From assembly GCA_014706385.1 (NCBI GenBank), contig JACGZH010000008.1:1364001-1428000 (forward strand): a DNA stretch of 64,000 bases, written 5' to 3'. The translations under genes and the position numbers were made by a program. The notes under the pieces were generated by a model. It saw only the letters and a list, made by a program, of their open reading frames with translations, was not told the DNA's origin and ran no database searches. Shown here in pieces: positions 1 to 64,000 of this stretch; the first letter of the stretch is position 1, and each line of letters begins with the position of its first letter. The DNA is from Phaffia rhodozyma. Taxonomy: Eukaryota > Basidiomycota > Tremellomycetes > Cystofilobasidiales > Mrakiaceae.

Positions 1-14
1 CCGGGCACACACAC

Positions 15-100
15 GCCCCGTTGGCAGAATGGTAACGCGTCTCCTTCCTACTGTCTGGTGAGAGAGGTGAAGATTCTGGGTTCAATCCCCAGGCGGGGTT
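15..100 (+). tRNA. tRNA-Arg-CCT: tRNA-Arg(CCT) with 14-nt intron
   Basis: Acceptor strands GCCCCGT and GCGGGGT pair with G-T at 1-72 and 7-66; T-arm is CTGGG-TTCAATC-CCCAG. The anticodon stem TCTCC/GGTGA has one mismatch at 29-41 and its loop reads TTCCTA, giving anticodon CCT. A 14-nt insert after A37 is a canonical tRNA intron. Discriminator base is T and no CCA is encoded. A T-run follows within a few bases. It decodes AGG. Confidence 0.93.
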
Positions 101-118
101 TCTCTTTTTTTGCGGCGG

Positions 119-243
119 GCGTGGTTGGGGTGTGGTTGGGGCGTGGTTGGGGTGTGAGTGGGGCGTGGTTGGGGTGTGAGTGGGGTGTGAGTGGGGTGTG
201 AGTGAGAATGTGAGTGAGAAGGTGGGTGAGAATGTGGGTGTAC
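119..243. repeat. GT-rich minisatellite spacer
   Basis: Degenerate tandem repeats of the form GTGGTTGGGGTGT and GTGAGTGGGGT followed by GTGAGAATGTGAGTGAGAAG. Number and order of repeats differ between type A copies (1, 3 and 4 nearly identical here) and type B copies (5-7), so it is a useful marker of copy type. Confidence 0.8.
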
Positions 244-332
244 ACGTGAGACGCTTGGTATGCTGGCGGGCTGTAGAGTGTGGACTGTATGCGCAGGGTA
301 TAGGACTGATGTATGTGGACCCTCCCATCAAC

Positions 333-404
333 GGGATGTTCGTATAATGGTTATTATTCCAGATTTCCATTCTGGAGACAGGTGTTCGATTCACCTACAT
401 CTCA
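333..404 (+). tRNA. tRNA-Gly-TCC: tRNA-Gly(TCC)
   Basis: Acceptor GGGATGT pairs with ACATCTC. Anticodon arm CCAGA-TTTCCAT-TCTGG gives anticodon TCC with no intron. T-arm AGGTG-TTCGATT-CACCT; discriminator A. Decodes GGA, and GGG by wobble. A CCCATC motif lies about ten bases upstream, and a run of T follows. Confidence 0.95.
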
Positions 405-572
405 TTTTTGTCATTTTTTTTTTGTGCGCGTGGCGGGGGCGGAGGCGGTGGCAGTACAAGACACTGTGCGGACGGCGGCAAGACTCTGAGGCACACGACC
501 GGGGCGTGGGAGGGGCTAGTTGGGTGGCGGCGTTGGTGTCTAGGGGTACGGGCCGGGCTGGGGACTATAACC

Positions 573-666
573 GCCCTGTTAGCTCAATCGGTAGAGCGTC
601 AGACTCTTACCCAGTCTCTTGACAGTTGGCATCTGAAGGCTGGGGGTTCGACCCCCCCATGGGGCT
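573..666 (+). tRNA. tRNA-Lys-CTT: tRNA-Lys(CTT) with 21-nt intron
   Basis: Acceptor GCCCTGT pairs with ATGGGGC; anticodon stem TCAGA/TCTGA; loop CTCTTA then a 21-nt intron, then A38. Anticodon CTT reads AAG. T-arm GGGGG-TTCGACC-CCCCC. The base after position 72 is T, unusual for tRNA-Lys. No Lys(TTT) gene was found in the unit, so AAA must be read by a gene elsewhere. Confidence 0.93.
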
Positions 667-697
667 AGCTTCGTTTTTGTGTGTCGGTGTGATTTTT

Positions 698-720
698 TGT
701 TTCTGTTTCTGTTTCTGTTT
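698..720. repeat. TTTCTG hexamer repeat
   Basis: Three tandem TTTCTG units in copy 1; copies 5 and 6 (type B) have more units and copy 7 a scrambled version. It sits in the spacer between Lys(CTT) and Ala(AGC). Confidence 0.8.
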
Positions 721-884
721 TCGTTCTTTGTGTTTTTGTTTGCTGGCTTGGTGTGCGCTTGGTGGGCCGTCGACGGTGGAAGGGTGCATGGAGGGTTGAA
801 CAGAGGTGAGAGGTGGGTCGGCTGGTGGGTCGCGCGGGCATGTCTGACGATCTGGGCTGGTAGCACGGACAGACAGACACACAC

Positions 885-957
885 GGGGATTTAGCTCAGT
901 TGGCAGAGCGCAATCTTAGCATGGTTGAGGTCGTGAGTTCGATTCTTACAATCTCCA
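885..957 (+). tRNA. tRNA-Ala-AGC: tRNA-Ala(AGC)
   Basis: Acceptor GGGGATT pairs with AATCTCC and includes G3-T70, the known identity pair for alanyl-tRNA synthetase. Anticodon arm CAATC-TTAGCAT-GGTTG gives AGC, expected to be read as inosine at position 34. T-arm GTGAG-TTCGATT-CTTAC, discriminator A, no intron. A T-run begins two bases after the gene. Confidence 0.96.
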
Positions 958-1166
958 CTTTTTTGTGTCGTTTTTGTGTGTTTTTTTGTGTTTTTTGGTA
1001 GTCTTTTTTTTTTTTCCGCCCGCTGCCTTTTTTGCACTCTCTTCTTTCGCTCTGCTCCTCTCGGTCATGCTCCGTCCTGCCCACCACATCACACACCATG
1101 TGTTGCACCGAGACAGGCCGGCTGCTGCGAGCACACTGGCCGACCGGCCGGACAGGCCTTCATCCA

Positions 1167-1259
1167 GGTGAGGTGGCCGAGTGGTCTAAGGCGCTGTGTT
1201 AAGGCTCTTTCTATGCCCCGCAGTCAGTAATGGCGCGAGTTCGAATCTCGCCCTCATCA
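1167..1259 (+). tRNA. tRNA-Leu-AAG: tRNA-Leu(AAG) with 13-nt intron
   Basis: Class II tRNA with long variable arm. Acceptor GGTGAGG pairs with CCTCATC. Anticodon stem CTGTG/CGCAG holds TTAAGG, a 13-nt intron, then C38. T-arm GCGAG-TTCGAAT-CTCGC; discriminator A, as in leucine tRNAs. The body is nearly identical to Leu(TAG) at 1965-2063, which suggests recent duplication or conversion. Confidence 0.95.
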
Positions 1260-1430
1260 CTTTTTGTCCGGCCGGCACGGGCCGTGCCTCTCGGGTCTGC
1301 CTGGCCGGGCTGTGCTCTCAGGTGCGGTGCCATGGTAGTATGATGCCACGTTGCAACACTGCCACACCCCCTTGCTGTCTGCCGGTCCGTTTTGGACTGT
1401 GGACTGAATGAACAGACCGTACAGCATCCA

Positions 1431-1501
1431 ACAGCTGTGGTGAAATGGTATCATTGGTGCTTGCCATGCACTAGGCCGGGGTTCGATTCCCCGCGGTTGT
1501 A
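1431..1501 (+). tRNA. tRNA-Gly-GCC: tRNA-Gly(GCC)
   Basis: Anticodon arm GGTGC-TTGCCAT-GCACT gives GCC, the main reader of GGC/GGT. T-arm CGGGG-TTCGATT-CCCCG. Acceptor ACAGCTG pairs with CGGTTGT, so the first pair is A1-T72 where glycine tRNAs normally have G1-C72. No intron; discriminator A; a long T-run follows. Confidence 0.93.
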
Positions 1502-1692
1502 TCCTTTTTTTTTCTCGTCCCACACACCGATCGGCTCTGTGCTGGCGGGTGCACATCTGCCGATCGTCCGTGTTCGGTCTCGCCGGCTGGTGCGATGATG
1601 GTGTGTGCTGCCGTTCGGACGAGCAGTGCGTCTGTGCCGACACAGGGGCAGGACACGAAGGACGTACCGACGCGCTCGGTGGACACCAACCG

Positions 1693-1765
1693 TCCTTCTT
1701 AGCTCAGTTGGTAGAGCGCGACACTAGTAATGTCGAGGTCAGTCGTTCAAATCGGCTAGCAGGAA
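1693..1765 (+). tRNA. tRNA-Thr-AGT: tRNA-Thr(AGT)
   Basis: Anticodon arm CGACA-CTAGTAA-TGTCG gives AGT. T-arm AGTCG-TTCAAAT-CGGCT. Acceptor TCCTTCT pairs with AGCAGGA except for a T-C mismatch at 5-68, the same in all copies. No intron; discriminator A. The first pair is T1-A72. Confidence 0.92.
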
Positions 1766-1888
1766 CATTCTTCTTTTTTTTTATTCTCCGTTCATTTCCG
1801 TTCATTTCTTCTTCTTCTTTTTCTGTTGTATCCTTCCCTGTCGCCCCGGCGGGCGTCTGGTCGACGCGTGCTCGTTAGGGTTCCGCAC

Positions 1889-1950
1889 AAAGCACAGCAC
1901 CACACCACACCACACACCACAAACGACACCACAAACAACACCACAAACGC
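1889..1950. repeat. CACCACA/ACAAAC repeat
   Basis: Low-complexity spacer made of CACCACAC and ACCACAAACRAC motifs between Thr(AGT) and Leu(TAG). It is stable in most copies and shortened in copy 6. Confidence 0.7.
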
Positions 1951-1964
1951 AGGGAAAGCATGCT

Positions 1965-2063
1965 GGTGAAGTGGCCGAGTGGTCTAAGGCGCTGTGTTTA
2001 GGTCTCTCTTCCGAGTCCAGACCGCAGTCAGTAATGGCGCGAGTTCAAATCTCGTCTTCATCA
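1965..2063 (+). tRNA. tRNA-Leu-TAG: tRNA-Leu(TAG) with 19-nt intron
   Basis: Class II tRNA. Acceptor GGTGAAG pairs with CTTCATC; anticodon stem CTGTG/CGCAG; loop TTTAGG then a 19-nt intron then C38. T-arm GCGAG-TTCAAAT-CTCGT, discriminator A. Only 35 bp separate it from Ala(CGC), and the T-run between them is just four bases, so partial readthrough is possible. Confidence 0.95.
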
Positions 2064-2098
2064 TTCCTTTTGTCCCGGCCGGGGGGGGCAGGGCAGCT

Positions 2099-2180
2099 GG
2101 GGATTTAGGCTAGTTGGTAAACTGGACGCTTCGCACTGTCGATCATGTGTCATTCCTGGGTTCGATTCCCGGAGTCTCCA
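2099..2180 (+). tRNA. tRNA-Ala-CGC: tRNA-Ala(CGC) with 10-nt intron
   Basis: Acceptor GGGGATT pairs with AGTCTCC and keeps the alanine identity pair G3-T70. Anticodon stem GACGC/GTGTC, loop TTCGCA, a 10-nt intron, then T38. T-arm CTGGG-TTCGATT-CCCGG; discriminator A. A dedicated CGC isoacceptor fits a GC-rich genome. Confidence 0.92.
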
Positions 2181-2337
2181 TCTCTTTTTGGTGTGTTTCG
2201 GTGTGTTTTGTTTTATCTTGGCGTATTTGATTTCGTTGCATTTCATATGGCATGTTGTGTGTCGTGTTCTGTGTGTCTTCTCTTGGTCTGCTGCCCACCG
2301 GCTTGTGCTCACCGCTCACCGAGCGGCGTCCATCCAA

Positions 2338-2447
2338 GGCCGTTTGGCGGAGTGGTCTAACGCGGTAGCCTCGAACGAGTCCCCTCTGTGGGACGACGCG
2401 ACAGCTACTCTTCTCTGAAGGCGTAGGTTCAAATCCTACAGCGGTCG
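2338..2447 (+). tRNA. tRNA-Ser-CGA: tRNA-Ser(CGA) with 27-nt intron
   Basis: Class II tRNA. Acceptor GGCCGTT pairs with AGCGGTC; discriminator G, the usual base for serine. Anticodon stem GTAGC/GCTAC with loop CTCGAA then a 27-nt intron. Variable arm around TCTTC/GAAGG; T-arm GTAGG-TTCAAAT-CCTAC. Decodes TCG. Confidence 0.94.
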
Positions 2448-2590
2448 TCCTTTCTCTTTTTCTTTTTGCCCACTTCCGTTCTCTCTGCCTTCTGTCGCGT
2501 CGATCCTTCCTTGCTGTCTGTGTTTGCTGTCTCCGCATGCTCACACCCCCGCCAGGCAGACAGACAGACGGGCTGACGGGCTGCCATCGT

Positions 2591-2684
2591 GCGTGATTGG
2601 TGTAGTGGTATCACGCCAAGTTTGGGCACACTTTCTGCCGTGCACATCTCTTGGAGGTCTTCGGTTCAATCCCGGAATCGCGCC
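2591..2684 (+). tRNA. tRNA-Pro-TGG: tRNA-Pro(TGG) with 22-nt intron
   Basis: Acceptor GCGTGAT pairs with ATCGCGC; discriminator C, typical of eukaryotic proline tRNAs. Anticodon stem CCAAG/CTTGG, loop TTTGGG, then a 22-nt intron and T38. T-arm TTCGG-TTCAATC-CCGGA. It is the last plus-strand gene before the convergent polypyrimidine region. Confidence 0.95.
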
Positions 2685-2820
2685 TTTTTGTTCGGCCCGT
2701 CTGGGCGGGTGGCGTGGTCGGTGTAGGGTTACTTGCTGTGTCAGTTGCTGTGTTACTTGCTGTGCTACTCATAGGATTACCCGCCACATAGCGTCCGCTG
2801 TTACCCTATGCTGTGTACTC
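2685..2820. other. Conserved spacer with crossing inverted repeats
   Basis: First part of a 448-bp stretch without a tRNA. GGCGGGT (2704-2710) can pair with ACCCGCC (2779-2785), and TAGGGT (2724-2729) with ACCCTA (2803-2808); these helices would cross, as in a pseudoknot. TTACTTGCTGTG-like repeats lie between. The block ends at a long T-run, so a polymerase III transcript is conceivable, but I see no known RNA family. Confidence 0.35.
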
Positions 2821-2948
2821 TTTTTTTTTTTCTTTTTTCTTTTTCCTCTCCCGTTTTTTCTTTGTCCTCTGTTTTCCTCTTTTTTCCCTTCTTTTTTCCC
2901 TTCTTTTCCCTCTTTTCCCTTTTTCTTCTTTTTTCTTCTTTTTTTTCT
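2821..2948. repeat. Polypyrimidine tract, copy 1
   Basis: 128 bp of T and C only, built from TTTTTTCTTC and TTTTCCC motifs. It is the most length-variable part of the unit. The sequence beyond it (2950-3132) switches to A-rich, so T-runs face both strands between the converging Pro(TGG) and permuted Arg genes. Confidence 0.85.
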
Positions 2949-3037
2949 GTCAACGATAGATGCATCAATATAGAAAGAGAAAAAGACATATGGCAGAAAG
3001 ACAACAGCATAACAATGGCAACACAGTAAAAACATAG

Positions 3038-3070
3038 CGAGAACACAACGAGAACACAACGAGAACACAA
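3038..3070. repeat. CGAGAACACAA repeat
   Basis: Three tandem 11-bp units in copy 1, two in copies 3, 4 and 6. Copies 5 and 7 have a T variant in one unit. It lies in the A-rich half of the convergent spacer. Confidence 0.8.
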
Positions 3071-3132
3071 CCATGCAATGCAATGCACCAGCAACACAGT
3101 GTCAACACAACAGAAAGACCAAAACAAAAGAA

Positions 3133-3288
3133 GGCAAAGATCCTCGTAGTCAGACGCCTTACCGCTGGGCCACTCGGCCAGAGCGAATGGGTGGTGGGAC
3201 CACTAGACCAAGACGGGGTTCGAACCCGCGATTTCCTGATGCATACAAGCTGGCAGCCGGCCATGACGACCGTTCCACCATCTTTGCC
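3133..3288 (-). other. Flanking inverted repeat of the permuted tRNA gene
   Basis: On the minus strand the 5' flank contains GGCAAAGAT (3288-3280) and the 3' flank ATCTTTGCC (3141-3133), a perfect 9-bp complement that brackets the permuted arginine gene. The 3' arm starts two bases after A37; the 5' arm lies 39 nt before A38. The 5' flank also has TCGT, able to pair with ACGA of the anticodon loop. Such pairing would bring both splice sites together. TTTT runs just beyond 3133 on the minus strand can terminate polymerase III. Confidence 0.65.
3144..3240 (-). tRNA. tRNA-Arg-ACG: Circularly permuted tRNA-Arg(ACG)
   Basis: Read on the minus strand, the 3' half comes first: A38, stem strand TCAGG, variable AAATC, T-arm GCGGG-TTCGAAC-CCCGT, acceptor CTTGGTC and T73 (3240 down to 3205). 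A 25-nt spacer follows (3204-3180). Then comes the 5' half: acceptor GGCCGAG, TG, D-arm GCCC-AGCGGTAA-GGC, G26, TCTGA and CTACGA ending at A37 (3179 down to 3144). Joining 37 to 38 restores all arms: GGCCGAG pairs with CTTGGTC through seven pairs, two of them G-T, and TCTGA with TCAGG. Anticodon is ACG. In known permuted genes a splice at 37/38 makes a circle that RNase P and tRNase Z open. CCA is not encoded after T73. All seven copies keep this layout. Confidence 0.85.
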
Positions 3289-3407
3289 TTTAGCTTTCGT
3301 CTGGTTGTGTGGATGTATGGCCAAGTGGATGTGTGGGCGTTGGCTCTGCTAGGGTTATCCGAGGCGGTGGGCGTCCGGCCGATCCGTCCGATCGCCCATC
3401 GGATATC

Positions 3408-3428
3408 GGACGTCGGACGTCGGACGTC
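3408..3428. repeat. GGACGTC heptamer repeat
   Basis: Three tandem GGACGTC units upstream of Val(CAC); present in every copy. Confidence 0.8.
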
Positions 3429-3473
3429 GAGCCCCGGAGTACGGAGCCCGGCGGAGAAAAGGCCGTGTCGATC

Positions 3474-3557
3474 GGTCGCCTGGTCTAGTGGTATGACGCT
3501 TGCTTCACATCTCACCCGGTGCGCAATAGGTCGCCAGTTCGATCCTGGCGGTGACCA
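3474..3557 (+). tRNA. tRNA-Val-CAC: tRNA-Val(CAC) with 12-nt intron
   Basis: Acceptor GGTCGCC pairs with GGTGACC; T-arm GCCAG-TTCGATC-CTGGC; discriminator A. Anticodon stem CTTGC/GCAAT has a mismatch at 27-43; loop TTCACA then a 12-nt intron and C38. Decodes GTG. It is the only plus-strand gene between the permuted Arg gene and a block of four minus-strand genes. Confidence 0.92.
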
Positions 3558-3777
3558 TGACGTCTTTTTGCCCTCAGCACACGGCCACGATGGACAGACC
3601 GAGAGAAGCCATCGCAAGATAAGATGCATGATAAGATACACAGCCAGCCGACAGAGATGGCAGATAAGATCGACAGACACGATCGATCGGCAAGAAAGAA
3701 AGAAGATAAGATGGCGATAAAGACAAAAGACAAAAGACAAAAGATACAAGATAAAAGCCAGGTCGGCAAAAAGACAA

Positions 3778-3877
3778 GGCGCGATCCCGGGATTGAACCG
3801 AGGACCTCCGTCAGACACGTGTTTCATGCGAGCCAGCAAAGCCCGAAGACGGCGTGATACCACTACACCAATCCCGC
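3778..3877 (-). tRNA. tRNA-Pro-CGG: tRNA-Pro(CGG) with 28-nt intron
   Basis: Acceptor GCGGGAT pairs with ATCGCGC apart from G-G at 4-69; discriminator C. Anticodon stem CCGTC/GACGG, loop TTCGGG, then a 28-nt intron, the longest in the unit, and T38. T-arm CTCGG-TTCAATC-CCGGG. The body closely matches Pro(TGG) and Pro(AGG), while the introns differ. Confidence 0.94.
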
Positions 3878-3926
3878 CAGTGATCGCACAGGCCTGGCCG
3901 GTCAGTTTGTCGGTCTCCAGCCGGCC

Positions 3927-3942
3927 GTCCGTCCGTCCGTCC
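3927..3942. repeat. GTCC tetramer repeat
   Basis: Four GTCC units between Pro(CGG) and Ile(TAT). Confidence 0.75.
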
Positions 3943-3956
3943 GGGAGGCAAAAAGA

Positions 3957-4054
3957 TACTCCATATGAGGTTCGAACTCATGATCCTTGTTAAGCACTAG
4001 AGGCACGGACGGCAACCTATAAGAACAATGCGATAACCACTTCGCCAATGGAGT
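3957..4054 (-). tRNA. tRNA-Ile-TAT: tRNA-Ile(TAT) with 25-nt intron
   Basis: Acceptor ACTCCAT pairs perfectly with ATGGAGT; anticodon stem TTGTT/AACAA; loop CTTATA, then a 25-nt intron and T38. Anticodon TAT reads ATA. An intron in Ile(UAU) is common in eukaryotes. T-arm ATGAG-TTCGAAC-CTCAT, discriminator A. Confidence 0.95.
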
Positions 4055-4077
4055 AAAGGTAAGCGTCGGTGGAAAAA

Positions 4078-4113
4078 GACGAGACAGGACGAGACAGGAC
4101 GAGACAGGACGAG
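4078..4113. repeat. GACGAGACAG decamer repeat
   Basis: About three and a half units in copy 1. Type B copies replace the first unit with GACGAGAGATGACAAGACAG; copy 4 has an intermediate form. Confidence 0.8.
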
Positions 4114-4216
4114 AGAAGGCCGCACCGGACGGCACACGCCAGACCGGGCCGAGTCCGACAGAAGACGGCACAGGCGGCAGGAGGAAGGACGGGAAAAAGA
4201 GGGCAAAAAAAAGGAA

Positions 4217-4300
4217 AGGTCCTACTCAGATTCGAACTGGGGATTCGAGAAGGTGAGTCAATCAGAATCTCGCGTGATAACCAACTTCAACCATAGAACC
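4217..4300 (-). tRNA. tRNA-Gln-CTG: tRNA-Gln(CTG) with 10-nt intron
   Basis: Acceptor GGTTCTA pairs with TAGGACC; discriminator T as in eukaryotic glutamine tRNAs. Anticodon stem CGAGA/TCTCG, loop TTCTGA, then a 10-nt intron and T38. T-arm CCCAG-TTCGAAT-CTGAG has one C-A mismatch. Copy 1 has an extra base in the D-stem strand (GTTG instead of GTG), absent from the other copies, so this copy may be damaged or misassembled. Confidence 0.9.
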
Positions 4301-4492
4301 GGTCGTTGTCGGCCTATTGCCCTCGCGAGTCTCGTTCCGGCGGTGTGTCCGCTGGCAAGGGTCCGTCGGCGCGTGTCCGCTGGCAGGTGTGCTTACATCG
4401 CTGGCCGACCTGTCCGCCCGCCGCACGTGGCCCGGCCGGCATGACACGCACGGCCGACCCGATACACACAGCGGACATCGGAGCAAAAAGCA

Positions 4493-4565
4493 AGCCCAAA
4501 CGCGGATTTGAACCACGGACCTCACCGTTACGAGCGGCGCACTATAACCACTTAGCTATTCGGGC
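4493..4565 (-). tRNA. tRNA-Thr-CGT: tRNA-Thr(CGT)
   Basis: Acceptor GCCCGAA pairs with TTTGGGC; anticodon arm CGCCG-CTCGTAA-CGGTG gives CGT with no intron; T-arm CGTGG-TTCAAAT-CCGCG; discriminator T. Decodes ACG. No Thr(TGT) gene is present in the unit. Confidence 0.95.
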
Positions 4566-4717
4566 CTGGTGCCCGTCGCCCGGTCGTGGTTGTCTCTAAC
4601 GGTGTTGGTGTGTCGATGTGTTGGTGTACCGGTGTGGTCAGGACCCGGCCCACACCGTCCGCTCGGCCAGACGTAGCCCATCGAGGTCGACCGCCGGGGC
4701 GGCTGGGCAGTCAACGT

Positions 4718-4804
4718 GCCTGGGTAGTTTAGTGGTAAAACGTAGGTCTCATACCGTCACCCGAGTGTGATCCTCAGCCGCGAGTTCGATTCTCGCTCTG
4801 GGCA
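4718..4804 (+). tRNA. tRNA-Met-CAT: Elongator tRNA-Met(CAT) with 16-nt intron
   Basis: Acceptor GCCTGGG pairs with TCTGGGC and starts with G1-C72; T-arm GCGAG-TTCGATT-CTCGC has a normal T-loop, so this is the elongator form. Anticodon loop CTCATA is followed by a 16-nt intron and A38. The anticodon stem TAGGT/TCCTC is weak, with mismatches at both ends; the T-T at 31-39 resembles other elongator Met tRNAs. Confidence 0.9.
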
Positions 4805-4920
4805 ACCCTTTTTTTTCCTCTTTTGCTGTGTTTCCCATCCTTCCTGATGGTTGGTGGGCGGCCGGGCTGGGCCAGGCGGAGGTGCGGTCGGATCCGGCCG
4901 TCAGATGGGCTGAGCATGAC

Positions 4921-5000
4921 GGCAGTGGAAGTGGAAGTGGCGGCGGTGGCGGTGGCGGTGGCGTCGGCAGTGCTGATGACGACGACGACTGCTGCTGCGC
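4921..5000. repeat. GGAAGT/GGC/GAC triplet-rich repeat
   Basis: Runs of GGAAGT, GGCGGT and GACGAC before Tyr(GTA). Copies 1-4 have two GGAAGT units, copies 5-7 one. It is non-coding despite reading as poly-Gly or poly-Asp. Confidence 0.75.
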
Positions 5001-5052
5001 AGAGTCCGCTTGGACGAGAATCTATCCGGACAAACGGTGCTGGCACCATACC

Positions 5053-5139
5053 CGCCGCTTAGCTCATCTGGAAGAGCGTTGGTTTGTAAAGGATACACTT
5101 GTTCACCGAAGGCACTCGGTTCGATCCCGAGAGCGGCGA
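5053..5139 (+). tRNA. tRNA-Tyr-GTA: tRNA-Tyr(GTA) with 14-nt intron
   Basis: Acceptor CGCCGCT pairs with AGCGGCG, giving C1-G72, the eukaryotic tyrosine identity pair; discriminator A. Anticodon stem TTGGT/ACCGA; loop TTGTAA then a 14-nt intron and C38. T-arm CTCGG-TTCGATC-CCGAG. Tyr(GUA) genes carry an intron in nearly all eukaryotes. Confidence 0.95.
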
Positions 5140-5360
5140 TCTTGTTTTTTTGCCTTTTGCTTTTGTTCTTTTTTGTTCTTTTTTTTCTGCCTTGTGGCTG
5201 CTTCCTCTTTGACTGCTAGGGTTCCTGCCTTCGGTCCAGTCCGGTCGCTCTCACGCAGCATGCGCACTGTCTCGGCCAGACGGGCGATGCGACCGATGAC
5301 GTTCTCCCAGCTGCTGCTGCCGATGTAGTGGTCACCGGGGCAGGGCAAGCGATCATATCT

Positions 5361-5458
5361 GGCCGATTGGTGTAGTGGCTATCACAGCAGTTTCGGTACT
5401 CGTCCGCAAGGTCGTCTTCGCTCGCTGCTGGTCGTCGGTTCGATCCCGACATCGGTCT
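5361..5458 (+). tRNA. tRNA-Arg-TCG: tRNA-Arg(TCG), anticodon-loop base missing in this copy
   Basis: Acceptor GGCCGAT pairs with ATCGGTC; T-arm GTCGG-TTCGATC-CCGAC; T73. In copies 2-7 the anticodon stem GCAGT/GCTGC holds TTTCGG, giving TCG, followed by a 26-nt intron. Copy 1 has one T fewer, so the loop reads TTCGG and the anticodon frame is lost or shifted. This copy is either a variant gene or carries a homopolymer error. Confidence 0.88.
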
Positions 5459-5684
5459 AAATGTTCACTTTTTGTGTCCCCCTTTCTTTTTGCCCTCTTT
5501 TTTGCCCTCCTTTTTGCCCTTCTTTTTCTCTGCACGCTCTCTCTGCACTCTGTTTCTATCGGCCCGTTGTGTGGGTCACTGTCTGTCCGACCGGTCTGGC
5601 CTGTGTGCGCGTGTCCACCACGGTCGAGCCAGGTCGACACAGCTCCCTGTGGTGGGGCAGGCAGACGGGCGGGAAAACAAAAAA

Positions 5685-5758
5685 AGACCCATACCCGACT
5701 TGAACGGATGACCTCAAGATTTGGAATCTTGCGCTGCTACCAACTGAGCTAATGGGTC
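5685..5758 (-). tRNA. tRNA-Trp-CCA: tRNA-Trp(CCA)
   Basis: Acceptor GACCCAT pairs with ATGGGTC; anticodon arm CAAGA-TTCCAAA-TCTTG gives CCA; T-arm ATCCG-TTCAAGT-CGGGT; discriminator T. No intron. A T-run lies just downstream on the minus strand. Confidence 0.95.
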
Positions 5759-5914
5759 GCTTGCCCGGGGCCTCCGTGCCCAGAGGGTATGTCGAGCGCC
5801 CGGCTGGCTGGCCGTACAGACGGTGGCACCATGCGGCCGGCTTGCAGGCCTCCAGCACGGACGGCCGGACGGGGGCCAGGGAAAAAACCGAGGGAAAACG
5901 AGCAAAAAGACATG

Positions 5915-5986
5915 TTGCCAAGGCCCGTCTCGATCAGGCGACCTCCGGGTTATGAGCCCGGCGCGCTTCCACTGCGCTACTTGGCA
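5915..5986 (-). tRNA. tRNA-iMet-CAT: Initiator tRNA-Met(CAT)
   Basis: Anticodon arm CCGGG-CTCATAA-CCCGG carries the three G-C pairs typical of initiators, and the T-loop reads ATCGAGA instead of TTCGA, a eukaryotic initiator hallmark. Acceptor TGCCAAG pairs with CTTGGCA. The first pair is T1-A72, reversed from the usual A1-T72 of eukaryotic initiators. No intron; discriminator A; CCCATC motif upstream. Confidence 0.95.
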
Positions 5987-6045
5987 TTGATGGGAGACCA
6001 TGGCTGAGGAGTGTGTATGTGGTGTCGGCCGCAGGTCACGTGCCG

Positions 6046-6126
6046 GTGTCGATGTCAGTGTCGACGTCAGTGTCGATGCCAGTGCCAGCACCAGTGTCAT
6101 TACCAATGCCAGTGTCAATGCCAGTC
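6046..6126. repeat. GTCGATGTCAGT-type 12-bp minisatellite
   Basis: Degenerate 12-bp units (GTGTCGATGTCA, GTGCCAGCACCA, GTGTCAATGCCA) before Ile(AAT). Copy number is nearly constant across the seven units. Confidence 0.75.
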
Positions 6127-6194
6127 ACACCATCGACTGGTGCGACCGACGGTACACCTGGCCATGGTCTGCCGGGTGGGCCTGACAGTCATCG

Positions 6195-6268
6195 GATCGA
6201 TTAGCTCAGTTGGTTAGAGCGTGGTGCTAATAACGCCAAGGTCGCGGGTTCGACCCCCTCATTGATCA
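6195..6268 (+). tRNA. tRNA-Ile-AAT: tRNA-Ile(AAT)
   Basis: Acceptor GATCGAT pairs with ATTGATC; anticodon arm TGGTG-CTAATAA-CGCCA gives AAT; T-arm GCGGG-TTCGACC-CCCTC has one mismatch at 50-64. No intron; discriminator A. A T-run starts just after the gene. Confidence 0.95.
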
Positions 6269-6524
6269 CTTTTTCTTTCTTTTTCTAATTTTCGCCATCT
6301 TTTTTTGCCATCTTTTTTGCACCCCTCCTGTTCTCGACCGTTGCGGTCTGTGTGGCATTGTTGTCGACTGGCACGCTCCATGGTGAGCGATGCAGTGTTG
6401 TGACGGTGTGACGATGTGGTGGTGCGGTGGCGACGATGGGAACGCAGATATACACCCGGCTGTGCTGGACAGTGTCCGACCAGACATGGGCCTATGGTGT
6501 CCTGGCTGGGCTGGGAGGCATCGT

Positions 6525-6611
6525 GCATGCTTGGTGTAGTGGTATCGCGCCATGTTAGGGTCTTTGCGCCTTGTCTCATGGAGGTCCTCAGTTCAATCCT
6601 GGGAGCGTGCC
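6525..6611 (+). tRNA. tRNA-Pro-AGG: tRNA-Pro(AGG) with 15-nt intron
   Basis: Acceptor GCATGCT pairs with AGCGTGC; discriminator C. Anticodon stem CCATG/CATGG, loop TTAGGG then a 15-nt intron and T38. T-arm CTCAG-TTCAATC-CTGGG. With Pro(TGG) and Pro(CGG) it covers all proline codons. Confidence 0.95.
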
Positions 6612-6806
6612 TTTTTCCTTTTCCTTTCGTTCTTTGTTTCCTTTTCCCGAGCGCTTCCTGTCGCTCTTCGTTGTTTTCTGCCACTTTTCACTCACTTTTT
6701 GCCACTCTCCGCCACTTTCTCGGCAGCAGACAAGCGATGTGTGCACCCGGTGGAGACGTCTCTGACGCATGGACAAGGTGTCTGGACACGGATGACAGCC
6801 ATCAAG

Positions 6807-6878
6807 TCCTCAATTGTCTAACGGCTATGATAACCGCCTCTCACGCGGTAGGCCCGGGTTCGACTCCCGGTTGGGGAT
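6807..6878 (+). tRNA. tRNA-Glu-CTC: tRNA-Glu(CTC)
   Basis: Acceptor TCCTCAA pairs with TTGGGGA (T1-A72 as in other eukaryotic Glu tRNAs); anticodon arm ACCGC-CTCTCAC-GCGGT gives CTC; T-arm CCGGG-TTCGACT-CCCGG. The discriminator is T, whereas Glu(TTC) in the same unit has A. Confidence 0.94.
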
Positions 6879-7094
6879 CTCTCTTTTGGTCTTTTCTTTT
6901 GCTCTCGTTTCTTTTTTCTTTTTTTCCTTGTCCTTCTTTCCTTTCGTCTTGTTTTTGTATGTCCGTTCTGACCACTGGTATCAGCGCTGGTGTGTGCCTG
7001 CGGGTACTGTGTGGTTGAATGCACGGTATGGGGTGCATGCACCGGCCAGCTGTCCAGCCACCTGGCGAGCGGACAAGGCTGACATCCAACCGAC

Positions 7095-7166
7095 TCTTGG
7101 ATGGTCTAACGGTTATGATTTCCGCCTGTCACGCGGGAGACCGGGGTTCGACTCCCCGTCCGGGAG
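7095..7166 (+). tRNA. tRNA-Asp-GTC: tRNA-Asp(GTC)
   Basis: Acceptor TCTTGGA pairs with TCCGGGA; discriminator G, the aspartate identity base. Anticodon arm TCCGC-CTGTCAC-GCGGG gives GTC; T-arm CGGGG-TTCGACT-CCCCG. No intron. A T-run follows three bases after. Confidence 0.96.
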
Positions 7167-7544
7167 CACTTTTTGCCTTTTGCTCCTCTCTTTTGTACTT
7201 GCATTTGTACTTGCATTTGTACTTGCATTTGTACTTGCATTTGCATTTGCATCTGTTCTTTCCATTCTCTTTTGCTGTACAGCTGTATGGTTGTCTTGCT
7301 TTGTTGTGTTTGTCCGTCGACGGCCATCGATCGTTATCTTTTTTTTCTTTGGTCTGTATGTCTCCTTCTTTTTCTCTTTCTTTTTCTTTTGCTCTCTTTG
7401 ACGGCGCATGTTTGGCAGCACACGCTCCGAAAGACGCACCGAGCACAGCACAGCACGCCGACACGTGTGCGCTGGGCAGACCAACTGGCTGGATGGCTGT
7501 TGAGCACAGGCTATGGGCAGTCGATCGGCAGACCGAGACCATAC
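7167..7544. other. 378-bp spacer without a gene
   Basis: Contains the TTGTACTTGCAT minisatellite (7193-7253), a pyrimidine-rich run near 7340-7400 and a CACAGCACAGCA stretch near 7443. No tRNA signature or known RNA gene was found on either strand. Confidence 0.7.
7193..7253. repeat. TTGTACTTGCAT minisatellite
   Basis: Four 12-bp TTGTACTTGCAT units then TTGCAT hexamers in copies 1-3. Copies 4-6 have two 12-bp units and more hexamers, a clear marker of type B. Confidence 0.85.
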
Positions 7545-7628
7545 GCTGTCTTAATCAAGTGGTCTACGATGAGAGGATTAGAAATCTCTTCCTCTTTGAG
7601 GGCGCAGGTTCGAATCCTGCAGACAGCT
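7545..7628 (+). tRNA. tRNA-Ser-AGA: tRNA-Ser(AGA), one base longer in this copy
   Basis: Class II tRNA. Acceptor GCTGTCT pairs perfectly with AGACAGC. In copies 2-6 the anticodon arm is AGAGA-TTAGAAA-TCTCT, giving AGA; copy 1 has an extra G in the 5' stem strand. Variable arm TCCTC/GAGGG; T-arm GCAGG-TTCGAAT-CCTGC. The base after position 72 is T, not the G usual for serine. No intron. Confidence 0.9.
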
Positions 7629-7856
7629 TTCTTTTGCACCCTGTACTTTGCCACCGTGGCCTTTGCTCTTTTTGCTTTTTTTTTTTCTCCTTCTTCTTCT
7701 CTTCTATGCCTTTGCCTATGTGTGTCTATGGTTGTCGTTCATGTATGCATAGTACGCACACACCGGGCAGCCAGCCCCCCAAAAAAAAAAGACGGCCACA
7801 CCATCGAAGCCATCCTCACTGACACACAGAGCGAGGACCGGAAAAAAAAAAAGGGA

Positions 7857-7942
7857 TGCCGTCAGCCTGAATCGAACAGGCGACCTTATGATTGCGGACA
7901 GATGTCTTCAGTCATACGCTCCACCAATTGAGCTATGACGGC
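7857..7942 (-). tRNA. tRNA-Phe-GAA: tRNA-Phe(GAA) with 13-nt intron
   Basis: Acceptor GCCGTCA pairs perfectly with TGACGGC; anticodon stem TATGA/TCATA; loop CTGAAG then a 13-nt intron and A38. T-arm GCCTG-TTCGATT-CAGGC; discriminator A. The minus-strand T-run after the gene is 8-10 bases long. Confidence 0.95.
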
Positions 7943-8138
7943 CGGTGACAGTCAGCGCCGTCCATCAGGCCATGGCCCGTCTGGGTGGCTGTCGGGCCGT
8001 CGGACCACTCAGCTGGCACTCACTCGGTCGGTCTCCAGCCGGGTCGGTGTGTGTGCTGACGCGGCAGGCAAAACATGCTGGGCACTGACCGTCAGCGTGT
8101 GCTGTCTGAGTGCTCGGACACAGCAGGCGACCATCCCA

Positions 8139-8211
8139 TGCCCTGTAGCTCAGTTGGTAGAGCGTGGAGCTGTTAACTCCAAGGTCTACGGTTCGAGCCC
8201 GTACGGGGCAG
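8139..8211 (+). tRNA. tRNA-Asn-GTT: tRNA-Asn(GTT)
   Basis: Acceptor TGCCCTG pairs with CGGGGCA; discriminator G; anticodon arm TGGAG-CTGTTAA-CTCCA gives GTT; T-arm TACGG-TTCGAGC-CCGTA. No intron. Downstream TTTTTGTCGTC is single in type A and repeated in type B copies. Confidence 0.95.
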
Positions 8212-8374
8212 TCTTTTTGTCGTCTTTTTGTCTCCTCATTTTTTTTCCCTCTCCCTTTCCTGTGCAGTACTTCCCCTCTCGTCTTCTGCCGTCCATGAGG
8301 TGTGCGTGTTCTTGGTATGTTCTTGCGATGGACATCATCCATCTTCCACCAGCATGCTCGGCCGGCAAGAAAAA

Positions 8375-8447
8375 AGGAGTCACCCGGGATTGAACCAGGG
8401 ACCTGCTGGGTTGCAACCAGCCGCAACTACCGCTGTGCTATAACTCC
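8375..8447 (-). tRNA. tRNA-Cys-GCA: tRNA-Cys(GCA)
   Basis: Acceptor GGAGTTA pairs with TGACTCC; discriminator T, the cysteine identity base. Anticodon arm GCTGG-TTGCAAC-CCAGC gives GCA; T-arm CCTGG-TTCAATC-CCGGG. No intron. Confidence 0.95.
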
Positions 8448-8639
8448 GTATGAGGCTGCCGCGCCATCGGACAGATCATCCACAGGCACGCTTGCACACA
8501 TGCACACAGCACAGTGGCAGCCGCTTTGTCGTCCTGCGATCGAGTAGTGGCAGCTGTGGACGCAACATCGCCCGGTGCGACCAGGCCGGCGTCACAGATG
8601 CTGCATCTGCACAGAGAAAACAAAAGGAACAAAGGAGCA

Positions 8640-8715
8640 GAAAAAAAGAACAAGAAAAAAGAGCAAGAAAAAAGAGCAAGAAAAAAGAGCAAAAAGAACA
8701 AAAAGAACAAAAAGA
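8640..8715. repeat. AAGAAAAAAGAGC repeat
   Basis: Purine-rich repeats of AAGAAAAAAGAGC and AAAAAGAAC upstream on the plus strand of Val(AAC), which means T-rich downstream of that minus-strand gene. Unit number and A-run length vary in every copy. Confidence 0.8.
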
Positions 8716-8716
8716 G

Positions 8717-8788
8717 TAGTCGCACCCAGAGTCGAACTGGGGTCGTGAGTGTGTTAGACTCAAGTGATAACCGTTACACCATGCAACT
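8717..8788 (-). tRNA. tRNA-Val-AAC: tRNA-Val(AAC)
   Basis: Acceptor AGTTGCA pairs with TGCGACT; anticodon arm TGAGT-CTAACAC-ACTCA gives AAC; T-arm CCCAG-TTCGACT-CTGGG; discriminator A. No intron. TCATC motif upstream. Confidence 0.95.
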
Positions 8789-8980
8789 CTGATGACTGCC
8801 GGTCTCTGCCCAGTATCCTACTCATCGACCAGGCACCGCTCGCTCCGCCGTCTGCCCGCCCGCCGCTGTGTGTCCATCGGTCGGCCGGCCCATCAGCCCG
8901 ATCGTGCGACACCGGGACCATGCCTGCCGACAAGCTGGCCCTCAGACGAGGCAGCCCGGGGAGAAAAACAAAAAGGATCG

Positions 8981-9053
8981 TTCCCCATCCGGGAGTCGAA
9001 CCCGGGTCCTCAGCGTGAAAAGCTGATATCGTAAACCGTTTGACCAATGAGGA
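8981..9053 (-). tRNA. tRNA-Glu-TTC: tRNA-Glu(TTC)
   Basis: Acceptor TCCTCAT pairs with ATGGGGA; anticodon arm TCAGC-TTTTCAC-GCTGA gives TTC; T-arm CCGGG-TTCGACT-CCCGG; discriminator A. No intron. Shares its T-arm and most of the acceptor with Glu(CTC). Confidence 0.95.
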
Positions 9054-9080
9054 CTAGTACAAGCACGCCGAATCGGTCGA

Positions 9081-9120
9081 GTCGTCTGCAGTCGTCTGCA
9101 GTCGTGCGCAGTCGTGTGCA
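9081..9120. repeat. GTCGTCTGCA decamer repeat
   Basis: Four 10-bp units (GTCGTCTGCA twice, then GTCGTGCGCA and GTCGTGTGCA); the same in all full copies. Confidence 0.85.
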
Positions 9121-9193
9121 GCCTGCTCCGTCGTGCGGTAGGCTGTGAGCGGGTGGCCGCCGGTCAGCATGCTTCCGACCGGACGGCAAAAAG

Positions 9194-9266
9194 TGGACCC
9201 AGCAGGGATTGAAACCCGCGGCCTTTCGCATGCAAAGCGAATGTGATACCACTACACCATAAGCCC
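9194..9266 (-). tRNA. tRNA-Ala-TGC: tRNA-Ala(TGC)
   Basis: Acceptor GGGCTTA pairs with TGGGTCC and again has G3-T70, the alanine identity pair. Anticodon arm TTCGC-TTTGCAT-GCGAA gives TGC; T-arm GCGGG-TTCAATC-CCTGC; discriminator A. Copy 1 has one extra base in the T-loop compared with copies 2 and 3. Confidence 0.92.
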
Positions 9267-9307
9267 GTGTGGGATGGAGGCGTGGTGTGTCGGCCGGTGG
9301 GGCGAAG

Positions 9308-9333
9308 TGCGGTGAGGTGCGGCGAGGTGAGGT
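9308..9333. repeat. GCGGTGAGGT repeat
   Basis: Two to three units in copies 1-3; expanded to six or more GCGGT(GA/AA)GGT units in copies 4-6. Confidence 0.8.
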
Positions 9334-9405
9334 CTGGTATGATGCTATCAGAAACAGAGTCTTGGTTGCAAAACCACACGGAACCTCTCGGCGGGGGGCA
9401 AAAGA

Positions 9406-9487
9406 TGAACAGAGGGGGATTCGAACCCCCGCATCTTGCGATATCAGAACTTGAGTCTGACGCCTTAGACCGCTCGGCCATCTGTCC
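9406..9487 (-). tRNA. tRNA-Leu-CAA: tRNA-Leu(CAA)
   Basis: Class II tRNA. Acceptor GGACAGA pairs with TCTGTTC; anticodon arm TCAGA-CTCAAGT-TCTGA gives CAA; T-arm GGGGG-TTCGAAT-CCCCC; discriminator A. It has no intron, although Leu(CAA) is intron-bearing in many eukaryotes and the other two Leu genes here have one. Confidence 0.95.
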
Positions 9488-9514
9488 GGATGGGGTGCGT
9501 GAGGTGTGTGTGGG

Positions 9515-9537
9515 TGCGGGAGTGTGCGGGAGTGTGG
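9515..9537. repeat. GCGGGAGTGT decamer repeat
   Basis: Two units in copies 1-3 and four in copies 4-6, at the junction to the next array unit. Confidence 0.85.
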
Positions 9538-9576
9538 GCCGGGTAGAGCGAGTGCACCCTGCCCGGGCACACACAC

Positions 9577-9662
9577 GCCCCGTTGGCAGAATGGTAACGC
9601 GTCTCCTTCCTACTGTCTGGTGAGAGAGGTGAAGATTCTGGGTTCAATCCCCAGGCGGGGTT
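9577..9662 (+). tRNA. tRNA-Arg-CCT: tRNA-Arg(CCT), copy 2
   Basis: Counterpart of 15-100; same length and anticodon. Confidence 0.92.
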
Positions 9663-9893
9663 TCTCTTTTTTGCGGCGGGCGTGGTTGGGGTGTGGTTGG
9701 GGCGTGGTTGGGGTGTGAGTGGGGCGTGGTTGGGGTGTGAGTGGGTGTGAGTGGGGTGTGAGTGAGAATGTGAGTGAGAAGGTGGGTGAGAATGTGGGTG
9801 TACACGTGAGACGCTTGGTATGCTGGCGGGCTGTAGAGTGTGGACTGTATGCGCAGGGTATAGGACTGATGTATTGTGGACCCTCCCATCAAC

Positions 9894-9965
9894 GGGATGT
9901 TCGTATAATGGTTATTATTCCAGATTTCCATTCTGGAGACAGGTGTTCGATTCACCTACATCTCA
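9894..9965 (+). tRNA. tRNA-Gly-TCC: tRNA-Gly(TCC), copy 2
   Basis: Counterpart of 333-404; same length. Confidence 0.94.
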
Positions 9966-10136
9966 TTTTTGTCATTTTTTTTTTGTGCGCGTGGCGGGGG
10001 GCGGAGGCGGTTGGCAGTACAAGACACTGTGCGGACGGCGGCAAGACTCTGAGGCACACGACCGGGGCGTGGGAGGGGCTAGTTGGGTGGGCGGCGTTGG
10101 TGTCTAGGGGTACGGGCCGGGCTGGGGACTATAACC

Positions 10137-10230
10137 GCCCTGTTAGCTCAATCGGTAGAGCGTCAGACTCTTACCCAGTCTCTTGACAGTTGGCATCTGA
10201 AGGCTGGGGGTTCGACCCCCCCATGGGGCT
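10137..10230 (+). tRNA. tRNA-Lys-CTT: tRNA-Lys(CTT), copy 2
   Basis: Counterpart of 573-666, with the 21-nt intron. Confidence 0.92.
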
Positions 10231-10449
10231 AGCTTCGTTTTTGTGTGTCGGTGTGATTTTTTGTTTCTGTTTCTGTTTCTGTTTTCGTTCTTTGTGTTTT
10301 TGTTTGCTGGCTTGGTGTGCGCTTGGTGGGCCGTCGACGGTGGAAGGGTGCATGGAGGGTTGAACAGAGGTGAGAGGTGGGTCGGCTGGTGGGTCGCGCG
10401 GGCATGTCTGACGATCTGGGCTGGTAGCACGGACACGACAGACACACAC

Positions 10450-10522
10450 GGGGATTTAGCTCAGTTGGCAGAGCGCAATCTTAGCATGGTTGAGGTCGTG
10501 AGTTCGATTCTTACAATCTCCA
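10450..10522 (+). tRNA. tRNA-Ala-AGC: tRNA-Ala(AGC), copy 2
   Basis: Counterpart of 885-957; same length. Confidence 0.95.
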
Positions 10523-10733
10523 CTTTTTTGTGTCGTTTTTGTGTGTTTTTTTGTGTTTTTTGGTAGTCTTTTTTTTTTTTTCCGCCCGCTGCCTTTTTTG
10601 CACTCTCTTCTTTCGCTCTGCTCCTCTCGGTCATGCTCCGTCCTGCCCACCACATCACCACACCATGTGTTGCACCGAGACAGGCCGGCTGCTGCGAGCA
10701 CACTGGCCGACCGGCCGGACAGGCCTTCATCCA

Positions 10734-10826
10734 GGTGAGGTGGCCGAGTGGTCTAAGGCGCTGTGTTAAGGCTCTTTCTATGCCCCGCAGTCAGTAATGG
10801 CGCGAGTTCGAATCTCGCCCTCATCA
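10734..10826 (+). tRNA. tRNA-Leu-AAG: tRNA-Leu(AAG), copy 2
   Basis: Counterpart of 1167-1259, with the 13-nt intron. Confidence 0.94.
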
Positions 10827-10997
10827 CTTTTTGTCCGGCCGGCACGGGCCGTGCCTCTCGGGTCTGCCTGGCCGGGCTGTGCTCTCAGGTGCGGTGCCAT
10901 GGTAGTATGATGCCACGTTGCAACACTGCCACACCCCCTTGCTGTCTGCCGGTCCGTTTTGGACTGTGGACTGAATGAACAGACCGTACAGCATCCA

Positions 10998-11068
10998 ACA
11001 GCTGTGGTGAAATGGTATCATTGGTGCTTGCCATGCACTAGGCCGGGGTTCGATTCCCCGCGGTTGTA
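10998..11068 (+). tRNA. tRNA-Gly-GCC: tRNA-Gly(GCC), copy 2
   Basis: Counterpart of 1431-1501; same length. Confidence 0.92.
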
Positions 11069-11261
11069 TCCTTTTTTTTTTTCTCGTCCCACACACCGAT
11101 CGGCTCTGTGCTGGCGGGTGCACATCTGCCGATCGTCCGTGTTCGGTCTCGCCGGCTGGTGCGATGATGGTGTGTGCTGCCGTTCGGACGAGCAGTGCGT
11201 CTGTGCCGACACAGGGGCAGGACACGAAGGACGTACCGACGCGCTCGGTGGACACCAACCG

Positions 11262-11334
11262 TCCTTCTTAGCTCAGTTGGTAGAGCGCGACACTAGTAAT
11301 GTCGAGGTCAGTCGTTCAAATCGGCTAGCAGGAA
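11262..11334 (+). tRNA. tRNA-Thr-AGT: tRNA-Thr(AGT), copy 2
   Basis: Counterpart of 1693-1765, same acceptor mismatch. Confidence 0.92.
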
Positions 11335-11533
11335 CATTCTTCTTTTTTTTTATTCTCCGTTCATTTCCGTTCATTTCTTCTCTTCTTTTTCTGTTGTATC
11401 CTTCCCTGTCGCCCCGGCGGGCGTCTGGTCGACGCGTGCTCGTTTAGGGTTCCGCACAAAGCACAGCACCACACCACACCACACACCACAAACGACACCA
11501 CAAACAACACCACAAACGCAGGGAAAGCATGCT

Positions 11534-11632
11534 GGTGAAGTGGCCGAGTGGTCTAAGGCGCTGTGTTTAGGTCTCTCTTCCGAGTCCAGACCGCAGTCAG
11601 TAATGGCGCGAGTTCAAATCTCGTCTTCATCA
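11534..11632 (+). tRNA. tRNA-Leu-TAG: tRNA-Leu(TAG), copy 2
   Basis: Counterpart of 1965-2063, with the 19-nt intron. Confidence 0.94.
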
Positions 11633-11666
11633 TTCCTTTTGTCCCGGCCGGGGGGGCAGGGCAGCT

Positions 11667-11748
11667 GGGGATTTAGGCTAGTTGGTAAACTGGACGCTTC
11701 GCACTGTCGATCATGTGTCATTCCTGGGTTCGATTCCCGGAGTCTCCA
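11667..11748 (+). tRNA. tRNA-Ala-CGC: tRNA-Ala(CGC), copy 2
   Basis: Counterpart of 2099-2180, with the 10-nt intron. Confidence 0.92.
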
Positions 11749-11907
11749 TCTCTTTTTGGTGTGTTTCGGTTTGTGTTTTGTTTTATCTTGGCGTATTTGA
11801 TTTCGTTGCATTTCATATGGCATGTTGTGTGTCGTGTTCTGTGTGTCTTCTCTTGGTCTGCTGCCCACCGGCTTGTGCTCACCGCTCACCGAGCGGCGTC
11901 CATCCAA

Positions 11908-12019
11908 GGCCGTTTGGCGGAGTGGTCTAACGCGGGTAGCCTCGAACGAGTCCCCCTCTGTGGGACGACGCGACAGCTACTCTTCTCTGAAGGCGTAGGT
12001 TCAAATCCTACAGCGGTCG
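11908..12019 (+). tRNA. tRNA-Ser-CGA: tRNA-Ser(CGA), copy 2, two extra bases
   Basis: Counterpart of 2338-2447 but two bases longer: an extra G before the anticodon stem and an extra C inside the intron. Confidence 0.88.
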
Positions 12020-12162
12020 TCCTTTCTCTTTTTTCTTTTTGCCCACTTCCGTTCTCTCTGCCTTCTGTCGCGTCGATCCTTCCTTGCTGTCTGTGTTTGC
12101 TGTCTCCGCATGCTCACACCCCGCCAGGCAGACAGACAGACGGGCTGACGGGCTGCCATCGT

Positions 12163-12256
12163 GCGTGATTGGTGTAGTGGTATCACGCCAAGTTTGGGCA
12201 CACTTTCTGCCGTGCACATCTCTTGGAGGTCTTCGGTTCAATCCCGGAATCGCGCC
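12163..12256 (+). tRNA. tRNA-Pro-TGG: tRNA-Pro(TGG), copy 2
   Basis: Counterpart of 2591-2684, with the 22-nt intron. Confidence 0.94.
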
Positions 12257-12393
12257 TTTTTGTTCGGCCCGTCTGGGCGGGTGGCGTGGTCGGTGTAGGG
12301 TTACTTGCTGTGGTCAGTTGCTGTGTTACTTGCTGTGCTACTCATAGGATTACCCGCCACATAGCGTCCGCTGTTACCCTATGCTGTGTACTC

Positions 12394-12573
12394 TTTTTTT
12401 TTCTTTTTTCTTTTTCCTCTCCCGGTTTTTTCTTTGTCCTCTCCCGTTTTTTCTTTTTTTCCTCTTTTTTTTCCCTCTTTTTTCCCCTCTTTTTCCCTCT
12501 TTTCCCTTCTTTTCCCTCTTTTCCTTTTTTTCTCTGTTTTTCTTCTTTTTTTTACTTTTCTTCTTTTTTTTCT
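12394..12573. repeat. Polypyrimidine tract, copy 2
   Basis: 180 bp of nearly pure T and C, with one pair of Gs and one A interrupting. Confidence 0.85.
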
Positions 12574-12766
12574 GTCAACGATAGATGCATCAATATAGAA
12601 AGAGAAAAAGACATATGGCAGAAAGACCAACAGCATAACAATGGCAACACAGTAAAAACATAGCGAGAACACAACGAGAACCAAGAGACACAACCATGCA
12701 ATGCAATGCACCAGCAACACAGTGTCAACACAACAGAAAGACCAAAACAAAAGAAGGCAAAGATCC

Positions 12767-12864
12767 TCGTAGTCAGACGCCTTACCGCTGGGCCACTCGG
12801 CCAGAGCGAATGGGTGGTGGGACCACTAGACCAAGACGGGGTTCGAACCCGCGATTTTCCTGAT
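12767..12864 (-). tRNA. tRNA-Arg-ACG: Permuted tRNA-Arg(ACG), copy 2
   Basis: Counterpart of 3144-3240 with one extra base in the variable region; both halves, the 25-nt spacer and the flanking complement are kept. Confidence 0.82.
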
Positions 12865-13096
12865 GCATACAAGCTGGCAGCCGGCCATGACGACCGTTCC
12901 ACCATCTTTGCCTTTAGCTTTCGTCTGGTTGTGTGGATGTATGGCCAAGTGGATGTGTGGGCGTTGGCTCTGCTAGGGTTATCCGAGGCGGTGGGCGTCC
13001 GGCCGATCCGTCCGATCGCCCATCGGATATCGGACGTCGGACGTCGGACGTCGAGCCCCGAGTACGGAGCCCGGCGGAGAAAAGGCCGTGTCGATC

Positions 13097-13180
13097 GGTC
13101 GCCTGGTCTAGTGGTATGACGCTTGCTTCACATCTCACCCGGTGCGCAATAGGTCGCCAGTTCGATCCTGGCGGTGACCA
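13097..13180 (+). tRNA. tRNA-Val-CAC: tRNA-Val(CAC), copy 2
   Basis: Counterpart of 3474-3557, with the 12-nt intron. Confidence 0.92.
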
Positions 13181-13399
13181 TGACGTCTTTTTGCCCTCAG
13201 CACACGGCCACGATGGACAGACCGAGAGAAGCCATCGCAAGATAAGATGCATGATAAGATACACAGCCAGCCGACAGAGATGGCAGATAAGATCGACAGA
13301 CACGATCGATCGGCAAGAAAGAAAGAAGATAAGATGGCGATAAAGACAAAAGACAAAAGACAAAAGATACAAGATAAAGCCAGGTCGGCAAAAAGACAA

Positions 13400-13499
13400 G
13401 GCGCGATCCCGGGATTGAACCGAGGACCTCCGTCAGACACGTGTTTCATGCGAGCCAGCAAAGCCCGAAGACGGCGTGATACCACTACACCAATCCCGC
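13400..13499 (-). tRNA. tRNA-Pro-CGG: tRNA-Pro(CGG), copy 2
   Basis: Counterpart of 3778-3877, with the 28-nt intron. Confidence 0.93.
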
Positions 13500-13577
13500 C
13501 AGTGATCGCACAGGCCTGGCCGGTCAGTTTGTCGGTCTCCAGCCGGCCGTCCGTCCGTCCGTCCGGGAGGCAAAAGA

Positions 13578-13675
13578 TACTCCATATGAGGTTCGAACTC
13601 ATGATCCTTGTTAAGCACTAGAGGCACGGACGGCAACCTATAAGAACAATGCGATAACCACTTCGCCAATGGAGT
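13578..13675 (-). tRNA. tRNA-Ile-TAT: tRNA-Ile(TAT), copy 2
   Basis: Counterpart of 3957-4054, with the 25-nt intron. Confidence 0.94.
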
Positions 13676-13838
13676 AAAGGTAAGCGTCGGTGGAAAAAGA
13701 CGAGACAGGACGAGACAGGACGAGACAGGGACGAGAGAAGGCCGCACCGGACGGCACACGCCAGACCGGGCCGAGTCCGACAGAAGACGGCACAGGCGGC
13801 AGGAGGAAGGACGGGAAAAAGAGGGCAAAAAAAAGGAA

Positions 13839-13921
13839 AGGTCCTACTCAGATTCGAACTGGGGATTCGAGAAGGTGAGTCAATCAGAATCTCGCGTGAT
13901 AACCAACTTCACCATAGAACC
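13839..13921 (-). tRNA. tRNA-Gln-CTG: tRNA-Gln(CTG), copy 2
   Basis: Counterpart of 4217-4300, one base shorter; here the D-stem GTG/CAC is intact, so this is probably the functional form. Confidence 0.93.
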
Positions 13922-14114
13922 GGTCGTTGTCGGCCTATTGCCCTCGCGAGTCTCGTTCCGGCGGTTGTGTCCGCTGGCAAGGGTCCGTCGGCGCGTGTCC
14001 GCTGGCAGGTGTGCTTACATCGCTGGCCGACCTGTCCGCCCGCCGCACGTGGCCCGGCCGGCATGACACGCACGGCCGACCCGATACACACAGCGGACAT
14101 CGGAGCAAAAAGCA

Positions 14115-14187
14115 AGCCCAAACGCGGATTTGAACCACGGACCTCACCGTTACGAGCGGCGCACTATAACCACTTAGCTATTCGGGC
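14115..14187 (-). tRNA. tRNA-Thr-CGT: tRNA-Thr(CGT), copy 2
   Basis: Counterpart of 4493-4565; same length. Confidence 0.94.
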
Positions 14188-14339
14188 CTGGTGCCCGTCG
14201 CCCGGTCGTGTTGTCTCTAACGGTGTTGGTGTGTCGATGTGTTGGTGTACCGGTGTGGTCAGGACCCGGCCCACACCGTCCGCTCGGCCCAGACGTAGCC
14301 CATCGAGGTCGACCGCCGGGGCGGCTGGGCAGTCAACGT

Positions 14340-14426
14340 GCCTGGGTAGTTTAGTGGTAAAACGTAGGTCTCATACCGTCACCCGAGTGTGATCCTCAGC
14401 CGCGAGTTCGATTCTCGCTCTGGGCA
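14340..14426 (+). tRNA. tRNA-Met-CAT: Elongator tRNA-Met(CAT), copy 2
   Basis: Counterpart of 4718-4804, with the 16-nt intron. Confidence 0.9.
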
Positions 14427-14674
14427 ACCCTTTTTTTTCCTCTTTTGCTGTGTTTCCCATCCTTCCTGATGGTTGGTGGGCGGCCGGGCTGGGCCAGGCG
14501 GAGGTGCGGTCGGATCCGGCCGTCAGATGGGCTGAGCATGACGGCAGTGGAAGTGGAAGTGGCGGCGGTGGCGGTGGCGGTGGCGTCGGCAGTGCTGATG
14601 ACGACGACGACTGCTGCTGCGCAGAGTCCGCTTGGACGAGAATCTATCCGGACAAACGGTGCTGGCACCATACC

Positions 14675-14761
14675 CGCCGCTTAGCTCATCTGGAAGAGCG
14701 TTGGTTTGTAAAGGATACACTTGTTCACCGAAGGCACTCGGTTCGATCCCGAGAGCGGCGA
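14675..14761 (+). tRNA. tRNA-Tyr-GTA: tRNA-Tyr(GTA), copy 2
   Basis: Counterpart of 5053-5139, with the 14-nt intron. Confidence 0.94.
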
Positions 14762-14982
14762 TCTTGTTTTTTTGCCTTTTGCTTTTTGTTCTTTTTGTTC
14801 TTTTTTTTCTGCCTTGTGGCTGCTTCCTCTTTGACTGCTAGGGTTCCTGCCTTCGGTCCAGTCCGGTCGCTCTCACGCAGCATGCGCACTGTCTCGGCCA
14901 GACGGGCGATGCGACCGATGACGTTCTCCCAGCTGCTGCTGCCGATGTAGTGGTCACCGGGGCAGGGCAAGCGATCATATCT

Positions 14983-15081
14983 GGCCGATTGGTGTAGTGG
15001 CTATCACAGCAGTTTTCGGTACTCGTCCGCAAGGTCGTCTTCGCTCGCTGCTGGTCGTCGGTTCGATCCCGACATCGGTCT
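14983..15081 (+). tRNA. tRNA-Arg-TCG: tRNA-Arg(TCG), copy 2
   Basis: Intact form of the gene at 5361-5458: the loop has the full TTTCGG, giving anticodon TCG, followed by a 26-nt intron. Confidence 0.93.
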
Positions 15082-15309
15082 AAATGTTCACTTTTTTGTG
15101 TCCCCCTTTCTTTTTTGCCCTCTTTTTTTGCCCTCCTTTTTGCCCTTCTTTTTCTCTGCACGCTCTCTCTGCACTCTGTTTCTATCGGCCGTTGTGTGGG
15201 TCACTGTCTGTCCGACCGGTCTGGCCTGTGTGCGCGTGTCCACCACGGTCGAGCCAGGTCGACACAGCTCCCTGTGGTGGGGCAGGCAGACGGGCGGGAA
15301 AACAAAAAA

Positions 15310-15383
15310 AGACCCATACCCGACTTGAACGGATGACCTCAAGATTTGGAATCTTGCGCTGCTACCAACTGAGCTAATGGGTC
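15310..15383 (-). tRNA. tRNA-Trp-CCA: tRNA-Trp(CCA), copy 2
   Basis: Counterpart of 5685-5758; same length. Confidence 0.94.
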
Positions 15384-15540
15384 GCTTGCCCGGGGCCTCC
15401 GTGCCCAGAGGGTATGTCGAGCGCCCGGCTGGCTGGCCGTACAGACGGTGGCACCATGCGGCCGGCTTGCAGGCCTCCAGCACGGACGGCCGGACGGGGG
15501 CCAGGGAAAAAACCGAGGGAAAACGAGCAAAAAGACAATG

Positions 15541-15612
15541 TTGCCAAGGCCCGTCTCGATCAGGCGACCTCCGGGTTATGAGCCCGGCGCGCTTCCACTG
15601 CGCTACTTGGCA
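15541..15612 (-). tRNA. tRNA-iMet-CAT: Initiator tRNA-Met(CAT), copy 2
   Basis: Counterpart of 5915-5986; same length. Confidence 0.94.
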
Positions 15613-15820
15613 TTGATGGGAGACCATGGCTGAGGAGTGTGTATGTGGTGTCGGCCGCAGGTCACGTGCCGGTGTCGATGTCAGTGTCGACGTCAGTGTC
15701 GATGCCAGTGCCAGCACCAGTGTCATTACCAATGCCAGTGTCAATGCCAGTCACACCATCGACTGGTGCGACCGACGGTACACCTGGCCATGGTCTGCCG
15801 GGTGGGCCTGACAGTCATCG

Positions 15821-15895
15821 GATCGATTAGCTCAGTTGGTTAGAGCGTGGTGCTAATAACGCCAAGGTCGCGGGTTCGACCCCCCTCATTGATCA
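15821..15895 (+). tRNA. tRNA-Ile-AAT: tRNA-Ile(AAT), copy 2, one extra base
   Basis: Counterpart of 6195-6268 with an extra C in the run of Cs of the T-arm. Confidence 0.9.
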
Positions 15896-16151
15896 CTTTT
15901 TCTTTCTTTTTCTAATTTTCGCCATCTTTTTTTGCCATCTTTTTTGCACCCCTCCTGTTCTCGACCGTTGCGGTCTGTGTGGCATTGTTGTCGACTGGCA
16001 CGCTCCATGGTGAGCGATGCAGTGTTGTGACGGTGTGACGATGTGGTGGTGCGGTGGCGACGATGGGAACGCAGATATACACCCGGCTGTGCTGGACAGT
16101 GTCCGACCAGACATGGGCCTATGGTGTCTGGGCTGGGCTGGGAGGCATCGT

Positions 16152-16238
16152 GCATGCTTGGTGTAGTGGTATCGCGCCATGTTAGGGTCTTTGCGCCTTG
16201 TCTCATGGAGGTCCTCAGTTCAATCCTGGGAGCGTGCC
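16152..16238 (+). tRNA. tRNA-Pro-AGG: tRNA-Pro(AGG), copy 2
   Basis: Counterpart of 6525-6611, with the 15-nt intron. Confidence 0.94.
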
Positions 16239-16435
16239 TTTTTTCCTTTTCCTTTCGTTCTTTGTTTCCTTTTCCCGAGCGCTTCCTGTCGCTCTTCGTT
16301 GTTTTCTGCCACTTTTCACTCACTTTTTTGCCACTCTCCGCCACTTTCTCGGCAGCAGACAAGCGATGTGTGCACCCGGTGGAGACGTCTCTGACGCATG
16401 GACAAGGTGTCTGGACACGGATGACAGCCATCAAG

Positions 16436-16507
16436 TCCTCAATTGTCTAACGGCTATGATAACCGCCTCTCACGCGGTAGGCCCGGGTTCGACTCCCGGT
16501 TGGGGAT
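16436..16507 (+). tRNA. tRNA-Glu-CTC: tRNA-Glu(CTC), copy 2
   Basis: Counterpart of 6807-6878; same length. Confidence 0.94.
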
Positions 16508-16724
16508 CTCTCTTTTGGTCTTTTCTTTTGCTCTCGTTTCTTTTTTTCTTTTTTTCCTTGTCCTTCTTTCCTTTCGTCTTGTTTTTGTATGTCCGTTCTG
16601 ACCACTGGTATCAGCGCTGGTGTGTGCCTGCGGGTACTGTGTGGTTGAATGCACGGTATGGGGTGCATGCACCGGCCAGCTGTCCAGCCACCTGGCGAGC
16701 GGACAAGGCTGACATCCAACCGAC

Positions 16725-16796
16725 TCTTGGATGGTCTAACGGTTATGATTTCCGCCTGTCACGCGGGAGACCGGGGTTCGACTCCCCGTCCGGGAG
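16725..16796 (+). tRNA. tRNA-Asp-GTC: tRNA-Asp(GTC), copy 2
   Basis: Counterpart of 7095-7166; same length. Confidence 0.95.
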
Positions 16797-17173
16797 CACT
16801 TTTTGCCTTTTGCTCCTCTCTTTTGTACTTGCATTTGTACTTGCATTTGTACTTGCATTTGTACTTGCATTTGCATTTGCATCTGTTCTTTCCATTCTCT
16901 TTTGCTGTACAGCTGTATGGTTGTCTTGCTTTGTTGTGTTTGTCCGTCGACGGCCATCGATCGTTATCTTTTTTTCTTTGGTCTGTATGTCTCCTTCTTT
17001 TTCTCTTTCTTTTTCTTTTGCTCTCTTTGACGGCGCATGTTTGGCAGCACACGCTCCGAAAGACGCACCGAGCACAGCACAGCACGCCGACACGTGTGCG
17101 CTGGGCAGACCAACTGGCTGGATGGCTGTTGAGCACAGGCTATGGGCAGTCGATCGGCAGACCGAGACCATAC

Positions 17174-17256
17174 GCTGTCTTAATCAAGTGGTCTACGATG
17201 AGAGATTAGAAATCTCTTCCTCTTTGAGGGCGCAGGTTCGAATCCTGCAGACAGCT
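17174..17256 (+). tRNA. tRNA-Ser-AGA: tRNA-Ser(AGA), copy 2
   Basis: Intact form (83 nt) of the gene at 7545-7628, with anticodon stem AGAGA/TCTCT. Confidence 0.93.
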
Positions 17257-17482
17257 TTCTTTTGCACCCTGTACTTTGCCACCGTGGCCTTTGCTCTTTT
17301 TGCTTTTTTTTTTTCTCCTTCTTCTTCTCTTCTATGCCTTTGCCTATGTGTGTCTATGGTTGTCGTTCATGTATGCATAGTACGCACACACCGGGCAGCC
17401 AGCCCCCCAAAAAAAAAGACGGCCACACCATCGAAGCCATCCTCACTGACACACAGAGCGAGGACCGGAAAAAAAAAAGGGA

Positions 17483-17568
17483 TGCCGTCAGCCTGAATCG
17501 AACAGGCGACCTTATGATTGCGGACAGATGTCTTCAGTCATACGCTCCACCAATTGAGCTATGACGGC
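17483..17568 (-). tRNA. tRNA-Phe-GAA: tRNA-Phe(GAA), copy 2
   Basis: Counterpart of 7857-7942, with the 13-nt intron. Confidence 0.94.
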
Positions 17569-17763
17569 CGGTGACAGTCAGCGCCGTCCATCAGGCCATG
17601 GCCCGTCTGGGTGGCTGTCGGGCCGTCGGACCACTCAGCTGGCACTCACTCGGTCGGTCTCAGCCGGGTCGGTGTGTGTGCTGACGCGGCAGGCAAAACA
17701 TGCTGGGCACTGACCGTCAGCGTGTGCTGTCTGAGTGCTCGGACACAGCAGGCGACCATCCCA

Positions 17764-17836
17764 TGCCCTGTAGCTCAGTTGGTAGAGCGTGGAGCTGTTA
17801 ACTCCAAGGTCTACGGTTCGAGCCCGTACGGGGCAG
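17764..17836 (+). tRNA. tRNA-Asn-GTT: tRNA-Asn(GTT), copy 2
   Basis: Counterpart of 8139-8211; same length. Confidence 0.94.
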
Positions 17837-18000
17837 TCTTTTTTGTCGTCTTTTTGTCTCCTCATTTTTTTTCCCTCTCCCTTTCCTGTGCAGTACTTCC
17901 CCTCTCGTCTTCTGCCGTCCATGAGGTGTGCGTGTTCTTGGTATGTTCTTGCGATGGACATCATCCATCTTCCACCAGCATGCTCGGCCGGCAAGAAAAA

Positions 18001-18073
18001 AGGAGTCACCCGGGATTGAACCAGGGACCTGCTGGGTTGCAACCAGCCGCAACTACCGCTGTGCTATAACTCC
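18001..18073 (-). tRNA. tRNA-Cys-GCA: tRNA-Cys(GCA), copy 2
   Basis: Counterpart of 8375-8447; same length. Confidence 0.94.
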
Positions 18074-18351
18074 GTATGAGGCTGCCGCGCCATCGGACAG
18101 ATCATCCACAGGCACGCTTGCACACATGCACACAGCACAGTGGCAGCCGCTTTGTCGTCCTGCGATCGAGTAGTGGCAGCTGTGGACGCAACATCGCCCG
18201 GTGCGACCAGGCCGGCGTCACAGATGCTGCATCTGCACAGAGAAAACAAAAGGAACAAAGGAGCAGAAAAAAGAACAAGAAAAAGAGCAAGAAAAAGAGC
18301 AAGAAAAAAGAGCAAGAAAAAGAGCAAAAAGAACAAAAAGAACAAAAAGAG

Positions 18352-18423
18352 TAGTCGCACCCAGAGTCGAACTGGGGTCGTGAGTGTGTTAGACTCAAGT
18401 GATAACCGTTACACCATGCAACT
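18352..18423 (-). tRNA. tRNA-Val-AAC: tRNA-Val(AAC), copy 2
   Basis: Counterpart of 8717-8788; same length. Confidence 0.94.
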
Positions 18424-18614
18424 CTGATGACTGCCGGTCTCTGCCCAGTATCCTACTCATCGACCAGGCACCGCTCGCTCCGCCGTCTGCCCGCCCGCCG
18501 CTGTGTGTCCATCGGTCGGCCGGCCCATCAGCCCGATCGTGCGACACCGGGACCATGCCTGCCGACAAGCTGGCCCTCAGACGAGGCAGCCCGGGGAGAA
18601 AACAAAAAGGATCG

Positions 18615-18687
18615 TTCCCCATCCGGGAGTCGAACCCGGGTCCTCAGCGTGAAAAGCTGATATCGTAAACCGTTTGACCAATGAGGA
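18615..18687 (-). tRNA. tRNA-Glu-TTC: tRNA-Glu(TTC), copy 2
   Basis: Counterpart of 8981-9053; same length. Confidence 0.94.
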
Positions 18688-18827
18688 CTAGTACAAGCAC
18701 GCCGAATCGGTCGAGTCGTCTGCAGTCGTCTGCAGTCGTGCGCAGTCGTGTGCAGCCTGCTCCGTCGTGCGGTAGGCTGTGAGCGGGTGGCCGCCGGTCA
18801 GCATGCTTCCGACCGGACGGCAAAAAG

Positions 18828-18899
18828 TGGACCCAGCAGGGATTGAACCCGCGGCCTTTCGCATGCAAAGCGAATGTGATACCACTACACCATAAGCCC
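18828..18899 (-). tRNA. tRNA-Ala-TGC: tRNA-Ala(TGC), copy 2
   Basis: Intact 72-nt form of the gene at 9194-9266, without the extra T-loop base. Confidence 0.94.
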
Positions 18900-19038
18900 G
18901 TGTGGGATGGAGGCGTGGTGTGTCGGCCGGTGGGGCGAAGTGCGGTGAGGTGCGGCGAGGTGAGGTCTGGTATGATGCTATCAGAAACAGAGTCTTGGTT
19001 GCAAAACCACACGGAACCTCTCGGCGGGGGGCAAAAGA

Positions 19039-19120
19039 TGAACAGAGGGGGATTCGAACCCCCGCATCTTGCGATATCAGAACTTGAGTCTGACGCCTTA
19101 GACCGCTCGGCCATCTGTCC
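19039..19120 (-). tRNA. tRNA-Leu-CAA: tRNA-Leu(CAA), copy 2
   Basis: Counterpart of 9406-9487; same length. Confidence 0.94.
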
Positions 19121-19209
19121 GGATGGGGTGCGTGAGGTGTGTGTGGGTGCGGGAGTGTGCGGGAGTGTGGGCCGGGTAGAGCGAGTGCACCCTGCCCGGG
19201 CACACACAC

Positions 19210-19295
19210 GCCCCGTTGGCAGAATGGTAACGCGTCTCCTTCCTACTGTCTGGTGAGAGAGGTGAAGATTCTGGGTTCAATCCCCAGGCGGGGTT
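19210..19295 (+). tRNA. tRNA-Arg-CCT: tRNA-Arg(CCT), copy 3
   Basis: Counterpart of 15-100; same length. Confidence 0.92.
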
Positions 19296-19527
19296 TCTCT
19301 TTTTTTGCGGCGGGCGTGGTTGGGGTGTGGTTGGGGCGTGGTTGGGGTGTGAGTGGGGCGTGGTTGGGGTGTGAGTGGGGTGTGAGTGGGGTGTGAGTGA
19401 GAATGTGAGTGAGAAGGTGGGTGAGAATGTGGGTGTACACGTGAGACGCTTGGTATGCTGGCGGGCTGTAGAGTGTGGACTGTATGCGCAGGGTATAGGA
19501 CTGATGTATGTGGACCCTCCCATCAAC

Positions 19528-19599
19528 GGGATGTTCGTATAATGGTTATTATTCCAGATTTCCATTCTGGAGACAGGTGTTCGATTCACCTACATCTCA
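19528..19599 (+). tRNA. tRNA-Gly-TCC: tRNA-Gly(TCC), copy 3
   Basis: Counterpart of 333-404; same length. Confidence 0.94.
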
Positions 19600-19767
19600 T
19601 TTTTGTCATTTTTTTTTTGTGCGCGTGGCGGGGGCGGAGGCGGTGGCAGTACAAGACACTGTGCGGACGGCGGCAAGACTCTGAGGCACACGACCGGGGC
19701 GTGGGAGGGGCTAGTTGGGTGGCGGCGTTGGTGTCTAGGGGTACGGGCCGGGCTGGGGACTATAACC

Positions 19768-19861
19768 GCCCTGTTAGCTCAATCGGTAGAGCGTCAGACT
19801 CTTACCCAGTCTCTTGACAGTTGGCATCTGAAGGCTGGGGGTTCGACCCCCCCATGGGGCT
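19768..19861 (+). tRNA. tRNA-Lys-CTT: tRNA-Lys(CTT), copy 3
   Basis: Counterpart of 573-666, with intron. Confidence 0.92.
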
Positions 19862-20079
19862 AGCTTCGTTTTTGTGTGTCGGTGTGATTTTTTGTTTCTG
19901 TTTCTGTTTCTGTTTTCGTTCTTTGTGTTTTTGTTTGCTGGCTTGGTGTGCGCTTGGTGGGCCGTCGACGGTGGAAGGGTGCATGGAGGGTTGAACAGAG
20001 GTGAGAGGTGGGTCGGCTGGTGGGTCGCGCGGGCATGTCTGACGATCTGGGCTGGTAGCACGGACAGACAGACACACAC

Positions 20080-20152
20080 GGGGATTTAGCTCAGTTGGCA
20101 GAGCGCAATCTTAGCATGGTTGAGGTCGTGAGTTCGATTCTTACAATCTCCA
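20080..20152 (+). tRNA. tRNA-Ala-AGC: tRNA-Ala(AGC), copy 3
   Basis: Counterpart of 885-957; same length. Confidence 0.95.
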
Positions 20153-20360
20153 CTTTTTTGTGTCGTTTTTGTGTGTTTTTTTGTGTTTTTTGGTAGTCTT
20201 TTTTTTTTTCCGCCCGCTGCCTTTTTTGCACTCTCTTCTTTCGCTCTGCTCCTCTCGGTCATGCTCCGTCCTGCCCACCACATCACACACCATGTGTTGC
20301 ACCGAGACAGGCCGGCTGCTGCGAGCACACTGGCCGACCGGCCGGACAGGCCTTCATCCA

Positions 20361-20453
20361 GGTGAGGTGGCCGAGTGGTCTAAGGCGCTGTGTTAAGGCT
20401 CTTTCTATGCCCCGCAGTCAGTAATGGCGCGAGTTCGAATCTCGCCCTCATCA
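20361..20453 (+). tRNA. tRNA-Leu-AAG: tRNA-Leu(AAG), copy 3
   Basis: Counterpart of 1167-1259, with intron. Confidence 0.94.
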
Positions 20454-20624
20454 CTTTTTGTCCGGCCGGCACGGGCCGTGCCTCTCGGGTCTGCCTGGCC
20501 GGGCTGTGCTCTCAGGTGCGGTGCCATGGTAGTATGATGCCACGTTGCAACACTGCCACACCCCCTTGCTGTCTGCCGGTCCGTTTTGGACTGTGGACTG
20601 AATGAACAGACCGTACAGCATCCA

Positions 20625-20695
20625 ACAGCTGTGGTGAAATGGTATCATTGGTGCTTGCCATGCACTAGGCCGGGGTTCGATTCCCCGCGGTTGTA
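20625..20695 (+). tRNA. tRNA-Gly-GCC: tRNA-Gly(GCC), copy 3
   Basis: Counterpart of 1431-1501; same length. Confidence 0.92.
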
Positions 20696-20886
20696 TCCTT
20701 TTTTTTTCTCGTCCCACACACCGATCGGCTCTGTGCTGGCGGGTGCACATCTGCCGATCGTCCGTGTTCGGTCTCGCCGGCTGGTGCGATGATGGTGTGT
20801 GCTGCCGTTCGGACGAGCAGTGCGTCTGTGCCGACACAGGGGCAGGACACGAAGGACGTACCGACGCGCTCGGTGGACACCAACCG

Positions 20887-20959
20887 TCCTTCTTAGCTCA
20901 GTTGGTAGAGCGCGACACTAGTAATGTCGAGGTCAGTCGTTCAAATCGGCTAGCAGGAA
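20887..20959 (+). tRNA. tRNA-Thr-AGT: tRNA-Thr(AGT), copy 3
   Basis: Counterpart of 1693-1765; same length. Confidence 0.92.
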
Positions 20960-21158
20960 CATTCTTCTTTTTTTTTATTCTCCGTTCATTTCCGTTCATT
21001 TCTTCTTCTTCTTTTTCTGTTGTATCCTTCCCTGTCGCCCCGGCGGGCGTCTGGTCGACGCGTGCTCGTTAGGGTTCCGCACAAAGCACAGCACCACACC
21101 ACACCACACACCACAAACGACACCACAAACAACACCACAAACGCAGGGAAAGCATGCT

Positions 21159-21257
21159 GGTGAAGTGGCCGAGTGGTCTAAGGCGCTGTGTTTAGGTCTC
21201 TCTTCCGAGTCCAGACCGCAGTCAGTAATGGCGCGAGTTCAAATCTCGTCTTCATCA
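21159..21257 (+). tRNA. tRNA-Leu-TAG: tRNA-Leu(TAG), copy 3
   Basis: Counterpart of 1965-2063, with intron. Confidence 0.94.
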
Positions 21258-21290
21258 TTCCTTTTGTCCCGGCCGGGGGGCAGGGCAGCT

Positions 21291-21372
21291 GGGGATTTAG
21301 GCTAGTTGGTAAACTGGACGCTTCGCACTGTCGATCATGTGTCATTCCTGGGTTCGATTCCCGGAGTCTCCA
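21291..21372 (+). tRNA. tRNA-Ala-CGC: tRNA-Ala(CGC), copy 3
   Basis: Counterpart of 2099-2180, with intron. Confidence 0.92.
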
Positions 21373-21528
21373 TCTCTTTTGGTGTGTTTCGGTGTGTTTT
21401 GTTTTATCTTGGCGTATTTGATTTCGTTGCATTTCATATGGCATGTTGTGTGTCGTGTTCTGTGTGTCTTCTCTTGGTCTGCTGCCCACCGGCTTGTGCT
21501 CACCGCTCACCGAGCGGCGTCCATCCAA

Positions 21529-21638
21529 GGCCGTTTGGCGGAGTGGTCTAACGCGGTAGCCTCGAACGAGTCCCCTCTGTGGGACGACGCGACAGCTACT
21601 CTTCTCTGAAGGCGTAGGTTCAAATCCTACAGCGGTCG
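21529..21638 (+). tRNA. tRNA-Ser-CGA: tRNA-Ser(CGA), copy 3
   Basis: Counterpart of 2338-2447, with intron. Confidence 0.94.
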
Positions 21639-21780
21639 TCCTTTCTCTTTTTCTTTTTGCCCACTTCCGTTCTCTCTGCCTTCTGTCGCGTCGATCCTTC
21701 CTTGCTGTCTGTGTTTGCTGTCTCCGCATGCTCACACCCCGCCAGGCAGAGAGACAGACGGGCTGACGGGCTGCCATCGT

Positions 21781-21875
21781 GCGTGATTGGTTGTAGTGGT
21801 ATCACGCCAAGTTTGGGCACACTTTCTGCCGTGCACATCTCTTGGAGGTCTTCGGTTCAATCCCGGAATCGCGCC
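21781..21875 (+). tRNA. tRNA-Pro-TGG: tRNA-Pro(TGG), copy 3, one extra base
   Basis: Counterpart of 2591-2684 with an extra T at the start of the D-arm (GGTTGTAG for GGTGTAG). Confidence 0.88.
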
Positions 21876-22010
21876 TTTTTGTTCGGCCCGTCTGGGCGGG
21901 TGGCGTGGTCGGTGTAGGGTTACTTGCTGTGTCAGTTGCTGTGTTACTTGCTGTGCTACTCATAGGATTACCCGCACATAGCGTCCGCTGTTACCCTATG
22001 CTGTGTACTC

Positions 22011-22216
22011 TTTTTTTTTTTTTCTTTTTTCTTTTTTCCTCTCCCGTTTTTTCTTTGTCCTTTTTCTTTCCTCTTTTTTCCTCTTTTTCCTTCTTTTTTC
22101 CCTTCTTTTTCCCCTCTTTTTCCCCCTCTTTTTTCCCCTCTTTTCCCTTCTTTTCCCTCTTTTCCTTTTTTCTTCTTTTTTCTTCTTTTTTCTTCTTTTT
22201 TTCTTCTTTTTTTTCT
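22011..22216. repeat. Polypyrimidine tract, copy 3
   Basis: 206 bp of T and C apart from a single G; longest of the seven tracts. Confidence 0.85.
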
Positions 22217-22400
22217 GTCAACGATAGATGCATCAATATAGAAAGAGGAAAAGACATATGGCAGAAAGACAACAGCATAACAATGGCAACACAGTAAAAA
22301 CATAGCGAGAACACAACGAGAACACAACCATGCAATGCAATGCACCAGCAACACAGTGTCAACACAACAGAAAGACCAAAACAAAAGAAGGCAAAGATCC

Positions 22401-22497
22401 TCGTAGTCAGACGCCTTACCGCTGGGCCACTCGGCCAGAGCGAATGGGTGGTGGGACCACTAGACCAAGACGGGGTTCGAACCCGCGATTTCCTGAT
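22401..22497 (-). tRNA. tRNA-Arg-ACG: Permuted tRNA-Arg(ACG), copy 3
   Basis: Counterpart of 3144-3240; same length, both halves and the spacer unchanged. Confidence 0.84.
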
Positions 22498-22730
22498 GCA
22501 TACAAGCTGGCAGCCGGCCATGACGACCGTTCCACCATCTTTGCCTTTAGCTTTCGTCTGGTTGTGTGGATGTATGGCCAAGTGGATGTGTGGGCGTTGG
22601 CTCTGCTAGGGTTATCCGAGGCGGTGGGCGTCCGGCCGATCCGTCCGATCGCCCATCGGATATCGGACGTCGGACGTCGGACGTCGAGCCCCGGAGTACG
22701 GAGCCCGGCGGAGAAAAGGCCGTGTCGATC

Positions 22731-22814
22731 GGTCGCCTGGTCTAGTGGTATGACGCTTGCTTCACATCTCACCCGGTGCGCAATAGGTCGCCAGTTCGAT
22801 CCTGGCGGTGACCA
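22731..22814 (+). tRNA. tRNA-Val-CAC: tRNA-Val(CAC), copy 3
   Basis: Counterpart of 3474-3557, with intron. Confidence 0.92.
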
Positions 22815-23033
22815 TGACGTCTTTTTGCCCTCAGCACACGGCCACGATGGACAGACCGAGAGAAGCCATCGCAAGATAAGATGCATGATAAGATACACAG
22901 CCAGCCGACAGAGATGGCAGATAAGATCGACAGACACGATCGATCGGCAAGAAAGAAAGAAGATAAGATGGCGATAAAGACAAAGACAAAAGACAAAAGA
23001 TACAAGATAAAAGCCAGGTCGGCAAAAAGACAA

Positions 23034-23133
23034 GGCGCGATCCCGGGATTGAACCGAGGACCTCCGTCAGACACGTGTTTCATGCGAGCCAGCAAAGCCC
23101 GAAGACGGCGTGATACCACTACACCAATCCCGC
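23034..23133 (-). tRNA. tRNA-Pro-CGG: tRNA-Pro(CGG), copy 3
   Basis: Counterpart of 3778-3877, with intron. Confidence 0.93.
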
Positions 23134-23211
23134 CAGTGATCGCACAGGCCTGGCCGGTCAGTTTGTCGGTCTCCAGCCGGCCGTCCGTCCGTCCGTCCGG
23201 GAGGCAAAAGA

Positions 23212-23309
23212 TACTCCATATGAGGTTCGAACTCATGATCCTTGTTAAGCACTAGAGGCACGGACGGCAACCTATAAGAACAATGCGATAACCACTTCGC
23301 CAATGGAGT
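23212..23309 (-). tRNA. tRNA-Ile-TAT: tRNA-Ile(TAT), copy 3
   Basis: Counterpart of 3957-4054, with intron. Confidence 0.94.
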
Positions 23310-23471
23310 AAAGGTAAGCGTCGGTGGAAAAAGACGAGACAGGACGAGACAGGACGAGACAGGACGAGAGAAGGCCGCACCGGACGGCACACGCCAGACC
23401 GGGCCGAGTCCGACAGAAGACGGCACAGGCGGCAGGAGGAAGGACGGGAAAAAGAGGGCAAAAAAAAGGAA

Positions 23472-23554
23472 AGGTCCTACTCAGATTCGAACTGGGGATT
23501 CGAGAAGGTGAGTCAATCAGAATCTCGCGTGATAACCAACTTCACCATAGAACC
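23472..23554 (-). tRNA. tRNA-Gln-CTG: tRNA-Gln(CTG), copy 3
   Basis: 83-nt form with an intact D-stem, as in copy 2. Confidence 0.93.
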
Positions 23555-23746
23555 GGTCGTTGTCGGCCTATTGCCCTCGCGAGTCTCGTTCCGGCGGTGT
23601 GTCCGCTGGCAAGGGTCCGTCGGCGCGTGTCCGCTGGCAGGTGTGCTTACATCGCTGGCCGACCTGTCCGCCCGCCGCACGTGGCCCGGCCGGCATGACA
23701 CGCACGGCCGACCCGATACACACAGCGGACATCGGAGCAAAAAGCA

Positions 23747-23819
23747 AGCCCAAACGCGGATTTGAACCACGGACCTCACCGTTACGAGCGGCGCACTATA
23801 ACCACTTAGCTATTCGGGC
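23747..23819 (-). tRNA. tRNA-Thr-CGT: tRNA-Thr(CGT), copy 3
   Basis: Counterpart of 4493-4565; same length. Confidence 0.94.
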
Positions 23820-23970
23820 CTGGTGCCCGTCGCCCGGTCGTGTTGTCTCTAACGGTGTTGGTGTGTCGATGTGTTGGTGTACCGGTGTGGTCAGGACCCG
23901 GCCCACACCGTCCGCTCGGCCAGACGTAGCCCATCGAGGTCGACCGCCGGGGCGGCTGGGCAGTCAACGT

Positions 23971-24057
23971 GCCTGGGTAGTTTAGTGGTAAAACGTAGGT
24001 CTCATACCGTCACCCGAGTGTGATCCTCAGCCGCGAGTTCGATTCTCGCTCTGGGCA
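23971..24057 (+). tRNA. tRNA-Met-CAT: Elongator tRNA-Met(CAT), copy 3
   Basis: Counterpart of 4718-4804, with intron. Confidence 0.9.
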
Positions 24058-24305
24058 ACCCTTTTTTTTCCTCTTTTGCTGTGTTTCCCATCCTTCCTGA
24101 TGGTTGGTGGGCGGCCGGGCTGGGCCAGGCGGAGGTGCGGTCGGATCCGGCCGTCAGATGGGCTGAGCATGACGGCAGTGGAAGTGGAAGTGGCGGCGGT
24201 GGCGGTGGCGGTGGCGTCGGCAGTGCTGATGACGACGACGACTGCTGCTGCGCAGAGTCCGCTTGGACGAGAATCTATCCGGACAAACGGTGCTGGCACC
24301 ATACC

Positions 24306-24392
24306 CGCCGCTTAGCTCATCTGGAAGAGCGTTGGTTTGTAAAGGATACACTTGTTCACCGAAGGCACTCGGTTCGATCCCGAGAGCGGCGA
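24306..24392 (+). tRNA. tRNA-Tyr-GTA: tRNA-Tyr(GTA), copy 3
   Basis: Counterpart of 5053-5139, with intron. Confidence 0.94.
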
Positions 24393-24614
24393 TCTTGTTT
24401 TTTTGCCTTTTGCTTTTTGTTCTTTTTTGTTCTTTTTTTTCTGCCTTGTGGCTGCTTCCTCTTTGACTGCTAGGGTTCCTGCCTTCGGTCCAGTCCGGTC
24501 GCTCTCACGCAGCATGCGCACTGTCTCGGCCAGACGGGCGATGCGACCGATGACGTTCTCCCAGCTGCTGCTGCCGATGTAGTGGTCACCGGGGCAGGGC
24601 AAGCGATCATATCT

Positions 24615-24713
24615 GGCCGATTGGTGTAGTGGCTATCACAGCAGTTTTCGGTACTCGTCCGCAAGGTCGTCTTCGCTCGCTGCTGGTCGTCGGTTCGATC
24701 CCGACATCGGTCT
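24615..24713 (+). tRNA. tRNA-Arg-TCG: tRNA-Arg(TCG), copy 3
   Basis: Intact 99-nt form with the TTTCGG loop and a 26-nt intron. Confidence 0.93.
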
Positions 24714-24937
24714 AAATGTTCACTTTTTGTGTCCCCCTTTCTTTTTTGCCCTTTTTTGCCCTCCTTTTTGCCCTTCTTTTTCTCTGCACGCTCTCTCTGC
24801 ACTCTGTTTCTATCGGCCGTTGTGTGGGTCACTGTCTGTCCGACCGGTCTGGCCTGTGTGCGCGTGTCCACCACGGTCGAGCCAGGTCGACACAGCTCCC
24901 TGTGGTGGGGCAGGCAGACGGGCGGGAAAACAAAAAA

Positions 24938-25011
24938 AGACCCATACCCGACTTGAACGGATGACCTCAAGATTTGGAATCTTGCGCTGCTACCAACTGA
25001 GCTAATGGGTC
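24938..25011 (-). tRNA. tRNA-Trp-CCA: tRNA-Trp(CCA), copy 3
   Basis: Counterpart of 5685-5758; same length. Confidence 0.94.
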
Positions 25012-25168
25012 GCTTGCCCGGGGCCTCCGTGCCCAGAGGGTATGTCGAGCGCCCGGCTGGCTGGCCGTACAGACGGTGGCACCATGCGGCCGGCTTGCAG
25101 GCCTCCAGCACGGACGGCCGGACGGGGGCCAGGGAAAAAACCGAGGGAAAACGAGCAAAAAGACAATG

Positions 25169-25240
25169 TTGCCAAGGCCCGTCTCGATCAGGCGACCTCC
25201 GGGTTATGAGCCCGGCGCGCTTCCACTGCGCTACTTGGCA
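25169..25240 (-). tRNA. tRNA-iMet-CAT: Initiator tRNA-Met(CAT), copy 3
   Basis: Counterpart of 5915-5986; same length. Confidence 0.94.
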
Positions 25241-25448
25241 TTGATGGGAGACCATGGCTGAGGAGTGTGTATGTGGTGTCGGCCGCAGGTCACGTGCCGG
25301 TGTCGATGTCAGTGTCGACGTCAGTGTCGATGCCAGTGCCAGCACCAGTGTCATTACCAATGCCAGTGTCAATGCCAGTCACACCATCGACTGGTGCGAC
25401 CGACGGTACACCTGGCCATGGTCTGCCGGGTGGGCCTGACAGTCATCG

Positions 25449-25522
25449 GATCGATTAGCTCAGTTGGTTAGAGCGTGGTGCTAATAACGCCAAGGTCGCG
25501 GGTTCGACCCCCTCATTGATCA
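25449..25522 (+). tRNA. tRNA-Ile-AAT: tRNA-Ile(AAT), copy 3
   Basis: Counterpart of 6195-6268; same length. Confidence 0.94.
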
Positions 25523-25778
25523 CTTTTTCTTTCTTTTTCTAATTTTCGCCATCTTTTTTTGCCATCTTTTTTGCACCCCTCCTGTTCTCGACCGTTGCGG
25601 TCTGTGTGGCATTGTTGTCGACTGGCACGCTCCATGGTGAGCGATGCAGTGTTGTGACGGTGTGACGATGTGGTGGTGCGGTGGCGACGATGGGAACGCA
25701 GATATACACCCGGCTGTGCTGGACAGTGTCCGACCAGACATGGGCCTATGGTGTCTGGGCTGGGCTGGGAGGCATCGT

Positions 25779-25866
25779 GCATGCTTGGTGTAGTGGTATC
25801 GCGCCATGTTAGGGTCTTTGCGCCTTGTCTCATGGAGGGTCCTCAGTTCAATCCTGGGAGCGTGCC
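25779..25866 (+). tRNA. tRNA-Pro-AGG: tRNA-Pro(AGG), copy 3, one extra base
   Basis: Counterpart of 6525-6611 with an extra G in the variable region (GGAGGGTC for GGAGGTC). Confidence 0.9.
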
Positions 25867-26062
25867 TTTTTTCCTTTTCCTTTCGTTCTTTGTTTCCTTT
25901 TCCCGAGCGCTTCCTGTCGCTCTTCGTTGTTTTCTGCCACTTTTCACTCACTTTTTGCCACTCTCCGCCACTTTCTCGGCAGCAGACAAGCGATGTGTGC
26001 ACCCGGTGGAGACGTCTCTGACGCATGGACAAGGTGTCTGGACACGGATGACAGCCATCAAG

Positions 26063-26134
26063 TCCTCAATTGTCTAACGGCTATGATAACCGCCTCTCAC
26101 GCGGTAGGCCCGGGTTCGACTCCCGGTTGGGGAT
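26063..26134 (+). tRNA. tRNA-Glu-CTC: tRNA-Glu(CTC), copy 3
   Basis: Counterpart of 6807-6878; same length. Confidence 0.94.
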
Positions 26135-26350
26135 CTCTCTTTTGGTCTTTTCTTTTGCTCTCGTTCTTTTTTTCTTTTTTTCCTTGTCCTTCTTTCCTTT
26201 CGTCTTGTTTTTGTATGTCCGTTCTGACCACTGGTATCAGCGCTGGTGTGTGCCTGCGGGTACTGTGTGGTTGAATGCACGGTATGGGGTGCATGCACCG
26301 GCCAGCTGTCCAGCCACCTGGCGAGCGGACAAGGCTGACATCCAACCGAC

Positions 26351-26422
26351 TCTTGGATGGTCTAACGGTTATGATTTCCGCCTGTCACGCGGGAGACCGG
26401 GGTTCGACTCCCCGTCCGGGAG
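26351..26422 (+). tRNA. tRNA-Asp-GTC: tRNA-Asp(GTC), copy 3
   Basis: Counterpart of 7095-7166; same length. Confidence 0.95.
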
Positions 26423-26799
26423 CACTTTTTGCCTTTTGCTCCTCTCTTTTGTACTTGCATTTGTACTTGCATTTGTACTTGCATTTGTACTTGCATTTGC
26501 ATTTGCATCTGTTCTTTCCATTCTCTTTTGCTGTACAGCTGTATGGTTGTCTTGCTTTGTTGTGTTTGTCCGTCGACGGCCATCGATCGTTATCTTTTTT
26601 TCTTTGGTCTGTATGTCTCCTTCTTTTTCTCTTTCTTTTTCTTTTGCTCTCTTTGACGGCGCATGTTTGGCAGCACACGCTCCGAAAGACGCACCGAGCA
26701 CAGCACAGCACGCCGACACGTGTGCGCTGGGCAGACCAACTGGCTGGATGGCTGTTGAGCACAGGCTATGGGCAGTCGATCGGCAGACCGAGACCATAC

Positions 26800-26882
26800 G
26801 CTGTCTTAATCAAGTGGTCTACGATGAGAGATTAGAAATCTCTTCCTCTTTGAGGGCGCAGGTTCGAATCCTGCAGACAGCT
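26800..26882 (+). tRNA. tRNA-Ser-AGA: tRNA-Ser(AGA), copy 3
   Basis: Intact 83-nt form, as in copy 2. Confidence 0.93.
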
Positions 26883-27105
26883 TTCTTTTGCACCCTGTAC
26901 TTTGCCACCGTGGCCTTTGCTCTTTTTGCTTTTTTTTTTCTCCTTCTTCTTCTCTTCTATGCCTTTGCCTATGTGTGTCTATGGTTGTCGTTCATGTATG
27001 CATAGTACGCACACACCGGGCAGCCAGCCCCCCAAAAAAAAGACGGCCACACCATCGAAGCCATCCTCACTGACACACAGAGCGAGGACCGGAAAAAAAA
27101 AGGGA

Positions 27106-27191
27106 TGCCGTCAGCCTGAATCGAACAGGCGACCTTATGATTGCGGACAGATGTCTTCAGTCATACGCTCCACCAATTGAGCTATGACGGC
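27106..27191 (-). tRNA. tRNA-Phe-GAA: tRNA-Phe(GAA), copy 3
   Basis: Counterpart of 7857-7942, with intron. Confidence 0.94.
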
Positions 27192-27386
27192 CGGTGACAG
27201 TCAGCGCCGTCCATCAGGCCATGGCCCGTCTGGGTGGCTGTCGGGCCGTCGGACCACTCAGCTGGCACTCACTCGGTCGGTCTCAGCCGGGTCGGTGTGT
27301 GTGCTGACGCGGCAGGCAAAACATGCTGGGCACTGACCGTCAGCGTGTGCTGTCTGAGTGCTCGGACACAGCAGGCGACCATCCCA

Positions 27387-27459
27387 TGCCCTGTAGCTCA
27401 GTTGGTAGAGCGTGGAGCTGTTAACTCCAAGGTCTACGGTTCGAGCCCGTACGGGGCAG
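27387..27459 (+). tRNA. tRNA-Asn-GTT: tRNA-Asn(GTT), copy 3
   Basis: Counterpart of 8139-8211; same length. Confidence 0.94.
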
Positions 27460-27621
27460 TCTTTTTGTCGTCTTTTTGTCTCCTCATTTTTTTTCCCTCT
27501 CCCTTTCCTGTGCAGTACTTCCCCTCTCGTCTTCTGCCGTCCATGAGGTGTGCGTGTTCTTGGTATGTTCTTGCGATGGACATCATCCATCTTCCACCAG
27601 CATGCTCGGCCGGCAAGAAAA

Positions 27622-27694
27622 AGGAGTCACCCGGGATTGAACCAGGGACCTGCTGGGTTGCAACCAGCCGCAACTACCGCTGTGCTATAACTCC
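27622..27694 (-). tRNA. tRNA-Cys-GCA: tRNA-Cys(GCA), copy 3
   Basis: Counterpart of 8375-8447; same length. Confidence 0.94.
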
Positions 27695-27962
27695 GTATGA
27701 GGCTGCCGCGCCATCGGACAGATCATCCACAGGCACGCTTGCACACATGCACACAGCACAGTGGCAGCCGCTTTGTCGTCCTGCGATCGAGTAGTGGCAG
27801 CTGTGGACGCAACATCGCCCGGTGCGACCAGGCCGGCGTCACAGATGCTGCATCTGCACAGAGAAAACAAAAGGAACAAAGGAGCAGAAAAAAGAACAAG
27901 AAAAAAGAGCAAGAAAAAAGAGCAAGAAAAAAGAGCAAAAAGAACAAAAAGAACAAAAAGAG

Positions 27963-28034
27963 TAGTCGCACCCAGAGTCGAACTGGGGTCGTGAGTGTGT
28001 TAGACTCAAGTGATAACCGTTACACCATGCAACT
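27963..28034 (-). tRNA. tRNA-Val-AAC: tRNA-Val(AAC), copy 3
   Basis: Counterpart of 8717-8788; same length. Confidence 0.94.
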
Positions 28035-28225
28035 CTGATGACTGCCGGTCTCTGCCCAGTATCCTACTCATCGACCAGGCACCGCTCGCTCCGCCGTCTG
28101 CCCGCCCGCCGCTGTGTGTCCATCGGTCGGCCGGCCCATCAGCCCGATCGTGCGACACCGGGACCATGCCTGCCGACAAGCTGGCCCTCAGACGAGGCAG
28201 CCCGGGGAGAAAACAAAAAGGATCG

Positions 28226-28298
28226 TTCCCCATCCGGGAGTCGAACCCGGGTCCTCAGCGTGAAAAGCTGATATCGTAAACCGTTTGACCAATGAGGA
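28226..28298 (-). tRNA. tRNA-Glu-TTC: tRNA-Glu(TTC), copy 3
   Basis: Counterpart of 8981-9053; same length. Confidence 0.94.
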
Positions 28299-28438
28299 CT
28301 AGTACAAGCACGCCGAATCGGTCGAGTCGTCTGCAGTCGTCTGCAGTCGTGCGCAGTCGTGTGCAGCCTGCTCCGTCGTGCGGTAGGCTGTGAGCGGGTG
28401 GCCGCCGGTCAGCATGCTTCCGACCGGACGGCAAAAAG

Positions 28439-28510
28439 TGGACCCAGCAGGGATTGAACCCGCGGCCTTTCGCATGCAAAGCGAATGTGATACCACTACA
28501 CCATAAGCCC
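28439..28510 (-). tRNA. tRNA-Ala-TGC: tRNA-Ala(TGC), copy 3
   Basis: Intact 72-nt form, as in copy 2. Confidence 0.94.
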
Positions 28511-28649
28511 GTGTGGGATGGAGGCGTGGTGTGTCGGCCGGTGGGGCGAAGTGCGGTGAGGTGCGGCGAGGTGAGGTCTGGTATGATGCTATCAGAAACA
28601 GAGTCTTGGTTGCAAAACCACACGGAACCTCTCGGCGGGGGGCAAAAGA

Positions 28650-28731
28650 TGAACAGAGGGGGATTCGAACCCCCGCATCTTGCGATATCAGAACTTGAGT
28701 CTGACGCCTTAGACCGCTCGGCCATCTGTCC
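28650..28731 (-). tRNA. tRNA-Leu-CAA: tRNA-Leu(CAA), copy 3
   Basis: Counterpart of 9406-9487; same length. Confidence 0.94.
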
Positions 28732-28820
28732 GGATGGGGTGCGTGAGGTGTGTGTGGGTGCGGGAGTGTGCGGGAGTGTGGGCCGGGTAGAGCGAGTGCA
28801 CCCTGCCCGGGCACACACAC

Positions 28821-28906
28821 GCCCCGTTGGCAGAATGGTAACGCGTCTCCTTCCTACTGTCTGGTGAGAGAGGTGAAGATTCTGGGTTCAATCCCCAGGC
28901 GGGGTT
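28821..28906 (+). tRNA. tRNA-Arg-CCT: tRNA-Arg(CCT), copy 4
   Basis: Counterpart of 15-100; same length. Confidence 0.92.
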
Positions 28907-29138
28907 TCTCTTTTTTTGCGGCGGGCGTGGTTGGGGTGTGGTTGGGGCGTGGTTGGGGTGTGAGTGGGGCGTGGTTGGGGTGTGAGTGGGGTGTGAGTGG
29001 GGTGTGAGTGAGAATGTGAGTGAGAAGGTGGGTGAGAATGTGGGTGTACACGTGAGACGCTTGGTATGCTGGCGGGCTGTAGAGTGTGGACTGTATGCGC
29101 AGGGTATAGGACTGATGTATGTGGACCCTCCCATCAAC

Positions 29139-29210
29139 GGGATGTTCGTATAATGGTTATTATTCCAGATTTCCATTCTGGAGACAGGTGTTCGATTCAC
29201 CTACATCTCA
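29139..29210 (+). tRNA. tRNA-Gly-TCC: tRNA-Gly(TCC), copy 4
   Basis: Counterpart of 333-404; same length. Confidence 0.94.
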
Positions 29211-29378
29211 TTTTTGTCATTTTTTTTTTGTGCGCGTGGCGGGGGCGGAGGCGGTGGCAGTACAAGACACTGTGCGGACGGCGGCAAGACTCTGAGGCAC
29301 ACGACCGGGGCGTGGGAGGGGCTAGTTGGGTGGCGGCGTTGGTGTCTAGGGGTACGGGCCGGGCTGGGGACTATAACC

Positions 29379-29472
29379 GCCCTGTTAGCTCAATCGGTAG
29401 AGCGTCAGACTCTTACCCAGTCTCTTGACAGTTGGCATCTGAAGGCTGGGGGTTCGACCCCCCCATGGGGCT
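29379..29472 (+). tRNA. tRNA-Lys-CTT: tRNA-Lys(CTT), copy 4
   Basis: Counterpart of 573-666, with intron. Confidence 0.92.
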
Positions 29473-29689
29473 AGCTTCGTTTTTGTGTGTCGGTGTGATT
29501 TTTTGTTTCTGTTTCTGTTTCTGTTTTCGTTCTTTGTGTTTTGTTTGCTGGCTTGGTGTGCGCTTGGTGGGCCGTCGACGGTGGAAGGGTGCATGGAGGG
29601 TTGAACAGAGGTGAGAGGTGGGTCGGCTGGTGGGTCGCGCGGGCATGTCTGACGATCTGGGCTGGTAGCACGGACAGACAGACACACAC

Positions 29690-29762
29690 GGGGATTTAGC
29701 TCAGTTGGCAGAGCGCAATCTTAGCATGGTTGAGGTCGTGAGTTCGATTCTTACAATCTCCA
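29690..29762 (+). tRNA. tRNA-Ala-AGC: tRNA-Ala(AGC), copy 4
   Basis: Counterpart of 885-957; same length. Confidence 0.95.
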
Positions 29763-29971
29763 CTTTTTTGTGTCGTTTTTGTGTGTTTTTTGTGTTTTTT
29801 GGTAGTCTTTTTTTTTTTTTCCGCCCGCTGCCTTTTTTGCACTCTCTTCTTTCGCTCTGCTCCTCTCGGTCATGCTCCGTCCTGCCCACCACATCACACA
29901 CCATGTGTTGCACCGAGACAGGCCGGCTGCTGCGAGCACACTGGCCGACCGGCCGGACAGGCCTTCATCCA

Positions 29972-30064
29972 GGTGAGGTGGCCGAGTGGTCTAAGGCGCT
30001 GTGTTAAGGCTCTTTCTATGCCCCGCAGTCAGTAATGGCGCGAGTTCGAATCTCGCCCTCATCA
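29972..30064 (+). tRNA. tRNA-Leu-AAG: tRNA-Leu(AAG), copy 4
   Basis: Counterpart of 1167-1259, with intron. Confidence 0.94.
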
Positions 30065-30235
30065 CTTTTTGTCCGGCCGGCACGGGCCGTGCCTCTCGGG
30101 TCTGCCTGGCCGGGCTGTGCTCTCAGGTGCGGTGCCATGGTAGTATGATGCCACGTTGCAACACTGCCACACCCCCTTGCTGTCTGCCGGTCCGTTTTGG
30201 ACTGTGGACTGAATGAACAGACCGTACAGCATCCA

Positions 30236-30306
30236 ACAGCTGTGGTGAAATGGTATCATTGGTGCTTGCCATGCACTAGGCCGGGGTTCGATTCCCCGCG
30301 GTTGTA
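30236..30306 (+). tRNA. tRNA-Gly-GCC: tRNA-Gly(GCC), copy 4
   Basis: Counterpart of 1431-1501; same length. Confidence 0.92.
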
Positions 30307-30497
30307 TCCTTTTTTTTTCTCGTCCCACACACCGATCGGCTCTGTGCTGGCGGGTGCACATCTGCCGATCGTCCGTGTTCGGTCTCGCCGGCTGGTGCGA
30401 TGATGGTGTGTGCTGCCGTTCGGACGAGCAGTGCGTCTGTGCCGACACAGGGGCAGGACACGAAGGACGTACCGACGCGCTCGGTGGACACCAACCG

Positions 30498-30570
30498 TCC
30501 TTCTTAGCTCAGTTGGTAGAGCGCGACACTAGTAATGTCGAGGTCAGTCGTTCAAATCGGCTAGCAGGAA
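30498..30570 (+). tRNA. tRNA-Thr-AGT: tRNA-Thr(AGT), copy 4
   Basis: Counterpart of 1693-1765; same length. Confidence 0.92.
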
Positions 30571-30769
30571 CATTCTTCTTTTTTTTTATTCTCCGTTCAT
30601 TTCCGTTCATTTCTTCTTCTTCTTTTTCTGTTGTATCCTTCCCTGTCGCCCCGGCGGGCGTCTGGTCGACGCGTGCTCGTTAGGGTTCCGCACAAAGCAC
30701 AGCACCACACCACACCACACACCACAAACGACACCACAAACAACACCACAAACGCAGGGAAAGCATGCT

Positions 30770-30868
30770 GGTGAAGTGGCCGAGTGGTCTAAGGCGCTGT
30801 GTTTAGGTCTCTCTTCCGAGTCCAGACCGCAGTCAGTAATGGCGCGAGTTCAAATCTCGTCTTCATCA
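30770..30868 (+). tRNA. tRNA-Leu-TAG: tRNA-Leu(TAG), copy 4
   Basis: Counterpart of 1965-2063, with intron. Confidence 0.94.
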
Positions 30869-30902
30869 TTCCTTTTGTCCCGGCCGGGGGGGCAGGGCAG
30901 CT

Positions 30903-30984
30903 GGGGATTTAGGCTAGTTGGTAACTGGACGCTTCGCACTGTCGATCATGTGTCATTCCTGGGTTTCGATTCCCGGAGTCTCCA
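30903..30984 (+). tRNA. tRNA-Ala-CGC: tRNA-Ala(CGC), copy 4, altered
   Basis: Same total length as 2099-2180, but one A is missing from the D-loop and one T is added in the T-loop (GGGTTTCG). Confidence 0.85.
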
Positions 30985-31142
30985 TCTCTTTTTGGTGTGT
31001 TTCGGGTGTGTTTTGTTTTATCTTGGCGTATTTGATTTCGTTGCATTTCATATGGCATGTTGTGTGTCGTGTTCTGTGTGTCTTCTCTTGGTCTGCTGCC
31101 CACCGGCTTGTGCTCACCGCTCACCGAGCGGCGTCCATCCAA

Positions 31143-31252
31143 GGCCGTTTGGCGGAGTGGTCTAACGCGGTAGCCTCGAACGAGTCCCCTCTGTGGGACG
31201 ACGCGACAGCTACTCTTCTCTGAAGGCGTAGGTTCAAATCCTACAGCGGTCG
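31143..31252 (+). tRNA. tRNA-Ser-CGA: tRNA-Ser(CGA), copy 4
   Basis: Counterpart of 2338-2447, with intron. Confidence 0.94.
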
Positions 31253-31394
31253 TCCTTTCTCTTTTTCTTTTTGCCCACTTCCGTTCTCTCTGCCTTCTGT
31301 CGCGTCGATCCTTCCTTGCTGTCTGTGTTTGCTGTCTCCGCATGCTCACACCCCGCCAGGCAGACAGACAGACGGGCTGACGGGCTGCCATCGT

Positions 31395-31487
31395 GCGTGA
31401 TGGTTGTAGTGGTATCACGCCAAGTTTGGGCACACTTTCTGCCGTGCACATCTCTGGAGGTCTTCGGTTCAATCCCGGAATCGCGCC
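31395..31487 (+). tRNA. tRNA-Pro-TGG: tRNA-Pro(TGG), copy 4, altered
   Basis: Counterpart of 2591-2684 with a changed D-arm start (GATGGTTGTAG) and one T lost near position 38. Confidence 0.82.
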
Positions 31488-31623
31488 TTTTTGTTCGGCC
31501 CGTCTGGGCGGGGGTGGCGTGGTCGGTGTAGGGTTACTTGCTGTGTCAGTTGCTGTGTTACTTGCTGTGCTACTCATAGGATTACCCGCCACATAGCGTC
31601 CGCTGTTACCCTATGCTGTGTAC

Positions 31624-31625
<2 letters not shown>

Positions 31626-31654
<29 letters not shown>

Positions 31655-31810
31655 TCCCGTTTTTCTTTGTCTTTTTCTTTCCTCTTTTTTCCTCTGTTTT
31701 TCCTTCTTTTTTCCCTTCTTTTTCCCCCTCTTTTTTCCCTTCTCCCTTCTTTTCCATCCTTTTTCTTTTCTTCTTTTTCTTCTTTTTTCTTCTTTTTTCT
31801 TTTTTTTTCT
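31626..31810. repeat. Polypyrimidine tract, copy 4
   Basis: 185 bp, mainly T and C with isolated G and A. Confidence 0.85.
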
Positions 31811-31992
31811 GTCAACGATAGATGCATCAATATAGAAAGAGAAAAAGACATATGGCAGAAAGACAACAGCATAACAATGGCAACACAGTAAAAACATAGC
31901 GAGAACACAACGAGAACACAACCATGCAATGCAATGCACCAGCAACACAGTGTCAACACAACAGAAAGACCAAACAAAGAAGGCAAAGATCC

Positions 31993-32094
31993 TCGTAGTC
32001 AGACGCCTTACCGCTGGGCCACTCGGCCAGAGCGAAGGGTGGGTGGTGGGAACCACTAGACCAAGACGGGGTTCGAACCCGCGATTTACCTGAT
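31993..32094 (-). tRNA. tRNA-Arg-ACG: Permuted tRNA-Arg(ACG), copy 4, altered
   Basis: Same permuted layout as 3144-3240, but five bases longer: four in the spacer and its edges, one in the variable region. The acceptor, T-arm and anticodon sequences remain. Confidence 0.78.
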
Positions 32095-32329
32095 GCATAC
32101 AAGCTGGCAGCCGGCCATGACGACCGTTCCCACCATCTTTGCCTTAGCTTTCGTCTGGTTGTGTGGATGTATGGCCAAGTGGATGTGTGGGCGTTGGCTC
32201 TGCTAGGGTTATCCGAGGCGGTGGGCGTTCCGGCCCGATCCGTCCGATCGCCCATCGGATACGGACGTCGGACGTCGGACGTCGAGCCCCGGAGTACAGG
32301 AGCCCGGCGGAGAAAAGGCCGTGTCGATC

Positions 32330-32413
32330 GGTCGCTGGTCTAGTGGTATGACGCTTGCTTCCACATCTCACCCGGTGCGCAATAGGTCGCCAGTTCGATC
32401 CTGGCGGTGACCA
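32330..32413 (+). tRNA. tRNA-Val-CAC: tRNA-Val(CAC), copy 4, altered
   Basis: Counterpart of 3474-3557 with a C lost from the acceptor end and a C gained in the anticodon loop (CTTCCACA), which breaks the CAC reading. Confidence 0.8.
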
Positions 32414-32632
32414 TGACGTCTTTTTGCCTCAGCACACGCGCCACGAGGACAGACCGAGAGAAGCCATCGCAAGATAAGATGCATGATAAGATACACAGCC
32501 AGCCGACAGAGATGGCAGATAAGATCGACAGACACGATCGATCGGCAAGAAAGAAAGAAGATAAGATGGCGATAAAGACAAAAGACAAAGACAAATACAA
32601 AGATACAAGATAAGCCAGGTCGGCAAAAGACA

Positions 32633-32736
32633 GGCGCGATCCCGGGATTGAACCGAGGACCTCCGTCAGACACGTGTTTCATTGCGAGCCAGCAAAGCCC
32701 GAAGGACGGCGTGATAACCAACTACACCCATCCCGC
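32633..32736 (-). tRNA. tRNA-Pro-CGG: tRNA-Pro(CGG), copy 4, altered
   Basis: Counterpart of 3778-3877, four bases longer, with single-base insertions in the D-arm, anticodon stem and intron. Confidence 0.8.
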
Positions 32737-32815
32737 CAGTTGATCGCACAGGCCTGGCCGGTCAGTTTGTCGGTCTCCAGCCGGCCGTCCGTCCGTCCGT
32801 CCGGGAGGCAAAAGA

Positions 32816-32913
32816 TACTCCATATGAGGTTCGAACTCATGATCCTTGTTAAGCACTAGAGGCACGGACGGCAACCTATAAGAACAATGCGATAACCACT
32901 TCGCCAATGGAGT
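32816..32913 (-). tRNA. tRNA-Ile-TAT: tRNA-Ile(TAT), copy 4
   Basis: Counterpart of 3957-4054, with intron. Confidence 0.94.
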
Positions 32914-33079
32914 AAAGGTAAGCGTCGGTGGAAAAAGACGAGACAAGACAGGACGAGACAGGACGAGACAGGACGAGAGAAGGCCGCACCGGACGGCACA
33001 CGCCAGACCGGGCCGAGTCCGACAGAAGACGGCACAGGCGGCAGGAGGAGGACGGGAAAAAGAGGGCAAAAAAAAGGAA

Positions 33080-33162
33080 AGGTCCTACTCAGATTCGAAC
33101 TGGGGATTCGAGAAGGTGAGTCAATCAGAATCTCGCGTGATAACCAACTTCACCATAGAACC
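33080..33162 (-). tRNA. tRNA-Gln-CTG: tRNA-Gln(CTG), copy 4
   Basis: 83-nt form with an intact D-stem. Confidence 0.93.
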
Positions 33163-33353
33163 GGTCGTTGTCGGCCTATTGCCCTCGCGAGTCTCGTTCG
33201 GCGGTGTGTCCGCTGGCAAGGGTCCGTCGGCGCGTGTCCGCTGGCAGGTGTGCTTACATCGCTGGCCGACCTGTCCGCCCGCCGCACGTGGCCCGGCCGG
33301 CATGACACGCACGGCCGACCCGATACACACAGCGGACATCGGAGCAAAAAGCA

Positions 33354-33426
33354 AGCCCAAACGCGGATTTGAACCACGGACCTCACCGTTACGAGCGGCG
33401 CACTATAACCACTTAGCTATTCGGGC
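33354..33426 (-). tRNA. tRNA-Thr-CGT: tRNA-Thr(CGT), copy 4
   Basis: Counterpart of 4493-4565; same length. Confidence 0.94.
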
Positions 33427-33577
33427 CTGGTGCCCGTCGCCCGGTCGTGTTGTCTCTAAGGGTGTTGGTGTGTCGATGTGTTGGTGTACCGGTGTGGTCA
33501 GGACCCGGCCCACACCGTCCGCTCGGCCAGACGTAGCCCATCGAGGTCGACCGCCGGGGCGGCTGGGCAGTCAACGT

Positions 33578-33664
33578 GCCTGGGTAGTTTAGTGGTAAAA
33601 CGTAGGTCTCATACCGTCACCCGAGTGTGATCCTCAGCCGCGAGTTCGATTCTCGCTCTGGGCA
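33578..33664 (+). tRNA. tRNA-Met-CAT: Elongator tRNA-Met(CAT), copy 4
   Basis: Counterpart of 4718-4804, with intron. Confidence 0.9.
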
Positions 33665-33915
33665 ACCTTTTTTTTCCTCTTTTGCTGTGTTTCCCATCCT
33701 TCCTGATGGTTGGTGGGCGGCCGGGCTGGGCCAGGCGGAGGTGCGGTCGGATCCGGCCGTCAGATGGGCTGAGCATGACGGCAGTGGAAGTGGAAGTGGC
33801 GGCGGTGGCGGGCGGTGGCGGTGGCGTCGGCAGTGCTGATGACGACGACGACTGCTGCTGCGCAGAGTCCGCTTGGACGAGAATCTATCCGGACAAACGG
33901 TGCTGGCACCATACC

Positions 33916-34002
33916 CGCCGCTTAGCTCATCTGGAAGAGCGTTGGTTTGTAAAGGATACACTTGTTCACCGAAGGCACTCGGTTCGATCCCGAGAGCGGC
34001 GA
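33916..34002 (+). tRNA. tRNA-Tyr-GTA: tRNA-Tyr(GTA), copy 4
   Basis: Counterpart of 5053-5139, with intron. Confidence 0.94.
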
Positions 34003-34224
34003 TCTTGTTTTTTTGCCTTTTGCTTTTTGTTCTTTTTTGTTCTTTTTTTTCTGCCTTGTGGCTGCTTCCTCTTTGACTGCTAGGGTTCCTGCCTTCGGTC
34101 CAGTCCGGTCGCTCTCACGCAGCATGCGCACTGTCTCGGCCAGACGGGCGATGCGACCGATGACGTTCTCCCAGCTGCTGCTGCCGATGTAGTGGTCACC
34201 GGGGCAGGGCAAGCGATCATATCT

Positions 34225-34323
34225 GGCCGATTGGTGTAGTGGCTATCACAGCAGTTTTCGGTACTCGTCCGCAAGGTCGTCTTCGCTCGCTGCTGGTCGT
34301 CGGTTCGATCCCGACATCGGTCT
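34225..34323 (+). tRNA. tRNA-Arg-TCG: tRNA-Arg(TCG), copy 4
   Basis: Intact 99-nt form with intron. Confidence 0.93.
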
Positions 34324-34531
34324 AAATGTTCACTTTTTGTGTCTTTTTGTTTTGCCCTCCTTTTTGCCCTTCTTTTTCTCTGCACGCTCTCTGCACTCTG
34401 TTTCTATCGGCCGTTGTGTGGGTCACTGTCTGTCCGACCGGTCTGGCCTGTGTGCGCGTGTCCACCACGGTCGAGCCAGGTCGACACAGCTCCCTGTGGT
34501 GGGGCAGGCAGACGGGCGGGAAAACAAAAAA

Positions 34532-34605
34532 AGACCCATACCCGACTTGAACGGATGACCTCAAGATTTGGAATCTTGCGCTGCTACCAACTGAGCTAAT
34601 GGGTC
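34532..34605 (-). tRNA. tRNA-Trp-CCA: tRNA-Trp(CCA), copy 4
   Basis: Counterpart of 5685-5758; same length. Confidence 0.94.
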
Positions 34606-34762
34606 GCTTGCCCGGAGGCTCCGTGCCCAGAGGGTATGTCGAGCGCCCGGCTGGCTGGCCGTACAGACGGTGGCACCATGCGGCCGGCTTGCAGGCCTCC
34701 AGCACGGACGGCCGGACGGGGGCCAGGGAAAAAACCGAGGGAAAACGAGCAAAAAGACAATG

Positions 34763-34834
34763 TTGCCAAGGCCCGTCTCGATCAGGCGACCTCCGGGTTA
34801 TGAGCCCGGCGCGCTTCCACTGCGCTACTTGGCA
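34763..34834 (-). tRNA. tRNA-iMet-CAT: Initiator tRNA-Met(CAT), copy 4
   Basis: Counterpart of 5915-5986; same length. Confidence 0.94.
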
Positions 34835-35042
34835 TTGATGGGAGACCATGGCTGAGGAGTGTGTATGTGGTGTCGGCCGCAGGTCACGTGCCGGTGTCGA
34901 TGTCAGTGTCGACGTCAGTGTCGATGCCAGTGCCAGCACCAGTGTCATTACCAATGCCAGTGTCAATGCCAGTCACACCATCGACTGGTGCGACCGACGG
35001 TACACCTGGCCATGGTCTGCCGGGTGGGCCTGACAGTCATCG

Positions 35043-35116
35043 GATCGATTAGCTCAGTTGGTTAGAGCGTGGTGCTAATAACGCCAAGGTCGCGGGTTCG
35101 ACCCCCTCATTGATCA
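35043..35116 (+). tRNA. tRNA-Ile-AAT: tRNA-Ile(AAT), copy 4
   Basis: Counterpart of 6195-6268; same length. Confidence 0.94.
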
Positions 35117-35372
35117 CTTTTTCTTTCTTTTTCTAATTTTCGCCATCTTTTTTTGCCATCTTTTTTGCACCCCTCCTGTTCTCGACCGTTGCGGTCTGTG
35201 TGGCATTGTTGTCGACTGGCACGCTCCATGGTGAGCGATGCAGTGTTGTGACGGTGTGACGATGTGGTGGTGCAGTGGCGACGATGGGAACGCAGATATA
35301 CACCCGGCTGTGCTGGACAGTGTCCGACCAGACATGGGCCTATGGTGTCTGGGCTGGGCTGGGAGGCATCGT

Positions 35373-35465
35373 GCATGCTTGGTGTAGTGGTATCGCGCCA
35401 TGTTAGGGTCTTTTGCGCCTTTGTTCTCATGCGAGGGTCCTCAGTTCAATCCTGGGAGCCGTGCC
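35373..35465 (+). tRNA. tRNA-Pro-AGG: tRNA-Pro(AGG), copy 4, altered
   Basis: Counterpart of 6525-6611, six bases longer, with insertions in the intron, the 3' anticodon strand (CATGCGAGG) and the acceptor (AGCCGTGC). Probably not functional as read. Confidence 0.75.
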
Positions 35466-35671
35466 TTTTCCTTTTCCTTTCGTTCTTTGTTTCCTTTTCC
35501 CGAGCGCTTCCTGTCGCTCTTCGTTGTTTTCTGCCACTTTTCACTCACTTTTTGCCACTCTCCGCCACTTCTCGGCAGCAGACAAGCGATGTGTGCACCG
35601 GTGGAGACGTCTCTGAACGCATGGACAAGCTGTCTGGACAAGGTGTCTGGACACGGATGACAGCCATCAAG

Positions 35672-35743
35672 TCCTCAATTGTCTAACGGCTATGATAACC
35701 GCCTCTCACGCGGTAGGCCCGGGTTCGACTCCCGGTTGGGGAT
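35672..35743 (+). tRNA. tRNA-Glu-CTC: tRNA-Glu(CTC), copy 4
   Basis: Counterpart of 6807-6878; same length. Confidence 0.94.
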
Positions 35744-35977
35744 CTCTCTTTTGGTCTTTTCTTTGCTCTCGTTTCTTTTTTTCTTTTTTTCCTTGTCCTT
35801 CTTTCCTTTCGTCTTTCTGTTTCGTCTTGTTTTTGTATGTCCGTTCTGACCACTGGTATCAGCGCTGGTGTGTGCCTGCGGGTGGTACTGTGTGGTTGAA
35901 TGCACGGTATGGGGTGCATGCACCGGCCAGCTGTCCAGCCACCTGGCGAGCGGACAACGGCTTGACAACCAACCGAC

Positions 35978-36051
35978 TCTGGATGGTCTAAACGGTTATG
36001 ATTTCCGCCTGTCACGCGGGGAGATCCGGGGTTCGACTCCCCGTCCGGGAG
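35978..36051 (+). tRNA. tRNA-Asp-GTC: tRNA-Asp(GTC), copy 4, altered
   Basis: Counterpart of 7095-7166 with one T lost from the acceptor and extra bases in the D-loop, 3' anticodon strand and variable region. Confidence 0.8.
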
Positions 36052-36436
36052 CACTTTTTGCCTTTTGCTCCTCTCTTTTGTACTTGCATTTGTACTTGCA
36101 TTTGCATTTGCATTTGCATCTGCATTTGCATTTTTTCTTTCCATTCTCTTTTGCTGGTACAGCTGTATGGTTGTCTTGCTTTGTTTGTGTTTGTCCGTCG
36201 ACGGCCAATCGATCGTTATCTTTTTTTCTTTGGTCTGTATGTCTCCTTCTTTTTCTCTTTCTTTTTCTTTTGCTCTCTTTGACGGCGCATGTTTGGCAGC
36301 ACACGCTCCGAAAGACGCACCGAGGCACAGCACAGCACAGCACAGCACGCCGACACGTGTGCGCTGGGCAGACCAACTGGCTGGATGGCTGTTGAGCACA
36401 GGCTATGGGCAGTCGATCGGCAGACCGAGACCATAC

Positions 36437-36519
36437 GCTGTCTTAATCAAGTGGTCTACGATGAGAGATTAGAAATCTCTTCCTCTTTGAGGGCGCAGGT
36501 TCGAATCCTGCAGACAGCT
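36437..36519 (+). tRNA. tRNA-Ser-AGA: tRNA-Ser(AGA), copy 4
   Basis: Intact 83-nt form. Confidence 0.93.
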
Positions 36520-36744
36520 TTCTTTTGCCACCCTGTACTTTGCCACCGTGGCCTTTGCTCTTTTTGCTTTTTTTTTTTCTTCTTCTTCTCTTCTATGCCT
36601 TTGCCTATGTGTGTCTATGGTTGTCGTTCATGTATGCATAGTACGCACACACCGGGCAGCCAGCCCAAACAAAAAAAAAAGACGGCCACACCATCGAAGC
36701 CATCCTCACTGACACACAGAGCGAGGACCGGAAAAAAAAAGGGA

Positions 36745-36830
36745 TGCCGTCAGCCTGAATCGAACAGGCGACCTTATGATTGCGGACAGATGTCTTCAGT
36801 CATACGCTCCACCAATTGAGCTATGACGGC
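36745..36830 (-). tRNA. tRNA-Phe-GAA: tRNA-Phe(GAA), copy 4
   Basis: Counterpart of 7857-7942, with intron. Confidence 0.94.
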
Positions 36831-37025
36831 CGATGACAGTCAGCGCCGTCCATCAGGCCATGGCCCGTCTGGGTGGCTGTCGGGCCGTCGGGCCGTCCGG
36901 CTGGCACTCACTCGGTCGGTCTCAGCCGGGTCGGTGTGTGTGCTGACGCGGCAGGCAAAACATGCTGGGCACTGACCGTCAGCGTGTGCTGTCTGAGTGC
37001 TCGGACACAGCAGGCGACCATCCCA

Positions 37026-37098
37026 TGCCCTGTAGCTCAGTTGGTAGAGCGTGGAGCTGTTAACTCCAAGGTCTACGGTTCGAGCCCGTACGGGGCAG
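37026..37098 (+). tRNA. tRNA-Asn-GTT: tRNA-Asn(GTT), copy 4
   Basis: Counterpart of 8139-8211; the downstream TTTTTGTCGTC motif is repeated here. Confidence 0.94.
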
Positions 37099-37284
37099 TC
37101 TTTTTGTCGTCTTTTTGTCGTCTTTTTGTCGTCTTTTTGTCTCCTCATTTTTTTTCCCTCTCCCTTTCCTGTGCAGTACTTCCCCTCTCGTCTTCTGCCG
37201 TCCATGAGGGTGTGCGTGTTCTTGGTATGTTCTTGCGATGGACATCATCCATCTTCCACCAGCATGCTCGGCCGGCAAGAAAAA

Positions 37285-37356
37285 AGGAGTCACCGGGATT
37301 GAACCAGGGACCTGCTGGGTTGCAACCAGCCGCAACTACCGCTGTGCTATAACTCC
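37285..37356 (-). tRNA. tRNA-Cys-GCA: tRNA-Cys(GCA), copy 4, one base shorter
   Basis: Counterpart of 8375-8447 with one C lost at the acceptor/T-stem border. Confidence 0.9.
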
Positions 37357-37636
37357 GTATGAGGCTGCCGCGCCATCGGACAGATCATCCACAGGCACGC
37401 TTGCACACATGCACACAGCACAGTGGCAGCCGCTTTGTCGTCCTGCGATCGAGTAGTGGCAGCTGTGGACGCAACATCGCCCGGTGCGACCAGGCCGGCG
37501 TCACAGATGCTGCATCTGCACAGAGAAAACAAAAGGAACAAAGGAGCAGAAAAAAGAACAGGAAAAAAGAGCAAGAAAAAGAGCAAGAAAAAAGAGCAAG
37601 AAAAAAGAGCAAAAAGAACAAAAAGAACAAAAAGAG

Positions 37637-37708
37637 TAGTCGCACCCAGAGTCGAACTGGGGTCGTGAGTGTGTTAGACTCAAGTGATAACCGTTACACC
37701 ATGCAACT
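37637..37708 (-). tRNA. tRNA-Val-AAC: tRNA-Val(AAC), copy 4
   Basis: Counterpart of 8717-8788; same length. Confidence 0.94.
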
Positions 37709-37899
37709 CTGATGACTGCCGGTCTCTGCCCAGTATCCTACTCATCGACCAGGCACCGCTCGCTCCGCCGTCTGCCCGCCCGCCGCTGTGTGTCCATCGG
37801 TCGGCCGGCCCATCAGCCCGATCGTGCGACACCGGGACCATGCCTGCCGACAAGCTGGCCCTCAGACGAGGCAGCCCGGGGAGAAAACAAAAAGGATCG

Positions 37900-37972
37900 T
37901 TCCCCATCCGGGAGTCGAACCCGGGTCCTCAGCGTGAAAAGCTGATATCGTAAACCGTTTGACCAATGAGGA
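37900..37972 (-). tRNA. tRNA-Glu-TTC: tRNA-Glu(TTC), copy 4
   Basis: Counterpart of 8981-9053; same length. Confidence 0.94.
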
Positions 37973-38112
37973 CTAGTACAAGCACGCCGAATCGGTTCGA
38001 GTCGTCTGCAGTCGTCTGCAGTCGTGCGCAGTCGTGTGCAGCCTGCTCCGTCGTGCGGTAGGCTGTGAGCGGGTGGCCGCCGGTCAGCATGCTTCCGACC
38101 GGACGGCAAAAG

Positions 38113-38184
38113 TGGACCCAGCAGGGATTGAACCCGCCGGCCTTTCGCATGCAAGCGAATGTGATACCACTACACCATAAGCCC
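38113..38184 (-). tRNA. tRNA-Ala-TGC: tRNA-Ala(TGC), copy 4, altered
   Basis: Counterpart of 18828-18899 with one C gained next to the T-stem and one A lost in the anticodon arm (GCATGCAAGCG). Confidence 0.82.
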
Positions 38185-38356
38185 GTGTGGGATGGAGGCG
38201 TGGTGTGTCGGCCGGTGGGGCGAAGTGCGGTTGCGGTGCGGTGAGGTGCGGTAAGGTGCGGTGCGGTAAGGTGCGGTGAGGTGAGGTCTGGTATGATGCT
38301 ATCAGAAACAGAGTCTTGGTTGCAAACCACACGGAACCTCTCGGCGGGGGCAAAGA

Positions 38357-38439
38357 TGAACAGAGGGGGATTCGAACCCCCGCATCTTGCGATATCAGAA
38401 CTTGAGTCTGACGCCTTAGACCCGCTCGGCCATCTGTCC
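38357..38439 (-). tRNA. tRNA-Leu-CAA: tRNA-Leu(CAA), copy 4, one extra base
   Basis: Counterpart of 9406-9487 with an extra C in the D-arm region. Confidence 0.9.
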
Positions 38440-38547
38440 GGATGGGGTGCGTGAGGTGTGGTGGGTCCGGGAGTGTGCGGGAGTGTGCGGGAGTGTGCGG
38501 GAGTGTGGGCCGGGTAGAGCGAGTGCACCCTGCCCGGGCACACACAC

Positions 38548-38633
38548 GCCCCGTTGGCAGAATGGTAACGCGTCTCCTTCCTACTGTCTGGTGAGAGAGG
38601 TGAAGATTCTGGGTTCAATCCCCAGGCGGGGTT
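38548..38633 (+). tRNA. tRNA-Arg-CCT: tRNA-Arg(CCT), copy 5
   Basis: Counterpart of 15-100; same length. Confidence 0.92.
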
Positions 38634-38833
38634 TCTCTTTTTTTTGCGGCGGGCGTGGTTGGGGTGTGAGTGGGGTGTGAGTGGGGTGTGGTTGGGGTTT
38701 GTGGTTGAGGTGTGAAGTGAGAAGGTGGGTGAGAATGTGGGTGTACACGTGAGACGCTGGTATGCTGGCGGCTGTAGAGTGTGCACTGTATGCGCAGGGT
38801 ATAGGACTGATGTATGTGGACCCTGCCATCAAC

Positions 38834-38905
38834 GGGATGTTCGTATAATGGTTATTATTCCAGATTTCCATTCTGGAGACAGGTGTTCGATTCACCTACA
38901 TCTCA
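38834..38905 (+). tRNA. tRNA-Gly-TCC: tRNA-Gly(TCC), copy 5
   Basis: Counterpart of 333-404; same length. Confidence 0.94.
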
Positions 38906-39073
38906 TTTTTGTCATTTTTTTTTTTGTGCGCGTGGCGGGGGCGGAGGCGGTGGCAGTACAAGACACTGGGCGGACGGCGGCAAGGACTCTGAGGCACACG
39001 ACCGGGGAGTGGGAGGGGCTAGTTGGGTGGGGCGTTGGTGTCTAGGGGTACGGGCCGGGCTGGGGACTATAAC

Positions 39074-39168
39074 GCCCTGTTAGCTCAATCGGTAGAGCGT
39101 CAGACTCTTACCCAGTCTCTTGACAGTTGGATTCTGAAGGCTGGGGGTTCGACCCCCCCCATGGGGCT
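39074..39168 (+). tRNA. tRNA-Lys-CTT: tRNA-Lys(CTT), copy 5, altered
   Basis: Counterpart of 573-666; GGCATCTGA at the intron end reads GGATTCTGA, and the C-run of the T-arm is one base longer. Confidence 0.88.
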
Positions 39169-39395
39169 AGCTTCGTTTTTGTGTGTCGGTGTGATTTTTG
39201 TTTCTGTTTCTGTTTCTGTTTCTGTTTCTGTTTTCGTTCTTTGTGTTTTTGTTTGCTGGCTTGGTGTGCTTGGTGGGCCGTCGACGGTGGAAGGGTGCAT
39301 GGAGGGTTGAACAGAGGTGAGAGGTGGGTCGGCTGGTGGGTCGCGCGGGCATGTCTGACGATCTGGGCTGGTAGCACGGACAGACAGACACACAC

Positions 39396-39468
39396 GGGGA
39401 TTTAGCTCAGTTGGCAGAGCGCAATCTTAGCATGGTTGAGGTCGTGAGTTCGATTCTTACAATCTCCA
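39396..39468 (+). tRNA. tRNA-Ala-AGC: tRNA-Ala(AGC), copy 5
   Basis: Counterpart of 885-957; same length. Confidence 0.95.
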
Positions 39469-39674
39469 CTTTTTTGTGTCGTTTTTATGTTTTTTTTGTG
39501 TTTTTGGTAGTTTTTTTTTTTTTCCGCCCGCTGCCTTTTTTGCACTCTCTTCTTTCGCTCTGCTCCTCTCGGTCATGCTCCGTCCTGCCCACCACATCAC
39601 ACACCATGTGTTGCACCGAGACAGGCCGGCTGCTGCGAGCACACTGGCCGACCGGCCGGACAGGCCTTCATCCA

Positions 39675-39767
39675 GGTGAGGTGGCCGAGTGGTCTAAGGC
39701 GCTGTGTTAAGGCTCTTTCTATGCCCCGCAGTCAGTAATGGCGCGAGTTCGAATCTCGCCCTCATCA
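39675..39767 (+). tRNA. tRNA-Leu-AAG: tRNA-Leu(AAG), copy 5
   Basis: Counterpart of 1167-1259, with intron. Confidence 0.94.
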
Positions 39768-39938
39768 CTTTTTGTCCGGCCGGCACGGGCCGTGCCTCTC
39801 GGGTCTGCCTGGCCGGGCTGTGCTCTCAGGTGCGGTGCCATGGTAGTATGATGCCACGTTGCAACACTGCCACACCCCCTTGCTGTCTGCCGGTCCGTTT
39901 TGGACTGTGGACTGAATGAACAGACCGTACAGCATCCA

Positions 39939-40009
39939 ACAGCTGTGGTGAAATGGTATCATTGGTGCTTGCCATGCACTAGGCCGGGGTTCGATTCCCC
40001 GCGGTTGTA
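39939..40009 (+). tRNA. tRNA-Gly-GCC: tRNA-Gly(GCC), copy 5
   Basis: Counterpart of 1431-1501; same length. Confidence 0.92.
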
Positions 40010-40200
40010 TCCTTTTTTTTTCTCGTCCCACACACCGATCGGCTCTGTGCTGGCGGGTGCACATCTGCCGATCGTCCGTGTTCGGTCTCGCCGACTGGTG
40101 CGATGATGGTGTGTGCTGCCGTTCGGACGAGCAGTGCGTCTGTGCCGACACAGGGGCAGGACACGAAGGACGTACCGACGCGCTCGGTGGACACCAACCG

Positions 40201-40273
40201 TCCTTCTTAGCTCAGTTGGTAGAGCGCGACACTAGTAATGTCGAGGTCAGTCGTTCAAATCGGCTAGCAGGAA
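40201..40273 (+). tRNA. tRNA-Thr-AGT: tRNA-Thr(AGT), copy 5
   Basis: Counterpart of 1693-1765; same length. Confidence 0.92.
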
Positions 40274-40470
40274 CATTCTTCTTTTTTTATTCTCCGTTCA
40301 TTTCCGTTCATTTCTTCTTCTTCTTTTTCTGTTGTATCCTTCCCTGTCGCCCCGGCGGGCGTCTGGTCGACGCGTGCTCGTTAGGGTTCCGCACAAAGCA
40401 CAGCACCACACCACACCACACACCACAAACGACACCACAAACAACACCACAAACGCAGGGAAAGCATGCT

Positions 40471-40569
40471 GGTGAAGTGGCCGAGTGGTCTAAGGCGCTG
40501 TGTTTAGGTCTCTCTTCCGAGTCCAGACCGCAGTCAGTAATGGCGCGAGTTCAAATCTCGTCTTCATCA
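40471..40569 (+). tRNA. tRNA-Leu-TAG: tRNA-Leu(TAG), copy 5
   Basis: Counterpart of 1965-2063, with intron. Confidence 0.94.
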
Positions 40570-40602
40570 TTCCTTTTGTCCCGGGGGGGGGGCAGGGCAG
40601 CT

Positions 40603-40684
40603 GGGGATTTAGGCTAGTTGGTAAACTGGACGCTTCGCACTGTCGATCATGTGTCATTCCTGGGTTCGATTCCCGGAGTCTCCA
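40603..40684 (+). tRNA. tRNA-Ala-CGC: tRNA-Ala(CGC), copy 5
   Basis: Counterpart of 2099-2180, with intron. Confidence 0.92.
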
Positions 40685-40840
40685 TCTCTTTTTGGTGTGT
40701 TTCGGTGTGTTTGTTTTATCTTGGCGTATTTGATTTCGTTGCATTTCATATGGCATGTTGTGTGTCGTGTTCTGTGTGTCTTCTCTTGGTCTGCTGCCCA
40801 CCGGCTTGTGCTCACCGCTCACCGAGCGGCGTCCATCCAA

Positions 40841-40950
40841 GGCCGTTTGGCGGAGTGGTCTAACGCGGTAGCCTCGAACGAGTCCCCTCTGTGGGACGAC
40901 GCGACAGCTACTCTTCTCTGAAGGCGTAGGTTCAAATCCTACAGCGGTCG
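40841..40950 (+). tRNA. tRNA-Ser-CGA: tRNA-Ser(CGA), copy 5
   Basis: Counterpart of 2338-2447, with intron. Confidence 0.94.
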
Positions 40951-41092
40951 TCCTTTCTCTTTTTCTTTTTGCCCACTTCCGTTCTCTCTGCCTTCTGTCG
41001 CGTCGATCCTTCCTTGCTGTCTGTGTTTGCTGTCTCCGCATGCTCACACCCCGCCAGGCAGACAGACAGACGGGCTGACGGGCTGCCATCGT

Positions 41093-41186
41093 GCGTGATT
41101 GGTGTAGTGGTATCACGCCAAGTTTGGGCACACTTTCTGCCGTGCACATCTCTTGGAGGTCTTCGGTTCAATCCCGGAATCGCGCC
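41093..41186 (+). tRNA. tRNA-Pro-TGG: tRNA-Pro(TGG), copy 5
   Basis: Counterpart of 2591-2684, with intron. Confidence 0.94.
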
Positions 41187-41321
41187 TTTTTGTTCGGCCC
41201 GTCTGGGGGGTGGCGTGGTCGGTGTAGGGTTACTTGCTGTGTCAGTTGCTGTGTTACTTGCTGTGCTACTCATAGGATTACCCGCCACATAGCGTCCGCT
41301 GTTACCCTATGCTGTGTACTC

Positions 41322-41489
41322 TTTTTTTTTTTTTTTTTTTCCTCTCCCGTTTTTTTTGTCCTTTTTTTTCTTTTTTTTTTTTTTTCTTTTTTTTTTTTCT
41401 TTTTTTCTTCCCTCTTTTCCCTTCTTTCCCTCTTTTCCTTTTCTTTTTTCTTTTTTCTTCTTTTTTCTTCTTTTTTCTTCTTTTTTTCT
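41322..41489. repeat. Polypyrimidine tract, copy 5
   Basis: 168 bp, with the longest uninterrupted T-runs of any copy. Confidence 0.85.
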
Positions 41490-41695
41490 GTCAACGATAG
41501 ATGCATCAATATAGAAAGAGAAAAAGACATATGGCAGAAAGACAACAGCATAACAATGGCAACACAGTAAAAACATAGCGAGAACACAATGAGAACACAA
41601 CGAGAACACAACCATGCAATGCAATGCACCAGCAACACAGTGTCAACACAGTGTCAACACAACAGAAAGACCAAAACAAAAGAAGGCAAAGATCC

Positions 41696-41792
41696 TCGTA
41701 GTCAGACGCCTTACCGCTGGGCCACTCGGCCAGAGCGAATGGGTGGTGGGACCACTAGACCAAGACGGGGTTCGAACCCGCGATTTCCTGAT
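41696..41792 (-). tRNA. tRNA-Arg-ACG: Permuted tRNA-Arg(ACG), copy 5
   Basis: Counterpart of 3144-3240; same length and layout. Confidence 0.84.
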
Positions 41793-42025
41793 GCATACAA
41801 GCTGGCAGCCGGCCATGACGACCGTTCCACCATCTTTGCCTTTAGCTTTCGTCTGGTTGTGTGGATGTATGGCCAAGTGGATGTGTGGGCGTTGGCTCTG
41901 CTAGGGTTATCCGAGGCGGTGGGCGTCCGGCCGATCCGTCCGATCGCCCATCGGATATCGGACGTCGGACGTCGGACGTCGAGCCCCGGAGTACGGAGCC
42001 CGGCGGAGAAAAGGCCGTGTCGATC

Positions 42026-42109
42026 GGTCGCCTGGTCTAGTGGTATGACGCTTGCTTCACATCTCACCCGGTGCGCAATAGGTCGCCAGTTCGATCCTGG
42101 CGGTGACCA
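42026..42109 (+). tRNA. tRNA-Val-CAC: tRNA-Val(CAC), copy 5
   Basis: Counterpart of 3474-3557, with intron. Confidence 0.92.
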
Positions 42110-42336
42110 TGACGTCTTTTTGCCCTCAGCACACGCCCACGATGGACAGACCGAGAGAAGCCATCGCAAGATAAGATGCATGATAAGATACACAGCCAGC
42201 CGACAGAGATGGCAGATAAGATCGACAGACACGATCGATCGGCAAGAAAGAAAGAAGATAAGATGGCGATAAAGACAAAAGACAAAAGACAAAAGACAAA
42301 AGATACAAGATAAAAGCCAGGTCGGCAAAAAGACAA

Positions 42337-42436
42337 GGCGCGATCCCGGGATTGAACCGAGGACCTCCGTCAGACACGTGTTTCATGCGAGCCAGCAAAG
42401 CCCGAAGACGGCGTGATACCACTACACCAATCCCGC
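42337..42436 (-). tRNA. tRNA-Pro-CGG: tRNA-Pro(CGG), copy 5
   Basis: Counterpart of 3778-3877, with intron. Confidence 0.93.
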
Positions 42437-42514
42437 CAGTGATCGCACAGGCCTGGCCGGTCAGTTTGTCGGTCTCCAGCCGGCCGTCCGTCCGTCCGTC
42501 CGGGAGGCAAAAGA

Positions 42515-42612
42515 TACTCCATATGAGGTTCGAACTCATGATCCTTGTTAAGCACTAGAGGCACGGACGGCAACCTATAAGAACAATGCGATAACCACTT
42601 CGCCAATGGAGT
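42515..42612 (-). tRNA. tRNA-Ile-TAT: tRNA-Ile(TAT), copy 5
   Basis: Counterpart of 3957-4054, with intron. Confidence 0.94.
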
Positions 42613-42785
42613 AAAGGTAAGCGTCGGTGGAAAAAGACGAGAGATGACAAGACAGGACGAGACAGGACGAGACAGGACGAGAGAAGGCCGCACCGGACGG
42701 CACACGCCAGACCGGGCCGAGTCCGACAGAAGACGGCACAGGCGGCAGGAGGGAGGACGGGAAAAAGAGGGCGAAAAAAAAGGAA

Positions 42786-42868
42786 AGGTCCTACTCAGAT
42801 TCGAACTGGGGATTCGAGAAGGTGAGTCAATCAGAATCTCGCGTGATAACCAACTTCACCATAGAACC
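42786..42868 (-). tRNA. tRNA-Gln-CTG: tRNA-Gln(CTG), copy 5
   Basis: 83-nt form with an intact D-stem. Confidence 0.93.
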
Positions 42869-43060
42869 GGTCGTTGTCGGCCTATTGCCCTCGCGAGTCT
42901 CGTTCTGGCGGTGTGTCCGCTGGCAAGGGTCCGTCGGCGCGTGTCCGCTGGCAGGTGTGCTTACATCGCTGGCCGACCTGTCCGCCCGCCGCACGTGGCC
43001 CGGCCGGCATGACACGCACGGCCGACCCGATACACACAGCGGACATCGGAGCAAAAAGCA

Positions 43061-43133
43061 AGCCCAAACGCGGATTTGAACCACGGACCTCACCGTTACG
43101 AGCGGCGCACTATAACCACTTAGCTATTCGGGC
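43061..43133 (-). tRNA. tRNA-Thr-CGT: tRNA-Thr(CGT), copy 5
   Basis: Counterpart of 4493-4565; same length. Confidence 0.94.
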
Positions 43134-43285
43134 CTGGTGCCCGTCGCCCGGTCGTGTTGTCTCTAAGGGTGTTGGTGTGTCGATGTGTTGTGTGTACCGG
43201 TGTGGTCAGGACCCGGCCCACACCGTCCGCTCGGCCAGACGTAGCCCATCGAGGTCGACCGCCGGGGCGGCTGGGCAGTCAACGT

Positions 43286-43372
43286 GCCTGGGTAGTTTAG
43301 TGGTAAAACGTAGGTCTCATACCGTCACCCGAGTGTGATCCTCAGCCGCGAGTTCGATTCTCGCTCTGGGCA
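43286..43372 (+). tRNA. tRNA-Met-CAT: Elongator tRNA-Met(CAT), copy 5
   Basis: Counterpart of 4718-4804, with intron. Confidence 0.9.
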
Positions 43373-43612
43373 ACTTTTTTTTCCTCTTTTGCTGTGTTTC
43401 CCATCCTTCCTGATGGTTGGTGGGCGGCCGGGCTGGGCCAGGCGGAGGTGCGGTCGGATCCGGCCGTCAGATGGGCTGAGCATGACGGCAGTGGAAGTGG
43501 CGGCGGTGGCGGTGGCGGTGGCGTCGGCAGTGCTGATGACGACGACGACTGCTGCTGCGCAGAGTCCGCTTGGACGAGAATCTATCCGGACAAACGGTGC
43601 TGGCACCATACC

Positions 43613-43699
43613 CGCCGCTTAGCTCATCTGGAAGAGCGTTGGTTTGTAAAGGATACACTTGTTCACCGAAGGCACTCGGTTCGATCCCGAGAGCGGCGA
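43613..43699 (+). tRNA. tRNA-Tyr-GTA: tRNA-Tyr(GTA), copy 5
   Basis: Counterpart of 5053-5139, with intron. Confidence 0.94.
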
Positions 43700-43920
43700 T
43701 CTTGTTTTTTGCCTTTTGCTTTTTGTTCTTTTTTGTTCTTTTTTTTCTGCCTTGTGGCTGCTTCCTCTTTGACTGCTAGGGTTCCTGCCTTCGGTCCAGT
43801 CCGGTCGCTCTCACGCAGCATGCGCACTGTCTCGGCCAGACGGGCGATGCGACCGATGACGTTCTCCCAGCTGCTGCTGCCGATGTAGTGGTCACCGGGG
43901 CAGGGCAAGTGATCATATCT

Positions 43921-44019
43921 GGCCGATTGGTGTAGTGGCTATCACAGCAGTTTTCGGTACTCGTCCGCAAGGTCGTCTTCGCTCGCTGCTGGTCGTCGGT
44001 TCGATCCCGACATCGGTCT
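43921..44019 (+). tRNA. tRNA-Arg-TCG: tRNA-Arg(TCG), copy 5
   Basis: Intact 99-nt form with intron. Confidence 0.93.
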
Positions 44020-44233
44020 AAATGTTCACTTTTTGTGTCCCCCTTTCTTTTTTGCCCTCCTTTTTGCCCTTCTTTTTCTCTGCACGCTCTCTCTGCACTC
44101 TGTTTCTATCGGCCGTTGTGTGGGTCACTGTCTGTCCGACCGGTCTGGCCTGTGTGCGCGTGTCCACCACGGTCGAGCCAGGTCGACACAGCTCCCTGTG
44201 GTGGGGCAGGCAGACGGGCGGGAAAACAAAAAA

Positions 44234-44307
44234 AGACCCATACCCGACTTGAACGGATGACCTCAAGATTTGGAATCTTGCGCTGCTACCAACTGAGCTA
44301 ATGGGTC
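44234..44307 (-). tRNA. tRNA-Trp-CCA: tRNA-Trp(CCA), copy 5
   Basis: Counterpart of 5685-5758; same length. Confidence 0.94.
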
Positions 44308-44464
44308 GCTTGCCCGGAGGCTCCGTGCCCAGAGGGTATGTCGAGCGCCCGGCTGGCTGGCCGTACAGACGGTGGCACCATGCGGCCGGCTTGCAGGCCT
44401 CCAGCACGGACGGCCGGACGGGGGCCAGGGAAAAAACCGAGGGAAAACGAGCAAAAAGACAATG

Positions 44465-44536
44465 TTGCCAAGGCCCGTCTCGATCAGGCGACCTCCGGGT
44501 TATGAGCCCGGCGCGCTTCCACTGCGCTACTTGGCA
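44465..44536 (-). tRNA. tRNA-iMet-CAT: Initiator tRNA-Met(CAT), copy 5
   Basis: Counterpart of 5915-5986; same length. Confidence 0.94.
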
Positions 44537-44745
44537 TTGATGGGAGACCATGGCTGAGGAGTGTGTATGTGGTGTCGGCCGCAGGTCACGTGCGCGGTGT
44601 CGATGTCAGTGTCGACGTCAGTGTCGATGCCAGTGCCAGCACCAGTGTCATTACCAATGCCAGTGTCAATGCCAGTCACACCATCGACTGGTGCGACCGA
44701 CGGTACACCTGGCCATGGTCTGCCGGGTGGGCCTGACAGTCATCG

Positions 44746-44819
44746 GATCGATTAGCTCAGTTGGTTAGAGCGTGGTGCTAATAACGCCAAGGTCGCGGGT
44801 TCGACCCCCTCATTGATCA
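44746..44819 (+). tRNA. tRNA-Ile-AAT: tRNA-Ile(AAT), copy 5
   Basis: Counterpart of 6195-6268; same length. Confidence 0.94.
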
Positions 44820-45073
44820 CTTTTTCTTTCTTTTTCTAATTTTCGCCATCTTTTTTTGCCATTTTTTGCACCCCTCCTGTTCTCGACCGTTGCGGTCTGT
44901 GTGGCATTGTTGTCGACTGGCACGCTCCATGGTGAGCGATGCAGTGTTGTGACGGTGTGACGATGTGGTGGTGCAGTGGCGACGATGGGAACGCAGATAT
45001 ACACCCGGCTGTGCTGGACAGTGTCCGACCAGACATGGGCCTATGGTGTCTGGGCTGGGCTGGGAGGCATCGT

Positions 45074-45160
45074 GCATGCTTGGTGTAGTGGTATCGCGCC
45101 ATGTTAGGGTCTTTGCGCCTTGTCTCATGGAGGTCCTCAGTTCAATCCTGGGAGCGTGCC
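45074..45160 (+). tRNA. tRNA-Pro-AGG: tRNA-Pro(AGG), copy 5
   Basis: Counterpart of 6525-6611, with intron. Confidence 0.94.
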
Positions 45161-45368
45161 TTTTTCCTTTTCCTTTCGTTCTTTGTTTCCTTTTCCCGAG
45201 CGCTTCCTGTCGCTCTTCGTTGTTTTCTGCCACTTTTCACTCACTTTTTGCCACTCTCCGCCACTTTCTCGGCAGCAGACAAGCGATGTGTGCACCCGGT
45301 GGAGACGTCTCTGACGCATGGACAAGCTGTCTGGACAAGGTGTCTGGACACGGATGACAGCCATCAAG

Positions 45369-45440
45369 TCCTCAATTGTCTAACGGCTATGATAACCGCC
45401 TCTCACGCGGTAGGCCCGGGTTCGACTCCCGGTTGGGGAT
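45369..45440 (+). tRNA. tRNA-Glu-CTC: tRNA-Glu(CTC), copy 5
   Basis: Counterpart of 6807-6878; same length. Confidence 0.94.
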
Positions 45441-45668
45441 CTCTCTTTTGGTCTTTTCTTTGCTCTCGTTTCTTTTTTTCTTTTTTCCTTGTCCTTCTTT
45501 CCTTTCGTCTTTCTGTTTCGTCTTGTTTTTGTATGTCCGTTCTGACCACTGGTATCAGCGCTGGTGTGTGCCTGCGGGTACTGTGTGGTTGAATGCACGG
45601 TATGGGGTGCATGCACCGGCCAGCTGTCCAGCCACCTGGCGAGCGGACAAGGCTGACAACCAACCGAC

Positions 45669-45740
45669 TCTTGGATGGTCTAACGGTTATGATTTCCGCC
45701 TGTCACGCGGGAGACCGGGGTTCGACTCCCCGTCCGGGAG
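45669..45740 (+). tRNA. tRNA-Asp-GTC: tRNA-Asp(GTC), copy 5
   Basis: Counterpart of 7095-7166; same length. Confidence 0.95.
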
Positions 45741-46121
45741 CACTTTTTGCCTTTTGCTCCTCTCTTTTGTACTTGCATTTGTACTTGCATTTGCATTTGC
45801 ATTTGCATCTGCATTTGCATTTTTTCTTTCCATTCTCTTTTGCTGTACAGCTGTATGGTTGTCTTGCTTTGTTGTGTTTGTCCGTCGACGGCCATCGATC
45901 GTTATCTTTTTTTCTTTGGTCTGTATGTCTCCTTCTTTTTCTCTTTCTTTTTCTTTTGCTCTCTTTGACGGCGCATGTTTGGCAGCACACGCTCCGAAAG
46001 ACGCACCGAGCACAGCACAGCACAGCACAGCACGCCGACACGTGTGCGCTGGGCAGACCAACTGGCTGGATGGCTGTTGAGCACAGGCTATGGGCAGTCG
46101 ATCGGCAGACCGAGACCATAC

Positions 46122-46204
46122 GCTGTCTTAATCAAGTGGTCTACGATGAGAGATTAGAAATCTCTTCCTCTTTGAGGGCGCAGGTTCGAATCCTGCAGAC
46201 AGCT
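46122..46204 (+). tRNA. tRNA-Ser-AGA: tRNA-Ser(AGA), copy 5
   Basis: Intact 83-nt form. Confidence 0.93.
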
Positions 46205-46427
46205 TTCTTTTGCACCCTGTACTTTGCCACCGTGGCCTTTGCTCTTTTTGCTTTTTTTTTTCTTCTTCTTCTCTTCTATGCCTTTGCCTATGTGTGTCTA
46301 TGGTTGTCGTTCATGTATGCATAGTACGCACACACCGGGCAGCCAGCCCAAACAAAAAAAAAAGACGGCCACACCATCGAAGCCATCCTCACTGACACAC
46401 AGAGCGAGGACCGGAAAAAAAAAGGGA

Positions 46428-46513
46428 TGCCGTCAGCCTGAATCGAACAGGCGACCTTATGATTGCGGACAGATGTCTTCAGTCATACGCTCCACCAATT
46501 GAGCTATGACGGC
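46428..46513 (-). tRNA. tRNA-Phe-GAA: tRNA-Phe(GAA), copy 5
   Basis: Counterpart of 7857-7942, with intron. Confidence 0.94.
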
Positions 46514-46708
46514 CGATGACAGTCAGCGCCGTCCATCAGGCCATGGCCCGTCTGGGTGGCTGTCGGGCCGTCGGGCCGTCCGGCTGGCACTCACTCGGTC
46601 GGTCTCAGCCGGGTCGGTGTGTGTGCTGACGCGGCAGGCAAAACATGCTGGGCACTGACCGTCAGCGTGTGCTGTCTGAGTGCTCGGACACAGCAGGCGA
46701 CCATCCCA

Positions 46709-46781
46709 TGCCCTGTAGCTCAGTTGGTAGAGCGTGGAGCTGTTAACTCCAAGGTCTACGGTTCGAGCCCGTACGGGGCAG
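46709..46781 (+). tRNA. tRNA-Asn-GTT: tRNA-Asn(GTT), copy 5
   Basis: Counterpart of 8139-8211; same length. Confidence 0.94.
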
Positions 46782-46974
46782 TCTTTTTGTCGTCTTTTTG
46801 TCGTCTTTTGTCGTCTTTGTCGTCTTTTTGTCTCCTCATTTTTTTTCCCTCTCCCTTTCCTGTGCAGTACTTCCCCTCTCGTCTTCTGCCGTCCATGAGG
46901 TGTGCGTGTTCTTGGTATGTTCTTGCGATGGACATCATCCATCTTCCACCAGCATGCTCGGCCGGCAAGAAAAA

Positions 46975-47047
46975 AGGAGTCACCCGGGATTGAACCAGGG
47001 ACCTGCTGGGTTGCAACCAGCCGCAACTACCGCTGTGCTATAACTCC
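46975..47047 (-). tRNA. tRNA-Cys-GCA: tRNA-Cys(GCA), copy 5
   Basis: Counterpart of 8375-8447; same length. Confidence 0.94.
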
Positions 47048-47331
47048 GTATGAGGCTGCCGCGCCATCGGACAGATCATCCACAGGCACGCTTGCACACA
47101 TGCACACAGCACAGTGGCAGCCGCTTTGTCGTCCTGCGATCGAGTAGTGGCAGCTGTGGACGCAACATCGCCCGGTGCGACCAGGCCGGCGTCACAGATG
47201 CTGCATCTGCACAGAGAAAACAAAAGGAACAAAGGAGCAGAAAAAAACAGGAAAAAAGAGCAAAAAAGAGCAAGAAAAAAGAGCAAGAAAAAAGAGCAAA
47301 AAGAAAAAAAGAAAAAAAAAAACAAAAAGAG

Positions 47332-47403
47332 TAGTCGCACCCAGAGTCGAACTGGGGTCGTGAGTGTGTTAGACTCAAGTGATAACCGTTACACCATGCA
47401 ACT
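47332..47403 (-). tRNA. tRNA-Val-AAC: tRNA-Val(AAC), copy 5
   Basis: Counterpart of 8717-8788; same length. Confidence 0.94.
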
Positions 47404-47594
47404 CTGATGACTGCCGGTCTCTGCCCAGTATCCTACTCATCGACCAGGCACCGCTCGCTCCGCCGTCTGCCCGCCCGCCGCTGTGTGTCCATCGGTCGGC
47501 CGGCCCATCAGCCCGATCGTGCGACACCGGGACCATGCCTGCCGACAAGCTGGCCCTCAGACGAGGCAGCCCGGGGAGAAAACAAAAAGGATCG

Positions 47595-47667
47595 TTCCCC
47601 ATCCGGGAGTCGAACCCGGGTCCTCAGCGTGAAAAGCTGATATCGTAAACCGTTTGACCAATGAGGA
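47595..47667 (-). tRNA. tRNA-Glu-TTC: tRNA-Glu(TTC), copy 5
   Basis: Counterpart of 8981-9053; same length. Confidence 0.94.
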
Positions 47668-47809
47668 CTAGTACAAGCACGCCGAATCGGTCGAGTCGTC
47701 TGCAGTCGTCTGCAGTCGTGCGCAGTCGTGTGCAGCCTGCTCCGTCGTGCGGTAGGCTGTGAGCGGGTGGCCGCCGGTCAGCATGCTTCCGACCGGACGG
47801 CGCAAAAAG

Positions 47810-47881
47810 TGGACCCAGCAGGGATTGAACCCGCGGCCTTTCGCATGCAAAGCGAATGTGATACCACTACACCATAAGCCC
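47810..47881 (-). tRNA. tRNA-Ala-TGC: tRNA-Ala(TGC), copy 5
   Basis: Intact 72-nt form. Confidence 0.94.
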
Positions 47882-48055
47882 GTGTGGGATGGAGGCGTGG
47901 TGTGTCGGCCGGTGGGGCGAAGTGCGGTGCGGTGCGGTGAGGTGCGGTAAGGTGCGGTGCGGTAAGGTGCGGTGAGGTGAGGTCTGGTATGATGCTATCA
48001 GAAACAGAGTCTTGGTTGCAAAACCACACGGAACCTCTCGGCGGGGGGCAAAAGA

Positions 48056-48137
48056 TGAACAGAGGGGGATTCGAACCCCCGCATCTTGCGATATCAGAAC
48101 TTGAGTCTGACGCCTTAGACCGCTCGGCCATCTGTCC
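48056..48137 (-). tRNA. tRNA-Leu-CAA: tRNA-Leu(CAA), copy 5
   Basis: Counterpart of 9406-9487; same length. Confidence 0.94.
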
Positions 48138-48246
48138 GGATGGGGTGCGTGAGGTGTGTGTGGGTCCGGGAGTGTGCGGGAGTGTGCGGGAGTGTGCGGG
48201 AGTGTGGGCCGGGTAGAGCGAGTGCACCCTGCCCGGGCACACACAC

Positions 48247-48332
48247 GCCCCGTTGGCAGAATGGTAACGCGTCTCCTTCCTACTGTCTGGTGAGAGAGGT
48301 GAAGATTCTGGGTTCAATCCCCAGGCGGGGTT
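48247..48332 (+). tRNA. tRNA-Arg-CCT: tRNA-Arg(CCT), copy 6
   Basis: Counterpart of 15-100; same length. Confidence 0.92.
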
Positions 48333-48528
48333 TCTCTTTTTTTGCGGCGGGCGTGGTTGGGGTGTGAGTGGGGTGTGAGTGGGGTGTGGTTGGGGTGTGG
48401 TTGAGGTGTGAGTGAGAAGGTGGGTGAGAATGTGGGTGTACACGTGAGACGTTGGTATGCTGGCGGGTGTAGAGTGTGCACTGTATGCGCAGGGTATAGG
48501 ACTGATGTATGTGGACCCTCCCATCAAC

Positions 48529-48600
48529 GGGATGTTCGTATAATGGTTATTATTCCAGATTTCCATTCTGGAGACAGGTGTTCGATTCACCTACATCTCA
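48529..48600 (+). tRNA. tRNA-Gly-TCC: tRNA-Gly(TCC), copy 6
   Basis: Counterpart of 333-404; same length. Confidence 0.94.
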
Positions 48601-48766
48601 TTTTTGTCATTTTTTTTTGTGCGCGTGGCGGGGGCGGAGGCGTGGCAGTACAAGACACTGGGCGGACGGCGGCAAGACTCTGAGGCACACGACCGGGGCG
48701 TGGGAGGGGCTAGTTGGGTGGCGGCGTTGGTGTCTAGGGGTACGGGCCGGGCTGGGGACTATAACC

Positions 48767-48860
48767 GCCCTGTTAGCTCAATCGGTAGAGCGTCAGACTC
48801 TTACCCAGTCTCTTGACAGTTGGCATCTGAAGGCTGGGGGTTCGACCCCCCCATGGGGCT
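48767..48860 (+). tRNA. tRNA-Lys-CTT: tRNA-Lys(CTT), copy 6
   Basis: Counterpart of 573-666, with intron. Confidence 0.92.
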
Positions 48861-49079
48861 AGCTTCGTTTTTGTGTGTGGTGTGATTTTGTTTCTGTTTC
48901 TGTTTCTGTTTCTGTTTTCGTTCTTTGTGTTTTTGTTTGCTGGCTTGGTGTGCTTGGTGGGCCGTCGACGGTGGAAGGGTGCATGGAGGGTTGAACAGAG
49001 GTGAGAGGTGGGTCGGCTGGTGGGTCGCGCGGGCATGTCTGACGATCTGGGCTGGTAGCACGGACAGACAGACACACAC

Positions 49080-49152
49080 GGGGATTTAGCTCAGTTGGCA
49101 GAGCGCAATCTTAGCATGGTTGAGGTCGTGAGTTCGATTCTTACAATCTCCA
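49080..49152 (+). tRNA. tRNA-Ala-AGC: tRNA-Ala(AGC), copy 6
   Basis: Counterpart of 885-957; same length. Confidence 0.95.
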
Positions 49153-49361
49153 CTTTTTTGTGTCGTTTTTATGTGTTTTTTTGTGTTTTTGGTAGTCTTT
49201 TTTTTTTTTTCCGCCCGCTGCCTTTTTTGCACTCTCTTCTTTCGCTCTGCTCCTCTCGGTCATGCTCCGTCCTGCCCACCACATCACACACCATGTGTTG
49301 CACCGAGACAGGCCGGCTGCTGCGAGCACACTGGCCGACCGGCCGGACAGGCCTTCATCCA

Positions 49362-49454
49362 GGTGAGGTGGCCGAGTGGTCTAAGGCGCTGTGTTAAGGC
49401 TCTTTCTATGCCCCGCAGTCAGTAATGGCGCGAGTTCGAATCTCGCCCTCATCA
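49362..49454 (+). tRNA. tRNA-Leu-AAG: tRNA-Leu(AAG), copy 6
   Basis: Counterpart of 1167-1259, with intron. Confidence 0.94.
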
Positions 49455-49625
49455 CTTTTTGTCCGGCCGGCACGGGCCGTGCCTCTCGGGTCTGCCTGGC
49501 CGGGCTGTGCTCTCAGGTGCGGTGCCATGGTAGTATGATGCCACGTTGCAACACTGCCACACCCCCTTGCTGTCTGCCGGTCCGTTTTGGACTGTGGACT
49601 GAATGAACAGACCGTACAGCATCCA

Positions 49626-49696
49626 ACAGCTGTGGTGAAATGGTATCATTGGTGCTTGCCATGCACTAGGCCGGGGTTCGATTCCCCGCGGTTGTA
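49626..49696 (+). tRNA. tRNA-Gly-GCC: tRNA-Gly(GCC), copy 6
   Basis: Counterpart of 1431-1501; the T-run now directly follows the discriminator A. Confidence 0.92.
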
Positions 49697-49882
49697 TTTT
49701 TTTTCTCGTCCCACACACCGATCGGCTCTGTGCTGGCGGGTGCACATCTGCCGATCGTCCGTGTTCGGTCTCGCCGCTGGTGCGATGATGGTGTGTGCTG
49801 CCGTTCGGACGAGCAGTGCGTCTGTGCCGACACAGGGGCAGGACACGAAGGACGTACCGACGCGCTCGGTGGACACCAACCG

Positions 49883-49955
49883 TCCTTCTTAGCTCAGTTG
49901 GTAGAGCGCGACACTAGTAATGTCGAGGTCAGTCGTTCAAATCGGCTAGCAGGAA
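49883..49955 (+). tRNA. tRNA-Thr-AGT: tRNA-Thr(AGT), copy 6
   Basis: Counterpart of 1693-1765; same length. Confidence 0.92.
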
Positions 49956-50146
49956 CATTCTTCTTTTTTTTTATTCTCCGTTCCGTTCATTTCTTCTTCT
50001 TCTTTTTCTGTTGTATCCTTCCCTGTCGCCCCGGCGGGCGTCTGGTCGACGCGTGCTCGTTAGGGTTCCGCACAAAGCACAGCACCACACCACACCACAC
50101 ACCACAAACGACACCACAAACACACACAACGCAGGGAAAGCATGCT

Positions 50147-50245
50147 GGTGAAGTGGCCGAGTGGTCTAAGGCGCTGTGTTTAGGTCTCTCTTCCGAGTCC
50201 AGACCGCAGTCAGTAATGGCGCGAGTTCAAATCTCGTCTTCATCA
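50147..50245 (+). tRNA. tRNA-Leu-TAG: tRNA-Leu(TAG), copy 6
   Basis: Counterpart of 1965-2063, with intron. Confidence 0.94.
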
Positions 50246-50280
50246 TTCCTTTTGTCCCGGCCGGGGGGGGCAGGGCAGCT

Positions 50281-50362
50281 GGGGATTTAGGCTAGTTGGT
50301 AAACTGGACGCTTCGCACTGTCGATCATGTGTCATTCCTGGGTTCGATTCCCGGAGTCTCCA
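50281..50362 (+). tRNA. tRNA-Ala-CGC: tRNA-Ala(CGC), copy 6
   Basis: Counterpart of 2099-2180, with intron. Confidence 0.92.
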
Positions 50363-50517
50363 TCTCTTTTTGGTGTGTTTCGGTGGTTTTGTTTTATCTT
50401 GGCGTATTTGATTTCGTTGCATTTCATATGGCATGTTGTGTGTCGTGTTCTGTGTGTCTTTCTTGGTCTGCTGCCCACCGGCTTGTGCTCACCGCTCACC
50501 GAGCGGCGTCCATCCAA

Positions 50518-50627
50518 GGCCGTTTGGCGGAGTGGTCTAACGCGGTAGCCTCGAACGAGTCCCCTCTGTGGGACGACGCGACAGCTACTTTCTTCTGAAG
50601 GCGTAGGTTCAAATCCTACAGCGGTCG
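50518..50627 (+). tRNA. tRNA-Ser-CGA: tRNA-Ser(CGA), copy 6, variant variable arm
   Basis: Counterpart of 2338-2447; the variable arm reads CTACTTTCTTCTG rather than CTACTCTTCTCTG. Confidence 0.92.
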
Positions 50628-50766
50628 TCCTTTCTCTTTTTCTTTTTGCCCACTTCCGTTCTCTCTGCCTTCTGTCGCGTCGATCCTTCCTTGCTGTGTG
50701 TTTGCTGTCTCCGCATGCTCACACCCCGCCAGGCAGACAGACAGACGGGCTGAGGGCTGCCATCGT

Positions 50767-50860
50767 GCGTGATTGGTGTAGTGGTATCACGCCAAGTTTG
50801 GGCACACTTTCTGCCGTGCACATCTCTTGGAGGTCTTCGGTTCAATCCCGGAATCGCGCC
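50767..50860 (+). tRNA. tRNA-Pro-TGG: tRNA-Pro(TGG), copy 6
   Basis: Counterpart of 2591-2684, with intron. Confidence 0.94.
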
Positions 50861-50998
50861 TTTTTGTTCGGCCCGTCTGGGTGGCGGTGGCGTGGTCGGT
50901 GTAGGGTTACTTGCTGTGTCAGTTGCTGTGTTACTTGCTGTGCTACTCATAGGATTACCCGCCACATAGCGTCCGCTGTTACCCTATGCTGTGTACTC

Positions 50999-51181
50999 TT
51001 TTTTTTTTTCTTTTTCTTTTTTCCTCTCCCGTTTTTTCTTTGTCCTTTTTCTTTCCTCTTTTTTCCTCTTTTTCCTCTTTTTTCCCTTCTTTTTCCCTTT
51101 TTTCCCCCTCTTTTCCCCTCTTTTCCTTCTTTTCCTCTTTCCTTTTTTCTTCTTTTTCTTCTTTTTTCTTCTTTTTTTTCT
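50999..51181. repeat. Polypyrimidine tract, copy 6
   Basis: 183 bp of T and C with one G. Confidence 0.85.
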
Positions 51182-51366
51182 GTCAACGATAGATGCATCA
51201 ATATAGAAAGAGAAAAAGACATATGGCAGAAAGACAACAGCATAACAATGGCAACACAGTAAAAACATAGCGAGAACACAACGAGAACACAACCATGCAA
51301 TGCAATGCACCCAGCAACACAGTGTCAACACAACAGAAAGACCAAAACAAAAGAAGGCAAAGATCC

Positions 51367-51463
51367 TCGTAGTCAGACGCCTTACCGCTGGGCCACTCGG
51401 CCAGAGCGAATGGGTGGTGGGACCACTAGACCAAGACGGGGTTCGAACCCGCGATTTCCTGAT
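51367..51463 (-). tRNA. tRNA-Arg-ACG: Permuted tRNA-Arg(ACG), copy 6
   Basis: Counterpart of 3144-3240; same length and layout. Confidence 0.84.
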
Positions 51464-51696
51464 GCATACAAGCTGGCAGCCGGCCATGACGACCGTTCCA
51501 CCATCTTTGCCTTTAGCTTTCGTCTGGTTGTGTGGATGTATGGCCAAGTGGATGTGTGGGCGTTGGCTCTGCTAGGGTTATCCGAGGCGGTGGGCGTCCG
51601 GCCGATCCGTCCGATCGCCCATCGGATATCGGACGTCGGACGTCGGACGTCGAGCCCCGGAGTACGGAGCCCGGCGGAGAAAAGGCCGTGTCGATC

Positions 51697-51779
51697 GGTC
51701 GCCTGGTCTAGTGGTATGACGCTTGCTTCACATCTCACCCGTGCGCAATAGGTCGCCAGTTCGATCCTGGCGGTGACCA
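51697..51779 (+). tRNA. tRNA-Val-CAC: tRNA-Val(CAC), copy 6, one base shorter
   Basis: Counterpart of 3474-3557 with one G missing near the intron's 3' end. Confidence 0.9.
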
Positions 51780-52000
51780 TGACGTCTTTTTGCCCTCAGC
51801 ACACGCCACGATGGACAGACCGAGAGAAGCCATCGCAAGATAAGATGCATGATAAGATACACAGCCAGCCGACAGAGATGGCAGATAAGATCGACAGACA
51901 CGATCGATCGGCAGCAGAAAGAAAGAAGATAAGATGGCGATAAAGACAAAAGACAAAAGACAAAGATAAAGAGATAAAAGCCAGGTCGGCAAAAAGACAA

Positions 52001-52100
52001 GGCGCGATCCCGGGATTGAACCGAGGACCTCCGTCAGACACGTGTTTCATGCGAGCCAGCAAAGCCCGAAGACGGCGTGATACCACTACACCAATCCCGC
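52001..52100 (-). tRNA. tRNA-Pro-CGG: tRNA-Pro(CGG), copy 6
   Basis: Counterpart of 3778-3877, with intron. Confidence 0.93.
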
Positions 52101-52178
52101 CAGTGATCGCACAGGCCTGGCCGGTCAGTTTGTCGGTCTCCAGCCGGCCGTCCGTCCGTCCGTCCGGGAGGCAAAAGA

Positions 52179-52276
52179 TACTCCATATGAGGTTCGAACT
52201 CATGATCCTTGTTAAGCACTAGAGGCACGGACGGCAACCTATAAGAACAATGCGATAACCACTTCGCCAATGGAGT
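52179..52276 (-). tRNA. tRNA-Ile-TAT: tRNA-Ile(TAT), copy 6
   Basis: Counterpart of 3957-4054, with intron. Confidence 0.94.
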
Positions 52277-52452
52277 AAAGGTAAGCGTCGGTGGAAAAAG
52301 ACGAGAGATGACAAGACAGGACGAGACAGGACGAGACAGGACGAGAGAAGGCCGCACCGGACGGACGCACACGCCAGACCGGGCCGAGTCCGACAGAAGA
52401 CGGCACAGGCGGCAGGAGGGAGGACGGGAAAAAGAGGGCGAAAAAAAAGGAA

Positions 52453-52535
52453 AGGTCCTACTCAGATTCGAACTGGGGATTCGAGAAGGTGAGTCAATCA
52501 GAATCTCGCGTGATAACCAACTTCACCATAGAACC
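52453..52535 (-). tRNA. tRNA-Gln-CTG: tRNA-Gln(CTG), copy 6
   Basis: 83-nt form with an intact D-stem. Confidence 0.93.
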
Positions 52536-52728
52536 GGTCGTTGTCGGCCTATTGCCCTCGCGAGTCTCGTTCGGCGGTGTGTGTCCGCTGGCAAGGGTCC
52601 GTCGGCGCGTGTCGCTGGCAGGTGTGCTTACATCGCTGGCCGACCTGTCCGCCCGCCGCACGTGGCCCGGCCGGCATGACACGCACGGCCGACCCGATAC
52701 CACACAGCGGACATCGGAGCAAAAAGCA

Positions 52729-52801
52729 AGCCCAAACGCGGATTTGAACCACGGACCTCACCGTTACGAGCGGCGCACTATAACCACTTAGCTATTCGGG
52801 C
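52729..52801 (-). tRNA. tRNA-Thr-CGT: tRNA-Thr(CGT), copy 6
   Basis: Counterpart of 4493-4565; same length. Confidence 0.94.
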
Positions 52802-52953
52802 CTGGTGCCCGTCGCCCGGTCGTGTTGTCTCTAAGGGTGTTGGTGTGTCGATGTGTTGGGTGTACCGGTGTGGTCAGGACCCGGCCCACACCGTCCGCTC
52901 GGCCAGACGTAGCCCATCGAGGTCGACCGCCGGGGCGGCTGGGCAGTCAACGT

Positions 52954-53039
52954 GCCTGGGTAGTTTAGTGGTAAAACGTAGGTCTATACCGTCACCCGAG
53001 TGTGATCCTCAGCCGCGAGTTCGATTCTCGCTCTGGGCA
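52954..53039 (+). tRNA. tRNA-Met-CAT: Elongator tRNA-Met, copy 6, anticodon damaged
   Basis: Counterpart of 4718-4804 with one C missing: GGTCTCATACC reads GGTCTATACC, so the CAT anticodon is lost. Either a broken copy or a sequence error. Confidence 0.82.
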
Positions 53040-53279
53040 ACTCTTTTTTTTCCTCTTTTGCTGTGTTCCCATCCTTCCTGATGGTTGGTGGGCGGCCGGG
53101 CTGGGCCAGGCGGAGGTGCGGTCGGATCCGGCCGTCAGATGGGCTGAGCATGACGGCAGTGGAAGTGGGCGGCGGTGGCGGTGGCGGTGGCGTCGGCAGT
53201 GCTGATGACGACGACGAAGCTGCTGCGCAGAGTCCGCTTGGACGAGAATCTATCCGGACAAACGGTGCTGGCAACCACC

Positions 53280-53368
53280 CGCCGCTTAGCTCATCTGGAA
53301 GAGCGCGTTGGTTTGTAAAGGATACACTTGTTCACCGAAGGCACTCGGTTCGATCCCGAGAGCGGCGA
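53280..53368 (+). tRNA. tRNA-Tyr-GTA: tRNA-Tyr(GTA), copy 6, two extra bases
   Basis: Counterpart of 5053-5139 with GC duplicated before the anticodon stem (GAGCGCGTTGG). Confidence 0.86.
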
Positions 53369-53589
53369 TCTTGTTTTTTTGCCTTTTGCTTTTTGTTCTT
53401 TTTTGTTCTTTTTTTTCTGCCTTGTGGGCTGCTTCCTCTTTGACTGCTAGGGTTCCTGCCTTCGGTCCAGTCCGGTCGCTCTCACGCAGCATGCGCACTG
53501 TCTGGCCAGACGGGCGATGCGACCGATGACGTTCTCCCCAGCTGCTGCTGCCGATGTAGTGGTCACCGGGCAGGGCAGCGATCATATCT

Positions 53590-53688
53590 GGCCGATTGGT
53601 GTAGTGGCTATCACAGCAGTTTTCGGTACTCGTCCGCAAGGTCGTCTTCGCTCGCTGCTGGTCGTCGGTTCGATCCCGACATCGGTCT
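53590..53688 (+). tRNA. tRNA-Arg-TCG: tRNA-Arg(TCG), copy 6
   Basis: Intact 99-nt form with intron. Confidence 0.93.
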
Positions 53689-53901
53689 AAATGTTCACTT
53701 TTTGTGTCCCCCTTTCTTTTTTGCCCTCCTTTTTGCCCTTCTTTTTCTCTGCACGCTCTCTCTGCACTCTGTTTCTATCGGCCGTTGTGTGGGTCACTGT
53801 CTGTCCGACGGTCTGGCCTGTGTGCGCGTGCCACCACGGTCGAGGCCAGGTCGACACAGCTCCCTGTGGTGGGGCAGGCAGACGGGCGGGAAAACAAAAA
53901 A

Positions 53902-53975
53902 AGACCCATACCCGACTTGAACGGATGACCTCAAGATTTGGAATCTTGCGCTGCTACCAACTGAGCTAATGGGTC
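53902..53975 (-). tRNA. tRNA-Trp-CCA: tRNA-Trp(CCA), copy 6
   Basis: Counterpart of 5685-5758; same length. Confidence 0.94.
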
Positions 53976-54132
53976 GCTTGCCCGGAGGCTCCGTGCCCAG
54001 AGGGTATGTCGAGCGCCCGGCTGGCTGGCCGTACAGACGGTGGCACCATGCGGCCGGCTTGCAGGCCTCCAGCACGGACGGCCGGACGGGGGCCAGGGAA
54101 AAAACCGAGGGAAAACGAGCAAAAAGACAATG

Positions 54133-54204
54133 TTGCCAAGGCCCGTCTCGATCAGGCGACCTCCGGGTTATGAGCCCGGCGCGCTTCCACTGCGCTACTT
54201 GGCA
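54133..54204 (-). tRNA. tRNA-iMet-CAT: Initiator tRNA-Met(CAT), copy 6
   Basis: Counterpart of 5915-5986; same length. Confidence 0.94.
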
Positions 54205-54412
54205 TTGATGGGAGACCATGGCTGAGGAGTGTGTATGTGGTGTCGGCCGCAGGTCACGTGCCGGTGTCGATGTCAGTGTCGACGTCAGTGTCGATGCCAG
54301 TGCCAGCACCAGTGTCATTACCAATGCCAGTGTCAATGCCAGTCACACCATCGACTGGTGCGACCGACGGTACACCTGGCCATGGTCTGCCGGGTGGGCC
54401 TGACAGTCATCG

Positions 54413-54486
54413 GATCGATTAGCTCAGTTGGTTAGAGCGTGGTGCTAATAACGCCAAGGTCGCGGGTTCGACCCCCTCATTGATCA
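54413..54486 (+). tRNA. tRNA-Ile-AAT: tRNA-Ile(AAT), copy 6
   Basis: Counterpart of 6195-6268; same length. Confidence 0.94.
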
Positions 54487-54741
54487 CTTTTTCTTTCTTT
54501 TTCTAATTTTCGCCATCTTTTTTTGCCATCTTTTTTGCACCCCTCCTGTTCTCGACCGTTGCGGTCTGTGTGGCATTGTTGTCGACTGGCACGCTCCATG
54601 GTGAGCGATGCAGTGTTGTGACGGTGTGACGATGTGGTGGTGCAGTGGCGACGATGGGAACGCAGATATACACCCGGCTGTGCTGGACAGTGTCCGACCA
54701 GACATGGGCCTATGGTGTCTGGGCTGGGCTGGAGGCATCGT

Positions 54742-54828
54742 GCATGCTTGTGTAGTGGTATCGCGCCATGTTAGGGTCTTTGCGCCTTGTCTCATGGAGG
54801 TCCTCAGTTCAATCCTGGGAAGCGTGCC
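54742..54828 (+). tRNA. tRNA-Pro-AGG: tRNA-Pro(AGG), copy 6, altered
   Basis: Counterpart of 6525-6611 with one G lost at the D-arm start and one A gained next to the T-stem. Confidence 0.85.
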
Positions 54829-55040
54829 TTTTTTCCTTTTCCTTCGTTCTTGTTTCCTTTTCCCGAGCGCTTCCTGTCGCTCTTCGTTGTTTTCTGCCAC
54901 TTTTCACTCACTTTTTGCCACTCTCCGCCACTTTCTCGGCAGCAGACAAGCGATGTGTTGCACCCGGTGGAGGAGCGTCTCTGACGCCATGGACAAGCTG
55001 TCTGGAACAAGGTGTCTGGACACGGATGACAGCCATCAAG

Positions 55041-55112
55041 TCCTCAATTGTCTAACGGCTATGATAACCGCCTCTCACGCGGTAGGCCCGGGTTCGACTC
55101 CCGGTTGGGGAT
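55041..55112 (+). tRNA. tRNA-Glu-CTC: tRNA-Glu(CTC), copy 6
   Basis: Counterpart of 6807-6878; same length. Confidence 0.94.
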
Positions 55113-55343
55113 CTCTCTTTTGGTCTTTTCTTTTGCTCTCGTTTCTTTTTTTCTTTTTTTCCTTGTCCTTCTTTCCTTTCGTCTTTCTGTTTCGTCTTGT
55201 TTTTGTATGTCCGTTCTGACCACTGGTATCAGCGCTGGGTGTGTGCCTGCGGGTACTGTGTGGTTGAATGCACGGTATGGGGTGCATGCACCGGCCAGCT
55301 GTCCAGCCACCTGGCGAGCGGACAAGGCTGACAACCAACCGAC

Positions 55344-55415
55344 TCTTGGATGGTCTAACGGTTATGATTTCCGCCTGTCACGCGGGAGACCGGGGTTCGA
55401 CTCCCCGTCCGGGAG
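55344..55415 (+). tRNA. tRNA-Asp-GTC: tRNA-Asp(GTC), copy 6
   Basis: Counterpart of 7095-7166; same length. Confidence 0.95.
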
Positions 55416-55793
55416 CACTTTTTGCCTTTTGCTCCTCTCTTTGTACTTGCATTTGTACTTGCATTTGCATTTGCATTTGCATCTGCATTTGCATTTTTCT
55501 TTCCATTCTCTTTGCTGTACAGCTGTATGGTTGTCTTGCTTGTTGTGTTTGTCCGGTCGACGGCCATCGATCGTTATCTTTTTTTCTTTGGTCTGTATGT
55601 CTCCTTCTTTTTCTCTTTCTTTTTCTTTTGCTCTCTTTGACGGCGCATGTTTGGCAGCACACGCTCCGAAAGACGCACCGAGCACAGCACAGCACAGCAC
55701 AGCACGCCGACACGTGTGCGCTGGGCAGACCAACTGGCTGGATGGCTGTTGAGCACAGGCTATGGGCAGTCGATCGGCAGACCGAGACCATAC

Positions 55794-55876
55794 GCTGTCT
55801 TAATCAAGTGGTCTACGATGAGAGATTAGAAATCTCTTCCTCTTTGAGGGCGCAGGTTCGAATCCTGCAGACAGCT
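55794..55876 (+). tRNA. tRNA-Ser-AGA: tRNA-Ser(AGA), copy 6
   Basis: Intact 83-nt form. Confidence 0.93.
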
Positions 55877-56100
55877 TTCTTTTGCACCCTGTACTTTGCC
55901 ACCGTGGCCTTTGCTCTTTTTGCTTTTTTTTTTCTTCTTCTTCTCTTCTATGCCTTTGCCTATGTGTGTCTATGGTTGTCGTTCATGTATGCATAGTACG
56001 CACACACCGGGCAGCCAGCCCAAACAAAAAAAAAAGACGGCCACACCATCGAAGCCATCCTCACTGACACACAGAGCGAGGACCGGAAAAAAAAAAGGGA

Positions 56101-56186
56101 TGCCGTCAGCCTGAATCGAACAGGCGACCTTATGATTGCGGACAGATGTCTTCAGTCATACGCTCCACCAATTGAGCTATGACGGC
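56101..56186 (-). tRNA. tRNA-Phe-GAA: tRNA-Phe(GAA), copy 6
   Basis: Counterpart of 7857-7942, with intron. Confidence 0.94.
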
Positions 56187-56381
56187 CGATGACAGTCAGC
56201 GCCGTCCATCAGGCCATGGCCCGTCTGGGTGGCTGTCGGGCCGTCGGGCCGTCCGGCTGGCACTCACTCGGTCGGTCTCAGCCGGGTCGGTGTGTGTGCT
56301 GACGCGGCAGGCAAAACATGCTGGGCACTGACCGTCAGCGTGTGCTGTCTGAGTGCTCGGACACAGCAGGCGACCATCCCA

Positions 56382-56454
56382 TGCCCTTGTAGCTCAGTGG
56401 TAGAGCGTGGAGCTGTTAACTCCAAGGTCTACGGTTCGAGCCCGTACGGGGCAG
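56382..56454 (+). tRNA. tRNA-Asn-GTT: tRNA-Asn(GTT), copy 6, altered
   Basis: Counterpart of 8139-8211 with one T gained in the acceptor (GCCCTTGTAG) and one T lost in the D-loop. Confidence 0.86.
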
Positions 56455-56637
56455 TCTTTTTGTCGTCTTTTTGTCGTCTTTTTGTCGTCTTTTTGTCTCC
56501 TAATTTTTTTTCCCTCTCCCTTCCTGTGCAGTACTTCCCCTCTCGTCTTCTGCCGTCCATGAGGTGTGCGTGTTCTTGGTATGTTCTTGCGATGGACATC
56601 ATCCATCTTCCACCAGCATGCTCGGCCGGCAAGAAAA

Positions 56638-56709
56638 AGGAGTCACCGGGATTGAACCAGGGACCTGCTGGGTTGCAACCAGCCGCAACTACCGCTGTGC
56701 TATAACTCC
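56638..56709 (-). tRNA. tRNA-Cys-GCA: tRNA-Cys(GCA), copy 6, one base shorter
   Basis: Counterpart of 8375-8447 with the same C deletion as copy 4. Confidence 0.9.
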
Positions 56710-56986
56710 GTATGAGGCTGCCGCGCCATCGGACAGATCATCCCACAGGCACGCTTGCACACATGCACACAGCACAGTGGCAGCCGCTTGTCGTCCTGCG
56801 ATCGAGTAGTGGCAGCTGTGGACGCAACATCGCCCGGTGCGACCAGGCCGGCGTCACAGATGCTGCATCTGCACAGAGAAAACAAAAGGAACAAAGGAGC
56901 AGAAAAAAGAACAGGAAAAAGAGCAAGAAAAAGAGCAAGAAAAAAGAGCAAGAAAAAAGAGCAAAAAGAACAAAAGAACAACAGAG

Positions 56987-57058
56987 TAGTCGCACCCAGA
57001 GTCGAACTGGGGTCGTGAGTGTGTTAGACTCAAGTGATAACCGTTACACCATGCAACT
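56987..57058 (-). tRNA. tRNA-Val-AAC: tRNA-Val(AAC), copy 6
   Basis: Counterpart of 8717-8788; same length. Confidence 0.94.
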
Positions 57059-57249
57059 CTGATGACTGCGGTCTCTGCCCAGTATCCTACTCATCGACCA
57101 GGCACCGCTCGCTCCGCCGTCCTGCCCGCCCGCCGCTGTGTGTCCATCGGTCGGCCCGGCCATCAGCCCGATCGTGCGACACCGGGACCATGCCTGCCGA
57201 CAAGCTGGCCCTCAGACGAGGCAGCCCGGGGAGAAAACAAAAAGGATCG

Positions 57250-57322
57250 TTCCCCATCCGGGAGTCGAACCCGGGTCCTCAGCGTGAAAAGCTGATATCG
57301 TAAACCGTTTGACCAATGAGGA
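57250..57322 (-). tRNA. tRNA-Glu-TTC: tRNA-Glu(TTC), copy 6
   Basis: Counterpart of 8981-9053; same length. Confidence 0.94.
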
Positions 57323-57461
57323 CTAGTACAAGCACGCCGAATCGGTCGAGTCGTCTGCAGTCGTCTGCAGTCGTGCGCAGTCGTGTGCAGCCTGCTCCGT
57401 CGTGCGGTAGGCTGTGAGCGGGTGGCCGCCGGTCAGCATGCTTCCGACCGGACGGCAAAAG

Positions 57462-57533
57462 TGGACCCAGCAGGGATTGAACCCGCGGCCTTTCGCATGC
57501 AAAGCGAATGTGATACCACTACACCATAAGCCC
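57462..57533 (-). tRNA. tRNA-Ala-TGC: tRNA-Ala(TGC), copy 6
   Basis: Intact 72-nt form. Confidence 0.94.
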
Positions 57534-57709
57534 GTGTGGGATGGAGGCGTGGTGTGTCGGCCGGTGGGGCGAAGTGCGGTTGCGGGCGGTGAGGTGCGGT
57601 AAGGTGCGGTGCGGTAAGGTGCGGTGAGGTGAGGTCTGGTATGATGCTATCAGAAACAGAGTCTTGGTTGCAAAACCACTACGGAACCTCTCGGGCGGGG
57701 GGCAAAAGA

Positions 57710-57791
57710 TGAACAGAGGGGGATTCGAACCCCCGCATCTTGCGATATCAGAACTTGAGTCTGACGCCTTAGACCGCTCGGCCATCTGTCC
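57710..57791 (-). tRNA. tRNA-Leu-CAA: tRNA-Leu(CAA), copy 6
   Basis: Counterpart of 9406-9487; same length. Confidence 0.94.
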
Positions 57792-57904
57792 GGATGGGGT
57801 GCGTTGAGGTGTGTGTGGGTCCGGGAGTGTGCGGGAGTGTGCGGGAGTGTGCGGGAGTGTGGGCCGGGTAGAGCGGAGTGCACCCTTGCCCGGGCACACA
57901 CCAC

Positions 57905-57990
57905 GCCCCGTTGGCAGAATGGTAACGCGTCTCCTTCCTACTGTCTGGTGAGAGAGGTGAAGATTCTGGGTTCAATCCCCAGGCGGGGTT
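57905..57990 (+). tRNA. tRNA-Arg-CCT: tRNA-Arg(CCT), copy 7
   Basis: Counterpart of 15-100; same length. Confidence 0.92.
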
Positions 57991-58192
57991 TCTCTTTTTT
58001 TGCGGCAGGGCGTGGTTGGGGTGTGTGAGTGGGGTGTGAGTGGGGTGTGGTTGGGGTGTGGTTGAGGTGTGAGTGAGAAGGTGGGTGAGAATGTGGGTTG
58101 TACACGTGAGACGCTTGGTATGCTGGCGGGCTTGTAGAGTGTGCACTGTATGCGCAGGGTATAGGACTGATGTATGTGGACCCTCCATCAAC

Positions 58193-58264
58193 GGGATGTT
58201 CGTATAATGGTTATTATTCCAGATTTCCATTCTGGAGACAGGTGTTCGATTCACCTACATCTCA
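58193..58264 (+). tRNA. tRNA-Gly-TCC: tRNA-Gly(TCC), copy 7
   Basis: Counterpart of 333-404; same length. Confidence 0.94.
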
Positions 58265-58434
58265 TTTTGTCATTTTTTTTTTATGCGCGTGGCGGGGGGC
58301 GGAGGCTCGATGGCAGAGTACAAGACACTGGGCGGACGGCGGAAAGACTCTGAGGCACACGACCGGGGCGTGGGAGGGCTAGTTGGGTGGCGGCGTGGTG
58401 TCTAGGGGTACGGGCCGGGCTGGGGACTATAACC

Positions 58435-58529
58435 GCCCTGTTAGCTCAATCGGTTTAGAGCGTCAGACTCTTACCCAGTCTCTGACAGTTGGCATCTGAA
58501 GGCTGGGGGTTCGACCCCCCCATGGGGCT
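58435..58529 (+). tRNA. tRNA-Lys-CTT: tRNA-Lys(CTT), copy 7, altered
   Basis: Counterpart of 573-666 with two extra Ts in the D-loop (CGGTTTAGAG) and one T lost in the intron. Confidence 0.86.
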
Positions 58530-58749
58530 AGCTTCGTTTTTTGTGTGTCGGTGTGATTTTTTTGTTCTGTTCGTTTGTTTCTGTGTTCGTTCTTTGTGTT
58601 TTTGTTTGCTGGCTTGGTGTGTGCTTGGTGGGCCGTCGACGGTGGTGAAGGGTGCATGGAGGGTGAACAGAGGTGGAGAGGTGGGTCGGCTGGTGGGTCG
58701 CGCGGCATGTTGACGATCGGGCTGGTAGCACGGACAGACAGACACACAC

Positions 58750-58822
58750 GGGGATTTAGCTCAGTTGGCAGAGCGCAATCTTAGCATGGTTGAGGTCGTG
58801 AGTTCGATTCTTACAATCTCCA
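58750..58822 (+). tRNA. tRNA-Ala-AGC: tRNA-Ala(AGC), copy 7
   Basis: Counterpart of 885-957; same length. Confidence 0.95.
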
Positions 58823-59037
58823 CTTTTTTGTGTCGTTTTTATGTGTTTTTTTTGTGTTTTTGGTAGTCTTTTTTTTTTTTTTCCGCCCCCGCTGCCTTTT
58901 TTGCACTCTCTTCTTTTCGCTCTGGCTCCTCTCGGTCATGCTCAGTCCTGCCCACCACATCACACACCATGTGTTGCACCGAGACAGGCCGGCTGCTGCG
59001 AGCACACTGGCCGACCGGCCGGACAGGCCTTCATCAA

Positions 59038-59132
59038 GGTGAGGTGGCCGAGTGGTCTAAGGCGCTGTGTTAAGGCTCTTTCTATTGCCCCGCAGTCAGT
59101 AATGGGCGCGAGTTCGAATCTCGCCCTCATCA
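59038..59132 (+). tRNA. tRNA-Leu-AAG: tRNA-Leu(AAG), copy 7, two extra bases
   Basis: Counterpart of 1167-1259 with a T added in the intron and a G added in the variable arm. Confidence 0.88.
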
Positions 59133-59310
59133 CTTTTTGTCCGGCCGGCACGGGCCGTGCCTCTCGGGTCTGCCTGGCCGGGCTGTGCTCTCAGGTGCGG
59201 TTGCCATGGTAGTATGATGCCACGTTTGCAAACACTGCCACACCCCCCCTTGCTGTCTGCCGGTCCGTTTTTGGACTGTGGACTGAATGAACAGACCGTA
59301 CATGCATCCA

Positions 59311-59382
59311 ACAGCTTGTGGTGAAATGGTATCATTGGTGCTTGCCATGCACTAGGCCGGGGTTCGATTCCCCGCGGTTGTA
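59311..59382 (+). tRNA. tRNA-Gly-GCC: tRNA-Gly(GCC), copy 7, one extra base
   Basis: Counterpart of 1431-1501 with an extra T in the acceptor (ACAGCTTGTGG). Confidence 0.87.
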
Positions 59383-59578
59383 TCCTTTTTTTTTTTCTCG
59401 TCCCACACACCGATCGGCTCTGTGCTGGCGGGTGCACATCTGCCGATCGTCCGTGTTCGGTCTCGCCGACTGGTGCGATTGATGGGTGTGTGCTTGCCGT
59501 TCGGACGAGCAGTGCGTCTGTGCCGACACAGGGGCAGGACACGAAGGACGTACCGACGCGCTCGGTGGACACCAACCG

Positions 59579-59651
59579 TCCTTCTTAGCTCAGTTGGTAG
59601 AGCGCGACACTAGTAATGTCGAGGTCAGTCGTTCAAATCGGCTAGCAGGAA
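59579..59651 (+). tRNA. tRNA-Thr-AGT: tRNA-Thr(AGT), copy 7
   Basis: Counterpart of 1693-1765; same length. Confidence 0.92.
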
Positions 59652-59849
59652 CATTCTTCTTTTTTTTATTCTTCCGTTCATTTCCGTTCATTTCTTCTTC
59701 TTCTTTTTCTGTTGTATCCTTCCTGTCGCCCCGGCGGGCGTCTGGTCGACGCGTGCTCGTTAGGGTTCCGCACAAAGCACAGCACCACACCACACCACAC
59801 ACCACAAACGACACCACAAACAACACCACAAACGCAGGGAAAGCATGCT

Positions 59850-59948
59850 GGTGAAGTGGCCGAGTGGTCTAAGGCGCTGTGTTTAGGTCTCTCTTCCGAG
59901 TCCAGACCGCAGTCAGTAATGGCGCGAGTTCAAATCTCGTCTTCATCA
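59850..59948 (+). tRNA. tRNA-Leu-TAG: tRNA-Leu(TAG), copy 7
   Basis: Counterpart of 1965-2063, with intron. Confidence 0.94.
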
Positions 59949-59983
59949 TTCCTTTTGTCCCGGCCGGGGGGGGCAGGGCAGCT

Positions 59984-60065
59984 GGGGATTTAGGCTAGTT
60001 GGTAAACTGGACGCTTCGCACTGTCGATCATGTGTCATTCCTGGGTTCGATTCCCGGAGTCTCCA
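59984..60065 (+). tRNA. tRNA-Ala-CGC: tRNA-Ala(CGC), copy 7
   Basis: Counterpart of 2099-2180, with intron. Confidence 0.92.
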
Positions 60066-60221
60066 TCTCTTTTGGTGTGTTTCGGTGTGTTTTGTTTTAT
60101 CTTGGCGTATTTGATTTCGTTGCATTTCATATGGCATGTTGTGTGTCGTGTTCTGTGTGTCTTCTCTTGGTCTGCTGCCCACCGGCTTGTGCTCACCGCT
60201 CACCGAGCGGCGTCCATCCAA

Positions 60222-60331
60222 GGCCGTTTGGCGGAGTGGTCTAACGCGGTAGCCTCGAACGAGTCCCCTCTGTGGGACGACGCGACAGCTACTCTTCTCT
60301 GAAGGCGTAGGTTCAAATCCTACAGCGGTCG
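60222..60331 (+). tRNA. tRNA-Ser-CGA: tRNA-Ser(CGA), copy 7
   Basis: Counterpart of 2338-2447, with intron. Confidence 0.94.
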
Positions 60332-60473
60332 TCCTTTCTCTTTTTCTTTTTGCCCACTTCCGTTCTCTCTGCCTTCTGTCGCGTCGATCCTTCCTTGCTG
60401 TCTGTGTTTGCTGTCTCCGCATGCTCACACCCCGCCAGGCAGACAGACAGACGGGCTGACGGGCTGCCATCGT

Positions 60474-60567
60474 GCGTGATTGGTGTAGTGGTATCACGCC
60501 AAGTTTGGGCACACTTTCTGCCGTGCACATCTCTTGGAGGTCTTCGGTTCAATCCCGGAATCGCGCC
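60474..60567 (+). tRNA. tRNA-Pro-TGG: tRNA-Pro(TGG), copy 7
   Basis: Counterpart of 2591-2684, with intron. Confidence 0.94.
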
Positions 60568-60703
60568 TTTTTGTTCGGCCCGTCTGGGCGGGTGGCGTGG
60601 TCGGTGTAGGGTTACTTGCTGTGTCAGTTGCTGTGTTACTTGCTGTGCTACTCATAGGATTACCCGCCACATAGCGTCCGCTGTTACCCTATGCTGTGTA
60701 CTC

Positions 60704-60875
60704 TTTTTTTTTCTTTTTTCTTTTTCCTCTCCCGTTTTTTTTGTTTTCTTTCTCTTTTTTCCTCTTTTTCCTTCTTCCTTCTTCCCTCTTTTTCCCCTTT
60801 TCCCTCTTTTCCTTCTTTCCCTCTTTTCCTTTTCTTCTTTTTTCTTCTTTTTCTTCTTTTTCTTCTTTTTTTTCT
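60704..60875. repeat. Polypyrimidine tract, copy 7
   Basis: 172 bp of T and C with one G. Confidence 0.85.
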
Positions 60876-61079
60876 GTCAACGATAGATGCATCAATATAG
60901 AAAGAGAAAAAGACATATGGCAGAAAGACAACAGCATAACAATGGCAACACAGTAAAAACATAGCGAGAACACAATGAGAACACAACGAGAAACAACATG
61001 CAATGCAATGCACCAGCAACACAGTGTCAACACAGTGTCAACACAACAGAAAGACCAAAACAAAAGAAGGCAAAGATCC

Positions 61080-61176
61080 TCGTAGTCAGACGCCTTACCG
61101 CTGGGCCACTCGGCCAGAGCGAATGGGTGGTGGGACCACTAGACCAAGACGGGGTTCGAACCCGCGATTTCCTGAT
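61080..61176 (-). tRNA. tRNA-Arg-ACG: Permuted tRNA-Arg(ACG), copy 7
   Basis: Counterpart of 3144-3240; same length and layout. Confidence 0.84.
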
Positions 61177-61410
61177 GCATACAAGCTGGCAGCCGGCCAT
61201 GACGACCGTTCCACCATCTTTGCCTTTAGCTTTCGTCTGGTTGTGTGGATGTATGGCCAAGTGGATGTGTGGGCGTTGGCTCTGCTAGGGTTATCCGAGG
61301 CGGTGGGCGTCCGGCCGATCCGTCCGATCGCCCATCGGATATCGGACGTCGGACGTCGGACGTCGAGCCCCGGAGTACGGAGCCCGGCGGGAGAAAAGGC
61401 CGTGTCGATC

Positions 61411-61494
61411 GGTCGCCTGGTCTAGTGGTATGACGCTTGCTTCACATCTCACCCGGTGCGCAATAGGTCGCCAGTTCGATCCTGGCGGTGACCA
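61411..61494 (+). tRNA. tRNA-Val-CAC: tRNA-Val(CAC), copy 7
   Basis: Counterpart of 3474-3557, with intron. Confidence 0.92.
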
Positions 61495-61722
61495 TGACGT
61501 CTTTTTGCCCTCAGCACACGCCCACGATGGACAGACCGAGAGAAGCCATCGCAAGATAAGATGCATGATAAGATACACAGCCAGCCGACAGAGATGGCAG
61601 ATAAGATCGACAGACACGATCGATCGGGAAAGAAAGAAAGAAGATAAGATGGCGATAAAGACAAAAGACAAAAGACAAAAGACAAAAGATACAAGATAAA
61701 AGCCAGGTCGGCAAAAAGACAA

Positions 61723-61822
61723 GGCGCGATCCCGGGATTGAACCGAGGACCTCCGTCAGACACGTGTTTCATGCGAGCCAGCAAAGCCCGAAGACGGCGT
61801 GATACCACTACACCAATCCCGC
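61723..61822 (-). tRNA. tRNA-Pro-CGG: tRNA-Pro(CGG), copy 7
   Basis: Counterpart of 3778-3877, with intron. Confidence 0.93.
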
Positions 61823-61900
61823 CAGTGATCGCACAGGCCTGGCCGGTCAGTTTGTCGGTCTCCAGCCGGCCGTCCGTCCGTCCGTCCGGGAGGCAAAAGA

Positions 61901-61999
61901 TACTCCATATGAGGTTCGAACTCACTGATCCTTGTTAAGCACTAGAGGCACGGACGGCAACCTATAAGAACAATGCGATAACCACTTCGCCAATGGAGT
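61901..61999 (-). tRNA. tRNA-Ile-TAT: tRNA-Ile(TAT), copy 7, one extra base
   Basis: Counterpart of 3957-4054 with an extra base at the variable region/T-stem border. Confidence 0.9.
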
Positions 62000-62172
62000 A
62001 AAGGTAAGCGTCGGTGGAAAAAGACGAGAGATGACAAGACAGGACGAGACAGGACGAGACAGGACGAGAGAAGGCCGCACCGGACGGCACACGCCAGACC
62101 GGGCCGAGTCCGACAGAAGACGGCACAGGCGGCAGGAGGGAGGACGGGAAAAAGAGGGCGAAAAAAAAGGAA

Positions 62173-62255
62173 AGGTCCTACTCAGATTCGAACTGGGGAT
62201 TCGAGAAGGTGAGTCAATCAGAATCTCGCGTGATAACCAACTTCACCATAGAACC
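62173..62255 (-). tRNA. tRNA-Gln-CTG: tRNA-Gln(CTG), copy 7
   Basis: 83-nt form with an intact D-stem. Confidence 0.93.
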
Positions 62256-62450
62256 GGTCGTTGTCGGCCTATTGCCCTCGCGAGTCTCGTTCTGGCGGTG
62301 TGTTGTCCGCTGGCAAGGGTCCGTCGGCGCGTGTCCGCTGGCAGGTGTGCTTACATCGCTGGCCGACCTGTCCGCCCGCCGCACGTGGCCCGGCCGGCAT
62401 GACACGCACGGCCGACCCGATACACACAGCGGACATCGGAGCAAAAAGCA

Positions 62451-62523
62451 AGCCCAAACGCGGATTTGAACCACGGACCTCACCGTTACGAGCGGCGCAC
62501 TATAACCACTTAGCTATTCGGGC
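62451..62523 (-). tRNA. tRNA-Thr-CGT: tRNA-Thr(CGT), copy 7
   Basis: Counterpart of 4493-4565; same length. Confidence 0.94.
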
Positions 62524-62672
62524 CTGGTGCCCGTCGCCGGTCGTGTTGTCTCTAAGGGTGTTGGTGTGTCGATGTGTTGGTGTACCGGTGTGGTCAGGAC
62601 CCGGCCACACCGTCCGCTCGGCCAGACGTAGCCCATCGAGGTCGACCGCCGGGGCGGCTGGGCAGTCAACGT

Positions 62673-62759
62673 GCCTGGGTAGTTTAGTGGTAAAACGTAG
62701 GTCTCATACCGTCACCCGAGTGTGATCCTCAGCCGCGAGTTCGATTCTCGCTCTGGGCA
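62673..62759 (+). tRNA. tRNA-Met-CAT: Elongator tRNA-Met(CAT), copy 7
   Basis: Counterpart of 4718-4804, with intron and intact anticodon. Confidence 0.9.
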
Positions 62760-63001
62760 ACTCTTTTTTTTCCTCTTTTGCTGTGTTTCCCATCCTTCCT
62801 GATGGTTGGTGGGCGGCCGGGCTGGGCCAGGCGGAGGTGCGGTCGGATCCGGCCGTCAGATGGGCTGAGCATGACGGCAGTGGAAGTGGCGGCGGTGGCG
62901 GTGGCGGTGGCGTCGGCAGTGCTGATGACGACGACGACTGCTGCTGCGCAGAGTCCGCTTGGACGAGAATCTATCCGGACAAACGGTGCTGGCACCATAC
63001 C

Positions 63002-63088
63002 CGCCGCTTAGCTCATCTGGAAGAGCGTTGGTTTGTAAAGGATACACTTGTTCACCGAAGGCACTCGGTTCGATCCCGAGAGCGGCGA
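63002..63088 (+). tRNA. tRNA-Tyr-GTA: tRNA-Tyr(GTA), copy 7
   Basis: Counterpart of 5053-5139, with intron. Confidence 0.94.
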
Positions 63089-63310
63089 TCTTGTTTTTTT
63101 GCCTTTTGCTTTTTGTTCTTTTTTGTTCTTTTTTTTCTGCCTTGTGGCTGCTTCCTCTTTGACTGCTAGGGTTCCTGCCTTCGGTCCAGTCCGGTCGCTC
63201 TCACGCAGCATGCGCACTGTCTCGGCCAGACGGGCGATGCGACCGATGACGTTCTCCCAGCTGCTGCTGCCGATGTAGTGGTCACCGGGGCAGGGCAAGT
63301 GATCATATCT

Positions 63311-63409
63311 GGCCGATTGGTGTAGTGGCTATCACAGCAGTTTTCGGTACTCGTCCGCAAGGTCGTCTTCGCTCGCTGCTGGTCGTCGGTTCGATCCCGA
63401 CATCGGTCT
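63311..63409 (+). tRNA. tRNA-Arg-TCG: tRNA-Arg(TCG), copy 7
   Basis: Intact 99-nt form with intron. Confidence 0.93.
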
Positions 63410-63623
63410 AAATGTTCACTTTTTGTGTCCCCCTTTCTTTTTTGCCCTCCTTTTTGCCCTTCTTTTTCTCTGCACGCTCTCTCTGCACTCTGTTTCTATC
63501 GGCCGTTGTGTGGGTCACTGTCTGTCCGACCGGTCTGGCCTGTGTGCGCGTGTCCACCACGGTCGAGCCAGGTCGACACAGCTCCCTGTGGTGGGGCAGG
63601 CAGACGGGCGGGAAAACAAAAAA

Positions 63624-63697
63624 AGACCCATACCCGACTTGAACGGATGACCTCAAGATTTGGAATCTTGCGCTGCTACCAACTGAGCTAATGGGTC
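63624..63697 (-). tRNA. tRNA-Trp-CCA: tRNA-Trp(CCA), copy 7
   Basis: Counterpart of 5685-5758; same length. Confidence 0.94.
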
Positions 63698-63854
63698 GCT
63701 TGCCCGGAGGCTCCGTGCCCAGAGGGTATGTCGAGCGCCCGGCTGGCTGGCCGTACAGACGGTGGCACCATGCGGCCGGCTTGCAGGCCTCCAGCACGGA
63801 CGGCCGGACGGGGGCCAGGGAAAAAACCGAGGGAAAACGAGCAAAAAGACAATG

Positions 63855-63926
63855 TTGCCAAGGCCCGTCTCGATCAGGCGACCTCCGGGTTATGAGCCCG
63901 GCGCGCTTCCACTGCGCTACTTGGCA
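63855..63926 (-). tRNA. tRNA-iMet-CAT: Initiator tRNA-Met(CAT), copy 7
   Basis: Counterpart of 5915-5986; last gene in the window. Confidence 0.94.
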
Positions 63927-64000
63927 TTGATGGGAGACCATGGCTGAGGAGTGTGTATGTGGTGTCGGCCGCAGGTCACGTGCCGGTGTCGATGTCAGTG

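Follow-up and report, generated by a model that had tools for sequence, protein, structure and literature searches.

The window, i.e., the whole 64,000-nt stretch of Phaffia rhodozyma DNA that was analysed, is a tandem array of ~9.6-kb units near the end of a contig, in a genome of 19.8 Mb and 15 contigs. Each unit contains, among its tRNA genes, a locus that carries the two halves of a tRNA-Arg(ACG) in permuted order. The features of the first unit that bear on this locus are the following, all on the minus strand except for the unit itself:

1..9562, no strand assigned: array unit of ~9.6 kb, in which 33 ordinary tRNA genes and the permuted gene were counted
3131-3290, minus strand: whole locus as read from the sequence (leader, 3′ half, spacer, 5′ half, trailer)
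3241..3290, minus strand: leader, similar to a tRNA 5′ half in having an in-register A-box, D-stem, and CTGCCA loop
3280..3290, minus strand: leader strand of an 11-bp leader/trailer helix, AAGGCAAAGAT
3270..3280, minus strand: A-box-like TGGTGGAACGG; the B-box of the 3′ half follows 54 nt downstream
3252..3279, minus strand: predicted leader hairpin GGTGG-AA-CGGTC-loop-GGCCG-G-CTGCC, −12.0 kcal/mol
3205..3240, minus strand: tRNA-Arg(ACG) 3′ half, nt 38-73, comprising A38, TCAGG as the 3′ strand of the anticodon stem, the T-arm GCGGGTTCGAACCCCGT, CTTGGTC as the 3′ strand of the acceptor stem, and T73; 44 copies counted genome-wide
3216..3226, minus strand: B-box GGTTCGAACCC inside the 3′ half, by sequence
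3180..3204, minus strand: 25-nt spacer separating nt 73 from nt 1, without TTTT
3144..3179, minus strand: tRNA-Arg(ACG) 5′ half, 36 nt spanning nt 1-37, with the acceptor GGCCGAG, a D-arm, and CTACGA in the anticodon loop
3131..3141, minus strand: trailer strand of the 11-bp helix, ATCTTTGCCTT
3121..3129, minus strand: candidate Pol III terminator TTTTGTTTT, the first TTTT after either half

The segment for nt 38-73 precedes that for nt 1-37, and the order, the halves, and the 25-nt spacer are as the earlier note had described them. Rejoined at 37/38, the halves give a standard cloverleaf with the eukaryotic conserved bases and no encoded CCA, and ARAGORN calls the rejoined 72 nt as tRNA-Arg(acg), with seven acceptor, three D, five anticodon, and five T pairs, in agreement with the complete cloverleaf that had been claimed for this junction. 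The rejoined tRNA also aligns with the human and yeast tRNA-Arg(ACG) sequences. A normal-order, intron-bearing tRNA at the locus was rejected, since linear ARAGORN, with introns allowed or not, found no tRNA there. The gene had been said to occur in every unit, and it is present in seven of the seven units of the window; the sequence shows that each array unit seen carries a permuted tRNA-Arg(ACG) gene of type II (37/38). By its arrangement, the locus is a permuted tRNA gene, whose expression and processing we infer. Because the second half is encoded before the first, this tRNA would be usable only after rearrangement of the RNA by the cell.

A strict permuted-cloverleaf scan of the window, in which G-U was counted as a pair, returned this locus alone, in five of the seven units, where all seven acceptor pairs and all five anticodon-stem pairs are present; the two units that it missed have one extra base in the variable loop. 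At the loosest setting, six of the seven copies were returned together with three copies of one spurious pairing, that of a Leu T-arm with the adjoining Ala gene (9/12 pairs, 139-nt gap). The scan covered tRNAs with short variable loops in the window, Ser and Leu being outside its scope, and a T-arm scan of unit 1, which misses some known T-arms, found no other unexplained T-arm. Moreover, the covariance search for permuted tRNAs that the earlier note had proposed was run with a model (R1) made of 10 other tRNAs of this genome permuted in silico, with the Arg(ACG) gene excluded. This model ranks the seven window copies first, five at 47.7 bits and the others at 41.9 and 39.5 bits, against 28.7 bits for the next best (235 matches at E up to 10), and the match groups ranked directly below these copies have coordinates that overlap ordinary tRNA genes. 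A chance origin was rejected on the basis of this ranking and of the 300 dinucleotide-shuffled units, which gave no match at the strict setting and none at the loosest.

Across the genome, the 3′ half adjoins the 5′ half in permuted order in 44 of the 44 copies. The 5′ half occurs at 42 sites without mismatch (by pattern), at one with a deletion, and in one error-rich unit, and the 3′ half at 41 exact sites, at two with an insertion, and in the error-rich unit. A normal-order Arg(ACG) gene elsewhere, which the earlier note had named as the case that would count against this locus, was absent from pattern and DNA searches of the genome, which a strongly diverged copy could escape. All 42 matches of an A-box-to-CTACG pattern lie inside arrays, and a CTACG-to-B-box pattern gave 49 matches genome-wide, 10 of them outside arrays; the eight of these 10 that were inspected hold no Arg(ACG) gene, and the matched letters of the other two are identical to those of C10:15192 (L051). 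One Lys(TTT)-like gene (by eye) and three members of an orphan T-arm family are among the non-array matches. A looser pattern, GCGNNNNNCTACG, gave 167 matches, and the non-array ones, among the 100 listed, are no more numerous than the 251 of a reversed control. When the rejoined gene was used as a DNA query of the genome, each of the 80 matches was to a single half (40 of the 44 candidates scored).

The orphan family is a tRNA 3′-half-like sequence, GGTTCGAATCCTGCCAACTCCA, with three copies (C10:15192, L051 near 1500; C13:8730; C14:1186904) that lie close to contig ends, Arg(TCT) genes, and TTAGGG-containing sequence. The subtelomeric T-arm at L051 was discarded as a second permuted gene, with no partner half within 900 nt. 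Dispersed normal-order tRNA genes are also found outside the arrays, and the 13 recorded among the 63 of 2082 candidates scored (L009-L021) are Arg(TCT), Thr(TGT), Ala(AGC), and Met(CAT).

The arrays are located on nine contigs (C4-C7 and C9-C13), either near the ends of large contigs or seemingly making up whole small ones. About half of the ordinary tRNA genes of unit 1 have introns in our parse. The Val(tac) that ARAGORN places at 573-665 is better parsed as Lys(CTT) with an intron, and 5361-5458 can be parsed, partly by eye, as Arg(TCG) or as Pro(CGG). A CATC/CAAC-like motif, perhaps a Pol III start site, stands just 5′ of 23 of the 33 tRNA starts (e.g., 325-332, 1423-1430, and 6799-6806), as counted with a loose pattern and without a control, and it is absent directly upstream of the permuted leader. 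The codons CGU and CGC are expected to be read by Arg(ACG). Both are in use in P. rhodozyma, where CGA is the preferred codon (PMC4404019). The 2016 genome paper gives only 49 tRNAs with 12 anticodons (PMC5103461) and, therefore, the arrays are probably missing from that assembly.

Our preferred reading, to which we give a probability of about 0.8, is that the locus houses a functional, circularly permuted tRNA-Arg(ACG) gene, probably the sole source of this tRNA in Phaffia rhodozyma. The order of the halves, the rejoined cloverleaf, the terminator pattern, the copy number, and the low variation are all properties of the DNA itself. The best surviving alternative, which we consider improbable, would be a dead remnant, in which an intron-bearing Arg(ACG) gene was duplicated in tandem, lost its outer halves, and has been kept by homogenisation while another gene supplies the tRNA. 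However, no normal-order Arg(ACG) gene was found by patterns or DNA query, the rejoined tRNA keeps intact stems (acceptor 7/7, anticodon 5/5, T 5/5, and 3 D pairs), TTTT is found only after the 5′ half, and the locus varies less than all 45 intergenic windows compared.

The variation was assessed in 42 of the 44 copies; the reference unit is one of these, and the two omitted are C10:1858033 and the copy in the error-rich unit. Across the 42 copies, the 157 nt of 3133-3289 contain one substitution and nine indel cells, and the 45 overlapping intergenic windows of 157 nt, several of which are simple repeats, contain 11-413 substitutions and 21-2539 indel cells. In the 25-nt spacer, there are no substitutions and four inserted bases, all from one copy. 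The zero substitutions of the leader are common to 30 of 265 intergenic windows of 60 nt, and its low substitutions and indels are jointly matched by three of the 265. The ordinary tRNA genes in the compared stretch show 0-7.6 substitutions per kb, with an intergenic mean of 8.3 per kb. Part of the low variation may come from array homogenisation, which limits what it demonstrates, and the dead remnant gains from the near-identity of the array copies in and around the locus, where conservation may in part be the result of concerted evolution.

The remnant is also favoured by a non-standard pairing at the junction and by a cloverleaf that is not the minimum-energy fold. The leader and the trailer contain a perfect complement of 11 bp, and not the 9 bp of the earlier note, whose coordinates drop the outer two pairs; such a complement is reached by four of 5000 shuffles and also by one of the 32 other tRNA genes. 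The helix stands 2 nt from the 5′ splice site and 39 nt, including the predicted hairpin, from the 3′ site. Thus, of the proposal that the flanks bring the splice sites together, the helix itself holds, but it does not abut both sites and the intron pairing typical of the array is absent. In 16 of the 17 intron calls of unit 1, nt 32 pairs with intron position −3 (G-U counted; at least three parses doubtful), whereas at the permuted junction C32 lies opposite U(−3), and in a constrained fold C32 pairs with G(−2), with a 6-bp UACGAG/CUUGUA helix beyond. The structure in which the cloverleaf core is enforced lies 9.6 kcal/mol above the minimum, and this cost, the C32/U(−3) mismatch, and the C32-G(−2) pair make the hBH motif imperfect. 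When the acceptor and T stems alone are enforced, the permuted RNA lies 9.0 kcal/mol above its minimum, and 10 ordinary tRNAs without flanks lie at 0-9.8 kcal/mol (eight of them at 0). The whole precursor is stabler than its shuffles (z −2.2, with one of 200 as stable), yet its minimum-energy structure is not the cloverleaf. As proof, minimum-energy folding was set aside as not decisive. The mature tRNA, once rejoined, does not exceed its shuffles in stability, and the leader hairpin is weak evidence because 95 of 1000 shuffles are equally stable.

The first TTTT lies 14 nt past the 5′ half and 75 nt past the permuted 3′ half, whereas in 33 of the 33 ordinary tRNA genes of unit 1 it lies 0-10 nt from the 3′ end; since no TTTT occurs until 14 nt past the 5′ half, both halves are probably on one transcript. 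Each half is whole on its own segment, as would be the case in a split tRNA with halves transcribed separately and then trans-spliced, but the halves share one strand, 25 nt apart and with no TTTT between them (within 10 nt in all 33 ordinary genes), and the leader/trailer complement spans both of them, indirect evidence that makes this arrangement very unlikely.

The 5′-half likeness of the leader was evaluated against 34 tRNA 5′ halves, among which its best local match is Asp(GTC), with 23 of 32 positions and no gaps, a score equalled by none of 1372 overlapping intergenic windows and by 0.0045 of 2000 shuffles. The scores are 28 for Asp, 24 for Val, 21 for Gly, and 14 for Arg, the last being ordinary (0.36 of 2000 shuffles as high). 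As the leader has no special likeness to the Arg 5′ half, and Asp, Val, and Gly score higher, the view that it is simply a decayed copy of that half is unsupported. The 5′-half rules that we set (U8, D-stem, A14, GG, U33, and R37) are matched in unit 1 by 30 annotated tRNA starts and by six other sites, namely, the Arg 5′ half, the leader, and four more, two of which sit at most 11 nt from a tRNA start. Judged by eye, the spacing of the A-box and the B-box at the permuted locus fits a gene with an intron of ~10 nt, and no TATA-like box was seen, by eye only, upstream of the locus. A normal-order chimera made of the 5′-half-like leader, a ~10-nt intron, and the Arg 3′ half, with the downstream 5′ half as a leftover, would suit the in-register A-box, D-stem, and CTGCCA loop, after which come ~10 nt and A38, as well as the 6/7 pairs (by eye) of GGCAAAG/CTTGGTC, although these are out of register with U8 (3/7 in register), but linear ARAGORN finds no tRNA at the locus and the anticodon stem GCCGG/TCAGG has 3/5 pairs (by eye) against 5/5 for the Arg 5′ half, and we regard it as the least probable of the alternatives.

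In a working permuted gene, RNA polymerase III would produce a single transcript that runs from the leader through the 3′ half, spacer, and 5′ half to the trailer and ends at TTTTGTTTT, and TFIIIC may rely on the A-box-like sequence of the leader plus the B-box in the 3′ half. The leader would pair with the trailer, and the halves would form a cloverleaf with its open ends in the anticodon loop. The tRNA splicing endonuclease would then cleave after nt 37 and before nt 38, tRNA ligase would seal nt 37 to nt 38 to give a circle, and RNase P and tRNase Z would excise the 25-nt spacer, followed by CCA addition. The same processing pathway is described for algae (PMC3978253). The P. rhodozyma genome has family matches to the tRNA endonuclease (PF01974, two), the Trl1-type ligase (PF08302, one), and TFIIIC Tau95 (PF09734, one, partial); no match to the light-harvesting family PF00504 was found in it. 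An algal host was rejected on this absence and on a 469-aa phosphate-transporter ORF that shows 100% identity, over 96% of the query, to a protein of Phaffia rhodozyma, a basidiomycete in the order Cystofilobasidiales.

Inverted A and B boxes are stated to be unsuitable for TFIIIC (PMC3978253, section 5). The leader could supply an A-box and so restore the promoter order destroyed by the permutation, an idea that was formed after the data had been seen. A more specific version of it, which we put forward tentatively and with the odds somewhat against it, is that the fungal permuted gene depends on TFIIIC through the upstream Asp/Gly-like 5′ half, in A-then-B order, the Arg gene being lodged within what is left of a second tRNA gene. 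Such remains would comprise a 7-bp acceptor-like GCAAAGA/TCTTTGC, a D-arm, and an anticodon loop, as though they had received a copy of a permuted or circular Arg precursor. If true, this reading would answer how permuted tRNA genes can be transcribed in organisms that lack a TATA-driven system.

Permuted tRNA genes are listed for unicellular algae, a nucleomorph, and one archaeon (PMC3978253), the type II (37/38) genes being those of Cyanidioschyzon merolae, Ostreococcus, Micromonas, and the Bigelowiella natans nucleomorph (PMC3978253, Table 1). The P. rhodozyma gene has the same half order and the same 37/38 junction as these algal and nucleomorph genes, and its 25-nt spacer falls inside the 1-74 nt range of that table, where Arg(ACG) is absent among the 34 permuted genes. 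As in C. merolae, a T-stretch is present only after the 5′ half (PMC3978253, section 4). The archaeon Thermofilum pendens shares the permuted order, but its junction is 59/60 and CCA is encoded, whereas the fungal gene is joined at 37/38 and has no CCA (PMC3978253). In the tRNA-Cys of Ostreococcus lucimarinus, a possible intermediate, an extra 5′ half also lies beside the permuted gene (PMC3978253, section 10); there it is downstream, whereas in P. rhodozyma it is upstream and nearer to Asp, Val, and Gly than to Arg.

In contrast to the algal type II genes, that of P. rhodozyma is hosted by a basidiomycete fungus, belongs to tandem arrays near contig ends with 44 counted copies, has an A-box-like 5′ half in its leader upstream of the B-box, and shows an imperfect hBH motif at the junction. 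Arrays of tRNA genes also lie at chromosome ends in Entamoeba. Like those of P. rhodozyma, the Entamoeba arrays are tandem, but they contain up to five tRNA genes per unit, as opposed to the 34 counted per ~9.6-kb unit here, and the opening of the abstract of PMC2652664 mentions no permuted gene in them. The literature searched, mostly outside subscription journals, yielded no fungal case of a permuted tRNA gene. The fungal host, the array setting, and the leader appear to be new with respect to the known permuted genes.

The linear ARAGORN search that misses the P. rhodozyma gene and the only 49 tRNAs given in the 2016 paper (PMC5103461) suggest why permuted genes stay hidden. A fungal case would bring permuted tRNA genes into an astaxanthin yeast that is grown industrially, and the A-box-like leader makes their transcription directly testable. 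Moreover, a fungal case would suggest that a permuted tRNA gene needs no enzymes beyond those for splicing and end processing in a non-photosynthetic cell that contains TFIIIC.
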